Assembly: GCF_916858655.1 (NCBI RefSeq)
Contig: NZ_CAKASL010000001.1
Location: 62,001-126,000, forward strand
Length of the DNA: 64,000 nucleotides
Source of the DNA: Aeromicrobium sp. Leaf350
Lineage (GTDB): Bacteria > Actinomycetota > Actinomycetes > Propionibacteriales > Nocardioidaceae
Direction of reading: 5' to 3'
Shown: positions 1-64,000 of the stretch, piece by piece
Layout: the number at the start of each line of letters is the position of its first letter
Position numbering within the stretch: position 1 is the first letter of the stretch
Position numbers and translations under genes: made by a program
The notes under the pieces: generated by a model
Databases searched by the model: none
Seen by the model: the letters and a program-made list of their open reading frames with translations, nothing else
What the model was told of the DNA's origin: nothing

Positions 1-54
1 GATCGCGAGATGGACGCTGCGATGACTGATCGTCAGAAGGGAGCCGAGCGATGA
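1..54 (+). CDS. 3' end of an upstream gene, product not identifiable
   Basis: An open frame runs in from the left edge and stops at 52-54. The stop overlaps the ATG of the next gene (ATGA), as in translationally coupled operons. Only about 17 C-terminal residues are present (ending KGAER), too few to name the protein. The following small zinc ribbon and sirohydrochlorin chelatase suggest it belongs to a sulfite/sulfate assimilation operon (a nirA/sir- or cysH-type gene). That is inference from context only. Confidence 0.5.
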   Translation, partial: DREMDAAMTDRQKGAER

Positions 55-266
55 GCGCCCGCGCCGTCCCGTTCCACTGCCCCTACTGCGCCGACGAGGA
101 CCTGCGCCCGCACGGCGAGGCGCACGGAGCCTGGGAGTGTCGCAGCTGCATGCGTGCCTTCAAGCTCTCGTTCATCGGCCAGCTCAACCCCGCCACTCTT
201 CCCCCCACCACCCACGCCCTGCCCCCCACCGCGGGGGCCGAGCACCACGAAAGGAGGACATCATGA
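51..266 (+). CDS. small zinc-ribbon protein of a sulfur-assimilation operon
   Basis: This 71-residue protein has two CxxC pairs (Cys10/Cys13 and Cys30/Cys33), the spacing of a zinc ribbon, followed by a Pro-rich tail. It overlaps the upstream stop (ATGA) and its own stop overlaps the ATG of the chelatase gene, so all three are probably coupled. Small zinc-finger-like proteins occur between assimilatory sulfite reductase and cysH/chelatase genes in actinobacteria, but their role is not established. The metal site is seen in sequence; any role in sulfite reduction is inference. Confidence 0.7.
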   Translation: MSARAVPFHCPYCADEDLRPHGEAHGAWECRSCMRAFKLSFIGQLNPATLPPTTHALPPTAGAEHHERRTS

Positions 267-1027
267 GCGCACCTGCACTCATTGCCCTGGCACACGGCAG
301 CCGCGACCCGCGGTCGGCCCGCACCATCACAGCCCTGACGGAGATGGTCGCGTGCCTGCGCCCTGACCTCCGTGTGGCCCCTGCCTTCCTCGACCACTGC
401 GACCCGAACCTCGACGCGGTCGTCGACCGTCTCGTCGCCGAGGGCCACTCCGAGATCGTCGTCGTGCCGCTGCTCCTCACGGAGGCGTACCACGCCAAGT
501 ACGACGTGCCGGCCGTCGTGGCCGCTGCCGCGACGCGGCACGAGGGTCTGCGCATCCAGACCACCGACGTGCTCGGCATCGAGGGCGCCCTGTTCCGCGT
601 GCTCGACACCCGGCTGCGTGAGGCGCTCAAGGAGCGTCGTGTCCGAGAGCTCGACGCGCTCGTGCTCGCCGGAGCCGGGTCGACCGACCCGGTCGCCAAC
701 GCGGCCATCGCCCGCGCGGCGCGCGCCTGGGGCGCACACCACAAGCTGCCGACGATCGCGGCGTTCGCGTCGAGCGTCCCGCCGGCGGCCGGCGAGGCCG
801 TGCGGGCGCACCGCGCGGACGGACGTCGTCACATCGCCGTGGGCATGTTGTTCCTCGCACCGGGCCTCCTGCCCGACCGCGTGAGGGAGCTGGCGCTCGA
901 GGCCGGCGCCGTCGCCGTTGCCGAGCCGCTCGGCGTCGACGAGGAGATCGCCTCGATCATCCTCGCGCGCTACGCGGTCGGCGCGGTCGACCTGGTGCCG
1001 CTCGACGCACTGTTCGCCGGCGTCTGA
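263..1027 (+). CDS. sirohydrochlorin chelatase (CbiX/SirB family)
   Basis: The 254-residue protein starts LIALAHGSRDPRS, the N-terminal metal-binding His motif of CbiX-type chelatases (His11). It also carries LLLTEAYHAKYDVP, the second conserved His region. The length fits a two-half CbiX. The expected reaction inserts Fe2+ into sirohydrochlorin to give siroheme for assimilatory sulfite or nitrite reductase, matching the upstream operon. The ATG at 263 was chosen because a strong AAGGAGGA ribosome site lies at 251-258 and the start forms an ATGA overlap with the zinc-ribbon gene. A longer in-frame extension to 137 lacks such support. The preferred metal (Fe or Co) cannot be read from sequence. 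Confidence 0.88.
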   Translation: MSAPALIALAHGSRDPRSARTITALTEMVACLRPDLRVAPAFLDHCDPNLDAVVDRLVAEGHSEIVVVPLLLTEAYHAKYDVPAVVAAAATRHEGLRIQTTDVLGIEGALFRVLDTRLREALKERRVRELDALVLAGAGSTDPVANAAIARAARAWGAHHKLPTIAAFASSVPPAAGEAVRAHRADGRRHIAVGMLFLAPGLLPDRVRELALEAGAVAVAEPLGVDEEIASIILARYAVGAVDLVPLDALFAGV

Positions 1028-1031
1028 GACG

Positions 1032-1895
1032 TCACTCCTCGGCCCGGTCGCCGTTCTCCCCGTCCAGACGGGCGAGCTCGGCGGCCGGGTCGAAGTCTGC
1101 CGGGGGCCACTGCAGGTCGAGCGAGCGCAGCGCCTCCAGCAGCAGCGTCGCGACGGCCCAGTTGCGGTACCACTTGCGTCCGGCCGGCACGACGTACCAG
1201 GGCGCGACGTCGGTCGACGTGCGCTCCACGGCGACCTCGTACGCCACGCGGTACTCGCTCCACAGTGCCCGCTCGTCGAGGTCGGCCGGGTTGTACTTCC
1301 AGAACTTCGTGGGGTCCGCGAGCCGCGCGCGCAGACGATCGGCCTGCACGTCGGCGTCGATGTGCAGCAGGCACTTGACCAGGACTCCCCCGCTCTCGAC
1401 GAAGTGCTGCTCGAAGTCCACGATCGCGCCGTAGCGGCGCTCGAGCTCGGCCGGGTCGGCCAGCTGGCGGACACGACCGATCAGCACGTCCTCGTAGTGG
1501 GACCGGTCGAACACGCCGACCTGGCCGGCCTCGGGCAGCCTCGGCCGCACGCGCCAGAGGAAGTCGTGGGCGAGCTCCTCGGGGGTCGGCTTGCCGAACG
1601 ACGAGAGCACCAGGCCCTGGGGCTCGACCAGACCCCCGACGGCGCCGATCGTGCCGCCCTTGCCGGAGGTGTCCATGCCCTGCAGCAGGAGGAGCACGCG
1701 CCGGTCGGTGCTCTCGGCCCGCCCTCCCGCGTAGAGGCGCTCCTGGAGCTCGGCGAGCTCAGGCCCCAGCGCGGCGAGAGCCGCCTTGCCGTCGGACTTG
1801 CCGTCGCCCTCGAAGCCGGGCGTCGATCGTGCGTCGATCGCGGCGAGGTCGACGCGTCCATGGGTCTCCAGCAGCGCGCGCAGGTCGGTCGTCAT
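1032..1895 (-). CDS. ppk2: polyphosphate kinase 2 family protein
   Basis: This 287-residue protein has a Walker A motif GMDTSGKGG at about residues 73-81, the Walker B-like FDRSHYEDVL and the WKYNPADLDER segment of the PPK2 family. PPK2 enzymes transfer phosphate between polyphosphate and nucleotides; this single-domain form usually phosphorylates NMPs or NDPs, but the class cannot be fixed here. The start at 1895 is preferred over the longer frame to 1928 because CATACT sits 6 nt upstream, giving a leaderless ATG. It converges on the chelatase gene with only 4 bp between stops. Confidence 0.9.
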   Translation of the reverse strand: MTTDLRALLETHGRVDLAAIDARSTPGFEGDGKSDGKAALAALGPELAELQERLYAGGRAESTDRRVLLLLQGMDTSGKGGTIGAVGGLVEPQGLVLSSFGKPTPEELAHDFLWRVRPRLPEAGQVGVFDRSHYEDVLIGRVRQLADPAELERRYGAIVDFEQHFVESGGVLVKCLLHIDADVQADRLRARLADPTKFWKYNPADLDERALWSEYRVAYEVAVERTSTDVAPWYVVPAGRKWYRNWAVATLLLEALRSLDLQWPPADFDPAAELARLDGENGDRAEE

Positions 1896-1969
1896 GACCG
1901 CAGTATGGCAACCCCGGCCTCGCCGCACTGCTCGCGCGCAGACTTCGTGACCGGTCGTAGTCTGGAGGC

Positions 1970-2461
1970 ATGTACCCCGTCGCCGTTCTCGTGGAACGGG
2001 CGCTCAACGACCTCGACGCCGACCAGCTGGTCGCGCTGCACGAGGCGTTGGACGACACCGTCACGTATCACCTGATCCTGCCCGTGGAGAGCTCCTCCAC
2101 GGCGCTCGCGTCCTCGCTCAGCGCCCTCGGCGCCGGCGAGATCGCTCCCCCGGTGGCTCCGGGCGTCGTCCTCGACGCTGCCGACGAGGTCCGGCGGCAG
2201 GGTGCTGCGGAGCTCGAGTCGAGCGCCACGCTGCTCCGCGCCCGCGGGCAGCAGGTCGTCGCGCTCCTGACCGAGGACGACCCGGTCGACGAGCTCGTGC
2301 GGGTCGTCGCCTCGGAGAAGGCAGCCGAGGCGATCATCCTGACCGAACCACACTTCGTGAAGGAGTTCTTCGGACTCGACTGGTCAGCTCGCGCAAAGCG
2401 GGCTCTCGACGTCCCGACCCTTCACCTCATCGAGCACGTTCCCTTCGACGGACAGGCCTGA
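1970..2461 (+). CDS. conserved actinobacterial hypothetical, possible Usp-like fold
   Basis: I recognise no named family in this 163-residue protein. The pattern of hydrophobic strand, helix and strand, including VVALLTEDDPVDELVRVV and EAIILTEPH, resembles an alpha/beta nucleotide-binding fold of the universal-stress type. No canonical G-x2-G-x9-G-S/T motif is visible, so the resemblance is weak. The start is well placed: TAGTCT at 1958-1963, then 6 nt, then ATG. The msrB ATG follows one base after the stop (2459-2461), so the two are probably co-transcribed. Confidence 0.7.
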   Translation: MYPVAVLVERALNDLDADQLVALHEALDDTVTYHLILPVESSSTALASSLSALGAGEIAPPVAPGVVLDAADEVRRQGAAELESSATLLRARGQQVVALLTEDDPVDELVRVVASEKAAEAIILTEPHFVKEFFGLDWSARAKRALDVPTLHLIEHVPFDGQA

Positions 2462-2462
2462 C

Positions 2463-2891
2463 ATGGCACACCTGAACTCTGACAAGACCTACGACGTCGC
2501 CAAGAGCGAGGACGAGTGGCGCGGCGAGCTGAGCTCCGCCGAGTACCACGTCCTCCGCCAGGCCGGCACCGAGCGGCCGGGCAGCAGCTCGTACGAGACC
2601 GATCCGACGGTGGGCGTCTACGCGTGCCGCGCGTGCGGCGCCGAGCTGTTCCGCAGCGAGACGAAGTTCGACGCCCACTGCGGCTGGCCGGCGTTCTACA
2701 GCCCGCTCGCCGGCGACAGCGTCGAGTACGTCGAGGACAAGTCGATGTTCCGCACCCGCACCGAGGTGCGCTGCGCGACCTGCGGCTCGCACCTCGGACA
2801 CGTCTTCGAGGGCGAGGGGTTCGACACTCCCACCGACCAGCGCTACTGCATCAACGGCATCGCGCTGCAGCTTCGCCCCGACGACGCCTGA
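2463..2891 (+). CDS. msrB: peptide-methionine (R)-S-oxide reductase
   Basis: MsrB reduces methionine-R-sulfoxide in proteins during oxidative-damage repair. The 142-residue protein has structural zinc cysteines Cys55/Cys58 and Cys104/Cys107, the GWPAF substrate motif, and the catalytic Cys129 in RYCIN near the C-terminus. It starts 1 nt after the preceding stop without a clear ribosome site, so translation is likely coupled. It is cytosolic with no signal peptide. Length and motifs are typical of the family. Confidence 0.95.
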   Translation: MAHLNSDKTYDVAKSEDEWRGELSSAEYHVLRQAGTERPGSSSYETDPTVGVYACRACGAELFRSETKFDAHCGWPAFYSPLAGDSVEYVEDKSMFRTRTEVRCATCGSHLGHVFEGEGFDTPTDQRYCINGIALQLRPDDA

Positions 2892-2898
2892 CCGACCA

Positions 2899-2916
2899 GG
2901 CCCGCTCCTGAGGGCC
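2899..2916. terminator. possible bidirectional hairpin between msrB and hemQ
   Basis: GGCCC at 2899-2903 pairs with GGGCC at 2912-2916 across an 8-nt loop, in the 30-bp gap between the convergent msrB and hemQ stops. There is no U tract. Position is the main support; the stem is short. Confidence 0.35.
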
Positions 2917-2921
2917 GGGGC

Positions 2922-3650
2922 TCACGGCCAGAGGGCGGTGAGCTCGGCCCAGGTGCGCTTGCGTCCCGTGTAGAACGGGACCTCCTCGCGCACGTGACGC
3001 CGCGCGCGGCTGGCGCGGAGCTCGCGCATCAGGTCGACGATGCGGTGGAGCTCGTCGGCCTCGAAGGCCAGCATCCACTCGTAGTCGCCGAGCGCGAACG
3101 AGGCGACCGTGTTGGCACGCACGTCCGGGTACGGACGCGCCTGCATGCCGTGCTCCTTCAGCATGTCGCGACGCTCGTCCTCCGGCAGCAGGTACCACTC
3201 GTAGGAGCGCACGAACGGGTACACACAGACCCACTCGCGCACCTCCTCGTCGGCCATGAACGCCGGGATGTGCGACCGGTTGAACTCGGCCGGACGGTGC
3301 AGCGCGGTCTGCGACCACACGGGCGCCATGCGGGAGCCGAGCGCCGTGCGCCGGAACGTGTTGTAGGCGGCCTGGAGCGCGTCGGCCGTGGGCGCGTGCC
3401 ACCAGACCATGAGGTCGGCGTCGGCGCGGATGCCGCTGACGTCGTAGCTGCCCCGGACCACGACGTCCTCGTCGGCGAGCCGGGCCACGAGCGCCTCGAC
3501 CTCGGCCGCCTCGGAGGCGCGCACGTCGGCGGAGCCCTCGTCGTCACCGAGAACGCGATCCAGGCGGAACACCGACCACATCGCGTAGCGGATCGTGTCG
3601 TTGATCTCCTTGGCCAGCTTGCCCTGGTTCGGCACCCGCTCAGTCGTCAT
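2922..3650 (-). CDS. hemQ: coproheme decarboxylase / chlorite dismutase-family protein
   Basis: This 242-residue protein belongs to the chlorite-dismutase-like HemQ family, which oxidatively decarboxylates coproheme III to heme b in the last step of the coproporphyrin route. The characteristic segments [31 protein letters not shown] and [13 protein letters not shown] are present, the last holding the tyrosine region used in decarboxylation. The ATG at 3650 begins [10 protein letters not shown]; a much longer frame extends upstream but runs antisense-like through hemY and is not supported. It lies 5 bp downstream of hemY in a hemE-hemY-hemQ operon. Confidence 0.93.
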
Positions 3651-3655
3651 GACCC

Positions 3656-4987
3656 TCAGTCTCCCAAGCCGGCCAACAGGCGCGACACCGCGTCCTGCGC
3701 GCCCGCGACGACCGCGGCGATGCCGACGCCGCCGTAGGCCGCGCCGCACACCTCGAGCCCGCGCACCTCCGCGACCGAGCGGCGAGCGGTGTCCGCCGTG
3801 TCGAGGTGCCCCACGACGTACTGGGGCAGGGCGCCACCCCAGCGCTGCACGTGCGTGTCGGCCGGGGTGGGCAGGGGGCCCACGGCCTCGGCGAGGTCGG
3901 CCAATACGCGTGCCACCAGCTCTCCGTCCGGCACCTGCAACGCGGTGGACTCCCCCGCGCGACCGACCGAGGCGCGCAGGACGGTGCGGCCCGAGTCGCC
4001 GACCCAGGACCACTTGTTCGAGCTGAACGTCGCGGCCTTCACGAAGCGCCCGTCGACCGGCGGCACGAGGAACCCGGAACCGGGCAGCTCGACGTGGTCG
4101 TCGATGACGACCGTCACCAGCGCGACGCTGGCGTAGTCGATGCCGGCAAGAGCGAACGCCGCGTCGGGCGCGACCTCCGCGAGCAGTCGCGCGGACGCCG
4201 GAGCGGGCGCGGCGACGACGACCGCGTCGGCCGTGATCTCCTCGACCGCGCCGACGGCGCCTGCCAGGAGGCGCCAGCCGTCCCCGTCACGCTCGAGGAG
4301 TCGCACGGTGCAGCCCGTGCGGATCTCGGCCCCGGAAGCGGCGAGGAGGGCAGCAGGCAGCGTGCCCACGCCACCGACCAGACCGGCGAACACCGGCGAC
4401 GGCGGCCCGGGGTCTGCAGCCGCACGGGCCGCCACCGCGGAGCCGACCGGGTCGTCGCCCAGGGCCAGCAGCTGCGGAGCCGCGGCGCGCAGCGAGATGT
4501 CGTCGGCGTGCCCCGCGTACACGCCGCCCAGCAGCGGCTCGACGAGACGGTCGACGACCTCGCGACCGGCGCGCGCCGTGACGTACTCGCCCACCGAGAG
4601 GTCGGCGTCGGGCACGGGCGTGGGACGGACGTCGACCCCGTCGACGATGCCGCTGGCCGCCAGCGCCTCGAGATCGGCCGGCACGCCGAGCACCGTCGGC
4701 GGGAGTGCCCGCACCGCTCCGCGGGTCCACACGCCGGCGGCGGTGGTCGCCGGGTGCTGGACCCGGTCGTGCAACCCGATCGCGTCGATCAGGCCGACCG
4801 CCTCAGGACGCCGCGCGAGCACCGACTCGGCACCCAGGTCGACCTGGACCCCGCCGACGTCGCCGACCAGCAGCTTGCCGCCGATGCGGTCGGACCCCTC
4901 GAGCACCAGCACCTCGTGACCCTGACGGGCCAGCTCGTGGGCCGCGGTCAGCCCCGCGATGCCGGCACCGACGACGGCGACCCTCAT
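3656..4987 (-). CDS. hemY: coproporphyrinogen/protoporphyrinogen III oxidase (FAD)
   Basis: The 443-residue protein opens with a dinucleotide-binding [20 protein letters not shown] and an acidic FAD ribose contact ([13 protein letters not shown]). It ends with the second FAD segment [18 protein letters not shown]. In actinobacteria with HemQ the HemY-type enzyme (also called CgoX) oxidises coproporphyrinogen III to coproporphyrin III. The ATG shares one base with the hemE stop (TGATG), showing coupling. Neighbouring hemE and hemQ confirm the pathway. Confidence 0.92.
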
Positions 4988-6024
4988 CAGTCGAGCTCGT
5001 ACGCGTGCACGACGTCGACGAGCCGCGTGAGGGCGTCCGGGTCGATCTCCGGCATCACGCCGTGACCGAGGTTGAACACGTGGCCGTGGGCGGCCCGGCC
5101 CTGGTCGAGCACCCGGCGTGCCTCGCGCTCGACGACCTCGGGTGGTGCGAACAGCGTGGTGGGGTCGAGGTTGCCCTGCAACGCCTTGCCGGGACCGACG
5201 CGGCGCACCGCCTCGTCGAGGGGCACCCGCCAGTCCACGCCCACGACGTCGGCTCCCGCCTCGCCCATCGCGCCGAGCAGCTCGCCCGTGCCGACGCCGA
5301 AGTGGATGCGGGGAACGCCCAGGTCGGCCACCGCGTCGAGCACGGCGGCCGAGTGCGGCTGCGCGAACGTGCGGTAGTCGGCCAGGCTCAGCGCTCCCGC
5401 CCACGAGTCGAAGAGCTGGATCGCCGACGCACCCGCCTGCACCTGCATCCGCAGGAACTCGCCGGCGATGGAGGCGATGCGGCCGAGGAGGTCGTGCCAC
5501 AGCTGCGGATCGGTGTGCATGAGCGCCTTGGTGTTCCGGTAGTCGCGCGACGGGCGACCCTCCACCAGGTAGGACGCCAGCGTGAACGGGGCCCCCGCGA
5601 AGCCGATCAGCGGCGTGCCACCGAGCTCGCCCGTGAGGGCCGTGACGGCCGCGATGACGGGAGCGACGTCGTCGGGCTCGAGTTCACGCAGCTGGTCGAG
5701 CTGGCTGCGGGTGCGGATCGGCTCGGCCACCACCGGACCGACGCCCGGGACGATGTCGAGGTCGACCCCGATCGCCTTCAGCGGCACGACGATGTCGGAG
5801 AAGAAGATCGCGGCGTCGACGCCGTGGCGACGGACGGGCTGCATCGTGATCTCGACGACGAGGTCGGTCGTGAAGCAGGAGTCGAGCATCGCGACGCCCT
5901 CGCGGATCGCGCGGTACTCCGGCAGCGAACGGCCCGCCTGGCGCATGAACCAGACCGGGACGTGGGCAGGAGCCTCGCCGCGGCAGGCGCGCAGGAACGG
6001 GCTCTCGGACAGCGTCGTCGTCAC
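4987..6024 (-). CDS. hemE: uroporphyrinogen decarboxylase
   Basis: HemE removes four carboxylates from uroporphyrinogen III to give coproporphyrinogen III. The 345-residue protein shows the N-terminal [16 protein letters not shown] signature and [14 protein letters not shown], both family hallmarks, plus the catalytic-site DSWAG. The GTG at 6024 was chosen because GAGACT lies 6 nt upstream, giving a leaderless start; the longer frame to 6102 would read through the tandem repeat at 6038-6112. It is the first gene of the minus-strand heme operon. Confidence 0.94.
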
Positions 6025-6037
6025 CGGTCCAGTCTCG

Positions 6038-6112
6038 CAGGCACCGCCCCATGGGCGATCAGGCACCGCCCCATGGGCATGCAGGCACCGCCCCATGGGC
6101 ATGCAGGCACCG
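6038..6112. repeat. 22-bp tandem repeat, three copies plus a partial, between hemE and the DUF3000 gene
   Basis: Units begin at 6038, 6060 and 6082, with a partial unit at 6104; the last two full units are identical and the first differs in its last bases. Each unit contains GCCCCATGGGC, nearly palindromic around CCATGG. The array sits directly upstream of the hemE -10 (GAGACT, plus-strand 6031-6036) and about 55 bp upstream of the DUF3000 -10. It may act as a multimeric operator or may be a slippage expansion. Unlike a CRISPR array it has no spacers. Confidence 0.85.
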
Positions 6113-6178
6113 GCAGTTGCGCCGGGGCGTCCGGAGTGTCGACCGGTGGGTGGACCCGAACGCCCCTACCATCAACGG

Positions 6179-6775
6179 GTGGGTGCCCACACCGAGCTCG
6201 GGGCCGTGCCGAGCCAGTTCGCCGCCGCCGTCGACCAGCTGAGGTCGGCCGCCGTGCGGCCCGAGGTCGTGATCGACGTCATGCCGGCGCCGACCCGCAT
6301 CGCGCCCCACGCCTACGCGCTCAGCGGCGAGATCGTCGCCGGCGACGAGGACCTCGCCAGCGGACGGTTCATCCTGCTGCACGACCCCGCCGGCCACGAC
6401 GCCTGGAACGGCACGTTCCGCTGCGTGACCTTCGCCCGTGCCGACATCGAGGGCTACATGGCCGAGGACCCGGTCCTGCCGGCAGTCGGCTGGAGCTGGC
6501 TCGAGGACGCGCTCGAGACCCGTGGGGCCGAGGCCACCGCGTTCGGCGGCAGCGTCACGGTGGTGCACACCGAGGCCTTCGGCTCGATGGTCGACGACGC
6601 CCCGCAGTCACAGGTCGAGGTCCGCGCGTCGTGGACGCCGCTCACCGGCGTCGCCGACCACCTGGGCGCCTGGGGCGACCTGCTGGCCGCCGTCGCCGGG
6701 CTGCCGCCGCTGTCGCCCGACGTCGCCTACCTGCCGGGGCGCGGTCGCCACGGCCCGGCCGGAGGCGGCGCGTGA
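6179..6775 (+). CDS. DUF3000 domain protein
   Basis: This 198-residue protein matches the actinobacterial DUF3000 family by its DVMPAPTRIAPHAYALSGE opening and the WSWLEDAL segment. No function is established. The GTG at 6179 is preceded by TACCAT at 6167-6172 and a 6-nt spacer, a leaderless arrangement; frames starting further upstream would read antisense through hemE. Its stop overlaps the GTG of the RNase D gene (GTGA). The hemE, DUF3000, RNase D neighbourhood is conserved in many actinobacteria. Confidence 0.85.
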   Translation: MGAHTELGAVPSQFAAAVDQLRSAAVRPEVVIDVMPAPTRIAPHAYALSGEIVAGDEDLASGRFILLHDPAGHDAWNGTFRCVTFARADIEGYMAEDPVLPAVGWSWLEDALETRGAEATAFGGSVTVVHTEAFGSMVDDAPQSQVEVRASWTPLTGVADHLGAWGDLLAAVAGLPPLSPDVAYLPGRGRHGPAGGGA

Positions 6776-8157
6776 CGTCCTTCGAGCCCGAATTCATCGT
6801 TCCGCAGGCCCCGCAGCGGCCCGCGCCGTCGGCACCGACGCAGCGCCAGGACGACCCTCCTCCGGAGCCCGAGGTCGTCGCCACGGAACCCGACGTCACC
6901 ACGGAACCCGACGGCCCGGAGTCGCCCGTCGTCGTGGAGGAGGCCGCGGCCCCCGTCGCGGACGCCCCGAGCCTGCCGCCGCTGCTGCTGCGTGAGGAGC
7001 TGCCGCCCGTCGTCGACACCGACGAGGCGTACGCGCGCACGTGTGCCGCGATCGCCTCCGGCCGGGGGCCCGTCGCCATCGACGCGGAGCGCGCCTCGGG
7101 CTACCGCTACTCGCAGCGCGCCTACCTCGTGCAGCTGCGCCGCGTCGGGTCGGGCACGCACCTCGTCGACCCCGTGCCGTTCGACGACCTGCGCGCCCTC
7201 GACGACGCGATCGGCGACGAGGAGTGGATCCTGCACGCGGCGACCCAGGACCTCCCCTGCCTGACCGAGGCCGGCATGCGTCCCCGCGCCCTGTTCGACA
7301 CCGAGCTCGCGGGTCGCCTGCTGAACCTGCCCCGCGTGGGCCTGGCCACCCTGGTCGAGCTGTACCTCGGTCACAGCCTCGCCAAGGAACACTCGGCCGC
7401 CGACTGGTCGACGCGGCCCCTGCCCGAGCCCTGGCTCGTCTACGCGGCGCTCGACGTCGAGGTGCTGGTCGAGCTGCGTGACCTGCTGGAGGCCGATCTC
7501 GAGAAGGCCGGCAAGCTCGACTGGGCGCACCAGGAGTTCGAGGCGCTGCTCTCGTTCACGGGTCCGCCGCCGAAGACCGACCGCTGGCGCCGCACGTCCG
7601 GCATGCACCGCATCCGCGGACGCCGCAACCTCGCTCTCGTGCGCGAGCTGTGGGAGACGCGCGACGAGATCGCGGAGCGGCGCGACACCACGCCGGGCCG
7701 GGTCCTGACCGACGCCGCGATCGTCGAGATGGCCACGGTGGCCCCCACCGACGCCGACCAGCTCAAGGGTCTGCGCACGATGCGGGGCCGCGGCGCCCGC
7801 CGTCACCTCAACGAGTGGCAGCGCGCCATCGACACCGCTCTCGCCCTGCCGGAGGAAGACCTGCCGCGCTCCAGCGTGCGCGGTGACGGACCGCCTCCGC
7901 CGCGGGCCTGGGCCGAGAAGCATCCCGACGCGGCCGATCGCCTCGGCCGTTGCCGTGAGGTGGTGGTGGCGCTCGCGGAGCAGCACGACCTGCCGGCCGA
8001 GAATCTCATCTCCCCCGGGGCGGTCCGCGAGCTCGCCTGGGAGCCTCCCGCCGACCTGTCGGCCGAGAGCGTCGGTGCGGTGCTGGCCAGCAAGGGTGCC
8101 CGCCCGTGGCAGGTCGAGCTCGTCAGCGCACCGCTCAGCACAGCGCTCCGCGCCTGA
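6772..8157 (+). CDS. rnd: ribonuclease D-family exonuclease with HRDC domain
   Basis: After an acidic Pro/Glu/Val-rich disordered N-terminus of about 75 residues comes a DnaQ-like 3'-5' exonuclease domain. Its metal ligands are visible in VAIDAERASGYRYS, LHAATQDLPCL, LFDTELAG and YAALDVEVL. An HRDC helical domain follows at about residues 285-380. RNase D trims the 3' ends of stable RNA precursors. The GTG overlaps the DUF3000 stop. The last codons and the stop lie inside the first unit of a 23-bp tandem repeat, so the C-terminus (STALRA) is part of the duplicated sequence. Confidence 0.9.
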   Translation: MTSFEPEFIVPQAPQRPAPSAPTQRQDDPPPEPEVVATEPDVTTEPDGPESPVVVEEAAAPVADAPSLPPLLLREELPPVVDTDEAYARTCAAIASGRGPVAIDAERASGYRYSQRAYLVQLRRVGSGTHLVDPVPFDDLRALDDAIGDEEWILHAATQDLPCLTEAGMRPRALFDTELAGRLLNLPRVGLATLVELYLGHSLAKEHSAADWSTRPLPEPWLVYAALDVEVLVELRDLLEADLEKAGKLDWAHQEFEALLSFTGPPPKTDRWRRTSGMHRIRGRRNLALVRELWETRDEIAERRDTTPGRVLTDAAIVEMATVAPTDADQLKGLRTMRGRGARRHLNEWQRAIDTALALPEEDLPRSSVRGDGPPPPRAWAEKHPDAADRLGRCREVVVALAEQHDLPAENLISPGAVRELAWEPPADLSAESVGAVLASKGARPWQVELVSAPLSTALRA

Positions 8158-8227
8158 ACAGCACAGCGCTCCGCGCCTGAACAGCACAGCGCTGCGCGCC
8201 TGACGAGCACAGCGCTGCGCGCCTGAC
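8136..8227. repeat. four 23-bp tandem repeats copied from the 3' end of the RNase D gene
   Basis: Units start at 8136, 8159, 8182 and 8205. Unit 1 holds the final RNase D codons including TGA; units 2-4 repeat that coding end with one or two changes. Each unit contains AGCGCT followed by a GCGC-rich half, so the transcript could form alternative hairpins. The array ends 26 bp before the next -10. Slippage duplication is the simplest origin; a role in termination or mRNA 3' protection is possible. Confidence 0.85.
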
Positions 8228-8267
8228 GGGTCGGAGCGTGACCGTCTGACACGTAGGGTCGGGCGAC

Positions 8268-8861
8268 ATGGGTGACTTCCACCGCCCCGCGCTCCCGGGG
8301 CCGAAGGCGTTCCGCGACGTCGTGGGCACCCCCGACCCCGCCGAGGCGACCGCCGCCGGTCACCGCATCGCGCACCTGCTCGTGCGGGGCACCGACGACG
8401 CCGCCGACGAGGCGCTCGTCGAGCGGGTCGTGACCCTGGTGGACGCGGAAGGGCTCGGCACCCTGGCCGACCTCTGGGCCGCCTGCCCGGCCGACACCGT
8501 GGCCGGGTGCCTGTGGCGGCTCTACCTGCTGCACACGTGGGTGCACCGACAGCCCGACCAGGCGGCGCGTGAGTACGCCGCGGGCATCGCTCACGCGCCG
8601 GTGCAGAACGCCCTGGCCGGGGTGGTGGAGCCGCCGACGCCGGACGACGTCGTGCGGCTCGTCGACGCCGTGCTGCGGGGCGTGGTGCGCTCGGACTTCG
8701 ACGTCACGCTCGACCGCGCCGCCGCGTTCGCGCACGTCGCCGCGGTGGGTCGGGCCCAGCTGGAGTCCGGCGACCCGCAGAGCGCCGCACGGCTGTTCGA
8801 CCTGGCTCGCCAGCTGCACCACGCCGCCGCGCTCGAGCGGTCAGGCGACCTCTGGTCGTGA
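8268..8861 (+). CDS. conserved actinobacterial hypothetical protein
   Basis: This is a 197-residue soluble, mostly helical protein with no motif I can assign. Homologues in this position are sometimes labelled as RNA-polymerase-subunit-like, but nothing here resembles RpoB. The regular helical pattern, including VAAVGRAQLESGDPQSAARLFDLARQ cut across several turns, recalls TPR-like repeats. The start is supported by TAGGGT at 8254-8259, 8 nt before ATG. It ends before the candidate structured leader of the trkA pair. Confidence 0.75.
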   Translation: MGDFHRPALPGPKAFRDVVGTPDPAEATAAGHRIAHLLVRGTDDAADEALVERVVTLVDAEGLGTLADLWAACPADTVAGCLWRLYLLHTWVHRQPDQAAREYAAGIAHAPVQNALAGVVEPPTPDDVVRLVDAVLRGVVRSDFDVTLDRAAAFAHVAAVGRAQLESGDPQSAARLFDLARQLHHAAALERSGDLWS

Positions 8862-8944
8862 CGGCACAGGCCCCTGGTCGTGAGGAATCCCACCTCGGGA
8901 GCAGGACCGTGCCAAGTGGTTGGGCCTGCGGTTAGGCTGGTGGG

Positions 8945-9025
8945 GCGCCGGGCTGCGGTAGCCCCGGGTCCCAACATCAGCCGCTACGAGCGGCCACGCG
9001 CCGTGAGGCGCTCCCAGCCCGGCGC
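8945..9025 (+). ncRNA. candidate structured RNA leader upstream of trkA
   Basis: An 11-bp perfect closing stem (8945-8955 with 9015-9025) encloses two hairpins. One is a 6-bp stem with an ACG loop at 8980-8994; the other is a 5-bp stem capped by a GUGA tetraloop at 8998-9011. A possible -10 (TAGGCT, 8933-8938) lies just upstream, so transcription would begin near the first stem. GUAGC at 8958-8962 can also pair with GCUAC at 8983-8987, competing with the first hairpin, which is switch-like. The sequence does not match the ydaO c-di-AMP consensus or other riboswitch classes I know. Confidence 0.45.
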
Positions 9026-9056
9026 GCCAGCCTTTCGAGAGGTGTAGCGTCGCCTC

Positions 9057-9719
9057 GTGCACATCGTGATCATGGGCTGCGGCCGGGTCGGCTCGTCGCT
9101 GGCGCGCAGCCTCGAGGAGCGCGGTCACACGACCGCCGTGATCGACTCCAACGCCGAGGCGTTCCGCCGGCTCGGACCCACCTACGGCGGCCTGACGGTC
9201 ACCGGCATGGGCTTCGACCGCGAGGTGCTGCGCCAGGCGGGCATCGAGCGCGCCGACGCGTTCGCGGCGGTCTCCAGCGGCGACAACTCCAACATCATCT
9301 CGGCGCGCGTCGCCCGCGAGCTGTTCGGCGTCGACAACGTCGTCGCCCGCATCTACGACGCGGGCCGGGCCGAGGTGTACGAGCGTCTGGGCATCCCCAC
9401 CGTGGCCACCGTGCCGTGGGCGGCCGACCAGGTGCTGCGACGCCTCCTGCCCGCCGGCTCCGAGCCACAGTGGCGCGACCCGTCCGGCGAGCTCAGGCTC
9501 GACAGCGTCTACGCGCCGTTCCAGTGGATCGGACGCTCGATCGCCGACCTCGAGGCGGCGGCCGGCGTGCGCGTCGCCTACGTGACGCGTCTGGGCAGCG
9601 GCACCCTCCCGCAGGCCGACATGGCCATCCAGGAGGGCGACTACCTCAGCATGTTCATGCGCGACGACCGCGCGGAGACGGCTCACGCCGTGCTCGAGTC
9701 CGGACCGGAGGACCACTGA
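9057..9719 (+). CDS. trkA: TrkA-family potassium uptake regulator (first of pair)
   Basis: The 220-residue protein has an N-terminal RCK Rossmann domain (IVIMGCGRVGSSLA, acidic AVID at the end of the second strand) and a C-terminal TrkA-C domain (about residues 135-210). Such proteins bind NAD(H)/ATP, and some bind c-di-AMP, to gate Trk/Ktr K+ channels at the membrane. The GTG at 9057 follows TAGCGT by 6 nt, so a leaderless transcript is likely in addition to any leadered one. The next gene overlaps by TGATG. No TrkH/KtrB channel gene is in the window. Confidence 0.92.
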   Translation: MHIVIMGCGRVGSSLARSLEERGHTTAVIDSNAEAFRRLGPTYGGLTVTGMGFDREVLRQAGIERADAFAAVSSGDNSNIISARVARELFGVDNVVARIYDAGRAEVYERLGIPTVATVPWAADQVLRRLLPAGSEPQWRDPSGELRLDSVYAPFQWIGRSIADLEAAAGVRVAYVTRLGSGTLPQADMAIQEGDYLSMFMRDDRAETAHAVLESGPEDH

Positions 9720-10381
9720 TGCGCGTCGCCATCGCCGGCGCGGGGGCCGTGGGCCGCTCCGTCGCCACCGAGCTCATCGAGAACGGCCACCAGGTCCTGC
9801 TGATCGACAAGTCCCCCGGCTCCATCCGGTCCGACGCGGTGCCGGGCGCCCAGTGGCTGCTGGCCGACGCCTGCGAGATGTCGTCCCTGGAGGAGGCGCG
9901 CCTCGACACGTGCGACGTCATGATCTCCGCGACGGGCGACGACAAGGCCAACCTGGTCATCTCGCTGCTCGCCAAGACCGAGTTCGCGGTGCCTCGCACC
10001 GTCGGCCGCGTCAACCACCCCTCGAACGAGTGGCTGTTCGGCGAGTCCTGGGGCGTCGACGTCGCAGTCTCGACGCCGCGGCTCATGGCGGCCCTGGTGG
10101 AGGAGGCGGTCGCGGTCGGCGACCTCGTGCGCCTGTTCACCTTCCGGCAGAGCGACACGAACCTCGTCGAGCTCACGATGCCCGACCACTCGCCGTTGGT
10201 GGGCACGCGGATCGCGGACGTGCCGTGGCCTGCCGACACGCTGCTGGTCGCGATCCTCCGCGACACGTCGATCCTGACCCCGGACCGCGACCGCGCGCTG
10301 GAGGCCGGCGACGAGCTGCTGTTCGTGACCGCGCCGGCGTCGGAGCCCGCGCTGGCCACCCTCCTGGCCCCGAAGGGCTAG
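9719..10381 (+). CDS. trkA: TrkA-family potassium uptake regulator (second of pair)
   Basis: This is a second 220-residue RCK-N/RCK-C protein, with VAIAGAGAVGRSVATELIENG and LLID matching a nucleotide-binding Rossmann fold. Paired TrkA genes (CeoB/CeoC type) are usual in actinobacteria and probably form a heteromeric gating ring. The start overlaps the first gene's stop by TGATG. Its TAG stop shares the palindrome CTAG (10378-10381) with the stop of the convergent downstream gene. Confidence 0.92.
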   Translation: MRVAIAGAGAVGRSVATELIENGHQVLLIDKSPGSIRSDAVPGAQWLLADACEMSSLEEARLDTCDVMISATGDDKANLVISLLAKTEFAVPRTVGRVNHPSNEWLFGESWGVDVAVSTPRLMAALVEEAVAVGDLVRLFTFRQSDTNLVELTMPDHSPLVGTRIADVPWPADTLLVAILRDTSILTPDRDRALEAGDELLFVTAPASEPALATLLAPKG

Positions 10382-10854
10382 GCGAAGGGGTCGGGGCGGC
10401 CCACGGGGCCGAGCAGCTCGCGGGCCTGGGCGAGGTGGCGGTGCTCGACGAGCACCTCGTAGCGGGTCGCGACGACCGTCTTGACGCTGCTGAAGTCGCG
10501 GCGGCCGCGGGTCGCGGCGTAGCCGAGCAGGGCCCAGACGGCCCCGAATCCGGCACCGACGGCAGCGCCGGTCGCGACGATCGAGAGCCAGTGCGTCTCC
10601 GAGGCGAACAGGCCGATCAGCAGGCCGATGAACACGCCGAACCAGAGGCCCGACAACGCACCGGCGAGGGCGACGCGGCCCGTCGTGAGGCGTCCGGTCA
10701 CGCGCTCGACCTGCTTGAGGTCGGTGCCGACGATCAACAGGTTCTGGACGGGGAACTCGGCGTCCGAGAGGGCGTCGACGGCCTTCTGCGCGGCGGCGTA
10801 GTCGTCGAACGTCGCGAGGCTCTGCGGGAACTCGAGGGAGAAGACGGGGGTCAC
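10378..10854 (-). CDS. general stress protein 17M-like membrane protein
   Basis: The 158-residue protein starts with a GSP17M-like alpha/beta segment (TFDDYAAAQKAVDAL, NLLIVGTDLKQVE). A hydrophobic Gly/Ala-rich hairpin of two membrane spans follows (about residues 63-110). This architecture is annotated as general stress protein in actinobacteria; biochemical function is unknown. The GTG at 10854 is chosen with TACGCT 7 nt upstream. It converges on trkA, with stops overlapping within CTAG. Confidence 0.8.
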   Translation of the reverse strand: MTPVFSLEFPQSLATFDDYAAAQKAVDALSDAEFPVQNLLIVGTDLKQVERVTGRLTTGRVALAGALSGLWFGVFIGLLIGLFASETHWLSIVATGAAVGAGFGAVWALLGYAATRGRRDFSSVKTVVATRYEVLVEHRHLAQARELLGPVGRPDPFA

Positions 10855-10891
10855 GCTCTCCAGCGTAGTCCCGGGCACCCGAACGGGACCG

Positions 10892-11572
10892 TCAGCGCGG
10901 CTCGTCGTCGTGCGGCTCGACGCCCGTGGCCTCGGCCGTGCTCGGTCCGGCCGGGGTGGAGTCGCGGCTCAGGACCCACGCCATCGCGAGCAGCGCCAGC
11001 ACCTGCAGGGGCCAGCCCATCACGATCTTGGCGGTGCCCAGCAGCCCGACCTCGTCGGCCGAGTACAGCGGGTACTGCACCAGCACGCGCAGCACGCAGG
11101 GCACCGCGAGGAGCCACGTCAGGCGCGAGCAGAGGCGGACCAGGCCGCGGTCGCGGCGCCAGGACGTGACGTCGCCCGCGAGGCTGCCGATCAGGAAGCC
11201 GACGACGGGCCAGCCGACCAGGATCGAGACGACGAGCACGATCGAGTAGGCGCCGTTGTAGAGGATGCCGGGCAGGAAGACGTCGCGCGCCTCCCCCGAC
11301 CGCGACGCGAACAACGCGCCGATGGCGATCACGAACAGCGAGTTGACGACGAACTGCGGCGTGCTCCGCTGCGCGAGCCGCACCACCAGGAGCACCACGG
11401 CCACCCCGACCGCGACGTAGATCGACTGGCGCAGATCCTCGGTGGTGAGCCAGGAGACGAGGAACGCGAGGCTCGGGACGGCGCTCTCGACGACTCCGCG
11501 GATGCCGCCGAACGCCTCGGCGAGCTGGCGGCGGACGAGCTGTTCGACGGTCTCGACGGAGGCGTCAGGCAT
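10892..11572 (-). CDS. DUF3159 membrane protein
   Basis: The 226-residue protein has about five or six predicted membrane spans, for example SIYVAVGVAVVLLVVRLAQR and VLALLAMAWVL. It also has the TPQFVVNSLFVIAIGALFASRSGEAR-type region (cut here) of the DUF3159 family. An N-terminal amphipathic helix (VEQLVRRQLAEAFGG) precedes the spans, and the C-terminus is an acidic tail. Function is unknown. It overlaps the OB-fold gene by 8 bp, and the two are conserved neighbours downstream of dut in actinobacteria. Confidence 0.88.
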   Translation of the reverse strand: MPDASVETVEQLVRRQLAEAFGGIRGVVESAVPSLAFLVSWLTTEDLRQSIYVAVGVAVVLLVVRLAQRSTPQFVVNSLFVIAIGALFASRSGEARDVFLPGILYNGAYSIVLVVSILVGWPVVGFLIGSLAGDVTSWRRDRGLVRLCSRLTWLLAVPCVLRVLVQYPLYSADEVGLLGTAKIVMGWPLQVLALLAMAWVLSRDSTPAGPSTAEATGVEPHDDEPR

Positions 11573-11918
11573 CGAGCTCGTACACGGGGTTGAACAGCAC
11601 CTTGCGTCCGGCCTTGGTGCCGATGCGTCCGCGGGCGGTCAGCGAGCGGCCCGCGGCCACACCCGTGATGCGACGGCGTCCGAGCCACACCAGGGTGACG
11701 CTGTCGGAGCCGTCGTACAGCTCGGCCTCGAGCGTCGTGACGTCGTCGGCGCACCGCTGGGTGACGCTGCGCAGCACGCCGTGGATCACGACCTTCTCGC
11801 GTGGCGCCGCGTCGACGATGTGGCAGCAACCCGATCGCGCCGCGTCGTCGCGGAGCTCCGCGGCGTCACGGTTGTCGGTGCTGAAGCGCTCCAGCGCGCG
11901 GCTGACGAGTCCCGGCAT
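11565..11918 (-). CDS. OB-fold nucleic-acid-binding protein
   Basis: This small 117-residue protein has a C-terminal OB-fold (VVIHGVLRSVT, LYDGSDSVTLVWLGRRRI, GRSLTARGRIG) like the RecG/tRNA-anticodon type. It is a conserved partner of the DUF3159 gene in actinobacteria; the nucleic acid bound is unknown. The start at 11918 follows the DUF3710 stop by 9 bp in the same operon. The CC pair at residues 31-32 is the only cysteine feature besides Cys56. Confidence 0.82.
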   Translation of the reverse strand: MPGLVSRALERFSTDNRDAAELRDDAARSGCCHIVDAAPREKVVIHGVLRSVTQRCADDVTTLEAELYDGSDSVTLVWLGRRRITGVAAGRSLTARGRIGTKAGRKVLFNPVYELDA

Positions 11919-11927
11919 GTCTCGATC

Positions 11928-12623
11928 CTACGTCGCATCCGGGTCGGCGCTGACGGCCTGCTCGTCCGACGACGTCTCCGCGTCGCCACGGGCCCCGGGC
12001 GGGAGCCTCAGCGGCAGGACCTCACCCGCACGCCGAGGCTCCGGACCGCGCACCACGACGACGTCGAGGAAGGCGTCCATCAGGTCGCCGTGGTCCTGGG
12101 GGTCCTTGGCGACGGGGCCGAGGAAGGTGCCCCGCAGGGTCCACCGCGGACCGTCGTGGCCGAGGACCCGACTGGGCTGGACCATCGGCTGACCGTCGGG
12201 GCTCGTGACCTTCAGGACGCAGCGAACCTCGCGCCCGAACGGCCCGTCGACCTCGGTCGCCGTGCCGTCACGCTCCTCGACCTCGCGCACGACGTCGGCG
12301 CGGAGGTCGTCCCACTTGCCGCCGTCGCGCGGCGCGGCGAAGACCCGCAGGCGCAGCGCACCCTCGGGACCGCGCAGCAGCACGACCGGCACGGTGTTGT
12401 CCTTGTCGTTCGCGGGTCGCTGCACGACGTAGCCCGGGGGCACCCGGAAGCGCAGGGCGCCGAAGTCGACGCGACCGTCGAGGTCGGGGCGCTCCGAGAC
12501 GTCCCAGGGCCCGTGCGGTCGCCCCTGCTCCGGCGCCTCGGCGGCGTCCGAGGTCTCCGGGGTCGAGGTGTCCTGGGTCGAGGTGTCCTGGGCGCCACGG
12601 CGGCGCGGGGAGAAGATGCCCAT
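11928..12623 (-). CDS. DUF3710 domain protein
   Basis: The 231-residue protein carries a disordered Thr/Glu/Ala-rich N-terminus. The DUF3710 core follows (RVDFGALRFRVPPGYVV, WDDLRADVVREVEER, PRWTLRGTFLGPVA), with an acidic tail. It sits next to dut in most actinobacteria, yet its function is unknown. Its ATG overlaps the dut stop (TGATG), implying coupled translation. Confidence 0.88.
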   Translation of the reverse strand: MGIFSPRRRGAQDTSTQDTSTPETSDAAEAPEQGRPHGPWDVSERPDLDGRVDFGALRFRVPPGYVVQRPANDKDNTVPVVLLRGPEGALRLRVFAAPRDGGKWDDLRADVVREVEERDGTATEVDGPFGREVRCVLKVTSPDGQPMVQPSRVLGHDGPRWTLRGTFLGPVAKDPQDHGDLMDAFLDVVVVRGPEPRRAGEVLPLRLPPGARGDAETSSDEQAVSADPDAT

Positions 12624-13084
12624 CAGGCGTCCTTCCGGTCGAGGCTGAGGTGTCCACCGGTCGATCCGTACCCGCCGGCACCGCGCTCGGTCTCGTCGAG
12701 CGCGTCGACCTCCTCGAAGGAGGCCGTCTCGACGCGCTGCACGACGAGCTGCGCGATGCGGTCGCCGCGGGCGATCGTGAACGGCTCGCGCGGGTCGTGG
12801 TTGACCAGCACGACGCTGATCTCGCCGCGGTAGCCCGCGTCGATCGTGCCGGGGGTGTTGACGATCGAGATCCCGTGACGCCAGGCCAGGCCCGATCGCG
12901 GGTGGACAAAGGCGGCATAGCCGTCGGGCAGGGCGATCGCGATGCCCGTGGGCACCAGGGCGCGCTCGCCCGGGGAGATCCGGACGTCGACCGTGCTGAC
13001 GAGGTCGGCTCCCGCGTCGCCCGGTCGGGCATAGGTGGGCACGGGCACGTCGGGGTCCAGACGGGTCAGGGGGATCGAGACCAT
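12623..13084 (-). CDS. dut: dUTP diphosphatase
   Basis: Dut hydrolyses dUTP to dUMP, limiting uracil in DNA and feeding dTMP synthesis. The 153-residue trimeric-type enzyme shows motif I (AGDAGADL), RSGLAWRHG, motif III ([13 protein letters not shown]) and the C-terminal GYGSTGG P-loop-like arm. The ATG at 13084 is favoured by TAGGGT 7 nt upstream. It is first in a minus-strand operon running through DUF3710, OB-fold and DUF3159 genes. Confidence 0.95.
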
Positions 13085-13135
13085 GCCGCCGACCCTAGCC
13101 CGGACGGGTACGGCTCCGACTGTCAGACTGGTGGG

Positions 13136-13621
13136 GTGACCCATCGCGAACGCCTGACCGCTCCGACCGCCTGGTGGATCGGTGCCACCGGCTTCGGTCT
13201 CACGTGCGGCTGGCTCGTCTTCGTCGCCACGACGCCGGTCTTCGCGACCGTCGCGACCGTCATCGCCGCGGCGATCGGCTACGGCTTCGTCGCCGCGTAC
13301 GGCGCGCTCCAGGTCCGGGTCGACGACGAGCTGCACGCGGGTCGCGCCCACATCGGTGCCGAGTTCCTCGGCGAGATCGAGGTGCTCGACCGGGCGACGT
13401 ACCGCGAGGTCATGGGTCCGCGCGCGGACGTGCGGGCCTGGCTCGCGACGCGGCCATGGATCGACACCGGCGTCAAGGTCCGGATCGACGACGCCCAGGA
13501 CCCGCACCCCTACTGGCTGCTCGGCAGCCGCCGCCCCGAGCGCCTGGCTGCCGCGATCGAGGACCTGCGGCAGACTGGGCGGCGCACCGCGGCCGGCGGA
13601 GCACCGCAGAAGGGAGCCTGA
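13136..13621 (+). CDS. DUF3093 membrane protein
   Basis: The 161-residue protein has two N-terminal membrane spans (about residues 12-55). A soluble domain with the DUF3093 features [16 protein letters not shown] and [17 protein letters not shown] follows. Function is unknown. It is conserved divergently from dut. The GTG start has CAGACT exactly 6 nt upstream, a leaderless arrangement. The DUF4235 gene begins 2 bp after its stop. Confidence 0.88.
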
Positions 13622-13623
13622 GG

Positions 13624-14055
13624 GTGTCGAAGCGACGTCAGCGCGCGAAGGGCGGGTCCGTCACGGCCTCGTCGTCCACGCCGAAGCAGAGCCGCAGCTC
13701 CAAGACCGCCTGGAAGCTCATGGACCGGTCGACGTCGCTCGCCGCGACCGCCGCCGCTCCCCTGCTGGCCGGAGGCGCCTGGCGCCTGGTCACGGGCCGC
13801 AAGCCCCCGACGGCGAGCGACAACCCCGAGGTCGAGCTGCGGGAGGCCATCGGCTGGGCCATCGTCGGCGGCGCGCTCGTGCAGGTCGTCAAGGTCGGTG
13901 TGCGTCGTCAGACCGCGCAGTACTGGGTGCGCTCCACCGGGCAGCTGCCGCCCGGGATGAAGGGCGTCAAGGGCGAGGTCATGGCCCGGGAGGTCGCCGA
14001 GGCCAAGGCCGAGCACACCGCCGCCACGCGGAAGAAGAAGCGCACGAAGCGCTGA
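13624..14055 (+). CDS. DUF4235 membrane protein
   Basis: The 143-residue protein has a basic Ser-rich N-terminus, two hydrophobic segments (around residues 40-55 and 75-95) flanking a DUF4235 signature ([20 protein letters not shown]), and a Lys-rich tail. Function is unknown. The GTG at 13624 gives the best fit to DUF3093 co-translation, since only two bases separate the genes; the alternative internal starts would remove the basic tail only. Confidence 0.78.
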
Positions 14056-14071
14056 GATCTCCCCACAACGA

Positions 14072-14129
14072 GATGTGCGCCCAGCTGGGCGGTCCTGCCA
14101 GGGCAGAACCGCCCGACTGGGCGCACATC
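14072..14129. terminator. 28-bp inverted repeat between convergent genes
   Basis: Bases 14072-14099 pair with 14102-14129 with only three mismatches and a 2-base centre, a very strong hairpin on either strand. It lies between the DUF4235 stop and the convergent DUF4193 stop. It has no U tract, so it probably works as a bidirectional intrinsic-like terminator or RNA end protector. Confidence 0.7.
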
Positions 14130-14145
14130 GGGGTGGAGTGGTGCG

Positions 14146-14445
14146 TCAGTAGGCGCAGTCGCGGCAGATGAGCTGGGTGCCCTTCTCCTCCGCGAGCTGG
14201 CTGCGGTGGTGCACCAGGAAGCAGGAGCTGCAGGTGAACTCGTCGAGCTGCTTGGGAACGACCTGGACGGCCAGCTCCTCGTGCGACAGATCGGCGCCGG
14301 GCAGCTCGAAGGACTCGGCGGCCTCGACCTCGTCCTCGTCGACCTTTCCGGAGTTCTTCTCATGGCGACGCGCCTTGAGCTCCTCGATCGAGTCCTCGGA
14401 CTGCTCCTCCTCGGTCTTGCGGGGAGCGTCGTAATCGGTGGCCAT
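14146..14445 (-). CDS. DUF4193 zinc-binding protein
   Basis: The 99-residue acidic protein ends in a four-Cys zinc ribbon (CSSC at about residues 71-74 and CRDC at 94-97) after a disordered, Lys/Glu-rich N-terminus, as in the actinobacterial DUF4193 family. It resembles small RNA-polymerase-associated or regulatory factors, but no function is shown. GGAGGAA lies about 8 nt before the ATG at 14445, so this gene uses a normal ribosome site. Confidence 0.88.
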   Translation of the reverse strand: MATDYDAPRKTEEEQSEDSIEELKARRHEKNSGKVDEDEVEAAESFELPGADLSHEELAVQVVPKQLDEFTCSSCFLVHHRSQLAEEKGTQLICRDCAY

Positions 14446-14573
14446 GTGTGTGTTCCTCCAGCGTCAGGCGTACCCGGTGGTGTGGGCGGTCATGATGACG
14501 TCGTGATCGCGCGTCCTGGGTGCGGGTCGAGCGTCCGGCCGGGTGATTGTTGCACACCGACCCCAGAGCGACG

Positions 14574-15389
14574 TCAGAACCCACAAGCGCGCACGAGCGC
14601 GAAATATTCCGGCGCGATCTCCGGGTGCGCACCCATGACCAGACGGCGATCCGGCGGACCGTCCAGACCGGACAGCACGCACCCCGCCTCGGTGGCGATC
14701 AGCCCGCCTGCGGCGAGGTCCCAAGGATGCAGGCCCTGCTCGACGTAGGCGTCGACCGTGCCCTCCGCCAGCGCGCACAGGTCGAGGGCGGCAGCGCCGA
14801 TGCGCCGGATGTCGCGCACCTGCGGAAGCAGGCGGGTGACGCTGGCACCCTGCGCAGCGCGGACCTTCGGGTCGTAGCCGAATCCCGTGGCCACCAGCAG
14901 GTGCGTCAGGGGCGGCGGCGACGGTGCCGTGATGCGGCGGGGACCGTCGTCGAGCCGGAACGCCCCGCCTCCGCGGATCGCGCCCCAGGCGCGCCCGTCG
15001 GCGACGTTGACGACGAAGCCGGCCAGCACGTCGTCGCCGCGGCGCGCGGCGATCGAGACGGCGTAGGCCGGAATCCCGTACATGAAGTTGACGGTGCCGT
15101 CGATCGGGTCGACGACCCACTCGATGCCGCTCGTGCCGACGAGGGTGTCGCCCTCCTCCCCCAGGAACCCGTCGTCGGGGCGTGCCTGGGCGATGCGGCC
15201 GCGGATGAGCTCCTCGCTGGCCCGGTCGATCTCGGTGACCGGATCGGTCGCGCTGGACTTGGTGTCCGCGACGGGCACCCGTCCGGCCGGTCTCCGGCGT
15301 CGCACCAGGTCGGCCGCCTCGATGCCGACGGCGGCCGCGAGCGTCAGCAGGTCACCGGGCTGCGGGTCGGCGGCGTCGCCTCCGCTCAC
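14574..15389 (-). CDS. inositol monophosphatase family phosphatase
   Basis: The 271-residue enzyme has the family motifs GEEGD (metal-binding Glu), DPIDGTVNFMYG (Mg2+ ligands) and WDLAAGGLIATEAG near the C-terminus. Substrate could be inositol phosphate, histidinol phosphate (HisN-like) or PAP/FBP; the sequence alone does not decide. The GTG at 15389 overlaps the hemH stop (GTGA), so it is translated as the second gene after ferrochelatase. Confidence 0.88.
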   Translation of the reverse strand: MSGGDAADPQPGDLLTLAAAVGIEAADLVRRRRPAGRVPVADTKSSATDPVTEIDRASEELIRGRIAQARPDDGFLGEEGDTLVGTSGIEWVVDPIDGTVNFMYGIPAYAVSIAARRGDDVLAGFVVNVADGRAWGAIRGGGAFRLDDGPRRITAPSPPPLTHLLVATGFGYDPKVRAAQGASVTRLLPQVRDIRRIGAAALDLCALAEGTVDAYVEQGLHPWDLAAGGLIATEAGCVLSGLDGPPDRRLVMGAHPEIAPEYFALVRACGF

Positions 15390-16429
15390 GCGAGAGCCGT
15401 CCGCGTGGAGCGGGCGTTCAGGCAGCAGTCGACCGCGCAGTGGTCGGCCCACGGCGGCATCTCGCCGACCGTGGCCCGGTCGGGATCCTCGTCGCGCAGG
15501 GCCGCGGCCCGCTCCAGCACGAGGTCGCGCACCATCTCGATGAAGGAGGCCGCGGTGTCCGGGGTGCCCACGCGCACGTAGGTCAGACCCAGCTCGGCGG
15601 CCGTGGCGGCCGCCTCCGTGTCGAGGTCGTAGACGACCTCCATGTGGTCGGAGATGAAGCCGATCGGCACGACGGCGACCGACGTGACGCCCTCGGCCGC
15701 GAGCTCCTCCAGGTGGTCGTTGACGTCCGGCTCGAGCCACGGCACCTGGGGCGGGCCCGACCGCGAGCAGTAGACGAGGTCGTGCTCGGCGTGGCCCACG
15801 GCCTCGCTCACGAGCCGGGCCACCTCGCGGTGCTGCCGCTCGTACGCATGGGCACCGGGACCGCCGGAGGCCTCGTTCATCGAGATCGGGATCGAGTGCG
15901 TCACGAACACGAGCCGGGTCTGCTCGGGTGCGGCGTCCAGCGCGGTGCGCACCGCGTCCGTGACCGGGCCGACGAAGCCGGGGTGGTTGAAGTAGTGCCG
16001 GAGGCGGTGGAGGCGGACGTCGAGCCCCTCGGAGGCCTCGAAGAGGTCCTCACGGTACTGCCGGCAGCCCGAGTAGGAGGAGTAGGCGCTGGTGACGAAG
16101 CACGCGATCTCCCGGTGCCCGTCGGCCACCATCTGCTCGAGCGTCTCGCGCAGGTAGGGGTCCCAGTTGCGGTTGCCCCAGTAGACCGGCAGGTCGACGT
16201 CGTGCGTGCGAAGGTCGGCCTCGATGCCGGCCATCAGCGCGCGGTTGGCGTCGTTGATGGGTGAGCGACCACCGAAGCCGAAGTAGTGCTCCCCCACCTC
16301 GACGAGGCGCTCCTTCGGGATGCCCTTGCCCCGCGTGACGTTCTCGAGGAACGGGACCACCTCGTCGGCGTGCTCGGGGCCCCCGAAGGAGACCAGCAGG
16401 ATCGCGTCCAGGGGTGCGGTGTCGTGCAT
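15386..16429 (-). CDS. hemH: coproporphyrin ferrochelatase with [2Fe-2S] cysteines
   Basis: The 347-residue enzyme (also CpfC) inserts Fe2+ into coproporphyrin III, between the HemY and HemQ steps. Visible signatures are LLVSFGGPEH, the catalytic His in THSIPISM, and FISDHMEVVYDLD. An internal Cys in SGCRQYR and three C-terminal cysteines in CAVDCC match the four [2Fe-2S] ligands known from actinobacterial ferrochelatases. It is unlinked from the other hem genes, about 9 kb away, and overlaps the following phosphatase gene. Confidence 0.94.
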   Translation of the reverse strand: MHDTAPLDAILLVSFGGPEHADEVVPFLENVTRGKGIPKERLVEVGEHYFGFGGRSPINDANRALMAGIEADLRTHDVDLPVYWGNRNWDPYLRETLEQMVADGHREIACFVTSAYSSYSGCRQYREDLFEASEGLDVRLHRLRHYFNHPGFVGPVTDAVRTALDAAPEQTRLVFVTHSIPISMNEASGGPGAHAYERQHREVARLVSEAVGHAEHDLVYCSRSGPPQVPWLEPDVNDHLEELAAEGVTSVAVVPIGFISDHMEVVYDLDTEAAATAAELGLTYVRVGTPDTAASFIEMVRDLVLERAAALRDEDPDRATVGEMPPWADHCAVDCCLNARSTRTALA

Positions 16430-16510
16430 GCCCCCATCGTGTCACCCCGCCTCACGCGACCTGTCCGAGCGCCGCCCTAGAGTGGCCCCCGACCGACAGG
16501 AGGACGACCG

Positions 16511-17704
16511 ATGGCATCGCCGTACCGCGTCGTGCTCTCGCGCCCTGGCGCGTTCGCGTTCAGCTCCACCGGGCTCGTCTCGCGACTGCCCCTGTCGATG
16601 CTCGGCCTGTCGATCGTCATCGTGGTGGCGGGGCGCACCGACTCCTACGCATTCGCCGGCACCGTGTCGGCGGCGTACGTGCTGGCGGCGGCGGCCACGG
16701 CGCCCCTGCAAGGCCGGCTCATCGACACGTGGGGCCAGTCCCGGGTGCTGACCCTCTGGGCGCTCGCCTTCGGCACCGGCGTCGCCCTGCTGGTCGTCGC
16801 CATCGCGACCGACTCGGCCACCCCGCTCCCCCACCTCGCGGCCGTGCTCGCGGGCGCGGCGACCCCGCAGACCGGCAACATGGTCAGGGCCCGCTGGTCG
16901 CACCAGCTCGACGACCCCGACGAGCTCAACACCGCCTTCGCCCTGGAGGCCGTGCTCGACGAGGTCGTCTTCATCGTCGGCCCCGTCGTCGCGACGTGGC
17001 TGACGCTCCAGGCGCACGAGTTCGCGGGCATCGCCCTCGCCGGGCTCGCGGGCACCCTCGGCAGCCTGGCGCTCGGTGCCCAGCGGCTCACGGCGCCGCC
17101 CGTGGTCCCGCACGAGTCCGGACCGCGCCCGCCCCTCGACCCGCGTGTCCTCGTCCCGGTCGTCGTCGCGAGCATCGGCATCGGCATCATCTTCGGCGCC
17201 GCCGAGGTGGTGGTCGTGGCGCTCACGGAGGAGCAGGGACGCCCCGGCCTCGCGGGCGTCATGCTCGCGGTCTGGGCGGCCGGCAGCCTCGGGGCGGGTC
17301 TGGCCGTCGGCCTGCTGCCGACCCCCGACGACGTCGTCCGACGCCTGCGCATCGCGCTCGTCGGCCTCACGCTCTCCTTCGTGCCGCTCGCCCTGCTGTC
17401 GAACCTCGGCTGGGTCGCGGTCGGGCTCCTGGTCGGCGGCGCTGCCATCTCGCCCACCCTCGTCGCCGCGGTGCACCTCGTGCGTCAGAACGTGCCCGAG
17501 GCCCGCCTGACCGAGGCCCTCTCGTGGACCACCCTCGGTCTCTCGGTGGGCGTCGCGCCCGGAGCCGCCGTGTCCGGATGGGTCGTCGACCACGCGTGGA
17601 ACGCCTCGGCGGGCTTCCTCGTGCCACTCGTCGCGGGGGTCGTCGCGACGGGTGTCGCACTTCTGTTCCGACTCCCGGAGTCAGCCGAGGTCTCGCGGCA
17701 CTAG
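16511..17704 (+). CDS. major facilitator superfamily transporter
   Basis: The 397-residue protein has about 12 hydrophobic spans and short cytosolic loops, typical of an MFS exporter. The N-terminus (YRVVLSRPGAFAFSSTGLVSRLPLSM) is the form found in actinobacterial MFS proteins of unknown substrate (shown here in part of the family). AGGAGG about 8 nt before the ATG supports the start, and TAGAGT at about 16479 is a likely -10. The substrate is not predictable. Confidence 0.85.
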   Translation: MASPYRVVLSRPGAFAFSSTGLVSRLPLSMLGLSIVIVVAGRTDSYAFAGTVSAAYVLAAAATAPLQGRLIDTWGQSRVLTLWALAFGTGVALLVVAIATDSATPLPHLAAVLAGAATPQTGNMVRARWSHQLDDPDELNTAFALEAVLDEVVFIVGPVVATWLTLQAHEFAGIALAGLAGTLGSLALGAQRLTAPPVVPHESGPRPPLDPRVLVPVVVASIGIGIIFGAAEVVVVALTEEQGRPGLAGVMLAVWAAGSLGAGLAVGLLPTPDDVVRRLRIALVGLTLSFVPLALLSNLGWVAVGLLVGGAAISPTLVAAVHLVRQNVPEARLTEALSWTTLGLSVGVAPGAAVSGWVVDHAWNASAGFLVPLVAGVVATGVALLFRLPESAEVSRH

Positions 17705-17716
17705 GCTGGACACGCC

Positions 17717-20700
17717 ATGACCGACGCCCAGCACCTGCCCGCGCGCGCCGTAGCCCTGGCGCGCTCCTGGGTCGACTCCTCGCCCCGACGCCGCGTCGAC
17801 CCCGCGGCCCGCCGCCTGAGCGAGCTGCTCGCCGATCCCGACGGCCTGCAGTTCACGATCGACTTCGTCGACCGGGTCATCCGCCCCGAGGACCACGACG
17901 TCGCCGCAGCCAACCTGCGCGGTCTCGCGCGCCGCACCCCGGCGTTCCTGCCCTGGTACCAGCGGTCTGCCCTGCGCTGGGGTGCCCGCTTCTCGCGCAT
18001 CGCCCCGGGATTCGTCGTCCGCACGGCCACGAAGGTGCTGCGCCGGCTCGTCGGCCACCTCGTCGTCGACGCGCGGCCCGAGCCGCTGGGCCGCACCATC
18101 GCGCAGCTCACCAAGGGCGGTCACCGGCTCAACCTGAACCTGCTCGGCGAGGCGGTCCTGGGCGAGGGCGAGGCCGCCCGCCGCCGCGACGCCGTCGTCG
18201 AGCTGCTCGGACGGCCGGACGTCGACTACGTGTCGGTCAAGGTCTCCTCGGTCGCCAGCCGGCTCTCGCTGTGGGGCTTCGACGCCACCGTCGAGCGCGT
18301 CGTGACCCAGCTGCGGCCGATCTACGCCGCCGCGATCGGCGACGACCCGGCCACCGCCAAGTTCGTCAACCTCGACATGGAGGAGTACCGCGACCTCGAC
18401 CTGACGATCGCGGTCTTCACGCGCGCCCTCGACGAGCAGCCCGACCTCACCGCCGGCATCGTGCTGCAGGCGTACCTCCCCGACGTCCACGAGGCCTACG
18501 AGCGGCTCCACCGCTGGGCCTACGAGCGCCGGCTCCGAGGCGGGGCCCCGGTCAAGATCCGCGTCGTGAAGGGCGCCAACCTCGCGATGGAGCGGGTCGA
18601 CGCCGAGGTGCACGACTGGCCGCTCGCGACCTGGGGCTCCAAGGCCGAGACGGACGCCTCCTACAAGCGCCTGCTCGACACCGCACTGCGCCCCGACCGG
18701 GTCGACGCGATCCGTGTGGGCGTCGCGGGCCAGAACCTGTTCGACATCGCCTGGGCGTGGCTCCTCGCCGAGGACCGAGGCGTCACGGACGCCGTCGACG
18801 TCGAGATGCTGCTCGGCATGGACGCCGGCCCGGTGCGTGCCGTGCGGGGCACCGTGGGCCGGGTCCTGCTCTACACGCCCGTCGTGCACCCTGACGAGTT
18901 CGACGTCGCGATCGCCTACCTGGTGCGCCGGCTCGAGGAGAACGCCAGCAGCGAGAACTTCATGTCCTCGGTGTTCCGGCTCACCGACACCGCCACCTTC
19001 ACCCGCGAGGCCGACCGCTTCCTGGCGTCGGTCGACCTGATGGGGCGCGACGCCCCCTCCCGCCACCGCGTCCAGGACCGCCGCTCCGAGACGTTCGCGA
19101 CCGACGTCACCGAGTTCGAGAACACCGCCGACACCGATCCCTCGATCGCGGGCAACCGCGCCTGGGCGCTCGACCAGCTCGAGCGCAGCGCCTACACGAG
19201 CCTGGGCGCCAACAGCATCGAGGACGCCCGCATCCACGGACCCGCCGGGCTCGAGACCCTGGTCCGCCAGACGCGGGCGGCCGGCAGCCGCTGGCAGGCC
19301 CGCGACGCGCAGGTCCGCAGCTGGCTGCTCCACCAGGCCGGACACGCGCTGGCCCACCGGCGAGGCGACCTCGTCTCGGTCATGGCCGCCGAGGCCGGCA
19401 AGACCGTGGCCCAGGCCGACGTCGAGGTCAGCGAGGCGATCGACTTCGCGCACTACTACGCCGAGTCGCTGCTGCGGCTCGAGGCGGTCGACGGCGCCAC
19501 GTTCGTCCCGTCGTCGCTGACCGTCGTCACGCCCCCGTGGAACTTCCCCGTCGCGATCCCCGCCGGGTCGATGCTCGCGGCCCTGGCGGCCGGCAGCGCC
19601 GTGATCGTCAAGCCGGCCCCGCAGTCGCAGCGGTGCGCCGCCGTCGTCGTGGAGGCGCTCTGGCAGGCGGGCATCCCGCGCGAGGCCCTGCGCCTCGTGA
19701 CCGTGCCGGAGGGTCCCCTGAGCAAGGCGCTCGTCGCGCACTCCGACGTCGACCGAGTCATCCTGACGGGTGGCTGGGAGACGGCCCGGCTGTTCCGCTC
19801 CTGGCGACCCGACCTGCACCTGCACGCCGAGACCAGTGGCAAGAACGCGCTGGTCGTGACGCCCAGCGCCGACCTCGACCTCGCGGTGGCCGACCTCGTG
19901 CAGAGCGCGTTCGGCCACGCGGGGCAGAAGTGCTCGGCGGCGAGCCTCGCGATCCTGGTCGGCTCGGTCGGTGACTCCGAGCGCTTCGGCCGCCAGCTCG
20001 TCGACGCCGTGCGCTCGATGCGCGTGGCCCACCCGACCGACCCGTCGGCCGAGATGGGTCCGCTCATCGAGCCGCCGGGCGAGAAGCTGACCTCGGGGCT
20101 CACCGAGCTCGGTGAGGGCGAGTCGTGGCTCGTCGAGCCGCGGCAGCTCGACGACTCCGGCCGCCTCTGGTCGCCCGGCGTGCGTGCCGGGGTGCGGCCC
20201 GGCAGCGAGTTCCACCGCACCGAGTACTTCGGTCCCATCCTGGGGCTCATGCACGCGCCCGACCTGGCCACCGCGATCGCGTGGCAGAACGCGACCGACT
20301 ACGGCCTGACGGCCGGGCTGCACTCGCTCGACCCCCAGGAGATCTCGACCTGGGTCGACCAGGTGCAGGCCGGCAACCTGTACGTCAACCGCGGCACGAC
20401 CGGCGCGATCGTCCAGCGCCAGCCGTTCGGTGGCTGGAAGCGGTCCACCGTCGGCCCCACGACGAAGGCCGGCGGACCCAACTACCTCGTGCGCCTCGGC
20501 GAGTGGACGCCACGACCGCTCCGGCGGGTCGCCGACGTCGACACCAGCGAGTCCGTCAGCGAGCTGCTCGCGAACGTGCTGCACGACTTCTCGCAGGAGG
20601 ACGTGGCCTGGCTCGACGCCGCGGCACGCTCCGACGAGCTGGCCTGGCGGCGGGAGTTCGGGCTGACGAAGGACGTCTCCCGGCTCCACGCCGAGCGCAA

Positions 20701-21112
20701 CCTGCTGCGGTACCTGCCCGTCCCGGTCACGGTTCGTGTCGAGGGGTCCCGCCGCGAGGTGCTGCGCCTCGTGCTGGCCGCGGTCCGCACCGGCGCCCCG
20801 ATCGTCGTCAGCACGAACGTCCGTCTGGTCGTGCCGGGCTTCGAGGTGCACGTCGAGGACGACGACACCTGGCTCGAGCGGCTCGCCACGACCCGCCCGG
20901 AGCGGGTGCGTCTGGTCCGCGCCTCCCACCAGGCCGCTGCCCGCGCCGTCGACGGCGACCCCGACGTCGCGTTCGTGACCGGTGACGTCACCCAGTCCGG
21001 TCGCATCGAGCTGCTGACGTTCCTGCACGAGCAGTCCATCTCGATCACCCACCACCGCTTCGGCAATCCCGTCCCCGCGCTGGCCGGTCTCCTGCCGCGC
21101 GGCCCCCGGTGA
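17717..21112 (+). CDS. putA: bifunctional proline dehydrogenase / L-glutamate-5-semialdehyde dehydrogenase
   Basis: PutA oxidises proline to P5C (FAD) and then to glutamate (NAD+). This is 1131 residues. Residues about 30-440 form the PRODH barrel (LNLLGEAVLGEGEA, YVSVKVSSV, and the FAD/substrate motif YERRLRGG). Residues about 500-960 form the aldehyde dehydrogenase with Glu in HAETSGKN (about 704) and catalytic Cys in GQKCSAASL (about 739). A roughly 150-residue C-terminal extension follows. There is no N-terminal ribbon-helix-helix, so it is not the autoregulatory E. coli type. TAGGCT lies 9 nt before the ATG. Confidence 0.95.
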   Translation: MTDAQHLPARAVALARSWVDSSPRRRVDPAARRLSELLADPDGLQFTIDFVDRVIRPEDHDVAAANLRGLARRTPAFLPWYQRSALRWGARFSRIAPGFVVRTATKVLRRLVGHLVVDARPEPLGRTIAQLTKGGHRLNLNLLGEAVLGEGEAARRRDAVVELLGRPDVDYVSVKVSSVASRLSLWGFDATVERVVTQLRPIYAAAIGDDPATAKFVNLDMEEYRDLDLTIAVFTRALDEQPDLTAGIVLQAYLPDVHEAYERLHRWAYERRLRGGAPVKIRVVKGANLAMERVDAEVHDWPLATWGSKAETDASYKRLLDTALRPDRVDAIRVGVAGQNLFDIAWAWLLAEDRGVTDAVDVEMLLGMDAGPVRAVRGTVGRVLLYTPVVHPDEFDVAIAYLVRRLEENASSENFMSSVFRLTDTATFTREADRFLASVDLMGRDAPSRHRVQDRRSETFATDVTEFENTADTDPSIAGNRAWALDQLERSAYTSLGANSIEDARIHGPAGLETLVRQTRAAGSRWQARDAQVRSWLLHQAGHALAHRRGDLVSVMAAEAGKTVAQADVEVSEAIDFAHYYAESLLRLEAVDGATFVPSSLTVVTPPWNFPVAIPAGSMLAALAAGSAVIVKPAPQSQRCAAVVVEALWQAGIPREALRLVTVPEGPLSKALVAHSDVDRVILTGGWETARLFRSWRPDLHLHAETSGKNALVVTPSADLDLAVADLVQSAFGHAGQKCSAASLAILVGSVGDSERFGRQLVDAVRSMRVAHPTDPSAEMGPLIEPPGEKLTSGLTELGEGESWLVEPRQLDDSGRLWSPGVRAGVRPGSEFHRTEYFGPILGLMHAPDLATAIAWQNATDYGLTAGLHSLDPQEISTWVDQVQAGNLYVNRGTTGAIVQRQPFGGWKRSTVGPTTKAGGPNYLVRLGEWTPRPLRRVADVDTSESVSELLANVLHDFSQEDVAWLDAAARSDELAWRREFGLTKDVSRLHAERNLLRYLPVPVTVRVEGSRREVLRLVLAAVRTGAPIVVSTNVRLVVPGFEVHVEDDDTWLERLATTRPERVRLVRASHQAAARAVDGDPDVAFVTGDVTQSGRIELLTFLHEQSISITHHRFGNPVPALAGLLPRGPR

Positions 21113-21193
21113 CCCCGGCCGGGGTGCTGGCGGCGCGTCCTCCCCGATTCCCCGGAACCTCGGGTGACAATGGCAGGGCAGCAAGGAGGCGAC

Positions 21194-22198
21194 ATGCGTG
21201 AACTCGGTCCGGACCGGCTGAGCGACGACGGCAACAGCCTCGTCGCCCGGGATCCCGGCACCGGCGAGGAGTTCAGCCTGCCGATCGACGACCGCCTGAA
21301 GCGGATCGTCGCGCTCGCCGACCACCGCCGCCGACCGGGGTATCGTCCCCGGGAGTCCACGAAGTCCGGAGAGACGATCATGCAGAGTGCGCTGAGCCCG
21401 CGTGACATCCAGACCCGCATCCGCCGCGGCGAGACCGTCGCCGAGGTCGCCGACGCCGCTGGTGTGCCGACCGAGCAGATCGACGGATTCGCCACGCCCG
21501 TGCTCGCCGAGCGGGCCTACATGGCCGAGCAGGCCCGCGCCACCCCGCTGCGCCGCAAGCACGTGGGCGGCGCCCCCGTCGCGCTCGGGGCGATCGTCGA
21601 CGAGTGCCTGGCAGCCGCCGGCTCGCCGCCGGACGATGCCGCGTGGGACGCGTGGCGCCGGGAGGACGGCCGCTGGGCCGTGATCGTGACGCCCACCGGT
21701 GAGTCGGCCGCGCACTTCATCTTCGACGTCAAGAGCCGCTTCGTGCTTCCGGCCGACGACCTGGCGCACGGACTCGTGGGCGACGTCGCCCACCCGGACG
21801 AGTCCTCCGACATGGCCCTCGCGGACGCCGTGCGCGGGCAGGGCACCAGCGCCGCGGAGGGCGAGGTCGTGACGGCGGCCCAGGTGGTCGCCGAGGACTA
21901 CGCCACCAGCGCGCCCGTGGCCTCGCTCAAGGAGGCGCGCGACCGCCGCGCCCTGGAGCAGATGGCGCAGGTCGAGCCCCCCTCCGACGACCAGCACCCC
22001 GACCAGCTCGACTTCGGCGACCTCGACCACGGCAGCGCCGAGCCCACGCCGGAGCCCGAGGAGACGCCCGTCCGCGACGAGACGCCTCCGCCGCCCGTCG
22101 ACGACGAGCCCGCCGCACCCGCCGACGACAAGCGCAAGCACGAGCGTCGCCGGGTGCCCAGCTGGGACGAGATCATGTTCGGCGGCCGCGACGGCTGA
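21194..22198 (+). CDS. sepH: septation protein SepH (DUF3071)
   Basis: SepH is an actinobacterial cell-division factor that binds and stimulates FtsZ assembly. The 334-residue protein has the N-terminal DUF3071 region with a helix-turn-helix-like segment (IRRGETVAEVADAAGVP, about residues 75-92). A long acidic Pro/Glu/Asp linker and the conserved C-terminal WDEIMFG motif follow. The ATG at 21194 is preferred to one at 21164 because AAGGAGG lies 5 nt upstream and MRELGPDRLSDDG matches the family start. Confidence 0.92.
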   Translation: MRELGPDRLSDDGNSLVARDPGTGEEFSLPIDDRLKRIVALADHRRRPGYRPRESTKSGETIMQSALSPRDIQTRIRRGETVAEVADAAGVPTEQIDGFATPVLAERAYMAEQARATPLRRKHVGGAPVALGAIVDECLAAAGSPPDDAAWDAWRREDGRWAVIVTPTGESAAHFIFDVKSRFVLPADDLAHGLVGDVAHPDESSDMALADAVRGQGTSAAEGEVVTAAQVVAEDYATSAPVASLKEARDRRALEQMAQVEPPSDDQHPDQLDFGDLDHGSAEPTPEPEETPVRDETPPPPVDDEPAAPADDKRKHERRRVPSWDEIMFGGRDG

Positions 22199-22232
22199 CG
22201 CCGTCCGCCCCCACCCACCCGAGGCAGAGGGG

Positions 22233-22886
22233 TCAGTCGAAGGGCAGGACGTCGGGCGACATCGCGGCGGCCTGCGCGGCCGCCGCCGTCATGCGGCGGC
22301 GGTGGTGGCGCCGGCACAGCACCTCGTAGCCGACCTGCGGCGCGGGCCGGTCGGCGTCCTCGACGTCGCCGACGACGATGACGTCGCCCTCGGTCACCAT
22401 CACGCCGTTCTCGGTGCGCGCGTTGTGCGTGGCGCGGGACCCGCACCAGCACAGGGTCTCGACCTGCAGCGTCATCACCCGGTCCGCGAGCTCGACGAGG
22501 CGCGCGGAGCCCTCGAACAGCCGCGTGCGGAAGTCGGTGAGGATGCCGAAGCAGAACACGTCGATGTCGAGCTCGTCCGCGATCTTGGCGAGGGTGTCGA
22601 TCTGGGAGGTCGTGTAGAACTGCGCCTCGTCGGCGACGATGTAGTCGATGCGCTGGGCGTGCGTCAGCTCGTGCACCACGTAGCCCCAGAAGTCGAAGTC
22701 GGCATCGACCTCGATCGCGCTGACCGACAGGCCCAGGCGGCTCGAGATCACCCCGGCACCGGCCCGGTCACGTGAGGTGAACACCCGGCCGTGCCGTGAA
22801 CGCGCGCGATGGTTGTGGTCGACCTGCAGCGCCAGCGTGCTCTTGCCGGAGTCCATCGTCCCGGAGTAGAAGGTCAGGTCGGCCAT
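22233..22886 (-). CDS. tdk: thymidine kinase
   Basis: Type II Tdk phosphorylates thymidine with ATP. The 217-residue protein shows the P-loop FYSGTMDSGKST, Walker B-like DEAQF, the lasso zinc cysteines (CWCG, and Cys in the distal VLCRRHH), and an Ala-rich tail. The leaderless-type start is supported by CAGGAT 6 nt upstream of ATG 22886. It follows the phosphodiesterase gene closely but appears to have its own promoter. Confidence 0.95.
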   Translation of the reverse strand: MADLTFYSGTMDSGKSTLALQVDHNHRARSRHGRVFTSRDRAGAGVISSRLGLSVSAIEVDADFDFWGYVVHELTHAQRIDYIVADEAQFYTTSQIDTLAKIADELDIDVFCFGILTDFRTRLFEGSARLVELADRVMTLQVETLCWCGSRATHNARTENGVMVTEGDVIVVGDVEDADRPAPQVGYEVLCRRHHRRRMTAAAAQAAAMSPDVLPFD

Positions 22887-22898
22887 GGGTCCATCCTG

Positions 22899-23990
22899 TC
22901 AGCACCACAGCAGGGGGATGCGGGTCTCCACCTCGCTCGTGGAGCCGTGGAAGCCGGCCATCTCCATCTCGCGGGCGAACTCGCGCGAGCTGAACACCGC
23001 GAAGTCGCCCTGGGCCGCCACGACGACGTCGCCGAAGCGCTCCTCGACCGCGGGCGCGAGCGGCCCGAACCAGTCCTCGCACTCCTCGCGCAGCCGCACG
23101 TCGGCCCGCTCGCCCAGCAGCTCGCGCCACCGCTGGGCGACCTCCGTGGCCGTGCCGGGGCGGGTGTGCAGGTGCCGGAACCGCGCCTCCCCCGCGATCA
23201 TCTCGACGTCGTCGAGCAGCCGCGGGTTCGCGTCGACGTCGAACCGGCCCTCGCGCGGGAGGTCGATCATGCCGTGGTCGGCCGTGACCACCAGGCGCAC
23301 GTCGTCGGGCAGGTCGGCGCGCAGACGGCGCAGGTCGTCGTCGATGCGGCGCAGCTCGGTGCGCCACTCCTCGCTCGTGCAGCCGTGCTTGTGGCCCGTG
23401 TGGTCGAGGTGCGACTCATAGGCGTAGACCGCGGGGCGGCCGGCGGCCTCGGTCAGGTCGAGCAGCACGTCGTGACGCTCCCAGCTCGAGGTCACACCGT
23501 GGTACGGCACGTCGCGCTGGCTGCACTGGGTGAGCCCCGAACCCTCGAAACGCGCCTCGTTCACCGCCGCGGCGTCGATGCCGTCGCGCGCCATCGTGGC
23601 CAGCACCATCGCGTGCGGCTGCCACTCGCGCGGATCGAGCGGGCGGTCCCAGGCGATCGAGTTGAGCCGCTCCCCCGTCTCAGGGACCCGCACGGTGTAG
23701 CCGGCGACCCCGTGCTGCCCCGGGGCCACCCCGGTGCCGAGCGAGGTCAGGCTCGTGACGGTCGTGGAGGGGATGTTGCTGCGCACCTCGGGCACCGACT
23801 CGAGCCCGCTGAGGAACGGCGCGTGCTGCGCGTTCTCGCGCAGGTTCAGCTCGCCGAGCCCGTCGACGAGGAACACGACGTACCCCCGGGCCTCGGGCAG
23901 GCCGATGACGTCCACCAGACCTGGCGCGCCCAGTGCGGCGCCGACCGACGGCCACACGTCATGGATGCGCGGCGTTGCTGCGAGGGTCAC
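22899..23990 (-). CDS. alkaline-phosphatase-superfamily nucleotide pyrophosphatase/phosphodiesterase
   Basis: The 363-residue protein has the metal-binding strand VVFLVDGLGELNL, nucleophile region SNIPSTTVTSLTSLGTG, AYESHLDHTGHKHG and VTADHGMIDLP, all of the type I phosphodiesterase/nucleotide pyrophosphatase group. No signal peptide is visible, so it is probably cytosolic. The substrate is unknown. The GTG at 23990 is two bases from the DUF5998 stop, so the genes form one operon. Confidence 0.88.
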   Translation of the reverse strand: MTLAATPRIHDVWPSVGAALGAPGLVDVIGLPEARGYVVFLVDGLGELNLRENAQHAPFLSGLESVPEVRSNIPSTTVTSLTSLGTGVAPGQHGVAGYTVRVPETGERLNSIAWDRPLDPREWQPHAMVLATMARDGIDAAAVNEARFEGSGLTQCSQRDVPYHGVTSSWERHDVLLDLTEAAGRPAVYAYESHLDHTGHKHGCTSEEWRTELRRIDDDLRRLRADLPDDVRLVVTADHGMIDLPREGRFDVDANPRLLDDVEMIAGEARFRHLHTRPGTATEVAQRWRELLGERADVRLREECEDWFGPLAPAVEERFGDVVVAAQGDFAVFSSREFAREMEMAGFHGSTSEVETRIPLLWC

Positions 23991-23992
23991 GA

Positions 23993-24568
23993 TCAGCCGC
24001 GGCCCAGCGCCGAGGGACGGGAGGTGACCGCCGACAGGTGCCGGGCGAAGGCCAGGAGCTCCTCGACCGCGTGTCCGCCGTCGCCGGCCGTGGCGAGGCG
24101 GAGCGAGAAGTCGTCGCCGCTGACCGACCCGGTGTAGCCGTGGTCGGCCTCGCAGTTCGGGTCGTCGCAGCGGGCCGGCTCGAGGTCGACACGGGCGACC
24201 GCGCCCCAGCCGATCGTCAGCACGGCCTCCTCGAGCGTTCCGGCGGTCGACACGATGCGCGACACCACGACCGAGGCGACGCGGTCGAGACCGACGGCCT
24301 CCGACGTCGTCGAGGTGTACGGGCGCGGCACGAGGTCGTCCGGGGCGTGCTCGTCGGTGTGCAGCAGGACGATGCGGGTGTCGGTCAGCACCAGCACCGT
24401 CATGTGGCGGCGGATCTCGTCACGGTCGAAGGTCGGCTCGTGGTGGGCCACGAACGCGCCGACCTCCTCGCCCGCCAGGGCGTCACGAAGACCGTCGGCG
24501 ACGATGTCGGGGTAGTACCCGCTGCGCGAGATCGCGGCGTACAGCTCGCCGGTGCGGTCGATGGCCAT
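23993..24568 (-). CDS. DUF5998 family protein
   Basis: The 191-residue soluble protein matches DUF5998 (for example HMTVLVLTDTRIVLLHTDEH, RVASVVVSRIV, and a CDDPNCEADHGYTG segment with two Cys and a His that could bind metal). Function is unknown. The family is conserved between the phosphodiesterase gene and the large GNAT/CoA-ligase gene in actinobacteria. Its ATG shares a base with the upstream stop (TGATG). Confidence 0.82.
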   Translation of the reverse strand: MAIDRTGELYAAISRSGYYPDIVADGLRDALAGEEVGAFVAHHEPTFDRDEIRRHMTVLVLTDTRIVLLHTDEHAPDDLVPRPYTSTTSEAVGLDRVASVVVSRIVSTAGTLEEAVLTIGWGAVARVDLEPARCDDPNCEADHGYTGSVSGDDFSLRLATAGDGGHAVEELLAFARHLSAVTSRPSALGRG

Positions 24569-27276
24569 CACGCCAGCGTATCGCCCAGTGCACCGGCCGA
24601 GTTCAGACGACGGGTGTACCACTCGCCGCGCCGGTCCTGCGTCGGCACGACCTTGGCGCGGGCGCTCAGCACCGTGACGCCGTCGGGGCGCACGACCACG
24701 GGTTCCAGGTCGAGCTCGGAGACCTCCGGGAGGTCGTCCTTGAGCGCGGCGACGCGCAGCAGGAGGTCGTGGATGGCCGGGACGTCGACCGCCTCGGAGC
24801 CGCGGTAGCCGAACAGCAGCGGTGCCGCGCGCAGGTCGGTGACCATGTTCTCGACGTCGACGTCGGTCAGCGGCGGGATGCCGTACGTGCGGTCACCGAG
24901 GAGCTCGCTCGGGGCGCCGGACAGGCCGAACGCGACGAGCGGGCCGAAGAGGCCGTCCTCGGAGGCGCCCAGCGCGAGAGGGACGCCGTCGGTCACGGTG
25001 CGCTGCACGTAGAACCGGGTGTCGGCGCGGACCCCGGACCAGCGCGACATCTCCTCCCACGCCCGGCGCATGTCGTCGGCGGAGTTGATCGAGCGCCAGA
25101 TGTGGGCGAGGTCGGGGCGGGCGCGCAGGTGCTCGCTGCCGGCCTTGAGCACGACGTCCCAGCCCAGCTTCTCGCCCGCGGCCACGGCCTCGTCGGCGTC
25201 GTGGACGTTGATCCAGGTCCACATGTCGATGCCGTAGCAGTCGAGCAGCTCGTGCACCTGCTCGGTCGAGAGCACGGCACCGCGGGGGGCGAGCTCGAGG
25301 ACCTGGTCGATGAGCGCACGGGCGTCCCCGGCACGGATGTCATCGAACTGGGCGAAGTCGCCGTGCTCGCGCGAGGCCCACTCGGCGTAGTTGACGACGC
25401 GGGCCAGCGCCCGCACGGCGGACTCCGGCGCGGAGTACGACGGCACCGAGCCGCGGCCGGCCGAGCCACCTGCGACGTCGGGCACGCGCAGCAGCTCGGG
25501 CACGCCCTCGCTGCCGAGGAAGGTCGAGACGATCGGCTTGTCGGACTGCTCACCGATCGCGGCCAGCACGTCGGCGACCTCCTCGCCGGTCGTGTTGAGC
25601 GGCGGGATGTAGACCACGACCAGCGCGTCGACCAGCGGGTTGGCCAGGGCGTTCTCGATGGCCGCCTCGAAGTCCTCCGCGTCGGCGGAGGCGCCGAGCG
25701 AGACGGGCTTGAGCACCTCGAGCCCCGCGGCGCTGCCGGCATCGGCGACGAGCAGCGCCATCGCGTCGGAGTTGCCGACGATCGCGACACGGTTGCCGCG
25801 CGGCAACGGCTGGTGGGCCAGCACCTGCGCGACGTCGAACATCTCGTCGAGCGTGTCGACCTGGATCACGCCGGCCTGCCGGAACATCGCGTCGACGGCG
25901 GCCTGCGGGGCCGAGCTGCGCCGGACCGTGTGTCCCACGGGCACGCCCTGCGTGGAGCGCCCGGACTTGACCGCCACGATCGGCTTGGTGGCCGCCACGC
26001 GACGGGCGATGCGGGAGAACTTGCGCGGGTTGCCGATGGACTCCAGGTACAGCAGGACGACCTCGGTGGCGTCGTCCTCCTGCCAGAACTGCAGCAGGTC
26101 GTTGCCCGAGACGTCGGCGCGGTTGCCCGCCGAGACGAACGTCGACAGGCCGAGGCCGCGGCGCGAGACCGTCTCGAGGATCGCGGTGCCGAGGGCGCCG
26201 GACTGGCAGAAGAAGCCGACGCGACCCTGGGGCGGCATCGCCGGCGAGAGGGACGCGTTGAGCTGGCGGTGCGGCGCGGTGTTGATGACCCCGAGGCAGT
26301 TGGGTCCCACGAGCCGCAGTCCGTACGATCGGCACAGGCCGAGGAGTCCCCGCTGCCGCTTGCGGCCCTCGGCACCCTCCTCGGCGAAGCCCGCTGAGAT
26401 CACCACGAGCCCGTGGACGCCCTTGGCGGCACAGTCCAGGACGACGTCGGTGACCGACTCGGCCGGCACCGCGACGATCGCGACGTCGACCTCGCCGGGG
26501 ATGTCCTGCACCGTCGCGTAGGCCGGGAGACCCGAGACGGCCTCCGCGCTGCTGTTGACCGCGTAGACGGCGCCGGAGTAGTCGCCGAGCACGAGGTTGC
26601 GCACCATCGCCTGGCCGATCGAGTCCTGGCGCCGGCTCGCGCCGACGACGGCGATGCTGCGGGCGTCGAAGATGCGGGCGATCGAGGCGGCCTCCGCGCG
26701 CTGCTCGCGGGCGCGCATCACGCCGACCGAGGTGTCGGTGGCGTCGAGCGGGAACGTCAGCTGCTGCACGCCGTCGGCGAGCTCGGCGGTGATCGTGTAG
26801 CCCATCTCGCGGAACACCTGCAGCATCCGCGTGTTGCTGGGCAGCACCTCGGCGTGGAAGCGCTCGAGCCCCCGCTCGCGACCGGCCTGGGCCAGGTGCT
26901 CCAGCAGCAGCTGGCCGATGCCACGGCCCTGGTGGGCGTCCTCGACGAGGAAGGCGACCTCCGCCTCGGCCGGGCTGGTGGCGTCGTAGCGACCGACGGC
27001 GATGATGCGGCCGTGCAGCGTCACGACGAACGCGACACGCTGGTCGTGGTCGACGACCGTGAAGCGGTGGACGTCGCGGGCCGAGAGGGTCGGGTACGGC
27101 GCGAAGAACCGGAAGTACTTCGACTCCTCCGAGACGCGGCCGTAGAAGGCGACGAACTCGTCGGAGTCGGCCGCCACGACGGGCCGCAGCTGGGCGACGC
27201 GACCGTCGCGCAGCAGGACATCGGCCTCCCACTCCGGGACCGGGTGGAGGTCCACCGTCTCTGGCGCTTCGGTCAC
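24568..27276 (-). CDS. GNAT acetyltransferase fused to ADP-forming acyl-CoA synthetase-like domains (Pat-type)
   Basis: This 902-residue fusion has an N-terminal GNAT domain (about residues 25-175; EDAHQGRGIGQLLLEHL is the acetyl-CoA loop). A CoA-binding Rossmann domain (VVGASRRQDSIGQAM, about 210), a succinyl-CoA-ligase-like domain (VGPNCLGVINT; FFCQSGALGTA) and a C-terminal ATP-grasp segment follow. GNAT-first order is that of the Streptomyces PatA type of protein lysine acetyltransferase. The usual catalytic His loop reads VGHTVRRSS, unlike the common SHTGS form, so ligase activity is doubtful. The GTG at 27276 has TAGATT 6 nt upstream. Confidence 0.88.
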   Translation of the reverse strand: MTEAPETVDLHPVPEWEADVLLRDGRVAQLRPVVAADSDEFVAFYGRVSEESKYFRFFAPYPTLSARDVHRFTVVDHDQRVAFVVTLHGRIIAVGRYDATSPAEAEVAFLVEDAHQGRGIGQLLLEHLAQAGRERGLERFHAEVLPSNTRMLQVFREMGYTITAELADGVQQLTFPLDATDTSVGVMRAREQRAEAASIARIFDARSIAVVGASRRQDSIGQAMVRNLVLGDYSGAVYAVNSSAEAVSGLPAYATVQDIPGEVDVAIVAVPAESVTDVVLDCAAKGVHGLVVISAGFAEEGAEGRKRQRGLLGLCRSYGLRLVGPNCLGVINTAPHRQLNASLSPAMPPQGRVGFFCQSGALGTAILETVSRRGLGLSTFVSAGNRADVSGNDLLQFWQEDDATEVVLLYLESIGNPRKFSRIARRVAATKPIVAVKSGRSTQGVPVGHTVRRSSAPQAAVDAMFRQAGVIQVDTLDEMFDVAQVLAHQPLPRGNRVAIVGNSDAMALLVADAGSAAGLEVLKPVSLGASADAEDFEAAIENALANPLVDALVVVYIPPLNTTGEEVADVLAAIGEQSDKPIVSTFLGSEGVPELLRVPDVAGGSAGRGSVPSYSAPESAVRALARVVNYAEWASREHGDFAQFDDIRAGDARALIDQVLELAPRGAVLSTEQVHELLDCYGIDMWTWINVHDADEAVAAGEKLGWDVVLKAGSEHLRARPDLAHIWRSINSADDMRRAWEEMSRWSGVRADTRFYVQRTVTDGVPLALGASEDGLFGPLVAFGLSGAPSELLGDRTYGIPPLTDVDVENMVTDLRAAPLLFGYRGSEAVDVPAIHDLLLRVAALKDDLPEVSELDLEPVVVRPDGVTVLSARAKVVPTQDRRGEWYTRRLNSAGALGDTLA

Positions 27277-27399
27277 GTCGTCAATCTACCGCCTGAAGGC
27301 TGCCGGCAGGCGTCCCGGCGTGGCACCCGCGGGTCGGTCGGGCCGTGCCGACACAATGGTGGGCGGTCCCGAGCCCCGGGACCCCACGGGAAGGACGGC

Positions 27400-29865
<2,466 letters not shown>

Positions 29866-29942
29866 GGGCGCCCCCGCCGCTCGCCGTCCGACCCGGCGAC
29901 GGTCGACCGGGAACCTGGCCCCTCCCGTGCCAGACTGGCGGT

Positions 29943-30656
29943 GTGCGCTCTCCTCGACGGCTCCTCGGCCTCCTGCTGGTCCCCGCCCTGCTCGCCGGAT
30001 GCACCGGCGGCGGGGAGGAGACGACCGATCCCGACACGGCTGCGACGCGGCTGGAGAGCGCGGCCACCGCGCTCGCCGACGCCGAGCGGCTCGACTTCTC
30101 GCTCGCCGTCGACGGCGAGCTGCCCTCGGGCGTCCAGGGTCTGGAGTCCGCGAAGGGCTTCGGCAACCGCACGCCCGCGTTCGACGGCGACGTCACGATC
30201 GCCACGGGCGGCACGAGCCTGAGCGCCGAGGTCGTCGCGGTCGACGGCCAGGTGTGGGCCAAGCTCGGCTTCTCCCCCGACTTCTTCACGATCGACCCGG
30301 CCGAGTACGGGGCTCCCGACCCGGCGCAGCTGATCGGCCTTCCCGGCGAGGGCATCGTGTCGCTGCTGGCCGAGGTGGACGTCGCCAAGGCGTCGCAGGA
30401 GCGCGACGGCAAGGACGTCCTCACCGCGATCACCGGCGCGGTGCCGGGCGACCTCGTCGCCGCGCTGATCCCGTCGGCCGATGCCGCGGCCGACTTCGAC
30501 GTCGTCGTCCGGCTGACCGAGGACGACGAGATCCGCGACGTCACGCTCACGGGTGGGTTCTACCCCGACGCCGACGAGGTCACGTACGTCGTGACGGTCA
30601 GCGCGTCGTCGGAGTCGTCGACGATCGAGGCGCCGGTCCGCACCGGCGGCGCCTGA
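29943..30656 (+). CDS. LppX/LprAFG-family lipoprotein (LprG-like)
   Basis: The 237-residue exported lipoprotein has the signal peptide and lipobox LLAGC (Cys near residue 20). The core resembles LprG, a cup-shaped carrier of acylated lipids in the mycobacterial cell envelope (RLDFSLAVDGELP, FDGDVTIATGGTSL, VWAKLGFSPDF). The GTG at 29943 follows CAGACT by 6 nt. The next gene, 13 bp downstream, is a P55-like MFS, matching the lprG-Rv1410c pairing. Lipid export is inferred from this pairing. Confidence 0.88.
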   Translation: MRSPRRLLGLLLVPALLAGCTGGGEETTDPDTAATRLESAATALADAERLDFSLAVDGELPSGVQGLESAKGFGNRTPAFDGDVTIATGGTSLSAEVVAVDGQVWAKLGFSPDFFTIDPAEYGAPDPAQLIGLPGEGIVSLLAEVDVAKASQERDGKDVLTAITGAVPGDLVAALIPSADAAADFDVVVRLTEDDEIRDVTLTGGFYPDADEVTYVVTVSASSESSTIEAPVRTGGA

Positions 30657-30669
30657 TCCCGGGCTCGGC

Positions 30670-32448
30670 ATGACGCAGCCGAGCGTCCCCCGCACCGACG
30701 GCGTGCGGGCCGCGACCCACGGGTTGCTGGCGCTCGCCGCCGTGGCGATCGGCTTCGCGGCCGCCGACACCTACGTGGTCGTCCTGGCGCTGCCGGACAT
30801 GATGTCGGCCGCCGGCCTCGACGTCGACCAGCTGCAGCGGGCGGCCCCGATCGTCTCGGGATTCCTGCTCGGCTACGTGGCCGTGCTGCCGCTCATCGGT
30901 CGCATCGCCGACGTCCGCGGACGTCTCCCCGTGCTCACCGGCTGCCTCGTGGTGTTCGCGGTCGGATCCGTCGTCACCGCGGCCGCGTACGACCTGGAGT
31001 CGATGGTGGCCGGCCGTTTCGTGCAGGGCCTCGGGGGCGGCGGCCTGATCCCGCCGACCCTCGCGCTCGTCGCCGACGCCTGGCCCCCGGAGCGACGCGG
31101 GCTGCCCCTCGGCGTCGTCGGTGCGGTCCAGGAGCTCGGCAGCGTGCTCGGGCCGCTCTACGGTGCCGTCGTGCTGGCCGTCGGCGACTGGCGCGACATC
31201 TTCTGGCTCAACGCCGCGGTCGGTGCCCTGATCGGCGCCGCGATGCTGCGGCTGCGCACCGGTGACGTCGAGTCGCCCGCCGCCGAGGAGCCAGGTGGCC
31301 CGCCGGCTCGCGGACGCCCCGACCTCCTCGGGATGCTGCTCGCCGTCGTCGCGGTCGTGGTCCTCGTGGTGGTCATGCTCGAGCCCGCCTCGCTGACGCG
31401 CGGCATCACGAGCGGCCTGGCGTTCATCCCCGTGACCGGCGACTCCCGCTGGCTCACCCCCCTGGCGCTCTCGCTCTACGGGGTCGTGGCCCTCTTCGTG
31501 CTGCGGCAGCTGACGGCGAGGCGACCCCTCGTCGCGATGCGTGCCTGGCCCGACGTCGCCCGCCAGATCGACCTGCTGGGTGCCGCCCTGCTGGCCGTGG
31601 CGCTCGGCACCGTGATCGTCTCCTTCGCGTCGGCCGACCCGGAGCAGCACGCGATCTCCGAGGACGCGCCGTGGCTGCTCGCGATCGGCGCCGCGGCGCT
31701 CGCGGGGTTCGTCGTGCGCCAGCGCACGGCGCGCGACCCCCTGGTCCCCCGCGGTGCCCTGACCGCGCGACCGGCCTGGGGAGCCGTGGTGGTGTCGTTC
31801 CTGATCGGCGGCTCCCTCATCGCGGCCCTCGTCGACATCCCGCTGTTCGCCCGTCTGACCGTCTACCGCGACTCCCAGCTCGACGCGGCCCTCGTGCTCG
31901 TGCGCTTCCTCGTCGCCCTGCCGATCGGCGCGATCGTCGGTGGCTGGTTGTTGCGGCGGGTCGCTCCGGCTCCGCTCACCGCCGTCGCGATGCTGCTGTC
32001 CGCCGCAGCGTTCTGGCACATGTCGACGTGGGACCGCACGTCGCTGGAGTCGCCGGTCGAGACGCTGTCGCTCGTCGCCGGTGGTCTCGGGTTCGGCCTC
32101 GCGATCGCACCGGTCAATGCGGCGCTGCTGGACCACACCCGCGACGCGGTGCACGGCATCGCGAGCGCTCTGCTGGTCGTGGCCCGCATGGTCGGCATGC
32201 TGATCGGCATCTCCGCGCTCACCACGCTCGGACTGCGGTCGTTCTACGCCGAGGCCGGCGACATCGGCTCCCCGGCCGACGTGTGCGGCGGCACGACGCG
32301 CTGCCGCGCCTACGACGACCTCGTGCTCGACGCCGGCATCGCCCAGCTCCACACCGTCTTCACCGCAGCGGCCGTCCTGGCCCTGGTCGCCGGACTCCTG
32401 GCCCTCGTCCTGCTGCGACGTGCACCCCAGGTGACCGAGTCGCCCTGA
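30670..32448 (+). CDS. P55-like MFS transporter
   Basis: The 592-residue protein has about 14 hydrophobic spans. Its start AAADTYVVVLALPDMM and the following GYVAVLPLIGRIADVRGRLP closely resemble mycobacterial P55 (Rv1410c), the membrane partner of LprG in triacylglyceride/lipid export and drug resistance. A long extracytoplasmic segment between the late spans (about residues 525-560, including two Cys in ADVCGGTTRC) is notable. It is co-transcribed with the lipoprotein gene. Confidence 0.87.
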   Translation: MTQPSVPRTDGVRAATHGLLALAAVAIGFAAADTYVVVLALPDMMSAAGLDVDQLQRAAPIVSGFLLGYVAVLPLIGRIADVRGRLPVLTGCLVVFAVGSVVTAAAYDLESMVAGRFVQGLGGGGLIPPTLALVADAWPPERRGLPLGVVGAVQELGSVLGPLYGAVVLAVGDWRDIFWLNAAVGALIGAAMLRLRTGDVESPAAEEPGGPPARGRPDLLGMLLAVVAVVVLVVVMLEPASLTRGITSGLAFIPVTGDSRWLTPLALSLYGVVALFVLRQLTARRPLVAMRAWPDVARQIDLLGAALLAVALGTVIVSFASADPEQHAISEDAPWLLAIGAAALAGFVVRQRTARDPLVPRGALTARPAWGAVVVSFLIGGSLIAALVDIPLFARLTVYRDSQLDAALVLVRFLVALPIGAIVGGWLLRRVAPAPLTAVAMLLSAAAFWHMSTWDRTSLESPVETLSLVAGGLGFGLAIAPVNAALLDHTRDAVHGIASALLVVARMVGMLIGISALTTLGLRSFYAEAGDIGSPADVCGGTTRCRAYDDLVLDAGIAQLHTVFTAAAVLALVAGLLALVLLRRAPQVTESP

Positions 32449-32480
32449 CGGACGACGGTGGCCGCCGATACGCTGGGCGC

Positions 32481-32972
32481 ATGGCTTTCGACGACCTCCT
32501 CGCCGCGAACCGGACCTACGCGGCCGACTTCCACCACGGCGGCTTCGACGGGATCGCCCGCGCCGGCGTCGCGATCGTGACCTGCATGGACTCGCGCATC
32601 GATCCCCTGCGGGTCGTGGGCCTCGAGCCCGGCGATGCGAAGATCCTGCGCAACCCTGGCGGCCGCGTGACCGACCAGGTGCTCGTCGCCGTCGTCCTCG
32701 GCGTCACGCTCCTGCAGGTGCGCCGCGTCATGGTCGTGCAGCACACCCGCTGCGCGATGGCCTCGGCTCCCGAGGAGGAGCTGCAGGCCCGCATCAGCAC
32801 GGCGACCGGGACCGACGCCAGCTGGATGTCGCTCGGCGCGATCACCGACCAGGAGGCCACGATCCGGGCCGACGTGCACAAGGTCGAGAGCCATCCGCTG
32901 GTGCCGGACGACATCGAGGTCGGCGGCTTCGTCTACGACGTCGACTCGGGACTTCTCACCCCGGTGGTCTGA
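32481..32972 (+). CDS. beta-carbonic anhydrase
   Basis: The 163-residue protein has zinc ligands Cys35, His88 and Cys91 and the Asp37-Arg39 dyad (TCMDSRI, HTRCAM). Its length and C-terminus (VGGFVYDVDSGLL) match mycobacterial Rv1284-type carbonic anhydrases, which interconvert CO2 and bicarbonate. The ATG has TACGCT 6 nt upstream, a leaderless promoter of its own. Confidence 0.93.
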   Translation: MAFDDLLAANRTYAADFHHGGFDGIARAGVAIVTCMDSRIDPLRVVGLEPGDAKILRNPGGRVTDQVLVAVVLGVTLLQVRRVMVVQHTRCAMASAPEEELQARISTATGTDASWMSLGAITDQEATIRADVHKVESHPLVPDDIEVGGFVYDVDSGLLTPVV

Positions 32973-32993
32973 CGCCACCCGACACACCCGGGT

Positions 32994-33491
32994 TCAGTAC
33001 CGGGCGAAGACCTGCACGAAGTAGCGCTGGTAGCAGCTCGGACCGTCCACGTAGCCGATGCCGAGGTGCGTGAAGTCACCGAGCAGGTTCGCGCGGTGCC
33101 CGGGCGAGTCGATCCAGGCCTGCACGACCGAACCGGGCTGCTGCCCGGCGGCGATGTTCTCGGCGGCACTCGACCAGCCGGCCGGGATCTGGCTCGCGTA
33201 GCTCGGGTTGTGCGCGAACGTGCAGGAGTTGTGCAGGTGCCACGTCCAGTTGCCCGCGACGACGTTGAGCTCGTTCGCGAGGGTCACCGGTGGCTTGCCG
33301 TTCTGCGCACGGATGGCGTTGGTGTCGTCGAGGATCTGCCGGACCTGCGGCGTGATCTGCTCCGCGGGGGTCGGCGTGACGGCCGCGCTCGCGGCCTGCC
33401 TCGGTTCGGACAGCGTCGCTGAGCCCGCGGTCGAGCCGACCAGGACGAGGGACGTGACGGCCAGGGCGGCCACCAGGAATCGACGCATCAT
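32994..33491 (-). CDS. secreted CAP/SCP domain protein
   Basis: The 165-residue protein has a signal peptide ([19 protein letters not shown]) and a CAP domain with [12 protein letters not shown], the His in WTWHLHNSC, the AEN segment and [10 protein letters not shown], the CAP signature. Such proteins are extracellular and of varied function. The ATG at 33491 is chosen because AAGGAG lies 8 nt upstream. It converges on the carbonic anhydrase gene. Confidence 0.9.
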
Positions 33492-33587
33492 GCTTCTCAC
33501 TCCTTGGGCGTCCGGGGGCCCGCGGGTCGGGGCGAGCCCCTTCTCCTCGACGGTAGCCCGGGAGCCTGCACCCCGCATCCGTGCTGG

Positions 33588-34730
33588 TCAGCCGCCTGAC
33601 GTCGCGTCCTCGGCCCCCGGATCGAGGGCACCCTCGACCTCGCGGGTGCTGAGCCAGCCGTCCGGCACGACGACCCGCTTCGGCGTGCCCTGCCGGCCGC
33701 GCGGGCGTCCGAGCTCGGCGACGGGGAACGGCTCGGTCGGGTCCAGGTCGCCCAGCAGTGCGTCGAGAGCCGCGTAGGACGAGACCTTGCCCAGCTGGCT
33801 GCGGACGGCCGAGCCGGCCGCGAAGCCCTTGAGGTACCAGGCGACGTGCTTGCGGAACTCGATGCAGCCGCGCTCCTCGCCGAGCCAGCCGCCCAACAGC
33901 TCGGCATGACGCCGCATGACGGCCGCGACGTCGCCGAGGTTCGGCGTCGTGAGGACCTCGCGGCCGGTGAGCGCCGCCGCGAGGTCGCGGAACAGCCACG
34001 GCCGCCCCAGGCAGCCGCGCCCCACGACGACGCCGTCACAACCGGTCTGGTCCATCATCGCGACCGCGTCGGACGCCTCCCAGACGTCGCCGTTGCCCAG
34101 CACCGGGATCGACGTCGACGCCTTCAGCTCGGCGATGGCCGACCAGTCGGCCCGGCCGGAGTAGTGCTGCACGGCGGTGCGGCCGTGAAGCGCGATCGCG
34201 GCGCAGCCGGTGTCGGCCGCGATGCGTCCCGCGTCGAGGTACGTGAGGTGGTCGTCGTCGATGCCCTTGCGGGTCTTCATCGTGACCGGCACGCCGAACG
34301 GCTCCGCCGCGGCGACGGCCGACGTCAGGATCTGTCCGAGCAGCCGGTCCTTCCACGGCAGCGCAGCGCCACCGCCCTTGCGGGTGACCTTGGGCACCGG
34401 GCAGCCGAAGTTGAGGTCGACGTGCTGCACGCCGTGCTCCTCGCACAGGATCGACACCGCGCGACCGATCGTGTCGGGGTCGATCCCGTAGAGCTGCACC
34501 GACCGCACGGTCTCGACGCCCGAGAACGTCAGCATCGACAGGCTCGTGCGATCGCCCTCCACGATGCCGCGCGACGTGATCATCTCGCACACGTACAGTC
34601 CGGCGCCCTGCTCGGCGCAGAGCTGGCGGAAGGCCGCGTTGGTCACCCCGGCCATGGGGGCCAGCACGACCGGCACGGGGACCTCGAGGTCGCCCAGGCG
34701 CAGCGGCGCCGGCATCGTCGAGGTCGTCAT
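33588..34730 (-). CDS. dusB: tRNA-dihydrouridine synthase
   Basis: The 380-residue FMN enzyme reduces uridine in the tRNA D-loop. It has the TIM-barrel start LAPMAGVTNAAFR, catalytic Cys in NFGCPVPKVTRKGGG, HGRTAVQHYSG and GNGDVW. The last ~80 residues form the helical RNA-binding domain. The ATG at 34730 follows GACAAT by 6 nt, so it is leaderless. Subtype B is assigned by bacterial family resemblance, not proof. Confidence 0.93.
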   Translation of the reverse strand: MTTSTMPAPLRLGDLEVPVPVVLAPMAGVTNAAFRQLCAEQGAGLYVCEMITSRGIVEGDRTSLSMLTFSGVETVRSVQLYGIDPDTIGRAVSILCEEHGVQHVDLNFGCPVPKVTRKGGGAALPWKDRLLGQILTSAVAAAEPFGVPVTMKTRKGIDDDHLTYLDAGRIAADTGCAAIALHGRTAVQHYSGRADWSAIAELKASTSIPVLGNGDVWEASDAVAMMDQTGCDGVVVGRGCLGRPWLFRDLAAALTGREVLTTPNLGDVAAVMRRHAELLGGWLGEERGCIEFRKHVAWYLKGFAAGSAVRSQLGKVSSYAALDALLGDLDPTEPFPVAELGRPRGRQGTPKRVVVPDGWLSTREVEGALDPGAEDATSGG

Positions 34731-34742
34731 CCCCCGATTGTC

Positions 34743-35366
34743 TCAAACCCGGTGACGGGGCGGCAGCCAGCCGTTCTCGACGGCCACCCGGACCGCCTCG
34801 GCCCGCGTGCGGGCACCGGTCTTGCCGATCGACGACGAGAGGTGGTTCCGCACCGTGCCCTCCGACAGGGACAGCTCCCGGGCCACGTCGGCCACGGTCC
34901 CGCCGTCGGCGGCCGCCCGCAGGACGTCGGTCTCGCGATCCGTCAGGGGCGAGGTGCCCTGCGTCAGCGACTCCGCGGCCAGCGAGGGATCCACCACGAC
35001 GAGCCCCGCGTGCACGCGACGCACCGCGTCGGCCAGCTGGGCGGCCGGTGTGTCCTTCACGACGAAGCCACCGGCGCCCGCCGCCATGGCGGCCCGGAGG
35101 TAGCCGGGGCGGCCGAAGGTCGTGACCATCAGCACGCGGCAGGTCGGCAGCTGCGCGCGCACCAGCCGAGCGGCCTCCAGCCCGTCGAGACCGGGCATCT
35201 CGACGTCGAGCAGGGCCACGTCGACCTCGTGCGCACGGGCCGCCGCCACGACCTCGTCGCCCCGCGCGACCTCGACGACGACCTCCAGGTCAGGCTCGAG
35301 CGACAGGAGCGCGGCGAGAGCGCCGCGCACCAACGACTGGTCGTCGGCCACCAGGAGGCGGATCAC
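34743..35366 (-). CDS. NarL/FixJ-type response regulator
   Basis: The 207-residue regulator has a receiver domain with phospho-acceptor Asp54 (ALLDVEMPG), acidic DD at 8-9 and Lys near 104 (VVKDT). A C-terminal LuxR-type HTH (LTDRETDVLRAAADG, SEGTVRNHLSS) follows. The GTG overlaps the kinase stop (GTGA). It probably controls the adjacent ABC-2 exporter in response to envelope stress or drug; this is inference from gene order. Confidence 0.93.
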   Translation of the reverse strand: MIRLLVADDQSLVRGALAALLSLEPDLEVVVEVARGDEVVAAARAHEVDVALLDVEMPGLDGLEAARLVRAQLPTCRVLMVTTFGRPGYLRAAMAAGAGGFVVKDTPAAQLADAVRRVHAGLVVVDPSLAAESLTQGTSPLTDRETDVLRAAADGGTVADVARELSLSEGTVRNHLSSSIGKTGARTRAEAVRVAVENGWLPPRHRV

Positions 35367-36460
35367 GCCGGCACCACGACCTCGACCGCGAACCCGGCAC
35401 CATCTGGTCCCGGGCCGGTGTGCAGGACGGCGCCGACGCGGCGCGTGCGGTACCGCAGACCCTCGAGGCCCGTGCCACCCGCCGTCGCTGCTCCCGTGCC
35501 GCGTCCGTCGTCCCACACGCGCATGCTCCGCTCGTCGACCTCGACCCAGCACGCCCGTGCACCGCTGTGGCGGACCACGTTCGTGACGCTCTCGCGGAGC
35601 ACCCAGGCGTACAGCTCGCGCCACTGGCTCGGCACCACCTCGGCGACGGTGGGCAGGTGCGGGTGGATGCCCGCGGACGTCAGCGCGGATCGCGCCGCAG
35701 CGATCTCCCGCGGCAGCGAGAGCGCCTGCAGTCCGCTCGTCGTGGAGCGGACGTCGGCCAGGGCGTCGCGCGCGAGGCGCTGCACGTCGGCGAGCTCGCT
35801 CTGCGCCCGTTCGGGATCGGTCGCGAGCAGGCGGCCGGCCAGCTCGGACTTGACCGAGATCACTGTCAGCGAGTGGCCCAGGATGTCGTGCAGGTCCCGC
35901 GCGATGCGGGTGCGCTCCTCCTCGATCGCCAGCTCCGCGAGATCCTGCTCGGCGCGGGCCAGCTGACGCTGTCGCTGCAGGGCGAGACGGAACGACCACA
36001 CGGCACCGGCCGCCAGGATGATCGCGAAGTCGTTGCCGTGCGCGTCCCATCCGTCGACGGTGCGCCCGGACACCGCGGCGACCAGCACGAGGGCCACGGT
36101 CACGACCACGGCCCAGCGCGCCGGCAGCGACGCGGCCGCGAGGGCCACCACGAACACCAGCAGCACCAAGGACTCGTCGCCCGCGCCGGGAATCGTGAGA
36201 GCGGTCAGCATCAGCATCGCGGCGACCAGCAGCGCCGGCAGCAGGTACTCGCGGCGCTCGTGGGCCCGCTGCACCCCCAGCAGGCCCACGACGTACGCCG
36301 CGACGAAGACGACGACGGCGGCGACGCCGACCCCGCCCCAGATGCCGTCGTGGGCGAGGAGGACCTGGACCGGCTCGGTCAGGAACACGAGCCAGATGCC
36401 CGCACCGACCAGGCGGACCCAGGTGGGTCCGCCCGCGGCGCGGGCCCCTGACGTCAGCAC
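35363..36460 (-). CDS. DesK/NarX-type sensor histidine kinase
   Basis: The 365-residue kinase has about five membrane spans in the first 160 residues and short extracytoplasmic loops, typical of membrane-stress sensors. The HisKA_3 box RIARDLHDILGHS has phospho-His at about 191. The C-terminal ATPase carries DDGRGTG and GTGLEGLRYR. The GTG at 36460 follows TAGAGT by 6 nt, a leaderless start. It is paired with the response regulator. Confidence 0.92.
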   Translation of the reverse strand: MLTSGARAAGGPTWVRLVGAGIWLVFLTEPVQVLLAHDGIWGGVGVAAVVVFVAAYVVGLLGVQRAHERREYLLPALLVAAMLMLTALTIPGAGDESLVLLVFVVALAAASLPARWAVVVTVALVLVAAVSGRTVDGWDAHGNDFAIILAAGAVWSFRLALQRQRQLARAEQDLAELAIEEERTRIARDLHDILGHSLTVISVKSELAGRLLATDPERAQSELADVQRLARDALADVRSTTSGLQALSLPREIAAARSALTSAGIHPHLPTVAEVVPSQWRELYAWVLRESVTNVVRHSGARACWVEVDERSMRVWDDGRGTGAATAGGTGLEGLRYRTRRVGAVLHTGPGPDGAGFAVEVVVPA

Positions 36461-36498
36461 GATCTCACTCTAGGTCGCCACCCGGACCGTTGCGGTCG

Positions 36499-37287
36499 TC
36501 AGACACGAGCCGTGTCGCGGCTCATCCGCCACGCCGCTCCGACCACGAAGACCGCGGCCCACGCCACGACGTTGAGGGTCGCCAGCAGCAGGTCACCACC
36601 GTCGCCGAACGGGGCTCGAGCCAGCTCGCCCACGCCGTAGGCGGGGGTCAGGCGGGCGACGTCGGCGAACGTGTCGCTGAACTCGCTCAACGGCACGAAC
36701 AGCCCACCGGCGAGGGACAGCACCGCGAGCGCCGGGCCGAGCACCTGCATGACGTTCTCGCTCGGCAGCAGGTAGCCCATGAAGAGCCCGAACGCCGCGA
36801 ACACGAGCGAGCACACCCAGGCCAGCACCCCGCACGCCACGAGGCGGCCCGTGGAGAGCTCGGCCCCCACGAGGTGACCCACCACGAAGACCACCACGAT
36901 CGCGACCGCACCCATCGCCATGGCCACGACGGCCTTGACGAGCACGTAGGCGACCGGGTGCAGCGGCGTCAGCCGCAGCTGTCGGCTCCACCCCACGGCA
37001 CGCTCGGTCGCGACCATCGCTCCACCGGAGGTCGTCGCGATCATCGCGCCGTACACCGCCATGCTGACCATGATCCAGGCCGTGACGTTGCCGTGGCCGG
37101 CCTGCTCGGTGCGGTACTGCTGGTCCGTGCCGAAGAGCAGGAAGAACAGGCTCGGCACCACCAGGGTGAAGACGACGGCCCTCCGGTTGCGGAGCAGCCG
37201 GCGCAGCTCGAGCCGCAGGATGGTCGGCGAGAACCCGCCGCGGGCCGGGGCCCGTCGGACCGGGGTGTCGGGAGTCGTGACGGTCAT
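36499..37287 (-). CDS. ABC-2 type transporter permease
   Basis: The 262-residue protein has six membrane spans and the ABC-2 features LRLTPLHPVAYVLVKAVV and LSLAGGLFVPLSEFSD. It forms an exporter with the adjacent ATPase (DrrB-like). The ATG shares bases with the ATPase stop (ATGA). The substrate is unknown; the two-component genes downstream suggest inducible efflux. Confidence 0.9.
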   Translation of the reverse strand: MTVTTPDTPVRRAPARGGFSPTILRLELRRLLRNRRAVVFTLVVPSLFFLLFGTDQQYRTEQAGHGNVTAWIMVSMAVYGAMIATTSGGAMVATERAVGWSRQLRLTPLHPVAYVLVKAVVAMAMGAVAIVVVFVVGHLVGAELSTGRLVACGVLAWVCSLVFAAFGLFMGYLLPSENVMQVLGPALAVLSLAGGLFVPLSEFSDTFADVARLTPAYGVGELARAPFGDGGDLLLATLNVVAWAAVFVVGAAWRMSRDTARV

Positions 37288-38201
37288 GCGAGTGCTCCTT
37301 CGGTCGCGGGGGCGTCGGTGGTGAGGGCCACGAACGCCTCCTCGAGGTTGCGCGTGGTGATCTCCACGTCGTGGGCGGGCGTGCGGGTGAGGAGGTGCCG
37401 CACGACGTGGTCGGAGTCGACGGCGTGCACGATGACCTGGTCGCCGCGCACGTCGATCGCGTCGACACCCTCGATCGCGGCCAGGGCACGGCGGTCGGCG
37501 CCGGGCCACGTGGCTCGCACGGTGCGGCCGACGGCCAGGGCCTTGACCTCGCTGGCCGTCCCGTCGGCGACGACCCGTCCGTGGTTCACCATCACGATCC
37601 GGTCGGCGTAGGCGTCAGCCTCCTCGAGGTAGTGCGTCGCGAACAGGGTCGTCCGCCCACGGGTCGCGTCGTCGCGGATCGCGGTCCAGAAGTCGCGGCG
37701 CCCCTGGACGTCCATTCCCGTCGTGGGCTCGTCCAGGATCAGCAGGTCCGGGTCCGGGATCAGGGCCAGGGCGAAGCGCAGACGCTGCTGCTGGCCGCCG
37801 GAGGCCTTGCCGACGAGGCGGTCGGCCACGTCCAGGAGACCGGCACGCTCCAGGACCTCCCCGACCGGTCGGGAGGGGCGGAAGAGCGACGCCACGAGCT
37901 CGACGGTCTCGCGGATCGTGAAGTCCTTGAGCAGGCCGCCGGACTGCATGACGGCGGCCACGCGCCCGTGGGCGACGGCGTCGCGAGGACTGCCCCCGTA
38001 CACCTCGACGATGCCGGTCGTGGCGGTCGAGAGACCGAGGAGCAGGTCGATCGTCGTGGTCTTGCCGGCACCGTTCGGGCCGAGGAAGGCGACGACCTCA
38101 CCGGGGGCGATCGTCAGGTCGATGCCACGCACGGCCTGCACGTCGCCGAAGGTCTTGGTGACGCCGTCCAGTCGGACGGCGGGAGGAGCGGAAAGGTTCA
38201 T
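37284..38201 (-). CDS. ABC transporter ATP-binding protein (DrrA-like)
   Basis: The 305-residue ATPase has Walker A GPNGAGKTTT, signature SGGQQQR, Walker B LLILDEPTTGMD and switch His FATHYLEEA, with a C-terminal extension as in DrrA-type drug exporters. GACGCT lies 6 nt before the ATG, so this is the leaderless first gene of the ATPase-permease operon. Confidence 0.93.
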   Translation of the reverse strand: MNLSAPPAVRLDGVTKTFGDVQAVRGIDLTIAPGEVVAFLGPNGAGKTTTIDLLLGLSTATTGIVEVYGGSPRDAVAHGRVAAVMQSGGLLKDFTIRETVELVASLFRPSRPVGEVLERAGLLDVADRLVGKASGGQQQRLRFALALIPDPDLLILDEPTTGMDVQGRRDFWTAIRDDATRGRTTLFATHYLEEADAYADRIVMVNHGRVVADGTASEVKALAVGRTVRATWPGADRRALAAIEGVDAIDVRGDQVIVHAVDSDHVVRHLLTRTPAHDVEITTRNLEEAFVALTTDAPATEGALA

Positions 38202-38269
38202 GCTCCCAGCGTCGGCCCGAACCGGGCTCCGTCCCCGGGCCGGACGTCACGACCTCGCCGTGACAGATG

Positions 38270-38857
38270 TCAGGGGGTCCAGGTGATGGTCGAGTCGTCG
38301 CCGTCGGGCTGGAGGTCGACCGACACGAGCACCTGGCCGGCCGGCACGAGGTAGACCAGGCACAGCGTCGCGGTCTCACCCGGGAGGAAGCTCTCGGGCA
38401 GCTGGCCCGACGGGCACGGTGCGAAGCTGCCGACGATCGGGGTGGGCGGCAGGAGGGTGTCGGCGTCGTCGCGGGCGAAGACCGGGAGCGCCACGCCACC
38501 GAGCCCCGCGGGACCCTCGTTCAGCACGGTCAGGTCGACGTAGAACGGCGCCGACGCCTGCTGGTCCGGGGTCAGCGAGAAGAACCGGAAGTCCTCGATC
38601 GCCCCCTTGCGCACGTTCGCGATCGTCACGGTGATCGCGCTCGCGGCCTGCTCGTCGACCTGGTAGACAACGGTCGCGGCCTCCCCCGCCGTGCGGGTCG
38701 TGCCGGGCTTGGTGATCGACACGCCGTCGGGCACCTCGAAGCCAGCCGGCACCGACGGTGTCGGCTTCGGCTCCTCCTCGCCGCCGCACGCGGCGACCGG
38801 GACCAGGAGAGCCAGCGCGCACAGGCTCAGACGGAGACGGCGAGACATCGTGATCAC
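38270..38857 (-). CDS. putative exported lipoprotein
   Basis: The 195-residue protein has a signal peptide with lipobox PVAAC. An immunoglobulin-like beta domain holds two Cys (APCPSG, TLCLVY). I recognise no family. The GTG at 38857 is preferred to the ATG at 38848 because GACAAT sits exactly 6 nt before it. It lies between the ABC operon and glyS and may have its own promoter. Confidence 0.75.
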   Translation of the reverse strand: MITMSRRLRLSLCALALLVPVAACGGEEEPKPTPSVPAGFEVPDGVSITKPGTTRTAGEAATVVYQVDEQAASAITVTIANVRKGAIEDFRFFSLTPDQQASAPFYVDLTVLNEGPAGLGGVALPVFARDDADTLLPPTPIVGSFAPCPSGQLPESFLPGETATLCLVYLVPAGQVLVSVDLQPDGDDSTITWTP

Positions 38858-38882
38858 GCCGAGATTGTCACCCAGGAGGGGC

Positions 38883-40286
38883 TCAGCAGCCGGGCAGGCG
38901 CGCCGCGAGCCACTCGCGAACCTGGCTCAGCGCCACCCGCTCCTGCTGCATCGTGTCGCGCTCCCGGATCGTCACGGCCTGGTCGTCGAGGGTCTCGAAG
39001 TCGACCGTGATGCAGAACGGCGTGCCGATCTCGTCCTGGCGGCGGTAGCGGCGGCCGATCGCCTGGGTGTCGTCGAAGTCGACGTTCCAGTAGCCGCGCA
39101 GCTCCTTCGCGAGGTCGCGCGCGGCCGGCGAGAGTGCCTCGTTGCGCGAGAGCGGCAGCACCGCAGCCTTGACGGGCGCGAGGCGGTGGTCCAGGCGCAG
39201 CACGGTGCGGACGTCGACGCCGCCCTTGGTGTTCGGGGCCTCGTCCTCGGCGTACGCGTCGACGAGGAACGCCATCATCGACCGGTTCACGCCGGCTGCG
39301 GGCTCGATGACGTACGGCGTCCAGCGCTCGCCCGTGGCCTGGTCGTGGAACGAGAGCTCGCTCCCGGAGTGCTGGCTGTGCGTCGTGAGGTCGAAGTCGG
39401 TGCGGTTGGCGACGCCCTCGAGCTCGCCCCACTCCGAGCCCTGGAAGCCGAAGCGGTACTCGATGTCCACGGTGCGCTTGGAGTAGTGCGAGAGCTTCTC
39501 GGCGGCGTGCTCGTAGAAGCGCAGGTTGTCGGGCGTGACGCCCAGGCCGGTGTACCAGCCCATGCGCTCGGCGAGCCAGTACTCGTGCCACTCCTCGTCG
39601 TCGCCGGGCTTGACGAAGAACTCCATCTCCATCTGCTCGAACTCGCGCGTGCGGAAGATGAAGTTGCCCGGCGTGATCTCGTTGCGGAAGCTCTTGCCGA
39701 TCTGACCGATGCCGAACGGCGGCTTCTTGCGCGCGCTCGTCATGACCTGGCCGAAGTTCACGAAGATGCCCTGGGCCGTCTCGGGGCGCAGGTAGTGCAG
39801 CCCCTCCTCGGACTCGACCGGGCCGAGGTAGGTCTTCAGCAGGCCGTTGAACATGCGCGGCTCGGTCCACTGGCCCTTGGTGCCGCAGTTGGCGCAGGCG
39901 ATGAGGTCCATCGAGACGGTGTCGGGATCGATCTCGTCCTGGCCCGGCTTGTTCTTCTTCTCCGCGTAGGCCTCCTGCAGGTGGTCCTGGCGGTACCGGC
40001 GGTGGCACGAGAGGCACTCGACCAGCGGGTCGACGAAGGCAGCAAGGTGGCCGGAGGCCTCCCAGACGCGCGTGGGGAGAATCACCGAGGAGTCCAGGCC
40101 GACGACGTCGTCGCGTCCCTGCACGGTCGAGCGCCACCACTGGCGCTTGATGTTCTCCTTGAGCTCGACGCCCAGCGGGCCGTAGTCCCAGGCCGACTTG
40201 GTGCCGCCGTAGATCTCACCGCACTGGTAGACGAATCCCCGGCGCTTGCAGAGGCTGATGACGGTGTCGATCGTGGACGCAGGCAT
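38883..40286 (-). CDS. glyS: glycyl-tRNA synthetase (alpha2 type)
   Basis: The 467-residue class II synthetase is the homodimeric form. It has motif 1-like [13 protein letters not shown], motif 2 [19 protein letters not shown] (split here), motif 3 and a zinc-binding insert with CLSCHRRY and CANCG. It charges tRNA-Gly. GGGAGAAG precedes the ATG at 40286, and TACGCT around 40365 is a likely -10, giving a leader of about 70 nt. It is divergent from the zinc operon. Confidence 0.95.
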
Positions 40287-40417
40287 GTGGTTCTCACTTC
40301 TCCCGGCTGGATGTCGGCGGGGTGTGCGGCCGTCGTGACGGCCCGCTCCCGAGGATCGGACCAGCGTATCGAGGCGCACGTCTCGCCCTGCACACGGACG
40401 GGCACGGCGGGTCGATT

Positions 40418-40432
40418 TGACAATGATTCCCA
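40418..40432 (+). promoter_or_regulatory. Zur-box-like operator over the znu promoter
   Basis: TGACAATGATTCCCA at 40418-40432 matches 12 of 15 positions of the streptomycete Zur box TGAAAATGATTTTCA as I know it. It overlaps a TTGACA -35 (40417-40422), and GACCAT 6 nt before the znuA ATG is the likely -10. Zinc-loaded Zur (encoded three genes on) would block the promoter. The spacing between the -35 and -10 is 19 nt, slightly long. Confidence 0.6.
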
Positions 40433-40453
40433 TCCGCGTGAGACCATGGAGTC

Positions 40454-41398
40454 ATGCGTCGTGCCGCCCTGATCGCCCCTGCCCTCCTGCTGCTCTCCCC
40501 CCTCCTCGTCGCCTGCGGCGACGGCAGTGGCGACGACGGCCCGACCGTCGTGACCTCGGCCTACCCCTTCCAGTTCCTGGTCGAGCGGGTCGCGGGCGAC
40601 TACTACGCCGTCGAGAACCTCACGCGCCCCGGCGCCGAGGCGCACGACCTCGAGCTCAGCCCGCGTCAGGTCGCCGACGTGCAGGGGGCCGACCTGGTCG
40701 TCTACGTCGAGCACTTCCAGGCCGCCCTCGACGAAGCGGTCGAGCAGGCCGACCGCGAGGACGACACCACGGTCGACCTCGCCACCGTCGTCGACCTGCT
40801 GGAGGCCGACGAGGAGAGCCACGAGGGTCACGACCACGGCGACGAGGAAGAGGGGCACAAGGACCACGACCACGGTGGCGTCGACCCGCACTTCTGGCTC
40901 GACCCGCACCGGATGGAGCTCGCCGCGCGAGCCATCGGCGAGTCCCTCGCCGAGATCGACCCCGACCACGCCGACGACTACACCGCGAACGCCGAGGAGC
41001 TCGTCACCGAGCTGCAGACGCTCGACGCGGACTTCACCGTGGGACTGCAGAACTGCGAGCTGCGCACGATCGTGACCGCCCACTCGGCGTTCGGCTACCT
41101 CGCTGACGCGTACGACCTGACCCAGATCCCGATCGCCGGCCTCGAGCCCAGCGCCGAGCCGTCGTCGGCCCAGCTCGCCGAGATCAGCGACCTGGTGACC
41201 TCCGCGGGCGTCACCACGGTCTTCACCGAGGAGCTCGTCGACCCCCGGGTGGCCGAGACCGTCGCGAACGCCACTGGGGCCACGACGGCTATCCTCGATC
41301 CGATCGAGGGTCTCAGCGAGGCCACCGCCGACGAGGACTACTTGTCCCTGATGCGGAACAACCTCGACGCGATCCGGGAGGCCAACAGGTGCCAGTGA
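40454..41398 (+). CDS. znuA: zinc ABC transporter substrate-binding lipoprotein
   Basis: The 314-residue cluster A-I binding protein starts with a signal peptide and lipobox LLVAC (Cys21). A His/Asp/Glu-rich loop at about residues 119-142 is typical of zinc carriers. The ligands include GGVDPHFWLDP and HSAFGY. It delivers Zn2+ to the ZnuB/ZnuC transporter. The ATG has GACCAT 6 nt upstream, and the Zur-like box overlaps the -35. Confidence 0.93.
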   Translation: MRRAALIAPALLLLSPLLVACGDGSGDDGPTVVTSAYPFQFLVERVAGDYYAVENLTRPGAEAHDLELSPRQVADVQGADLVVYVEHFQAALDEAVEQADREDDTTVDLATVVDLLEADEESHEGHDHGDEEEGHKDHDHGGVDPHFWLDPHRMELAARAIGESLAEIDPDHADDYTANAEELVTELQTLDADFTVGLQNCELRTIVTAHSAFGYLADAYDLTQIPIAGLEPSAEPSSAQLAEISDLVTSAGVTTVFTEELVDPRVAETVANATGATTAILDPIEGLSEATADEDYLSLMRNNLDAIREANRCQ

Positions 41399-42195
41399 GC
41401 CCAGGCACGGACGGTGGCGCCGGTGGCCCGGCGCTGCCCGAGCCCGTGCTCCAGGCGAACGGCATCACGGTCGACCTCGGTGGGCGCTCGGTCCTGACCT
41501 CGGTCGACCTCACGCTCGGACGCGGCGAGGTCGTCGCCGTGCTGGGCGCCAACGGTTCGGGCAAGTCCACGCTGGTGCGCGCCGTCATCGGGCTCGTCCC
41601 GAGGCGCGCCGGCAGCGTCGAGCTGTTCGGCACGCCGCTGGAGCGCTTCCGCGACCGCGCCCGCCTGGGCTACGTGCCGCAGCGCAGCACCGGGTCGACG
41701 GGCGTGCCCGCCACGGTCCGCGAGGTCGTGCTGAGCGGTCGTCTCGCCCGCCGGCGCTTCCTCGGCCCCGCGTCGCGCGCCGACAAGGCGGCGGCCGACC
41801 GGGCCATCGAGCTCGTCGGCCTCACGCCCCTCCGCGGACGTCCCGTCACCGAGCTCTCCGGCGGTCAGCACCAGCGCACCCTGATCGCCCGTGCCCTGGC
41901 GTCGGAGCCCGAGCTGCTCGTGATGGACGAGCCGCTCGCCGGCGTCGACGCGGCCAGCGGGCACCAGCTCGCGCGCACGGTCGGCGACCTCGTGGCGTCC
42001 GGCACCGCCGTCCTGCTCGTCGAGCACGACCTCGGACCCCTGACCGACGTCGTGGACCGCGCCGTGGTGATCGACCACGGACGCGTCGCCTACGACGGAC
42101 CTGCCCACGGGGCGCCGACCGAGCACGTCCACCACCACCCGCACGACGGCGAGCCGGCCCGGCTCCAGCCCCTGCCCGGCGAGGGCGTGCTCTGA
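41389..42195 (+). CDS. znuC: zinc ABC transporter ATP-binding protein
   Basis: The 268-residue ATPase has Walker A GANGSGKST, signature LSGGQHQR, Walker B LLVMDEPLAG and H-loop VEHD. The C-terminus has a HVHHHPHDG His cluster that could sense or bind zinc. The GTG at 41389 is favoured by GGGAGG seven bases upstream; it overlaps the znuA end by 10 bp. The next gene overlaps by TGATG. Confidence 0.92.
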   Translation: MPVSPGTDGGAGGPALPEPVLQANGITVDLGGRSVLTSVDLTLGRGEVVAVLGANGSGKSTLVRAVIGLVPRRAGSVELFGTPLERFRDRARLGYVPQRSTGSTGVPATVREVVLSGRLARRRFLGPASRADKAAADRAIELVGLTPLRGRPVTELSGGQHQRTLIARALASEPELLVMDEPLAGVDAASGHQLARTVGDLVASGTAVLLVEHDLGPLTDVVDRAVVIDHGRVAYDGPAHGAPTEHVHHHPHDGEPARLQPLPGEGVL

Positions 42196-43037
42196 TGCTG
42201 GAGCTGCTCGACTACCCCTTCATGCGCCTGGCCCTCGCGGCCGCCGTGATCACGGGCGTCACCGCGCCGGCGATCGGGACCTTCCTCGTGCAGCGCCGAC
42301 TCGCCCTGCTCGGCGACGGCATCGGACACGTCGCCCTGACGGGCGTGGCCCTCGGGCTCCTGACCGGTACCGCTCCCCTGCTCACCGCCGTCGTCGCCGC
42401 GACGCTCGGTGCGCTCGCGATCGAGCTGCTGCGCACCTACGCGCGCACGTCGGGCGACGTCGCGCTGGCGATGCTGTTCTACGGCGGCCTCGCCGGCGGC
42501 GTCATGCTGATCAACTTCGCGGGCGACAGCGCCGCCAAGCTCAACAGCTACCTGTTCGGCTCGATCGTCACGGTCACCTCCTCGGACCTGATCACGGTCG
42601 CGATCCTCGGCGGGCTCGTGCTGGCCGTCGTGCTCGCGGCCACCCCGCAGCTGTTCGCGGTCTGCCAGGACGAGGATCACGCCCGGGTCAGCGGCGTTCC
42701 CGTGCGTCTCTACGGCATCCTCATCGCCGTCCTCGCCGCCGTCACGATCACCGTCGCGATGCGCACCGTGGGTCTTCTGCTCGTCTCCGCACTGATGGTC
42801 GTGCCGGTCGCCGCCGCCCAGCAGGTCTCCCGGAGCTTCCGCGGCACCCACCTCCTGGCGATCCTGCTCGGCCTCCTGGCCGCCGTCGGCGGGGTCGTCG
42901 CGAGCTTCGAGATCGACACGCAGCCCGGGCCGACCATCGTGCTCATGGCGCTCGCGTTCTTCGCGGTCCTGGCCGGCGTGCGTGGCGTCGTGGCGCTCAC
43001 CGGTCGCTGGCGGGGCCGCCCTCTAGAATCAGGCTGA
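42195..43037 (+). CDS. znuB: zinc ABC transporter permease
   Basis: The 280-residue ABC-3 family permease has about eight membrane spans. Family motifs are GTFLVQRRLALLGDGIGH and the conserved GDSAAKLNSYLFG loop. It pairs with znuC and znuA. The ATG overlaps the znuC stop. A TAGAAT at about 43024 inside its end may be a promoter for zur. Confidence 0.92.
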   Translation: MLELLDYPFMRLALAAAVITGVTAPAIGTFLVQRRLALLGDGIGHVALTGVALGLLTGTAPLLTAVVAATLGALAIELLRTYARTSGDVALAMLFYGGLAGGVMLINFAGDSAAKLNSYLFGSIVTVTSSDLITVAILGGLVLAVVLAATPQLFAVCQDEDHARVSGVPVRLYGILIAVLAAVTITVAMRTVGLLLVSALMVVPVAAAQQVSRSFRGTHLLAILLGLLAAVGGVVASFEIDTQPGPTIVLMALAFFAVLAGVRGVVALTGRWRGRPLESG

Positions 43038-43052
43038 AGGAGGATCGTCACC

Positions 43053-43442
43053 ATGGTCGTCACCCCCCGCAACACCCGTCAGCGCCGCGCCGTCGCGGCG
43101 ATCCTGGAGGACCTCGAGGGCTTCGCGAGCGCGCAGGAGATCCACGACCTGCTGCGCCACCGCGGCGAGTCGGTCGGTCTCTCGACGGTCTACCGCAACC
43201 TGCAGGCCCTGGCCGACGCGGCCGAGGTCGACGCCCTGCGCAACGACGAGGGCGAGACCCTGTACCGCCAGTGCAGCACGGGTCACCACCACCACCTCGT
43301 GTGCCGCGCGTGCGGCCGCACCGTCGAGGTCGAGGGTCCCACCGTCGAGCGGTGGGCCGACGGGGTCGCCGCCCAGCACGGGTACGTCGACATCGCGCAC
43401 ACCCTGGAGATCTTCGGGACGTGCGGCGACTGCGCCAGGTGA
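43053..43442 (+). CDS. zur: Fur-family zinc uptake regulator
   Basis: The 129-residue repressor has a winged-helix (SAQEIHDLLRHRGESVGLST) and the metal-binding HHHHLVCRACGRTVEVEG. A structural zinc site is formed by CRAC and CGDC pairs. Operon position after znuACB favours Zur rather than Fur. AAGGAGG lies about 9 nt before the ATG. Confidence 0.9.
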   Translation: MVVTPRNTRQRRAVAAILEDLEGFASAQEIHDLLRHRGESVGLSTVYRNLQALADAAEVDALRNDEGETLYRQCSTGHHHHLVCRACGRTVEVEGPTVERWADGVAAQHGYVDIAHTLEIFGTCGDCAR

Positions 43443-44323
43443 TCGTCCTCGACCGCGACACCTGGCTGCCGCGGGCCGAGGCACACCGTGAGCGGGCCGA
43501 GCGCTTCACCCGGCCCCACCTCGAGCGCCGGCGCGCCGGCACCGACCACCCGGTCGAGGACTTCCTGTTCGAGTACTACAACTACTCCCCCGGCGCCCTG
43601 ACGCGCTGGCACCCCGGCCTCGGCACGGGGATGGCCGACGCCGCCGAGCACGCCGCGCTGGGTGCGTACCTGACGGTCGACGGCGTCACCGCGGTCGACG
43701 CCTCGCGGCTCGAGCGGCGCCTCCCGGGCCTGCGCTGGACCCGCACGCTGCTCGAGCGCACCCGCGACGCCGAGCCGCGGTGGAGCTGCTTCGGCCTGCA
43801 CGAGTGGGCCATGGTGCACGGCGCCGGTCCGGAGCGTCGCCACACCTCGCAACCTCTGCGGCTCGGCGACGCAGGCACCGACGAGGTCGTCCGCTCGCAC
43901 ACCCTGCAGTGCACGCACGTCGACGCCTTCCGCTTCTTCACGCCGTCCGCTGCACCGCTCAACGCCCACCAGCTGACCCGCGACGACCAGATCGGCCACG
44001 AGCAACCAGGCTGCGTCCACGTATCGATGGACCTGTATCGGCTCAGCTTTCGACTGATGCCGTTCGCCGAGTCCACGATCGTGCTCGACGCCTTCGAGCT
44101 CGCGCTCGACGCCCGCCGCGTCGACATGCGCGCCTCGCCCTACGACGTCACGAACCTGGGCCTCGACCCGATCCCGGTCGAGACCCCCGAGGGCAAGGCC
44201 GAGTACGTGCGCGAGCAGCGACGGCTCGCGGCACTGGCCGAGCCGATCCGGGCACGCCTGCTCGCCGAGGTGACGGGGCTGCTCCAACACGCCGCCGAGA
44301 CCACCGGCGAGCCCGCGGTCTGA
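43439..44323 (+). CDS. conserved protein often labelled 3-methyladenine DNA glycosylase; function uncertain
   Basis: The 294-residue protein is coupled to zur by a GTGA overlap. It belongs to an actinobacterial family commonly annotated as 3-methyladenine DNA glycosylase. I see no helix-hairpin-helix or Mpg-type catalytic motif. It has many conserved aromatic and His/Cys segments (FLFEYYNYSPGALTRWHPG, CFGLHEWAMVHG, HTLQCTHVDAFRFF), which suggest a metal- or cofactor-dependent enzyme. Coupling to zur may hint at zinc dependence; that is inference. Confidence 0.75.
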   Translation: MIVLDRDTWLPRAEAHRERAERFTRPHLERRRAGTDHPVEDFLFEYYNYSPGALTRWHPGLGTGMADAAEHAALGAYLTVDGVTAVDASRLERRLPGLRWTRTLLERTRDAEPRWSCFGLHEWAMVHGAGPERRHTSQPLRLGDAGTDEVVRSHTLQCTHVDAFRFFTPSAAPLNAHQLTRDDQIGHEQPGCVHVSMDLYRLSFRLMPFAESTIVLDAFELALDARRVDMRASPYDVTNLGLDPIPVETPEGKAEYVREQRRLAALAEPIRARLLAEVTGLLQHAAETTGEPAV

Positions 44324-44376
44324 ACATCAGGTGCCTGAGGCGTTTCGTCTCCTAGTTCGACGCCGATGGAGGTCAG

Positions 44377-44844
44377 GTGCCGTCGGAGACGATCACCGGG
44401 ATGTACGAGATGATCGCCATCATGGACCGACCCGTGGCGCCCGAAGCCTTGGTCTTCGTCGTGGCACCCGACGACATCGTGATGATGTACCAGACCGCAC
44501 GCGAGCTGGTGTCCTTCATGCGACGCATGGACGAGCAGGAGCGAAGGTCCGCTTCCTTCTTCACGATCGACGGCGAGGAGCTGGATCTCACCAGAACTCT
44601 CGCCGGCGGCGTATGGCTCATGCACTCCGGGCGGGACGGTTCAGATGATCTGAGTCGGGCGTTCCGGGCGCTCGCAGACGACGACGACACCGATGCGCAC
44701 GTTGACCCACGGCTGGTCGCGAACGAGGTGCTGGAGGTTGAGTGGGAATCGAGGTGGCCACGACGTCCGCGGTGGCTCCGTCGACTGATCCGGGGCCAGC
44801 GAGCTCCAACGATCGACGATCGGTGGCGCAGAGGAGCGGTGTGA
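44377..44844 (+). CDS. hypothetical protein in an accessory stretch
   Basis: A 155-residue protein with no recognised family. It starts with GTG after GGAGG at about 44368 and uses more AGG, AGA, GTA and TTG codons than its neighbours, suggesting recent acquisition. A coiled or helical middle (MYQTARELVSFMRRMDEQER) and a basic Trp/Arg-rich end (ESRWPRRPRWLRRLIR) are visible. Reading-frame length and the ribosome site support it; a later start at 44401 is possible. Confidence 0.5.
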   Translation: MPSETITGMYEMIAIMDRPVAPEALVFVVAPDDIVMMYQTARELVSFMRRMDEQERRSASFFTIDGEELDLTRTLAGGVWLMHSGRDGSDDLSRAFRALADDDDTDAHVDPRLVANEVLEVEWESRWPRRPRWLRRLIRGQRAPTIDDRWRRGAV

Positions 44845-44972
44845 CGTAGTCCGCACCACGCGTCCACGGTGCGAGGAGGCTCTGCGCCGATGCCCTCGTC
44901 GAGCCTGCTCTTACGCCACTGGCGGTCCCGAATCCGCACTCGGATCACACCCGCGGCTCTAGCATCAACGAC

Positions 44973-45176
44973 GTGCAGTACCTCGTCTTTGCGGCCATCG
45001 CTGTCGGCCTCGGCCTCCTCGCACCGCGGATCGAGCGGACGTTGCGAGCGCAATTCGGCGATGACGATGGCGACGGCGAGACGGGCTTCCTCCTGGCGTT
45101 CTTCGGCGGGATCGTCGGCCTGTTCGTGCTGTTCCTTCTCGGCGCAGGCATCTGGTACCTCGCCTTCGAGCGATAA
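44973..45176 (+). CDS. small two-span membrane protein
   Basis: The 67-residue protein has two hydrophobic segments (YLVFAAIAVGLGLLAP and LLAFFGGIVGLFVLFLLGAG) separated by an acidic loop with DDDGDGE. The GTG follows TAGCAT by 7 nt, supporting expression. I recognise no family. It lies in the same accessory stretch as the preceding gene. Confidence 0.55.
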   Translation: MQYLVFAAIAVGLGLLAPRIERTLRAQFGDDDGDGETGFLLAFFGGIVGLFVLFLLGAGIWYLAFER

Positions 45177-45265
45177 GAACCCTCGCGGGGCGCCCGCACT
45201 TGACGTGCGAGACGCAGCGCTCTTGCAGGCCCGCGTCCGGCGCACGGCGGTGATCCATCCACCTA

Positions 45266-45319
45266 GGGCGGTGAGTCAGCCACCGTATGAGCGCTCATGC
45301 GGTGGCTGACTCACCGCCC
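45266..45319. repeat. 54-bp near-perfect palindrome
   Basis: Arms 45266-45285 and 45300-45319 are exact inverted repeats of GGGCGGTGAGTCAGCCACCG. The centre 45287-45298 is itself the palindrome ATGAGCGCTCAT, leaving one mismatched pair. It lies 57 bp upstream of the GNAT gene -10. No terminator U tract is present. It could be an operator, a terminator or a remnant repeat. Confidence 0.9.
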
Positions 45320-45339
45320 GCCCCCATGAGGAGGTCTTT

Positions 45340-45360
45340 CGGTGGCTGACTCACCGCCCG
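45340..45360. repeat. third copy of the palindrome arm
   Basis: Bases 45340-45360 repeat 45300-45320 exactly (21 bp) with a 40-bp period. It ends 15 bp before the TAGGCT -10 of the GNAT gene, about where a -35 region would be, so a bound regulator would overlap the promoter. Confidence 0.9.
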
Positions 45361-45387
45361 CTCCGGGCGTCACCGTAGGCTGGGTCG

Positions 45388-45846
45388 GTGCCTGCAGCAG
45401 TGCGCGAGCCCGGAGGGCTCCACCTCGTCGACGGACCCGACCTGACCGGGGCGGACGTCCATGCCGTCTGGACCATTCGTGACGTCGTGTTCAACGTCGA
45501 GCAGCGTTGCGAGGACGCCGATCCCGACGCGGTCGACCTGCGGCCCACCACGTCGCACCTGTGGCTGGCCGACGACGCCGGCATCACGAGCTACCTGCGC
45601 ACCTACGTCACCGCCGACGGCGTACGACGCGTCGGCCGTGTCTGCACGCGGAAGGACGCCCGCGGAACCGGGCTGTCCGGATCGCTGCTGCGCGAGGTGC
45701 TCGAGCGCTGGGGCGACCAGCGCATTGACCTGGGAGCGCAGGCCTACCTGCACGACTGGTACGCCGGGTTCGGCTTCGTGCGGAGCGGCGACGACTACGT
45801 CGAGGCGGGCATCGACCACGTGCCGATGACGCGGCAGCCCACCTGA
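45388..45846 (+). CDS. GNAT N-acetyltransferase (ElaA-like)
   Basis: The 152-residue acetyltransferase has the ElaA-type start VWTIRDVVFNVEQRC and acetyl-CoA loop RKDARGTGLSGSLL. YLHDWYAGFGFVRSGDDYVEAGIDH, split here, matches the family end. The substrate is unknown. GTG at 45388 follows TAGGCT by exactly 6 nt. The promoter is flanked by the 21-bp repeats. Confidence 0.88.
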   Translation: MPAAVREPGGLHLVDGPDLTGADVHAVWTIRDVVFNVEQRCEDADPDAVDLRPTTSHLWLADDAGITSYLRTYVTADGVRRVGRVCTRKDARGTGLSGSLLREVLERWGDQRIDLGAQAYLHDWYAGFGFVRSGDDYVEAGIDHVPMTRQPT

Positions 45847-45850
45847 GCGA

Positions 45851-46702
45851 TCAGCTCTCGGTCTCTTCCTCGTCGCGAGCCGAGTCCTCGGACGGCTCGT
45901 CACCCGGCTCCTCGTCGGAGTCGTCCGACGACGGCGCCTCGACGTCGTCGCCCGTGCCGAAGGCCTCGATCGCGTCGGCCATCGTGTCCTCCGCGGCTCC
46001 GACGGCGTCGACCACCGCCAGGTCCGCGGTGTTGTACTGCTCGCTGAACTCGAAGTAGTACGACTGGCCGCCGTCGAGCGAGGCCGCCATCTGGTTCAGG
46101 TTGTCGAGCACGTGCTGGAGCGCGGCGGAGGTCAGCTCGGCCGCCTCCTCGAAGCCGGCCGGCACCTCGACCGACTCGAAGGTGTCCTTGACGGCCTGCA
46201 TGCCCGGGATCGTCGCGTCACGGACGGGCTGGCCGCTGGAGAACGGACCCGTCCCGAGCAGCGTGCCCGGGGTGGTGCGGTCGAGCGCCACGACCGTGGC
46301 GTCCACGAACTCGGTCGTGTCGAGCGTGTCCTCGGCCAGCGTCGCGAGCGCGTCGAGGTCCTTCTCGAGATCCTGCTCGGCCTTCGCCGCCTCGACGTAG
46401 TCGTCGGAGTTCTCGCGACCGTACTCCGGGGCGTCGCCGATGGCCGGGATCTCCTCGACCGCTGCGTCGATGGCGTCGAGCGCCGAGGCGAGGTCGCTGC
46501 CGGCCTCGTCAGCCAGGATCTCGGCCTGCTCCTCGCGGAACGCCGCCACCTCGTCGAGGTAGTCGGCGGCCGCCCGGTCGGCAGCGGCGACGTCGTTCTT
46601 GTGGTTCTGGTGGATCACCAGCACCACGGTCGTGACCGCGACGGCCACGACGACCAGCAGCCCCAGGGCTGAGAAGAGGAGGATCTTCGCGCGCTTGCTC
46701 AT
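45851..46702 (-). CDS. membrane-anchored hypothetical protein (paralogue of next gene)
   Basis: The 283-residue protein has an N-terminal anchor (residues about 8-30) and a long extracytoplasmic helical domain beginning AADRAAADYLDEVAAFREEQ. An acidic Ser/Glu/Asp C-terminal tail of about 35 residues follows. The same opening occurs in the neighbouring gene, so the two are tandem paralogues. No family recognised. The start has CACGGT 6 nt upstream of ATG 46702. Confidence 0.75.
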   Translation of the reverse strand: MSKRAKILLFSALGLLVVVAVAVTTVVLVIHQNHKNDVAAADRAAADYLDEVAAFREEQAEILADEAGSDLASALDAIDAAVEEIPAIGDAPEYGRENSDDYVEAAKAEQDLEKDLDALATLAEDTLDTTEFVDATVVALDRTTPGTLLGTGPFSSGQPVRDATIPGMQAVKDTFESVEVPAGFEEAAELTSAALQHVLDNLNQMAASLDGGQSYYFEFSEQYNTADLAVVDAVGAAEDTMADAIEAFGTGDDVEAPSSDDSDEEPGDEPSEDSARDEEETES

Positions 46703-46777
46703 GGCAGAACCGTGGCCGCGGCACGGGGGCGTGTCAAATTGGGGGCGTGGGGACCTCTCCCCTGGAGATCCTCGCGA

Positions 46778-47584
46778 TCAGGCCGGAAGCGCGGCGTCGA
46801 CCGCGGCCGCGAGGTCGGAGTCGACGGTCAGGCCGAACACCCGGACCGCCTCGGCCGCGATCGCGATCTGGCTCCCGTAGCTGAAGGAGTAGTTCTGGCC
46901 GACGGCCGCGAACGCGACGAGCAGCTCGCACTGGTCGATCACGTTCTGCACCGCCGCCGAGACCGTCGCCGCCAGGTCCTCCTGCCCGCCCGGGACCGGG
47001 ACGGCCTCGAAGTCGGACAACGCCTCCTCGTACTCCGGGATCACGTCGCGCTCGACCACGCTCGCGTCGCGGATCGTCGACGACCCGGTGATCTCGTCGA
47101 TCCGCAGCGCCAGCACCGCGTCGGCGGCCGCGATGAACGTGCGCGCGACCGCGATGCGTCCGAGCACGTCGACGAGCTCGACGTACGGGTCCAGCAGGGT
47201 CGCCTCGAGGTACTGCGCGTCCCGATAGTCCTCCGACAGCTCCGCCCCGACTCCCCCGAGCGCCGGCAACGACGGCGGTGCCTCGATCCGGGCCTGCACC
47301 TGCGCCTGCAGGTCGGTGGGCGGGCCCTCGCGCCCGGCGGTGATGAGGTCGGTCAGCTCGTCGCGGAACGCCGCGACCTCGTCCAGGAACTCGGCGGCCA
47401 CCGCGTCGGCGTCCTCGCTCGCCCGCACCTGCCGCTGCTGCTCGACGATCACCAGCCCGCCGACGGCCACGAGCACCAGCGTCGTGACGAGCACGGGCAG
47501 GACCACGGCCAGTCGCCGCCAGCCGGACGCCCGCCGCTCCCGGTGGTCGTGCCTCGGGCGGTCGTGCCTCGGGTCCTCGGACAA
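46778..47584 (-). CDS. membrane-anchored hypothetical protein (paralogue of previous gene)
   Basis: A 268-residue protein with a single anchor (LAVVLPVLVTTLVLVAVGG) and an extracytoplasmic domain starting DAVAAEFLDEVAAFRDEL, very like its neighbour. The start is uncertain: a TTG at 47584 lies 2 bases after the cimA stop and would use translational coupling; otherwise an internal GTG just before the anchor is possible. The much longer upstream frame is a shadow of cimA. Confidence 0.6.
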   Translation of the reverse strand: MSEDPRHDRPRHDHRERRASGWRRLAVVLPVLVTTLVLVAVGGLVIVEQQRQVRASEDADAVAAEFLDEVAAFRDELTDLITAGREGPPTDLQAQVQARIEAPPSLPALGGVGAELSEDYRDAQYLEATLLDPYVELVDVLGRIAVARTFIAAADAVLALRIDEITGSSTIRDASVVERDVIPEYEEALSDFEAVPVPGGQEDLAATVSAAVQNVIDQCELLVAFAAVGQNYSFSYGSQIAIAAEAVRVFGLTVDSDLAAAVDAALPA

Positions 47585-47586
47585 GG

Positions 47587-49188
47587 TCAGCTCGCGGCCG
47601 GTGCCACCCCGTGCGCCCGCAGACCATAGGTCAAGGCGTCGGTGAGGGCGATCCAGGAGGCCTCGATGATGTTGGGCCCGACTCCGACCGTGACCCAGGA
47701 GTCCTTGCCGTCGGACGTCTCGATCAGGACCCGCGTGATCGCGTCGGTGCCGTGTCCCTGGTCGAGGATGCGCACCCGGAAGTCGGTCAGGTGGAACTGC
47801 GCGACGTCGGGGTACACCTGCTCGATCGCCTGGCGCAGCGCGTGGTCGAGCGCGTTGACGGGGCCGTTGCCCTCGCCGATCACCGCGAGCCGCTGGCCCC
47901 CGGCAACGATCTTGACCGTCGCCTCGGCGAGCGAGGCCTCGGCGATGACCCGCCACGACTCGATGTCGAAGTAGGTCGGTCGCGCTCCCTCGACCTCCTC
48001 CACGAGCAGCAGCTCGAACGAGGCGTCGGCCGCCTCGAACGTGTAGCCGGACTGCTCCAGCTCCTTGACGCGGTCGGTCAGTCGGGCCAGGCGCGCCGGG
48101 TCGTCGGTGAGGTCGAAGCCGAGCTCGCGACCCTTGAGCTCGATCGTCGCGCGGCCCGCCATCTCCGAGACGAGCAGCCGCATGTCGTTGCCCACCAGTG
48201 CGGGGTCGATGTGCTGGTACAGGTCGGGGTCGACGCGGATCGCGCTCGCGTGGAGACCGGCCTTGTGGGCGAACGACGAGACCCCGGTGTACGGCTGGCG
48301 TGCCGACGGCGGGTAGTTCGTGATCTCCGAGACCGCGTGCGCGATGCGGGTGGCCTCGGCGAGACGACCCGCGGGCAGCACCGGCCGGTCGAGCTTGAGC
48401 TCGAGGTTCGCGACACAGGTGACCAGGTCGGCGTTGCCGGTGCGCTCGCCGTAGCCGTTCAGGCAGCCCTGCAGGTGGGTGGCTCCCGCCAGCACCGCCG
48501 CCATCGAGTTCGCGACCGCGCACCCGGTGTCGTTGTGCGCGTGGATGCCGAGCCGGGCCCCGGTGGAGGCGGCGACGTCGGCGACGATCTCGCTCACCTG
48601 GTGCGGCAGCATCCCGCCGTTCGTGTCGCACAGCACCGCGACCTCGGCGCCCGCCTCGGTGGCCGCCCGGACGACCTCGAGCGCGTACGCGCGGTTGTCG
48701 AGGTACCCGTTGAAGAAGTGCTCCAGGTCGACGAAGACCCGCTGTCCCTCGGACCGCAGGTGCTGCACCGAGTCGCGCACCATCGCCAGGTTCTCCTCCA
48801 GCGTCGTGCGCAGCGCCAGCTCGACGTGACGGTCGTGGCTCTTGGCCACGAGCGTCACGACCGAGGCCCCCGACTCACGCAGCGCGGCGATCATGGGGTC
48901 GTCGGCCGCGACGGCGCCGGCCCGGCGGGTCGAGCCGAACGCCGCGAGCGTCGCGTGCCGCAGCTCGAGCTCCTTGGCCGCCAGGGCGAAGAACTCGGTG
49001 TCCTTCGGGTTCGAGCCCGGCCAGCCGCCCTCGATGTAGCCCACGCCGAGGTCGTCGAGGTGACGCGCGATGTGCATCTTGTCCTGCACGGAGAGGTTGA
49101 GGCCCTCCTGCTGGGCGCCGTCGCGCATCGTCGTGTCGTAGACGTGGAAGTCCCGGTCGACGCTGGTGGGGTCGGGGGTCGCGGTCAT
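47587..49188 (-). CDS. cimA: citramalate synthase
   Basis: CimA condenses pyruvate with acetyl-CoA to citramalate, feeding 2-oxobutanoate to isoleucine without threonine. The 533-residue protein has the DRE-TIM start VYDTTMRDGAQQEGLNLS, the HAHNDTGCAVANSMAAV metal site, and a C-terminal LeuA-type regulatory dimer domain (FRVRILDQGHGTDAITRV). AAAGGACC precedes the ATG at 49188. The mRNA leader holds an attenuator with an Ile-rich leader peptide. Confidence 0.9.
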   Translation of the reverse strand: MTATPDPTSVDRDFHVYDTTMRDGAQQEGLNLSVQDKMHIARHLDDLGVGYIEGGWPGSNPKDTEFFALAAKELELRHATLAAFGSTRRAGAVAADDPMIAALRESGASVVTLVAKSHDRHVELALRTTLEENLAMVRDSVQHLRSEGQRVFVDLEHFFNGYLDNRAYALEVVRAATEAGAEVAVLCDTNGGMLPHQVSEIVADVAASTGARLGIHAHNDTGCAVANSMAAVLAGATHLQGCLNGYGERTGNADLVTCVANLELKLDRPVLPAGRLAEATRIAHAVSEITNYPPSARQPYTGVSSFAHKAGLHASAIRVDPDLYQHIDPALVGNDMRLLVSEMAGRATIELKGRELGFDLTDDPARLARLTDRVKELEQSGYTFEAADASFELLLVEEVEGARPTYFDIESWRVIAEASLAEATVKIVAGGQRLAVIGEGNGPVNALDHALRQAIEQVYPDVAQFHLTDFRVRILDQGHGTDAITRVLIETSDGKDSWVTVGVGPNIIEASWIALTDALTYGLRAHGVAPAAS

Positions 49189-49206
49189 GGTGGGTCCTTT
49201 GGCAAC

Positions 49207-49247
49207 AAAAAAGCCCCCCGAGAATCGGGAGGCGGCGCGCTGGTTCC
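49207..49247 (-). terminator. cimA attenuator terminator and 3' arm of the pause hairpin
   Basis: On the minus strand a 9-bp stem (49233-49225 with 49221-49213, one G-U pair) with a 3-nt loop is followed by six U (49212-49207). This is an intrinsic terminator 19 nt before the cimA start. Immediately upstream, 49247-49234 pairs with 49270-49257 in the leader peptide coding region (12 of 14 pairs), forming the alternative hairpin. Confidence 0.85.
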
Positions 49248-49253
49248 TGTCGG

Positions 49254-49286
49254 TCAGGATCCGGCGCGCCCGGCAATGATGATCAC
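49254..49286 (-). CDS. cimA leader peptide (three consecutive Ile codons)
   Basis: A ten-codon ORF starts GTG ATC ATC ATT and ends TGA, reading M-I-I-I-A-G-R-A-G-S. GGAG lies a few bases upstream. Codons 6-10 form the 5' arm of the pause hairpin, so stalling at the Ile codons would open that stem. The cognate amino acid matches the CimA pathway product, isoleucine. It is shorter than any usual ORF cut-off. Confidence 0.8.
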   Translation of the reverse strand: MIIIAGRAGS

Positions 49287-49332
49287 GGTCTCCGTCGGAG
49301 GACACGCGGTCGTGAGGCTGGTCACGATCGTG

Positions 49333-49342
49333 AGTCTAGACT
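49333..49342. promoter_or_regulatory. shared palindromic -10 of divergent promoters
   Basis: AGTCTAGACT reads TAGACT on both strands (plus 49337-49342, minus 49338-49333). It would serve the cimA leader on one side and the gene at 49395 on the other, with leaders of about 40 nt each. Only one direction could be open at a time, so the two units may compete. Confidence 0.5.
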
Positions 49343-49394
49343 TCGAGCCGATGCTTGCCAAGACAGGGCACGACACGACCCGAGGGGCCGACCG

Positions 49395-50087
49395 ATGACC
49401 GTTCCCGTGCCGGATGCGCGCCACAGCCTTCACGCCGTCGTCACCGCACGACCGCTCGAGCCCGTCGAGGACGTGCCGGTCCCGCTGCCGTCGGAGGCGC
49501 TCCTGCGCCGCTTCGGCGCCGACGAGGCGCAGATCAAGGCGTTCGAGGCGCGACCCCACGCCCGCGTGCTGCACCGCTCGGGCCCGGTCGGCTCGGCCGC
49601 GACCGACGCCGTGGCCGCTCGCCGGGAGGCGCTCACCCTCGCCGCGCAGCACGACGGACTCGTGCTGGACCTGTCGGTGCCGCGCCTGGTGACCCACACG
49701 GTCGACGAGACCGACCCCCGCGCCCCGCGGCAGTGGGTCGCGCTCGACGTGGAGGGCGCCGGCCTCGAGGGCACCGACGTCGTCTCTCACGGGCTGACGA
49801 CGTTCGGCCTCCCCGAGCTGCGCTGCGCCGCGGTGCCGCTCCAGGAGCTGCCGGCCACGCTGGCTGTCCTGACCGGTCTCGCCCACCGCCTCCTGGTGGA
49901 GTGGCCCCAGAACGACCCCCTCGGCCGGGCCTCCGTGACGCTTGCCGACATCGCCACGGCGATGGGCGAGCCCGAGCCGCCCCGCCCGGACGACGGGGCC
50001 GGCTACGGCATCGACGTGCGCCTCAAGCTGCGCGGCGGCGAGCTCGCCGTGACGGTCCTCGGCGACGCCGCCGCGCTCTTCACCTGA
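49395..50087 (+). CDS. conserved hypothetical protein
   Basis: A 230-residue soluble protein with no motif I can name. It is found next to cimA or aspartase-like genes in actinobacteria and may be a housekeeping unknown. The ATG follows GAGGGG. Its 3' end overlaps the convergent aspA gene by 8 bp. Confidence 0.7.
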   Translation: MTVPVPDARHSLHAVVTARPLEPVEDVPVPLPSEALLRRFGADEAQIKAFEARPHARVLHRSGPVGSAATDAVAARREALTLAAQHDGLVLDLSVPRLVTHTVDETDPRAPRQWVALDVEGAGLEGTDVVSHGLTTFGLPELRCAAVPLQELPATLAVLTGLAHRLLVEWPQNDPLGRASVTLADIATAMGEPEPPRPDDGAGYGIDVRLKLRGGELAVTVLGDAAALFT

Positions 50088-51513
50088 CGGGCGGCTTCGG
50101 ACCGAGGTTGGCCAGGGTCTCGGGGCGCAGGATCCGCTGCAGGTGCTCCTCGGGCAGCAAGCCCTTCTCGAGCACGAGCTCGGCGACACCACGGCCGGTC
50201 AGCAGCGCCTCCTTGGCCACCATCGTCGCGGCCTCGTAGCCGATGAACGGGTTGAGCGCCGTGACCAGCCCGATCGACGCCTCGACCTCGGCCCGCAGGT
50301 GCTCGACGTTGGCCGTGATGCCGTCGACGCACCGCTCGGCCAGGACGCCGACGGCCTGCTCGAGCCGTGAGATGCCGGCAGCGAGCGAGAAGCAGATCAC
50401 GGGCTCGAAGGCGTTGAGCTGCAGCTGACCCGCCTCGGCCGCCATCGACACCGTGACGTCGTGCCCGATGATCTGGAACGCGACCTGGTTGACGACCTCC
50501 GGGATCACGGGGTTGACCTTGCCGGGCATGATGCTCGACCCGGCCTGCACGGCCGGCAGATTGATCTCGCCCAGCCCGGCGCGTGGACCGGACGAGAGCA
50601 GCCGCAGGTCGTTGCAGATCTTGCTGAGCTTGACCGCGACCCGCTTGAGGGTGCCCGAGACCTGCACGAACGCGCCACAGTCCTGGGTCGCCTCGATCAG
50701 GTCCACCGCCGTCTCGAGCGGCAGGTCCGTGATCGCTCCGAGGTGCGCGCACGCGATCTCCACGTAGCCGGCCGGGGCGTTGAGCATCGTGCCGATCGCG
50801 GTCGCCCCCAGGTTGATCTCGTGCAGCAGGGCGACGGCCTCCGACAGTCGCGCGCGGTCCTCGGCAATCATCTGGGCGTAGGTGCCGAACTCCTGGCCCA
50901 GGGTCATCGGCACGGCGTCCTGCAGCTGGGTGCGGCCCATCTTCAGCACGTCGTGGAACTCGAGCGACTTGCGGGCGAAGGAGTCCTCCAGCCGCAGCAT
51001 CGCGGCCAGCAGGTCCCGGGCCGCGAGGATGATCGAGATCTTGACCGCGGTCGGGTAGACGTCGTTGGTCGACTGGCTGAGATTGACGTGCTCGTTGGGG
51101 TGGAGGACGTGGTGGTCGCCCTTCGCATGTCCCATGAGCTCGAGCGCGCGGTTCGCGATGACCTCGTTCGCGTTCATGTTGGTCGACGTGCCGGCGCCTC
51201 CCTGGATCACGTCGACCACGAACTGCTCGTGCCACTGACCGGCGCGGATCTCCTCGCAGGCGTCACGGATCGCGGCGAAGCGCTCGTCGTCGAGCAGGCC
51301 GAGCTGGTGGTTGGCCATCGCCGCGGCCTCCTTGACCGCGGCGATCGCCTCGACCAGGAAGGGGCTGTCGGAGATGGGGATCCCGGTGATGGGGAAGTTC
51401 TCCAGGGCGCGCAGGGTGTGCACGCCCCAGTAGGCCTCCGCCGGCACGTGACGCTCCCCGATCAGGTCGTGCTCGAGTCGCGTCGCCGGTGCCTCAGGTG
51501 TGATGTGAGTCAT
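50080..51513 (-). CDS. aspA: aspartate ammonia-lyase
   Basis: AspA reversibly converts aspartate to fumarate and ammonia. The 477-residue protein has the lyase signature GSSIMPGKVNPVIPE, the GGAGTSTNMNANEV site and THITPEAPATRLEHD at the start. Fumarase C is related, but the N-terminus (ERHVPAEAYWGVHTLRALEN) and length fit aspartase. A GAGGT precedes the ATG at 51513. It converges on the gene at 49395. Confidence 0.88.
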   Translation of the reverse strand: MTHITPEAPATRLEHDLIGERHVPAEAYWGVHTLRALENFPITGIPISDSPFLVEAIAAVKEAAAMANHQLGLLDDERFAAIRDACEEIRAGQWHEQFVVDVIQGGAGTSTNMNANEVIANRALELMGHAKGDHHVLHPNEHVNLSQSTNDVYPTAVKISIILAARDLLAAMLRLEDSFARKSLEFHDVLKMGRTQLQDAVPMTLGQEFGTYAQMIAEDRARLSEAVALLHEINLGATAIGTMLNAPAGYVEIACAHLGAITDLPLETAVDLIEATQDCGAFVQVSGTLKRVAVKLSKICNDLRLLSSGPRAGLGEINLPAVQAGSSIMPGKVNPVIPEVVNQVAFQIIGHDVTVSMAAEAGQLQLNAFEPVICFSLAAGISRLEQAVGVLAERCVDGITANVEHLRAEVEASIGLVTALNPFIGYEAATMVAKEALLTGRGVAELVLEKGLLPEEHLQRILRPETLANLGPKPPVR

Positions 51514-51591
51514 ACCTCGATGCAACCACAGTCCGGCCCCGCAGCGACGCGCCACCGCGCCCGTGTTGGCCACACCGAGCAGGCTGGACCC

Positions 51592-52602
51592 ATGACCACG
51601 ATCTCCGCCGTCGGCTTCTCCCGTTCCCTGCCCGCCAGCGACCCCGGCTCGCTGATCGACCTCCAGGTCGACGCCCCCACCGCGGGACCCCACGACCTCC
51701 TCGTGGAGGTGCACGCCGTCTCGGTCAACCCGGTCGACGTGAAGGTCCGCGGCGGCGGCGACGCCGACGGCACCCGGATCCTGGGGTTCGACGCCGCAGG
51801 TGTCGTGCGGGAGGTCGGCGAGGAGGTCACGCTCTTCCAGGTGGGCGACGAGGTCTGGTACGCCGGCGACATCACCCGCGCCGGCACCGACGCCGACCTG
51901 CACGCGGTCGACGAGCGGATCGTCGGCCGCAAGCCCGCCTCCCTGACCTTCGCGGACGCGGCCGCGCTGCCCCTGACCGCGATCACCGCCTGGGAGTCCC
52001 TCTTCGACAAGCTCGGGCTGACCCGCGAGTCCTCCGGCACCCTGCTCGTGGTCGGAGCCACCGGTGGCGTCGGCTCCGTGCTGCTGCAGCTCGCGGAGCA
52101 CCTGCTCCCTGACGTCACCGTGGTCGCGACGGCCTCACGGCCCGAGGGCGTCGAGTGGGTCGAGGGTCTCGGCGCCGAGCACGTGGTCAACCACCGCGAG
52201 GACCTGGTGTCCGAGACGCTCGCGATCGCCCCCGAGGGCGTCGACTGGATCTTCTCGGCCCATTCCGAGGGAATGGTCGAGACCTACGCCGAGGTCCTCG
52301 CTCCCTTCGGCGCCGTCGTGGCGATCGACGACCCGTCGTCCCTCGACGTGCGCGCGCTCAAGTCGAAGAGCCAGTCGTGGCACTGGGAGCTGATGTTCAC
52401 GCGGCCGATGCAGGGCCGCGCCGACCAGGTGCGTCAGCACGAGATCCTGACGGAGGTGGCGGGCCTCGTCGAGTCCGGCGACGTCCGCACGACGGCGACC
52501 ACGCGCCTGTCGCCGATCGACGCCGAGCAGCTGCGCGAGGCCCATCGGCTCGTGGAGGACGGACACGTCATCGGCAAGGTCGTCATCGCCCGGGAGGTCT
52601 GA
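51592..52602 (+). CDS. zinc-type alcohol dehydrogenase / quinone oxidoreductase family protein
   Basis: The 336-residue MDR protein has the GroES-like domain start VEVHAVSVNPVDVKVRGG and the NAD(P)H Rossmann motif VVGATGGVGSVLLQLAEH. The zinc cysteines of true ADHs are absent, so it is probably a zinc-free NADPH:quinone/enone reductase. CAGGCT lies 6 nt before the ATG at 51592, indicating a leaderless transcript. Confidence 0.88.
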   Translation: MTTISAVGFSRSLPASDPGSLIDLQVDAPTAGPHDLLVEVHAVSVNPVDVKVRGGGDADGTRILGFDAAGVVREVGEEVTLFQVGDEVWYAGDITRAGTDADLHAVDERIVGRKPASLTFADAAALPLTAITAWESLFDKLGLTRESSGTLLVVGATGGVGSVLLQLAEHLLPDVTVVATASRPEGVEWVEGLGAEHVVNHREDLVSETLAIAPEGVDWIFSAHSEGMVETYAEVLAPFGAVVAIDDPSSLDVRALKSKSQSWHWELMFTRPMQGRADQVRQHEILTEVAGLVESGDVRTTATTRLSPIDAEQLREAHRLVEDGHVIGKVVIAREV

Positions 52603-52640
52603 GCCGGAACATCGGAGGCCGCGCGACCCTCACACGTCCC

Positions 52641-53153
52641 ATGACGCCTCCTACCGCACCCTCTTCCCGCCGCCGCCTCCTCGTGGTGCTGGCGGCCGTC
52701 GTCACCCTCCTCACCGCCGCCGCGGTCGTCGCCGCCCTCGTGCTGACGGGCGACGACAACCGGGACTCCGGCCAGGAGCCGGTGGAAGACGTCGCTGCCG
52801 CGCCCACCGAGGCGCCTGACGCGACGGTCCGCGCCTACCTGGAGGGCGCGCAGGCGCGCGACTGCGAGGTGCTGGCCGCCCACGACGTCGGCGAGTACGA
52901 CTCCGTGGCGGACTGCGAGGCCTTCTTCAGCGGCGCCGACGACGTCGAGGGCGAGGACCTGGTCGAGCTCACGATCGCCGACGTCGAGGTCACGGACCAG
53001 ACCGACCAGGCCGCGACGGTCCGCCTGCAGCTCACCCAGTCCTACGGCGAGGGCGCCGACGCCACGACCTACGAGAACACCGTCGACTACACCCTGCGCA
53101 ACGACGACGGACGCTGGAACATCACGGGCTTCGAGACGGTCCAGGAGGACTGA
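52641..53153 (+). CDS. exported two-Cys domain protein (tandem family member 1)
   Basis: The 170-residue protein has an N-terminal membrane anchor (LLVVLAAVVTLLTAAAVVAALV) and a compact domain resembling an NTF2-like/lumazine fold. Its two conserved Cys lie in RDCEVLAAHDVGEYDSVADCEA, split here. The domain recurs once in the next gene and twice in the third. The start ATG lacks a clear ribosome site. It has GGAAC 36 nt upstream, as does the third gene. Confidence 0.7.
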   Translation: MTPPTAPSSRRRLLVVLAAVVTLLTAAAVVAALVLTGDDNRDSGQEPVEDVAAAPTEAPDATVRAYLEGAQARDCEVLAAHDVGEYDSVADCEAFFSGADDVEGEDLVELTIADVEVTDQTDQAATVRLQLTQSYGEGADATTYENTVDYTLRNDDGRWNITGFETVQED

Positions 53154-53155
53154 TC

Positions 53156-53674
53156 GTGGATCCGCTCGCCCCGCACCGACGACGCGTCGTCCGCGTGCTC
53201 GCTGTCGTGGCGGCCGTGGCTCTGGTCATGACCGGGCTGCTCGTGGCGCGCAGCCTCACGGGACAGGCCGACGACACGACCCCGCCCACCGCGGCGCCAT
53301 CTGCGGAGGACGCGATGCTCGCCTACGTCCGGGCCGCGAACCTGGGCGACTGCGAGGCGCTGGCCGTGCACCCCATCGCCCGGTTCTCCGACGCCACCGC
53401 CTGCTCGGAGGCGATGCAGCGCTCGCAGGAGCAGGCCGAGGCGCAGGGCTACGAGGTCGATCCCCTGGCCGTCGACGTCGCGGTCGAGCACCTCGAGGTG
53501 CTGTCCGAGACCGGCCTCGTCGCCGTCGTGCGCCTCGAGCTGAGCCAGAAGGTCACCCAGCTCGACGGCGACGTCAGCCACCCGCACCACACGGGCGACT
53601 ACACGCTGGTCATGATCGGCGGACGCTGGCTCGTCTCGTCCATGGTGACGGTGCCCGCCGCCGAGAACGGGTGA
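53156..53674 (+). CDS. exported two-Cys domain protein (tandem family member 2)
   Basis: The 172-residue paralogue has an N-terminal anchor and the same GDCEALAVHPIARFSDATAC domain. GGAGG lies 7 nt before the GTG at 53156, so it has a ribosome site and follows its neighbour by 2 bp. Function is unknown; the paired cysteines suggest a disulfide in the cell wall. Confidence 0.7.
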   Translation: MDPLAPHRRRVVRVLAVVAAVALVMTGLLVARSLTGQADDTTPPTAAPSAEDAMLAYVRAANLGDCEALAVHPIARFSDATACSEAMQRSQEQAEAQGYEVDPLAVDVAVEHLEVLSETGLVAVVRLELSQKVTQLDGDVSHPHHTGDYTLVMIGGRWLVSSMVTVPAAENG

Positions 53675-53709
53675 CGGAACAATCAGGGGCGTGACGCCCT
53701 CGTAGAGGC

Positions 53710-54681
53710 ATGACCACGCCGATGCCGTCTCCCGTCCCGCCGCCGCCCCCCGCCCGCGACCGCGGTCGGGTCGGCCTCGTCGTCGCCGTCGTCGCGCTGG
53801 CCATCGTGCTGGTCGCCGGTGGCGTCACGACCCTCGTGCTCGTGCTCGGTGGCTCGTCCGGGACCTCCGACTTCGGCACGCCGGAGGAGGCCACGCGCGG
53901 CTACATCGAGGCCACCAACGACGGCGACTGCGAGGCGATGGCCGTGCACCCGGTCAGCGGGTTCGACTCCACGTCGGAGTGCGAGGACTTCCGCCAGGAG
54001 GCGAAGGAGAACGACGAGGACGAGGCGGAGGTCGACCTCAACTCGTTCGTCATCGACGAGCTCGAGGTCACCTCGGAGTCCGACGACGAGGCGACCGTGC
54101 ACCTCGAGTCCAGCATCGACATCACGGTCGACGGCGAGACCACGATCGGCCACAGCTCGGTCGACTACACGGTGAGCCACGGCGACGAGGGCTGGATCGT
54201 CACCGACCTGGAGCCGGACTACGGCGACGACGGGACGGACGAGGACTCGGACCAGGACGACTCGGACCGGGACGACTCGGACCGGGACGACGACGCCGCG
54301 GAGGCGGTCGAGGACGCCGTGCGCGAGTTCACGCAGGCCACCACCGACCTCGACTGCACGATCCTCGCCGAGCACCCGGTCACCGAGTTCGGTTCGGTGC
54401 AGGAGTGCGAGGAGGAGCTCGCGGACGCGATGGAGGAGGCGGAGACGTCGGGGATCGATGTCGAGTCGTTCGTCATCGAGATCGATGACCTCGAGGTCGT
54501 CTCGGTCGACGACGACACCGCGACGGTACGGCTGGACGTCACCCAGACCTACGACATCGACGGCGACGAGCAGTCCGCCTCCACGACGGTGGAGTACGAG
54601 CTGGAGAAGGACGGCGACGAGTGGCGGGTCGTCCGCGACGTCACCGAGATCTCAGACCCGGTCGGCCCTGACGGCGCCTGA
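53710..54681 (+). CDS. exported protein with two two-Cys domains (tandem family member 3)
   Basis: The 323-residue protein has an anchor and two copies of the family domain (GDCEAMAVHPVSGFDSTSEC and DCTILAEHPVTEFGSVQEC). They are linked by an acidic spacer of tandem DSDQDD/DSDRDD repeats encoded by a 15-bp DNA repeat near 54247-54291. It looks like an internal duplication of the single-domain genes. Function is unknown. Confidence 0.75.
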   Translation: MTTPMPSPVPPPPPARDRGRVGLVVAVVALAIVLVAGGVTTLVLVLGGSSGTSDFGTPEEATRGYIEATNDGDCEAMAVHPVSGFDSTSECEDFRQEAKENDEDEAEVDLNSFVIDELEVTSESDDEATVHLESSIDITVDGETTIGHSSVDYTVSHGDEGWIVTDLEPDYGDDGTDEDSDQDDSDRDDSDRDDDAAEAVEDAVREFTQATTDLDCTILAEHPVTEFGSVQECEEELADAMEEAETSGIDVESFVIEIDDLEVVSVDDDTATVRLDVTQTYDIDGDEQSASTTVEYELEKDGDEWRVVRDVTEISDPVGPDGA

Positions 54682-54725
54682 GGCCCGGAAGGGTCCGAGG
54701 CACCGCCAGGGTCTGTCGAGCGGGC

Positions 54726-55835
54726 TCAGACCAGGCGGGTCAGCCAGCCGTGGCGGTCCTCGGCCCGGCCGTACTGGATGTCGACCAGCGCAGCGCGGAG
54801 GTCGGCGGTGACCTTGCCGATGTCGCCGTCGGTGCTGACGACCTCGCCGCCGTTCCAGGCCAGCTTGCCGACCGGGGTCACGACCGCGGCGGTGCCGCAG
54901 GCGAAGACCTCGGTGATCTGGCCGCTCGCGACGCCGTCGCGCCACTCGTCGATCGAGACCTTGCGCTCGACGACCTCGTGGCCGAGGTCGCGGGCGAGCG
55001 TCAGGATCGAGTCGCGGGTGATGCCCTCGAGGATCGAGCCCGAGAGCTCCGGGGTCACGATGGATCCTTCGGACTGCACGAAGTACAGGTTCATGCCGCC
55101 GAGCTCCTCGACCCACCGGTTCTCGACGGAGTCCAGGAAGGCGACCTGCTCGCAGCCGTGGGCGAAGGCCTCCTGCTGCGGCAGCAGGCTCGCGGCGTAG
55201 TTGCCGCCGCACTTGGCGGCTCCGGTGCCGCCCAGCCCGGCGCGGGTGAACGTCTCCGACAACCAGATGTTGACCGGCTTGAGGCCCGCCTTGAAGTACG
55301 CACCGGCCGGCGAGGCGATGACCGAGTAGGTCACGTGCTGCGACGGCCGCACCCCGAGGAAGACCTCGGAGGCGAACATGAAGGGACGCAGGTACAGGCT
55401 GCGCTCCTCACCCGTGGGGACCCAGGCCCGGTCGGCCGCGACGAGCGACTCGATCGAACCGAGGAACCAGTCGGTGGGCAGCTCGGGCAGGGCCAGGCGG
55501 TGGGCGGAGCGGGCCAGCCGCTCGGCGTTCGCCTCGGGCCGGAAGCCCCAGACCGAGCCGTCGGCGTGGGCGTAGGCCTTGAGCCCCTCGAAGATCTCCT
55601 GCGCGTAGTGCAGGACCGCCGTGGCGGGATCGAGCAGCAAGGGGCCGTACGGCACGACGCGGCCGTCCTGCCACCCGCCCTCGGGGGTCCACTCGGACAG
55701 GAACATGTGGTCGGTGAAGTGGTTGCCGAACCCAGGGTCGGCCAGGATCGCCGCCCGCTCCTCGTCCGTGCGCGCAGCAGGGTTCTGGGTGAACGTGCTG
55801 GCGAACGGGGCAGGAGCGGTCGGTGTGGAGGTCAT
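54726..55835 (-). CDS. ilvE: branched-chain amino acid aminotransferase
   Basis: The 369-residue PLP enzyme transaminates the keto acids of Ile, Leu and Val. It shows the class IV motifs VWGFRPEANAERL, the Lys region, and EVFACGTAAVVTPVGKL. The ATG at 55835 is chosen over the GTG at 55844 because TACCGT lies 7 nt upstream. It follows leuB by 43 bp, so the pair form a branched-chain unit. Confidence 0.94.
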   Translation of the reverse strand: MTSTPTAPAPFASTFTQNPAARTDEERAAILADPGFGNHFTDHMFLSEWTPEGGWQDGRVVPYGPLLLDPATAVLHYAQEIFEGLKAYAHADGSVWGFRPEANAERLARSAHRLALPELPTDWFLGSIESLVAADRAWVPTGEERSLYLRPFMFASEVFLGVRPSQHVTYSVIASPAGAYFKAGLKPVNIWLSETFTRAGLGGTGAAKCGGNYAASLLPQQEAFAHGCEQVAFLDSVENRWVEELGGMNLYFVQSEGSIVTPELSGSILEGITRDSILTLARDLGHEVVERKVSIDEWRDGVASGQITEVFACGTAAVVTPVGKLAWNGGEVVSTDGDIGKVTADLRAALVDIQYGRAEDRHGWLTRLV

Positions 55836-55878
55836 GGAGTTCACGGTAATGCTTTCGGAGAAGGTGGGACAGGGACGG

Positions 55879-56958
55879 TCAGCCCACCGATACGCCTCCG
55901 GCCACGAGCGTTCCGATGGCCTCCCCCACCTCCTGCGTGGATCGAGGGCCGGTGGAGCCGCCGGCGCGGGCAGCGATGTCGGCCTCGACGGCGGTCGCGA
56001 TCTGCGCGGCGGCCTCGGGGTGGCCGAGGTGCTCCAGCAGCAGACCGGCCGACAGGATCGCAGCGGTGGGATCGGCCTTGCTCTGGCCCGCGATGTCGGG
56101 GGCCGAGCCGTGGACCGGCTCGAACATGCTCGGGGCGGTGCGGTCGGGGTTGACGTTGCCGCTCGCCGCCAGGCCGATGCCGCCCGTGACGGCGGCGGCC
56201 AGGTCGGTCAGGATGTCGCCGAACAGGTTGTCGGTGACGATGACGTCGAAGCGCGCCGGGTCGGTCGCCAGGAAGATCGTGGCGGCGTCGACGTGCAGGT
56301 AGTCGACCGAGACCTCCGGGAACTCCGTCGCCACGGCGTCGACCGTGCGGCTCCAGAGGTGGCCGGCGTGCACGAGCACGTTGTTCTTGTGCACGAGCGT
56401 GAGCTTGCGGCGCGGACGGGCCTGGGCGCGTGCGAACGCGTCGCGGACGACCCGCTCGACGCCGAAGGCCGTGTTGAGGCTGACCTCGGTCGCGACCTCC
56501 TGCGGCGTGCCGACGCGGATCGCGCCGCCGTTGCCGACGTACGGACCCTCGGTGCCCTCGCGGACGACGACGAAGTCGATGTCGCCCTTCGCGAGGACGC
56601 TCTCGGCGAGCGGGGTGGGCACCCCGGGGTACAGCTTCGACGGACGCAGGTTGACGTAGTGGTCGAGCTCGAAGCGCAGCTTCAGCAGCAGGCCGCGCTC
56701 GAGCACGCCGGACGGCACCGACGGATCGCCGACGGCACCGAGCAGGATCGCGTCCTGACCGCGGATCTCGTCGAGCACGGTCTGGGGAAGGGTCTCCCCC
56801 GTGGCGTGCCAGCGACGCGCTCCGAGGTCGTACTCGGTCCGGGCGAAGGCGAGGTCGTGCTGCGCCGCCACCTGGTCGAGGACTCGGAGTGCCTGCTCGG
56901 TGACCTCGGGGCCGATGCCGTCTCCGGCGACGACCGCAAGGTTGTACGTCTGCGTCAT
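55879..56958 (-). CDS. leuB: 3-isopropylmalate dehydrogenase
   Basis: LeuB oxidises and decarboxylates 3-isopropylmalate in leucine synthesis. The 359-residue protein begins [15 protein letters not shown] and carries [12 protein letters not shown]-like and [19 protein letters not shown] motifs. The latter is the Mg2+/substrate site. The ATG at 56958 is chosen over one at 56967 because TAGGAT lies 7 nt upstream. Upstream is a 33-codon ORF with its own leader. Confidence 0.94.
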
Positions 56959-57019
56959 GGTGATCATCCTACGGCCGCCGGTCTCAGATGCTGAAACTGG
57001 CGTCTCGTCCAGTGGATGG

Positions 57020-57121
57020 TCAGTTGTCGTCGGGACGATCGGCCGCGATGAGCGCGTCGAGGGTCTCGTTGGCGTCGTCGCGCAGGTGGGCGGGGCCCCA
57101 CTCGATGGTGTGATCGGACAT
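57020..57121 (-). CDS. 33-residue microprotein ORF with SD-sequestering leader
   Basis: An ATG at 57121 with AAGGAG seven nt upstream opens 33 codons starting [20 protein letters not shown], an acidic, soluble peptide without Cys. It is shorter than ordinary ORF cut-offs. I recognise no family. Its ribosome site lies in the inverted repeat 57129-57138/57206-57215, so translation is probably regulated. It lies 61 bp upstream of leuB, which has its own -10. Confidence 0.55.
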
Positions 57122-57128
57122 GAAAGAA

Positions 57129-57314
57129 CTCCTTCTCGGTACTGGATGGTCAGCGGTCGGGACAGACAGCTGGTCCGATGAACCGCGTGGCCGGGGTGAC
57201 CGGCACGAGAAGGAGCGAGATCTCAGGTGGTGATGAAGCGATCCTGCAGCGGTTCAGCGGGCCAACGCCAGAACTCCGCGGCAGGTCGTCGGCCTTTAGG
57301 AGACCCTGCCGCGG
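57129..57314 (-). promoter_or_regulatory. leader with mutually exclusive hairpins over the microprotein ribosome site
   Basis: On the minus strand: arm a TGAACCGC (57256-57249), arm b CTCCTTCTCG (57215-57206), a' GCGGTTCA (57186-57179), b' CGAGAAGGAG (57138-57129, the ribosome site). The arms interleave, so a:a' and b:b' cannot both form without a pseudoknot; b:b' hides the ribosome site. A further 12-bp stem (57314-57302 with 57287-57276) overlaps the 15-codon leader ORF. Confidence 0.6.
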
Positions 57315-57343
57315 CAAGCGATGGATACGAGCTGCTTCCGCAT
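57296..57343 (-). CDS. 15-residue leader peptide
   Basis: ATG at 57343 opens MRKQLVSIACRGRVS and ends with TAA. TAGAGT lies 7 nt upstream (minus 57356-57351), so it is probably a leaderless start. Its last codons form the 5' arm of a stable hairpin, as in translation attenuators. The stop lies in the loop. Confidence 0.5.
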   Translation of the reverse strand: MRKQLVSIACRGRVS

Positions 57344-57576
57344 GGCCAGGACTCTACCCCACCGCCCCGCCCCTTGCCTACCCGCCGGTAACGAAGGACG
57401 TCGGCGTGTCGCGACGACGGTCGTGCCGGGTCAGGTCCGCATGGTCCGTCGGGACCATTTTCCGGTGTCCGGACCTGCGCTCGCCACACGCGACCGGTCG
57501 GTGACACCGGGCGTGGTTAGCGTCCGGCGAGGCGCCTGACCAGGCACCGTCCCACACCTGAGAGACCCGAGGCACC
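57344..57576. other. intergenic promoter region of the leader and the LPXTG gene
   Basis: This stretch holds the minus-strand -10 TAGAGT (57351-57356) and, near 57516, a plus-strand TAGCGT possible -10 for the surface protein gene with a 55-nt leader and GAGG before its ATG. No ORF longer than a short shadow frame is convincing here. Confidence 0.5.
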
Positions 57577-59586
57577 ATGTCCATCCTTCGTCCGTCCCCG
57601 CGCCTGCTCCGGGCGATGGCCACCTCGGCCCTCGTCGTCGGCCTTCTCGCCACCCCGGCCCAGGCCGAGGAGGACGTCGAGCCGACGCCACCGGCCGTCG
57701 AGACCACGGACACGGTGCCGACGACGGGCGACGACCCGACCACCGGGACCCCCGCCGAGACCGACGATGTGACTCCTGTCGAGGACGACACCCCCGCCGA
57801 CGACGGTGCACCGCAGGGCGACGACGCGACGGCCGGACCCGTCGAGCAGGACGCGACCGACGCCCCGGTGGCAGCGGCGCTCGCTCCGACGGCCACGGTC
57901 CTCGCGATCACGGCTCCCGTCCCGTGTGGCCGGGGTCAGCTCACCACCGCGACCGGCCCGGGTCAGGTCACCTACTCGTACTGCCCGACGGACGTCGCCG
58001 CTGGCGCCACGGCCGTGGGCTTCTCGTCGGCGCCGCCGTCGAGCACCCTGACGATCCCCGACCAGGTCGTGATCGACACGGTCGCCTACGACGTCGTCGC
58101 GGTCGGCGAGTACGCCTTCGCCTCACGAGGACTGACCGCCGTCTTGATCGGCGACAAGGTCACGTCGATCGGGGCCGAGTCCTTCCGGCAGAACCCGACG
58201 AGCACGCTGACCCTCGGATCGTCAGTGCAGAGCATCGGCCGCTCGGCGTTCTACGACAACGACATCACCGCCCTCACGCTGCCGTCCTCCCTCACGACGA
58301 TCGGCCACGGCGCCTTCGAGTACAACCAGATCCCGTCGCTCGTGGTGCCCTCCTCCGTGACCTTCATCGACGACTGGGCCTTCCACGACAACCTGATCGC
58401 CTCGGTCTCGCTGCCGTCGTCGCTCACGGCGATCAGCTACGCCACCTTCGAGCGCAACCGACTGACGACGGTCACGATCCCGGCCTCGATCACGTTCATC
58501 GGCAGCAACGCCTTCGACGAGAACCCGAACCTCGGACGCGTCACCTTCCTCGGCGACGCCCCGGCCGCGACCTCGGCGTACGCCTGGAACGGCGACGAGT
58601 CGTTCGACTCCGCCAGCCCCACGCTGCGCATCTGCCCGTCCGCCGCCTCGACCGGCTTCCCGGAGTCGGGCAGCTGGCTCGGCTACCCGCTCTGCACCCG
58701 GTCGACCGTCACGTTCTCCGCAAACGGTCACGGGACCGCGCCTGCCGCTCAGGTGGTGCTCGACGACCAGACCGTGGCGGACCCGGGCGCGCTCACGGCC
58801 GACGGCTTCCGCTTCGACGGCTGGTACACCGCTGCCACCGGCGGCAGCCCGGTCACGTTCCCGCTCGCCGTCTCCGGCAGCACGACGCTGTACGCCCGCT
58901 GGACCGCCCTTCACACCGTCACCTTCGACGCGAACGGTCACGGCACCGCTCCGGCCGCCGTGGTCGTGGCCGACGGGGCGACCGTCGCCGACCCGGGCGC
59001 TCTGGCGGTCGAGGGTCAGCTCTTCGACGGCTGGTACACCGCTGCCACGGGCGGTGACCCGGTGACCTTCCCGCTGACCGTGACCGGCCCCACGACGCTG
59101 TACGCCCGCTGGACCGCGAACCCGCTCACCGCGACGACCGACCGCGCCACGTACGCGCCGGGCGATCCCATCGTGGTGCAGGGCACCGGGGCGCCGACCG
59201 GTTCCTCGGTCTCGGTCGAGGTCCACTCGACGCCGGTGCTGCTCGGGACGACGACCGCGACGGCCGGAGGCACCTACCGCTTCGCCGGCACGCTGCCGAC
59301 CACGCTGGTTCCAGGACGTCACGACGTCGTGGTGACGTTCGCCGGCGGGACCCAGGTCGTCTCGGCCGCGATCACCGTCGCGGCTCCCGCCGTGAGCACG
59401 CCCCCGGCGGCCACCGGACCCGGCACCGGCACCGGCAGCACCGTCGCGACGGAGACCCGCCCGCGCAGCCTGCCGACGACCGGCGCCCAGGCCTCCGTGC
59501 CGCTGCTGGTCGGCGGCCTCGTGCTCCTGGCCGCGGGCCTCGTGCTGCTGTCCCGTCGTCAGGGCCGGTCCAGCGCGTCTCAGTGA
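57577..59586 (+). CDS. LPXTG-anchored surface protein with BspA-type LRR and InlB B repeats
   Basis: The 669-residue protein has a signal peptide (about residues 1-31) and an acidic Thr/Pro/Asp-rich stretch. BspA-like leucine-rich repeats follow (about 140-330; TLPSSLTTIGHGAFEYN pattern). Two InlB B-type repeats (GWYTAATGG, about 375-510) and a Thr/Pro-rich stalk come next. The sorting signal LPTTG at residues 632-636 precedes a hydrophobic span and a basic tail, so a sortase should anchor it to peptidoglycan. No sortase gene is nearby. Confidence 0.93.
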   Translation: MSILRPSPRLLRAMATSALVVGLLATPAQAEEDVEPTPPAVETTDTVPTTGDDPTTGTPAETDDVTPVEDDTPADDGAPQGDDATAGPVEQDATDAPVAAALAPTATVLAITAPVPCGRGQLTTATGPGQVTYSYCPTDVAAGATAVGFSSAPPSSTLTIPDQVVIDTVAYDVVAVGEYAFASRGLTAVLIGDKVTSIGAESFRQNPTSTLTLGSSVQSIGRSAFYDNDITALTLPSSLTTIGHGAFEYNQIPSLVVPSSVTFIDDWAFHDNLIASVSLPSSLTAISYATFERNRLTTVTIPASITFIGSNAFDENPNLGRVTFLGDAPAATSAYAWNGDESFDSASPTLRICPSAASTGFPESGSWLGYPLCTRSTVTFSANGHGTAPAAQVVLDDQTVADPGALTADGFRFDGWYTAATGGSPVTFPLAVSGSTTLYARWTALHTVTFDANGHGTAPAAVVVADGATVADPGALAVEGQLFDGWYTAATGGDPVTFPLTVTGPTTLYARWTANPLTATTDRATYAPGDPIVVQGTGAPTGSSVSVEVHSTPVLLGTTTATAGGTYRFAGTLPTTLVPGRHDVVVTFAGGTQVVSAAITVAAPAVSTPPAATGPGTGTGSTVATETRPRSLPTTGAQASVPLLVGGLVLLAAGLVLLSRRQGRSSASQ

Positions 59587-59633
59587 GCAGGAAGGCGGCG
59601 GGCCGGGACGTCGGAGCGTGACACACTGACAAG

Positions 59634-60197
59634 GTGTCCTCGCCCTTCGACGTACCCGAGCTCGTGGGCCGCGCCCTCGACCTCTCGCGTCAGCGCGGCT
59701 TCATCACGTCGACCCGCAACGAGACCGGTCGACTGCTGTCGGCGCTGGCGGCGAGCCGCACGGGCACGCTGGCCGAGCTGGGCACCGGCACGGGGGTCGG
59801 CTCCGCCTGGCTCGCGAGCGGTGCCGCCAAGGGCGCCCGCATCGTCAGCGCCGAGCTCGACCCGTCGCTCGCCGAGGACGTCCAGCGCATCTTCGCCGAC
59901 GTCGACACGATCGACATCACGTCCGGCGACTGGCGCACGCTCGAGCAGCACGCGCCGTTCTCGCTGATCTTCGTCGACGTGCGTGAGGTCATGGCCGAGA
60001 TCGACCACCTCGCCGACCTGCTGGAGCCCGGCGGCATCGCCGTGCTCGACGACTTCACGGTCTCAGCGCACTGGCCGCCCATCGTGGACGGTCAGGTCGA
60101 CTCCGTCCGCGAGCAGTGGCTCACCGACGAGCGGTTCGTCGCCGTCGAGATGATGATCGACGCCGACGCCAGCCTCGTCATCGCCACGCGCCGCTGA
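59634..60197 (+). CDS. class I SAM-dependent methyltransferase
   Basis: The 187-residue protein has the SAM-binding LAELGTGTGVGSAWLA and acidic residues IVSAELDPS, and LIFVDV in motif II. The substrate is unknown. The GTG at 59634 follows CACACT by 6 nt. The convergent YczE gene overlaps its 3' end by 135 bp. Confidence 0.85.
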   Translation: MSSPFDVPELVGRALDLSRQRGFITSTRNETGRLLSALAASRTGTLAELGTGTGVGSAWLASGAAKGARIVSAELDPSLAEDVQRIFADVDTIDITSGDWRTLEQHAPFSLIFVDVREVMAEIDHLADLLEPGGIAVLDDFTVSAHWPPIVDGQVDSVREQWLTDERFVAVEMMIDADASLVIATRR

Positions 60198-60806
60198 CGC
60201 AGGCCCCGTGACGGTCGAGCCGTCCAGCAGCTGCAGGAAGAGCTGCACCAGGGGCCCGATCGCCAGCGCGTAGACGACGGTGCCGACTCCGACGGTGCCG
60301 CCGAGCGCGAACCCGATCGCCAGGACCGTGACCTCGAGCGACGTCCGGACGACGCGGATGCTGAGCCCCGTGCGTCGCACGATGCCGCTCCAGAGTCCGT
60401 CGCGCGGACCGGTGCCGAGGTTCGCCCCGATGTACAGCGCGCCGGCCAGGGCATTGCCCACGACGCCGGCCACGAGGAAGCCGATCTGCACGCCCAGGTG
60501 GTCGGGCGTCGGCAGCCAGGCCAGCGTGACGTCCGCGGCGATGCCGATCAGCAGCACGTTGAGCAGGGTGCCGATGCCGGGCCGCTGCCGCAGCGGGATC
60601 CAGAACAGCATCACGACCACGCCCGTCGCGATGACGACCTGCCCGAAGGTCAGTGGGACACGCGCGGCCACGCCCTCGTGGAACACGTCCCACGGGTCGA
60701 GCCCGAGCCCGGCCTCGACCAGCAGGCCCATCGTGGCGCCGTAGAGCCACAGCCCCACCACGAGCCGCACCAGGCGGCCGGGGAGGCTGCGGGTCAGGCG
60801 CGCCAC
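60063..60806 (-). CDS. YczE/YitT-like membrane protein
   Basis: The 247-residue protein has about five spans and the YczE pattern VGLWLYGATMGLLVEAGLGLDPWD and GANLGTGPRDGLWSG, each split here. It is the usual divergent partner of a MocR-type regulator (YczR). The GTG at 60806 is the best start; the last 45 residues extend antisense across the methyltransferase gene and may be nonessential. Confidence 0.75.
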   Translation of the reverse strand: MARLTRSLPGRLVRLVVGLWLYGATMGLLVEAGLGLDPWDVFHEGVAARVPLTFGQVVIATGVVVMLFWIPLRQRPGIGTLLNVLLIGIAADVTLAWLPTPDHLGVQIGFLVAGVVGNALAGALYIGANLGTGPRDGLWSGIVRRTGLSIRVVRTSLEVTVLAIGFALGGTVGVGTVVYALAIGPLVQLFLQLLDGSTVTGPASAARGDDEAGVGVDHHLDGDEPLVGEPLLADGVDLTVHDGRPVR

Positions 60807-60934
60807 GGGGCCACGTACTCGTGCTCGTGGCTGCGCGGGCCGGGTCGGTCGCCGTACCCGTCCGTCGCCACGAGCCGCACGGTCATCCAGGACGACGCCA
60901 CGGACACGACCAGGAAGGCTGCAGTGATGAACAT
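60794..60934 (-). CDS. 46-residue small membrane protein
   Basis: ATG at 60934 opens MFITAAFLVVSVASSWMTVR, a single span followed by a polar tail ending APWRA. CATGCT lies exactly 6 nt upstream, matching the leaderless rule of this genome. It overlaps the YczE start by 13 bp. It is probably a real short gene; no family is recognised. Confidence 0.55.
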   Translation of the reverse strand: MFITAAFLVVSVASSWMTVRLVATDGYGDRPGPRSHEHEYVAPWRA

Positions 60935-60952
60935 AGGTCCAGCATGATCCAT

Positions 60953-60977
60953 ATTGGCCTTGCATCACATAGCCAAT
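60953..60977. promoter_or_regulatory. inverted repeat operator between YczE unit and MocR gene
   Basis: ATTGGC (60953-60958) and GCCAAT (60972-60977) are perfect inverted arms 13 nt apart, in the divergent promoter region. It is a likely binding site for the adjacent MocR-type regulator; GntR-family operators often have this form. Confidence 0.6.
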
Positions 60978-60994
60978 CAGGAGAAGGTGGACTC

Positions 60995-62437
60995 ATGATC
61001 CCCCTCATGTCCGCCCGTCGTCTCGCGGCGGTCATCGGCGACCTCGACGACGACGGCCCCGCCTACGTCGAGATCACCGAGCGCATCCGCATCGCCGCCA
61101 TGGACGGCAGGCTGGCCGACGGCGTCCGGCTGCCGAGCGAGCGCGAGCTCGCCGCGGCCCTCGGGGTCAGCCGCACCACGACCTCCCGCGTGTACGCCGA
61201 GCTGCGCGACGCCGGCCTGATCGAGTCACGCCGCGGATCCGGCAGCACGATCGCGCTCCCGCTGCAGGCGTCGGCCGCCAGCACCCTGATCGGGATGCAC
61301 GGCGACGGCGACACCCTGGCCTTCACGTACTCCGCCCCGGTCGGCCCACCGGGGATGACGCGGGCCTTCGAGCGGGCGGTCGAGAAGCTTCCCGGCCTGC
61401 TCGCCACGAGCGGCTACCTGCCCGACGGCCTCCCCGTCCTGCGCGAGCTGCTCGCCGCGTACTACACCGAGCGCGGACTGCCCACCGATCCCCAGCAGAT
61501 CATCGTCACGAGCGGCGCGATGGGCGCGATCTCGCTGCTCGCGCGCACGCTGCTCTCCCCCGGCGACCGGGTGCTCGTCGAGGGCAGCAGCTATCCGCAC
61601 GCGCACGACGCGTTCGTGGCCGCCGGTGGACGTCTGGTGCCACTGCCGGTCGGCGGGTCGCCGTGGGACCCCGACGCGCTCACCACCGCCCTGTCCGCCG
61701 GACGTCATCGCCTGGCCTACCTGATCCCCGACTTTCACAACCCCACCGGTGCCGTCATGAGCGCCGACGAGCGGGGGGCTTGGGCGCACGGGCTGCACCG
61801 GCACGGGGTGACGGCGATCGTGGACGAGTCGATGCGCGAGGTCAACCTCGACGGCATCGAGCTGCCGCCCAGCCTGGCCTCGTTCGACCCCTCCGCCGTG
61901 CTCATCGGGTCGTCGTCGAAGCCGTTTTGGGGCGGGTTGCGGGTCGGCTGGCTCCGGGCGCCGCGTCATCTCGTGATGGGCCTCGTGCAGGCACGCATGA
62001 TCGACGACCTGAGCTCGTCGGCGTTCGACCAGATGGTCTTCGCCGAGCTGCTGACCGACGGTGGTCAGACCGCGGCCGCGGGTCGCGCTGCCCTGCGCAC
62101 CGGACGCGACCACCTGCTGGGCGAGCTCGCGGCCCAGACCCCCGAGATCGAGGCGCCCTGCCCACCCGGCGGGCTCAACCTCTGGGTGACGCTGCCGGGC
62201 CGCATGTCCACGCGCCTGTGCTCCGCCGCCGAGAAGCGCGGCCTGCTGCTGACGCCTGGCCCGCGGTTCTTCTCCCAGGGCGGCACGGCCGGCGAGCGCC
62301 ACCTGCGCCTGCCGTACGTGCACTCCCCCGAGCGGCTCACCGAGGCGGTCTCGCGGCTGCGGCTCGCGCTCGACGACGTGCAGGGCGGCCGCGCCGCCGA
62401 CATCACGCGGCAGTCGCCGCTCGACCTGATCGCGTAG
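60995..62437 (+). CDS. MocR-type GntR/aminotransferase transcriptional regulator
   Basis: The 480-residue protein has an N-terminal winged-helix (LPSERELAAALGVSRTTTSR). A type I aminotransferase-like effector domain with the PLP Lys in GSSSKPFWGGLRVG follows. It regulates, by homology, its divergent neighbour (YczE). GAGAAGG precedes the ATG at 60995. The catalytic core is used for ligand sensing, not proven enzyme activity. Confidence 0.92.
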   Translation: MIPLMSARRLAAVIGDLDDDGPAYVEITERIRIAAMDGRLADGVRLPSERELAAALGVSRTTTSRVYAELRDAGLIESRRGSGSTIALPLQASAASTLIGMHGDGDTLAFTYSAPVGPPGMTRAFERAVEKLPGLLATSGYLPDGLPVLRELLAAYYTERGLPTDPQQIIVTSGAMGAISLLARTLLSPGDRVLVEGSSYPHAHDAFVAAGGRLVPLPVGGSPWDPDALTTALSAGRHRLAYLIPDFHNPTGAVMSADERGAWAHGLHRHGVTAIVDESMREVNLDGIELPPSLASFDPSAVLIGSSSKPFWGGLRVGWLRAPRHLVMGLVQARMIDDLSSSAFDQMVFAELLTDGGQTAAAGRAALRTGRDHLLGELAAQTPEIEAPCPPGGLNLWVTLPGRMSTRLCSAAEKRGLLLTPGPRFFSQGGTAGERHLRLPYVHSPERLTEAVSRLRLALDDVQGGRAADITRQSPLDLIA

Positions 62438-62581
62438 GGGGCGGCGGGCGCCACGATCTGACCGCGGCGGGTGGGTCGGACACGCGGGCCTGGACCACAC
62501 GGCGGGGCCGGGACTCGCGATGATGCGTTGAGGCGGCTCGGGGTGCCGAAAGGCATCAACACTGGTCCTTCGCGACGAAGG

Positions 62582-62621
62582 TCGAGGGATAACGGTCGCC
62601 AGGGCGACCACAATCCCTCGA
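62582..62621. repeat. nested 40-bp palindrome in the MocR-ilvC gap
   Basis: TCGAGGGAT (62582-62590) pairs with ATCCCTCGA (62613-62621), enclosing GGTCGCC (62594-62600) and GGCGACC (62603-62609). The loops are 3, 2 and 3 bases. It lies in the 338-bp gap 62438-62775, where I find no coding frame. It may be a terminator for both convergent genes or a mobile-repeat remnant. Confidence 0.7.
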
Positions 62622-62724
62622 GCTCCGTCGTCGGCAGCGTGAGGAGGCCACGCTCCCCGCCCGCCGTTGTCCTTGCCGCTTGTCCCGCACCACCTGGATC
62701 GGACACGTGCAGATACGCCGCTGT

Positions 62725-62752
62725 GGGCGAGACTCCTCTCGGAATCTCGCCC
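62725..62752 (-). terminator. hairpin downstream of ilvC
   Basis: GGGCGAGA (62725-62732) pairs with TCTCGCCC (62745-62752) across a 12-nt loop, 24 bp past the ilvC stop on its strand. No U tract follows. It is a probable terminator. Confidence 0.55.
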
Positions 62753-62775
62753 CCAGCGAAGCAGTCTGGTGACGA

Positions 62776-64000
<1,225 letters not shown>

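Follow-up and report, generated by a model that had tools for sequence, protein, structure and literature searches.

In the ilv, leu and trp attenuators of Enterobacteria, the position of the ribosome on cognate codons decides whether transcription terminates, and these systems combine strand exchange among several RNA segments with a leader whose translation is led by a Shine-Dalgarno sequence. The element that we describe here in front of cimA shares with them, as we propose for it, a dependence on where the ribosome stands on cognate codons, but differs in being made up of a probably leaderless open reading frame (ORF) and two abutting hairpins, P1 and the terminator hairpin T. The nearest published parallel is found in the ilvBNC operon of Corynebacterium glutamicum and the ilvB-II leaders of Corynebacterium (PMC11857589, PMC10272879). 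According to the published descriptions, these have in common with the cimA element a leader ORF with branched-chain codons, whose start lies beside the transcript start, and a hairpin that overlaps the leader ORF and is followed directly by an intrinsic terminator (PMC11857589, PMC10272879). In C. glutamicum ilvBNC, the bases of antiterminator and terminator are described as adjacent, with an overlap of GCC (PMC11857589); the element described here differs in its target, cimA, in its Ile codons, and in that P1 and T lie 0-2 nt apart without overlap. When the published description of the ilvB-II layout, an upstream ORF spanning P1 followed by P2 as terminator and a U tract, is set beside our own alignment, the cimA leaders are found to follow it, with the departure that the ORF ends just before P1 in 27/107 leaders.

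Within the same phylum, and following the same general logic, leaders have been described for actinobacterial ilvB, leuS, leuA, trp and cys genes (Seliverstov 2005, PMC1262725). For ilvB and leuS, that work describes a terminator preceded by cognate codons, and it reports no conserved structures upstream of other amino acid pathway genes in a genome set that included Streptomyces; the part of the text available to us does not mention cimA. It also relates that substitutions of the control codons in the Streptomyces coelicolor ilvB leader were without effect, which speaks against simple attenuation there, and that S. coelicolor leuA did not fit classical attenuation (PMC1262725). The leader peptides identified by RNA-seq in Streptomyces lividans include short leaderless ones such as IlvL, MRTRILVLGKRVG, to which an Aeromicrobium cimA leader, MTTFVIIIGKRV (L038), is similar; eight leaders are given in the available text, none of them assigned to cimA (PMC8079986). 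A search of the open-licence literature showed no cimA attenuator among the papers listed, the accessible portion of PMC3766115 mentioning neither cimA nor citramalate and that of PMC13158618 having no bearing on cimA attenuation. Leader-peptide attenuation of actinobacterial branched-chain genes is already known; cimA would be a new, and widespread, target of it.

The window, by which we mean the whole 64,000-nt stretch of Aeromicrobium sp. Leaf350 DNA that was analysed, carries on its minus strand a promoter, a short ORF, hairpin P1, terminator T with six U, a ribosome-binding site and cimA, in that order (Table 1). Citramalate synthase, the product of cimA, opens one route to isoleucine. 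The arrangement has two features expected of a leader-peptide attenuator: downstream of the promoter lies a short ORF containing codons for the end product, and an intrinsic terminator separates this ORF from cimA. An Ile-codon attenuator ahead of cimA had been proposed in the initial annotation of this sequence, and the layout, the covariation of P1 and T and the match between codons and gene, as set out below, all support that proposal, from which control by Ile-tRNA is a further step that we infer. The promoter, TTGGCA-17-TAGACT, is one of two sigma-70-like matches between positions 47000 and 51500, where shuffled sequences gave a mean of 0.0.

Table 1 Features of the cimA leader region in the window.
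Feature	Position	Strand	Basis or remark
-35 element TTGGCA	49356..49361	-	17-nt spacer to -10
-10 element TAGACT	49333..49338	-	promoter match
Leader ORF GTG...TGA, VTSLTTACPPTETVIIIAGRAGS, 23 codons	49254..49325	-	start 7 nt after -10
Control codons ATC ATC ATT (Ile-Ile-Ile)	49275..49283	-	inside leader ORF
Hairpin P1, proposed antiterminator	49234..49270	-	fold prediction, covariation
Intrinsic terminator hairpin T, 9 pairs, 3-nt loop, abuts P1	49213..49233	-	covariation
Terminator U tract, TTTTTT (six U)	49207..49212	-	sequence
AAAGGA, likely cimA ribosome-binding site	49195..49200	-	sequence
cimA, citramalate synthase (533 aa)	47587..49188	-	TIGR00977 equivalog, 635.9 bits vs cut-off 450

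Other genes of branched-chain metabolism are found near cimA. These include an ilvE-like class IV aminotransferase (54726-55844, minus strand), an isopropylmalate dehydrogenase-like gene (55879-56967, minus strand) and a ketol-acid reductoisomerase gene (62776-63801, minus strand), with ilvB about 0.5 kb past the end of the window. A family search also found ilvA over its cut-off in the same genome, so that cimA is not the sole possible entry into isoleucine synthesis. The ORF upstream of the leader (49395-50087, plus strand) runs divergently from cimA; searches of NCBIfam and Pfam at E <= 0.001 gave no family for this neighbour or for an ORF downstream of cimA (45851-46702, minus strand).

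The leader had been read initially as a ten-codon ORF, GTG ATC ATC ATT GCC GGG CGC GCC GGA TCC TGA (49286-49254, minus strand). The ATC ATC ATT codons and the frame hold, and the start moves: the frame is open upstream of 49286 as far as a GTG at 49325, which is the conserved start and gives 23 codons. In 44/44 Aeromicrobium cimA leaders, an ATG or GTG in the leader frame stands 6-8 nt past a TANNNT box, the -10 box being TAGACT in 33/44 and another TANNNT in the remaining 11; among NTG codons in the upstream regions of those 44 leaders, 45/513 stand 4-9 nt past such a box. A start at GTG 49286 with an SD-like GGAG was rejected because of this conserved spacing and because the relative L004, which has GTC at the same place, is without that GTG. 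Since the GTG at 49325 is only 7 nt past the -10 element, translation of the leader probably begins at the very 5' end of a leaderless transcript, whose start we place from this spacing.

The 119-nt leader folds with a predicted energy of -58.9 kcal/mol, compared with -43.2 +/- 3.7 for shuffled sequences (z -4.3; 0/200 as good). P1 is confirmed as a hairpin with its 5' arm in the leader ORF and ahead of a terminator, with 14 predicted pairs (7+2+5) and mismatches, and T proves to have the nine pairs and six U first noted for it. No nucleotide belongs to both P1 and T, and the predicted minimum-energy fold contains the two hairpins together. An alignment of 44 of the 52 leaders prepared (A1) was used to measure covariation, with ten pairs of P1 and eight of T as defined from the alignment; six Streptomyces-like leaders whose P1 contains a long insert (L102, L106, L110, L111, L112 and L124) were left out, as were L077 and L087. 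In A1, 94.9% of cells were paired, as opposed to 86.4% in shuffles (0/500), both sides had changed in nine pairs and 72 cells (a figure reached in 0/500 shuffles), and the covariation score was 0.296 versus 0.141 (0/500), while sliding P1 and T by 1-3 columns dropped pairing to 38.0-57.5%. The number of further pair types was unexceptional (22 vs 20.2; 91/500 shuffles). RNAalifold, unaided, predicts the same two helices. A scan of the 44 aligned leaders for 5-bp helices returned P1 in 44/44 and T in 44/44, together with register-shifted forms of them, and revealed no third conserved helix or classical antiterminator, the next bin standing at 12/44; nor was a conserved anti-antiterminator found in the cimA leaders. 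A covariance model (R1) built from 44 leaders matches the window's leader with an E-value of 9.8e-17, and no other site in the whole 3.5-Mb genome reaches E <= 0.01; because this leader is among the training rows, the strength of the match is partly by construction, and its uniqueness is not.

Strong cimA matches were identified in 48/49 Aeromicrobium genomes, the remaining one (83% complete) having a weak match only. Reading of the upstream regions revealed an Ile-codon ORF, P1 and T before cimA in 44/48, and the detector agrees. At the other four loci (L012, L015, L020 and L036, in genomes G007, G040, G027 and G019) there is no attenuator, and cimA starts about 7 nt past the -10 element, an arrangement that a deletion of the leader, fusing promoter and cimA, would produce. 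Two of these genomes, G007 and G040, keep a weak R1 match elsewhere, which in G007 lies just before ilvB.

We extended the comparison to a named set comprising the best 80 among at least 585 named relatives, which come from Aeromicrobium, Mumia, Nocardioides, Marmoricola, Actinomadura and allies, Jiangella, Phytoactinopolyspora, Janibacter, Cellulomonas, Streptomyces, Actinacidiphila and Kitasatospora, as well as metagenome-assembled genomes. Thirteen of the 80 (L051-L063) are Aeromicrobium and for the most part come from organisms that the genus set also covers. Within these best 80, P1 and T were detected in 80/80 loci, and in 80/80 an in-frame start (ATG or GTG) stands ahead of P1 together with Ile codons, of which 23 loci have three, 50 have two and seven have one. 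At one locus (L116) the detector chose the wrong P1; the usual P1 is visible there, and the row was dropped from the codon and geometry counts. Streptomyces accounts for 18 of the 80, all with the element. Among L099-L130, the Streptomyces, Actinacidiphila and Kitasatospora loci have an insert of about 40-50 nt in P1, apparently forming a hairpin of its own. Homologous leaders without Ile codons or stems had been named at the outset as the finding that would count against the proposal; leaders with both are found in 44/48 and 80/80 loci.

A survey of the class took in 116 cimA genes (E <= 1e-100) in 148 genomes. Among the matches listed, R1 was found 29-233 nt upstream of the start of the cimA profile at no fewer than 85/116 genes, and a locus on a split contig (L223) adds an 86th (86/116). 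No R1 match was seen, again among the matches listed, at 30/116, a number in which weak leaders may have been missed; inspection by eye of 22 of those 30 upstream regions, including those of G007 and G019, found the element in none. In eight element-less loci (L203-L208, L212 and L213), cimA follows directly on what looks like the 3' part of an ilvE ORF; at L209 and L214 cimA may itself be leaderless, as in Aeromicrobium G007 and G019. Together, the 30/116 class genes without an R1 match and the 4/48 genus loci without a leader imply that the element is dispensable.

Spacings were measured in 107 distinct leaders out of 123, after L116 had been dropped, with the leader frame taken as the frame richest in Ile beside P1. 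The end of the last Ile codon lies 5 nt from P1 in 81/107 and 8 nt in 19/107, and, with pairs extended maximally, the spacer between P1 and T is 0 nt in 78/107, 1 nt in 28 and 2 nt in one. The stop codon begins 7-23 nt inside P1 in 80/107 and 2-3 nt ahead of it in 27/107; that the leader coding sequence forms the 5' arm of P1, as initially described, is true of this locus but not of every leader. From ribosome footprints, the front of the ribosome can be taken to lie at +11 from the A site. A ribosome so placed at the stop codon would mask 4 nt or more of the P1 5' arm in 107/107 distinct leaders. With the first Ile codon in the A site, a stalled ribosome leaves P1 wholly free in 72/107 and reaches its first few nucleotides in 35/107; the run holds a single Ile codon in 8/107.

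The codons of the leaders were compared with the genes that they precede by choosing runs of Ile, Leu and Val by length, in any frame and blind to which of the three residues they contained. In 76 distinct cimA leaders these runs comprise 180 Ile and 54 Leu or Val codons, as against 20 Ile and 157 Leu or Val in 42 ilvB leaders and 26 Leu and two Ile in nine leuA or leuS leaders (Fisher 4e-43 for the contrast with ilvB and 3e-13 for that with leuA/leuS, shared ancestry being ignored). The Ile codons of the cimA leaders are a synonymous mix of ATC (109) and ATT (71), and at least one cimA leader has no Ile in its longest run. In the genome from which the window comes, the ilvB leader (L187, just outside the window) reads VHALLLVSV*. 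Of 31 Aeromicrobium genomes, 29 have ilvB; 24 of the leaders were examined, and a run with at least two Leu or Val codons is found in 24/24, with eight Ile codons in the runs. Across the sequences compared, leader codons thus follow the gene: Ile for cimA, Leu and Val for ilvB, and Leu for leuA and leuS.

These features, namely the layout, the spacings, the covariation of P1 and T, the gene-matched codons and the lack of any other conserved helix, were all found by sequence comparison and point to an element that is very probably a ribosome-mediated transcription attenuator, sensing charged Ile-tRNA and controlling cimA. We infer the transcription start, the stall, the mutual exclusion of P1 and T and the response to isoleucine as follows. 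Transcription would begin at or beside the start codon of the leader ORF, which would be translated without a 5' UTR. With Ile-tRNA plentiful, the ribosome would reach the leader stop, where its front would cover the 5' arm of P1 and leave the 3' arm unpaired; with P1 masked, T would close and transcription would end before cimA. With Ile-tRNA scarce, the ribosome would halt on the Ile codons and P1 could form ahead of it (wholly free in about two thirds of leaders), and P1, flush with T, would keep T from closing fully beside RNA polymerase, allowing read-through into cimA. P1 is likely the antiterminator because it is the only conserved structure that would differ between the two states, and because it abuts T. 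Since there is hardly any single strand between them, structural reasoning suggests that, as long as P1 is formed, T would be unable to close to its base in the RNA exit channel; as the two hairpins do not overlap and stand side by side in the predicted fold, it is on this steric argument that their exclusion rests.

The initial annotation saw P1 as a pause hairpin. The hairpin is there, but its role is more likely that of antiterminator, given that no other conserved helix competes with T. Were P1 merely to pause RNA polymerase so that the ribosome could catch up, a separate and unrecognised antiterminator helix would have to compete with T. The position of P1 is that of a 1:2 pause hairpin and P1 and T are thermodynamically compatible, yet we consider this arrangement unlikely, because P1 and T alone recur (44/44 each, with the next 5-bp helix bin at 12/44) and because a pause hairpin leaves the fixed spacing between P1 and T unexplained. 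It is also distinctly improbable that the leader RNA responds to a signal other than Ile-tRNA, such as a protein, ppGpp or growth rate, with the mini-ORF being incidental. In its favour are the S. coelicolor ilvB leader, which is reported not to react when its codons are substituted (PMC1262725), and the control of ilvB by ppGpp riboswitches in some bacteria (PMC10272879); against it stand the switch in codon identity with the gene product, the conserved spacing between the Ile codons and P1, and the lack of an Rfam match at gathering score in the window and the loci searched. An Ile T-box riboswitch was discarded, as no T-box covariance-model match was obtained: in searches for a T-box or riboswitch, Rfam gave no match at gathering score in the window and none at E <= 1 in eight loci, and over 13 loci it returned two sub-threshold matches only, to families other than T-box.

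In many leaders the Ile run is followed by RAG, as might be expected if the nascent leader peptide, rather than a shortage of tRNA, arrested the ribosome. However, in the 27/107 ORFs that stop just before P1 the downstream residues are gone and the nucleotides of the P1 arm are kept, which indicates that conservation there is at the level of RNA and makes control by an arrest peptide very improbable. A hairpin and U tract, taken alone, resemble any terminator, and might belong to an upstream transcription unit or, together with P1, have arisen by chance. This is barely credible here, as the upstream ORF (49395-50087) is divergent, a promoter lies between that ORF and the terminator, and the structures are conserved and covary over many genera; recurrence in 80/80 and 44/48 loci, with covariation, in the main refutes it. 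An Ile-tRNA-sensing attenuator with P1 as the likely antiterminator is accordingly the reading that we prefer.

The R1 model further picks up leaders of related form ahead of genes other than cimA. Of 30 phylum loci retrieved with it, ten hold cimA and 20 do not, 12/20 of the latter being ilvB by resemblance. In the class, we inspected 27 of the 65 listed R1 matches that lie away from an annotated cimA, and assigned the genes behind them through family searches for 13 and by resemblance for the others: eight precede ilvB, seven leuS, two leuA and eight a threonine ammonia-lyase-like gene, the remaining two being a cimA on a split contig and a gene without a name. The eight threonine ammonia-lyase-like cases come from a single family, f70, in which ten cimA genes were surveyed, none with an R1 match among those listed; 8/8 R1 matches retrieved from it (L229 and L235-L241) precede such a gene, which scores below equivalog cut-offs. 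Their leaders end in M-x-I-T in 7/8, and L235 has M-A-I-T and then further codons.

Outside the class (L146-L170), R1 matches with Leu, Val and Ile codons stand before ilvB in many cases, and a small ORF follows the leader in L146, L151 and L153. Leaders of this type also precede an isochorismatase-family gene in L147, L156 and L168 (PF00857 for L168, by resemblance for the others), a gene with no obvious tie to branched-chain metabolism. One further leader (L216/L242; G331:C6:196632-196722, minus strand), MFTPRIII*, is accompanied by P1 and a terminator and scores 51 bits; the gene behind it gave no Pfam family in the single frame tried.

Tentatively, and without favouring the idea, we suggest that these leaders might form one re-codable attenuator family for branched-chain genes across Actinomycetota, in which a hairpin would sterically block an abutting terminator with no strand exchange. 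Its chassis would comprise a leaderless mini-ORF, a stop at or in a GCGCG-based hairpin and a flush terminator, and its codons would be Ile for cimA, Ile, Met and Thr for the threonine ammonia-lyase-like gene, Leu for leuA and leuS, and Leu, Val and Ile for ilvB.

The cimA attenuator is likely to be an end-product switch for the actinobacterial citramalate route to isoleucine, and its recurrence at 86/116 of the class cimA genes surveyed suggests that this switch is widespread. Because the RNA frame is kept and its sensor codons vary from one target gene to the next, such leaders offer a comparative test of leader-peptide control, and they raise the mechanistic question of whether a hairpin that merely abuts a terminator can prevent it. 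The element may also provide a point of intervention for isoleucine-linked production in Streptomyces and its relatives.
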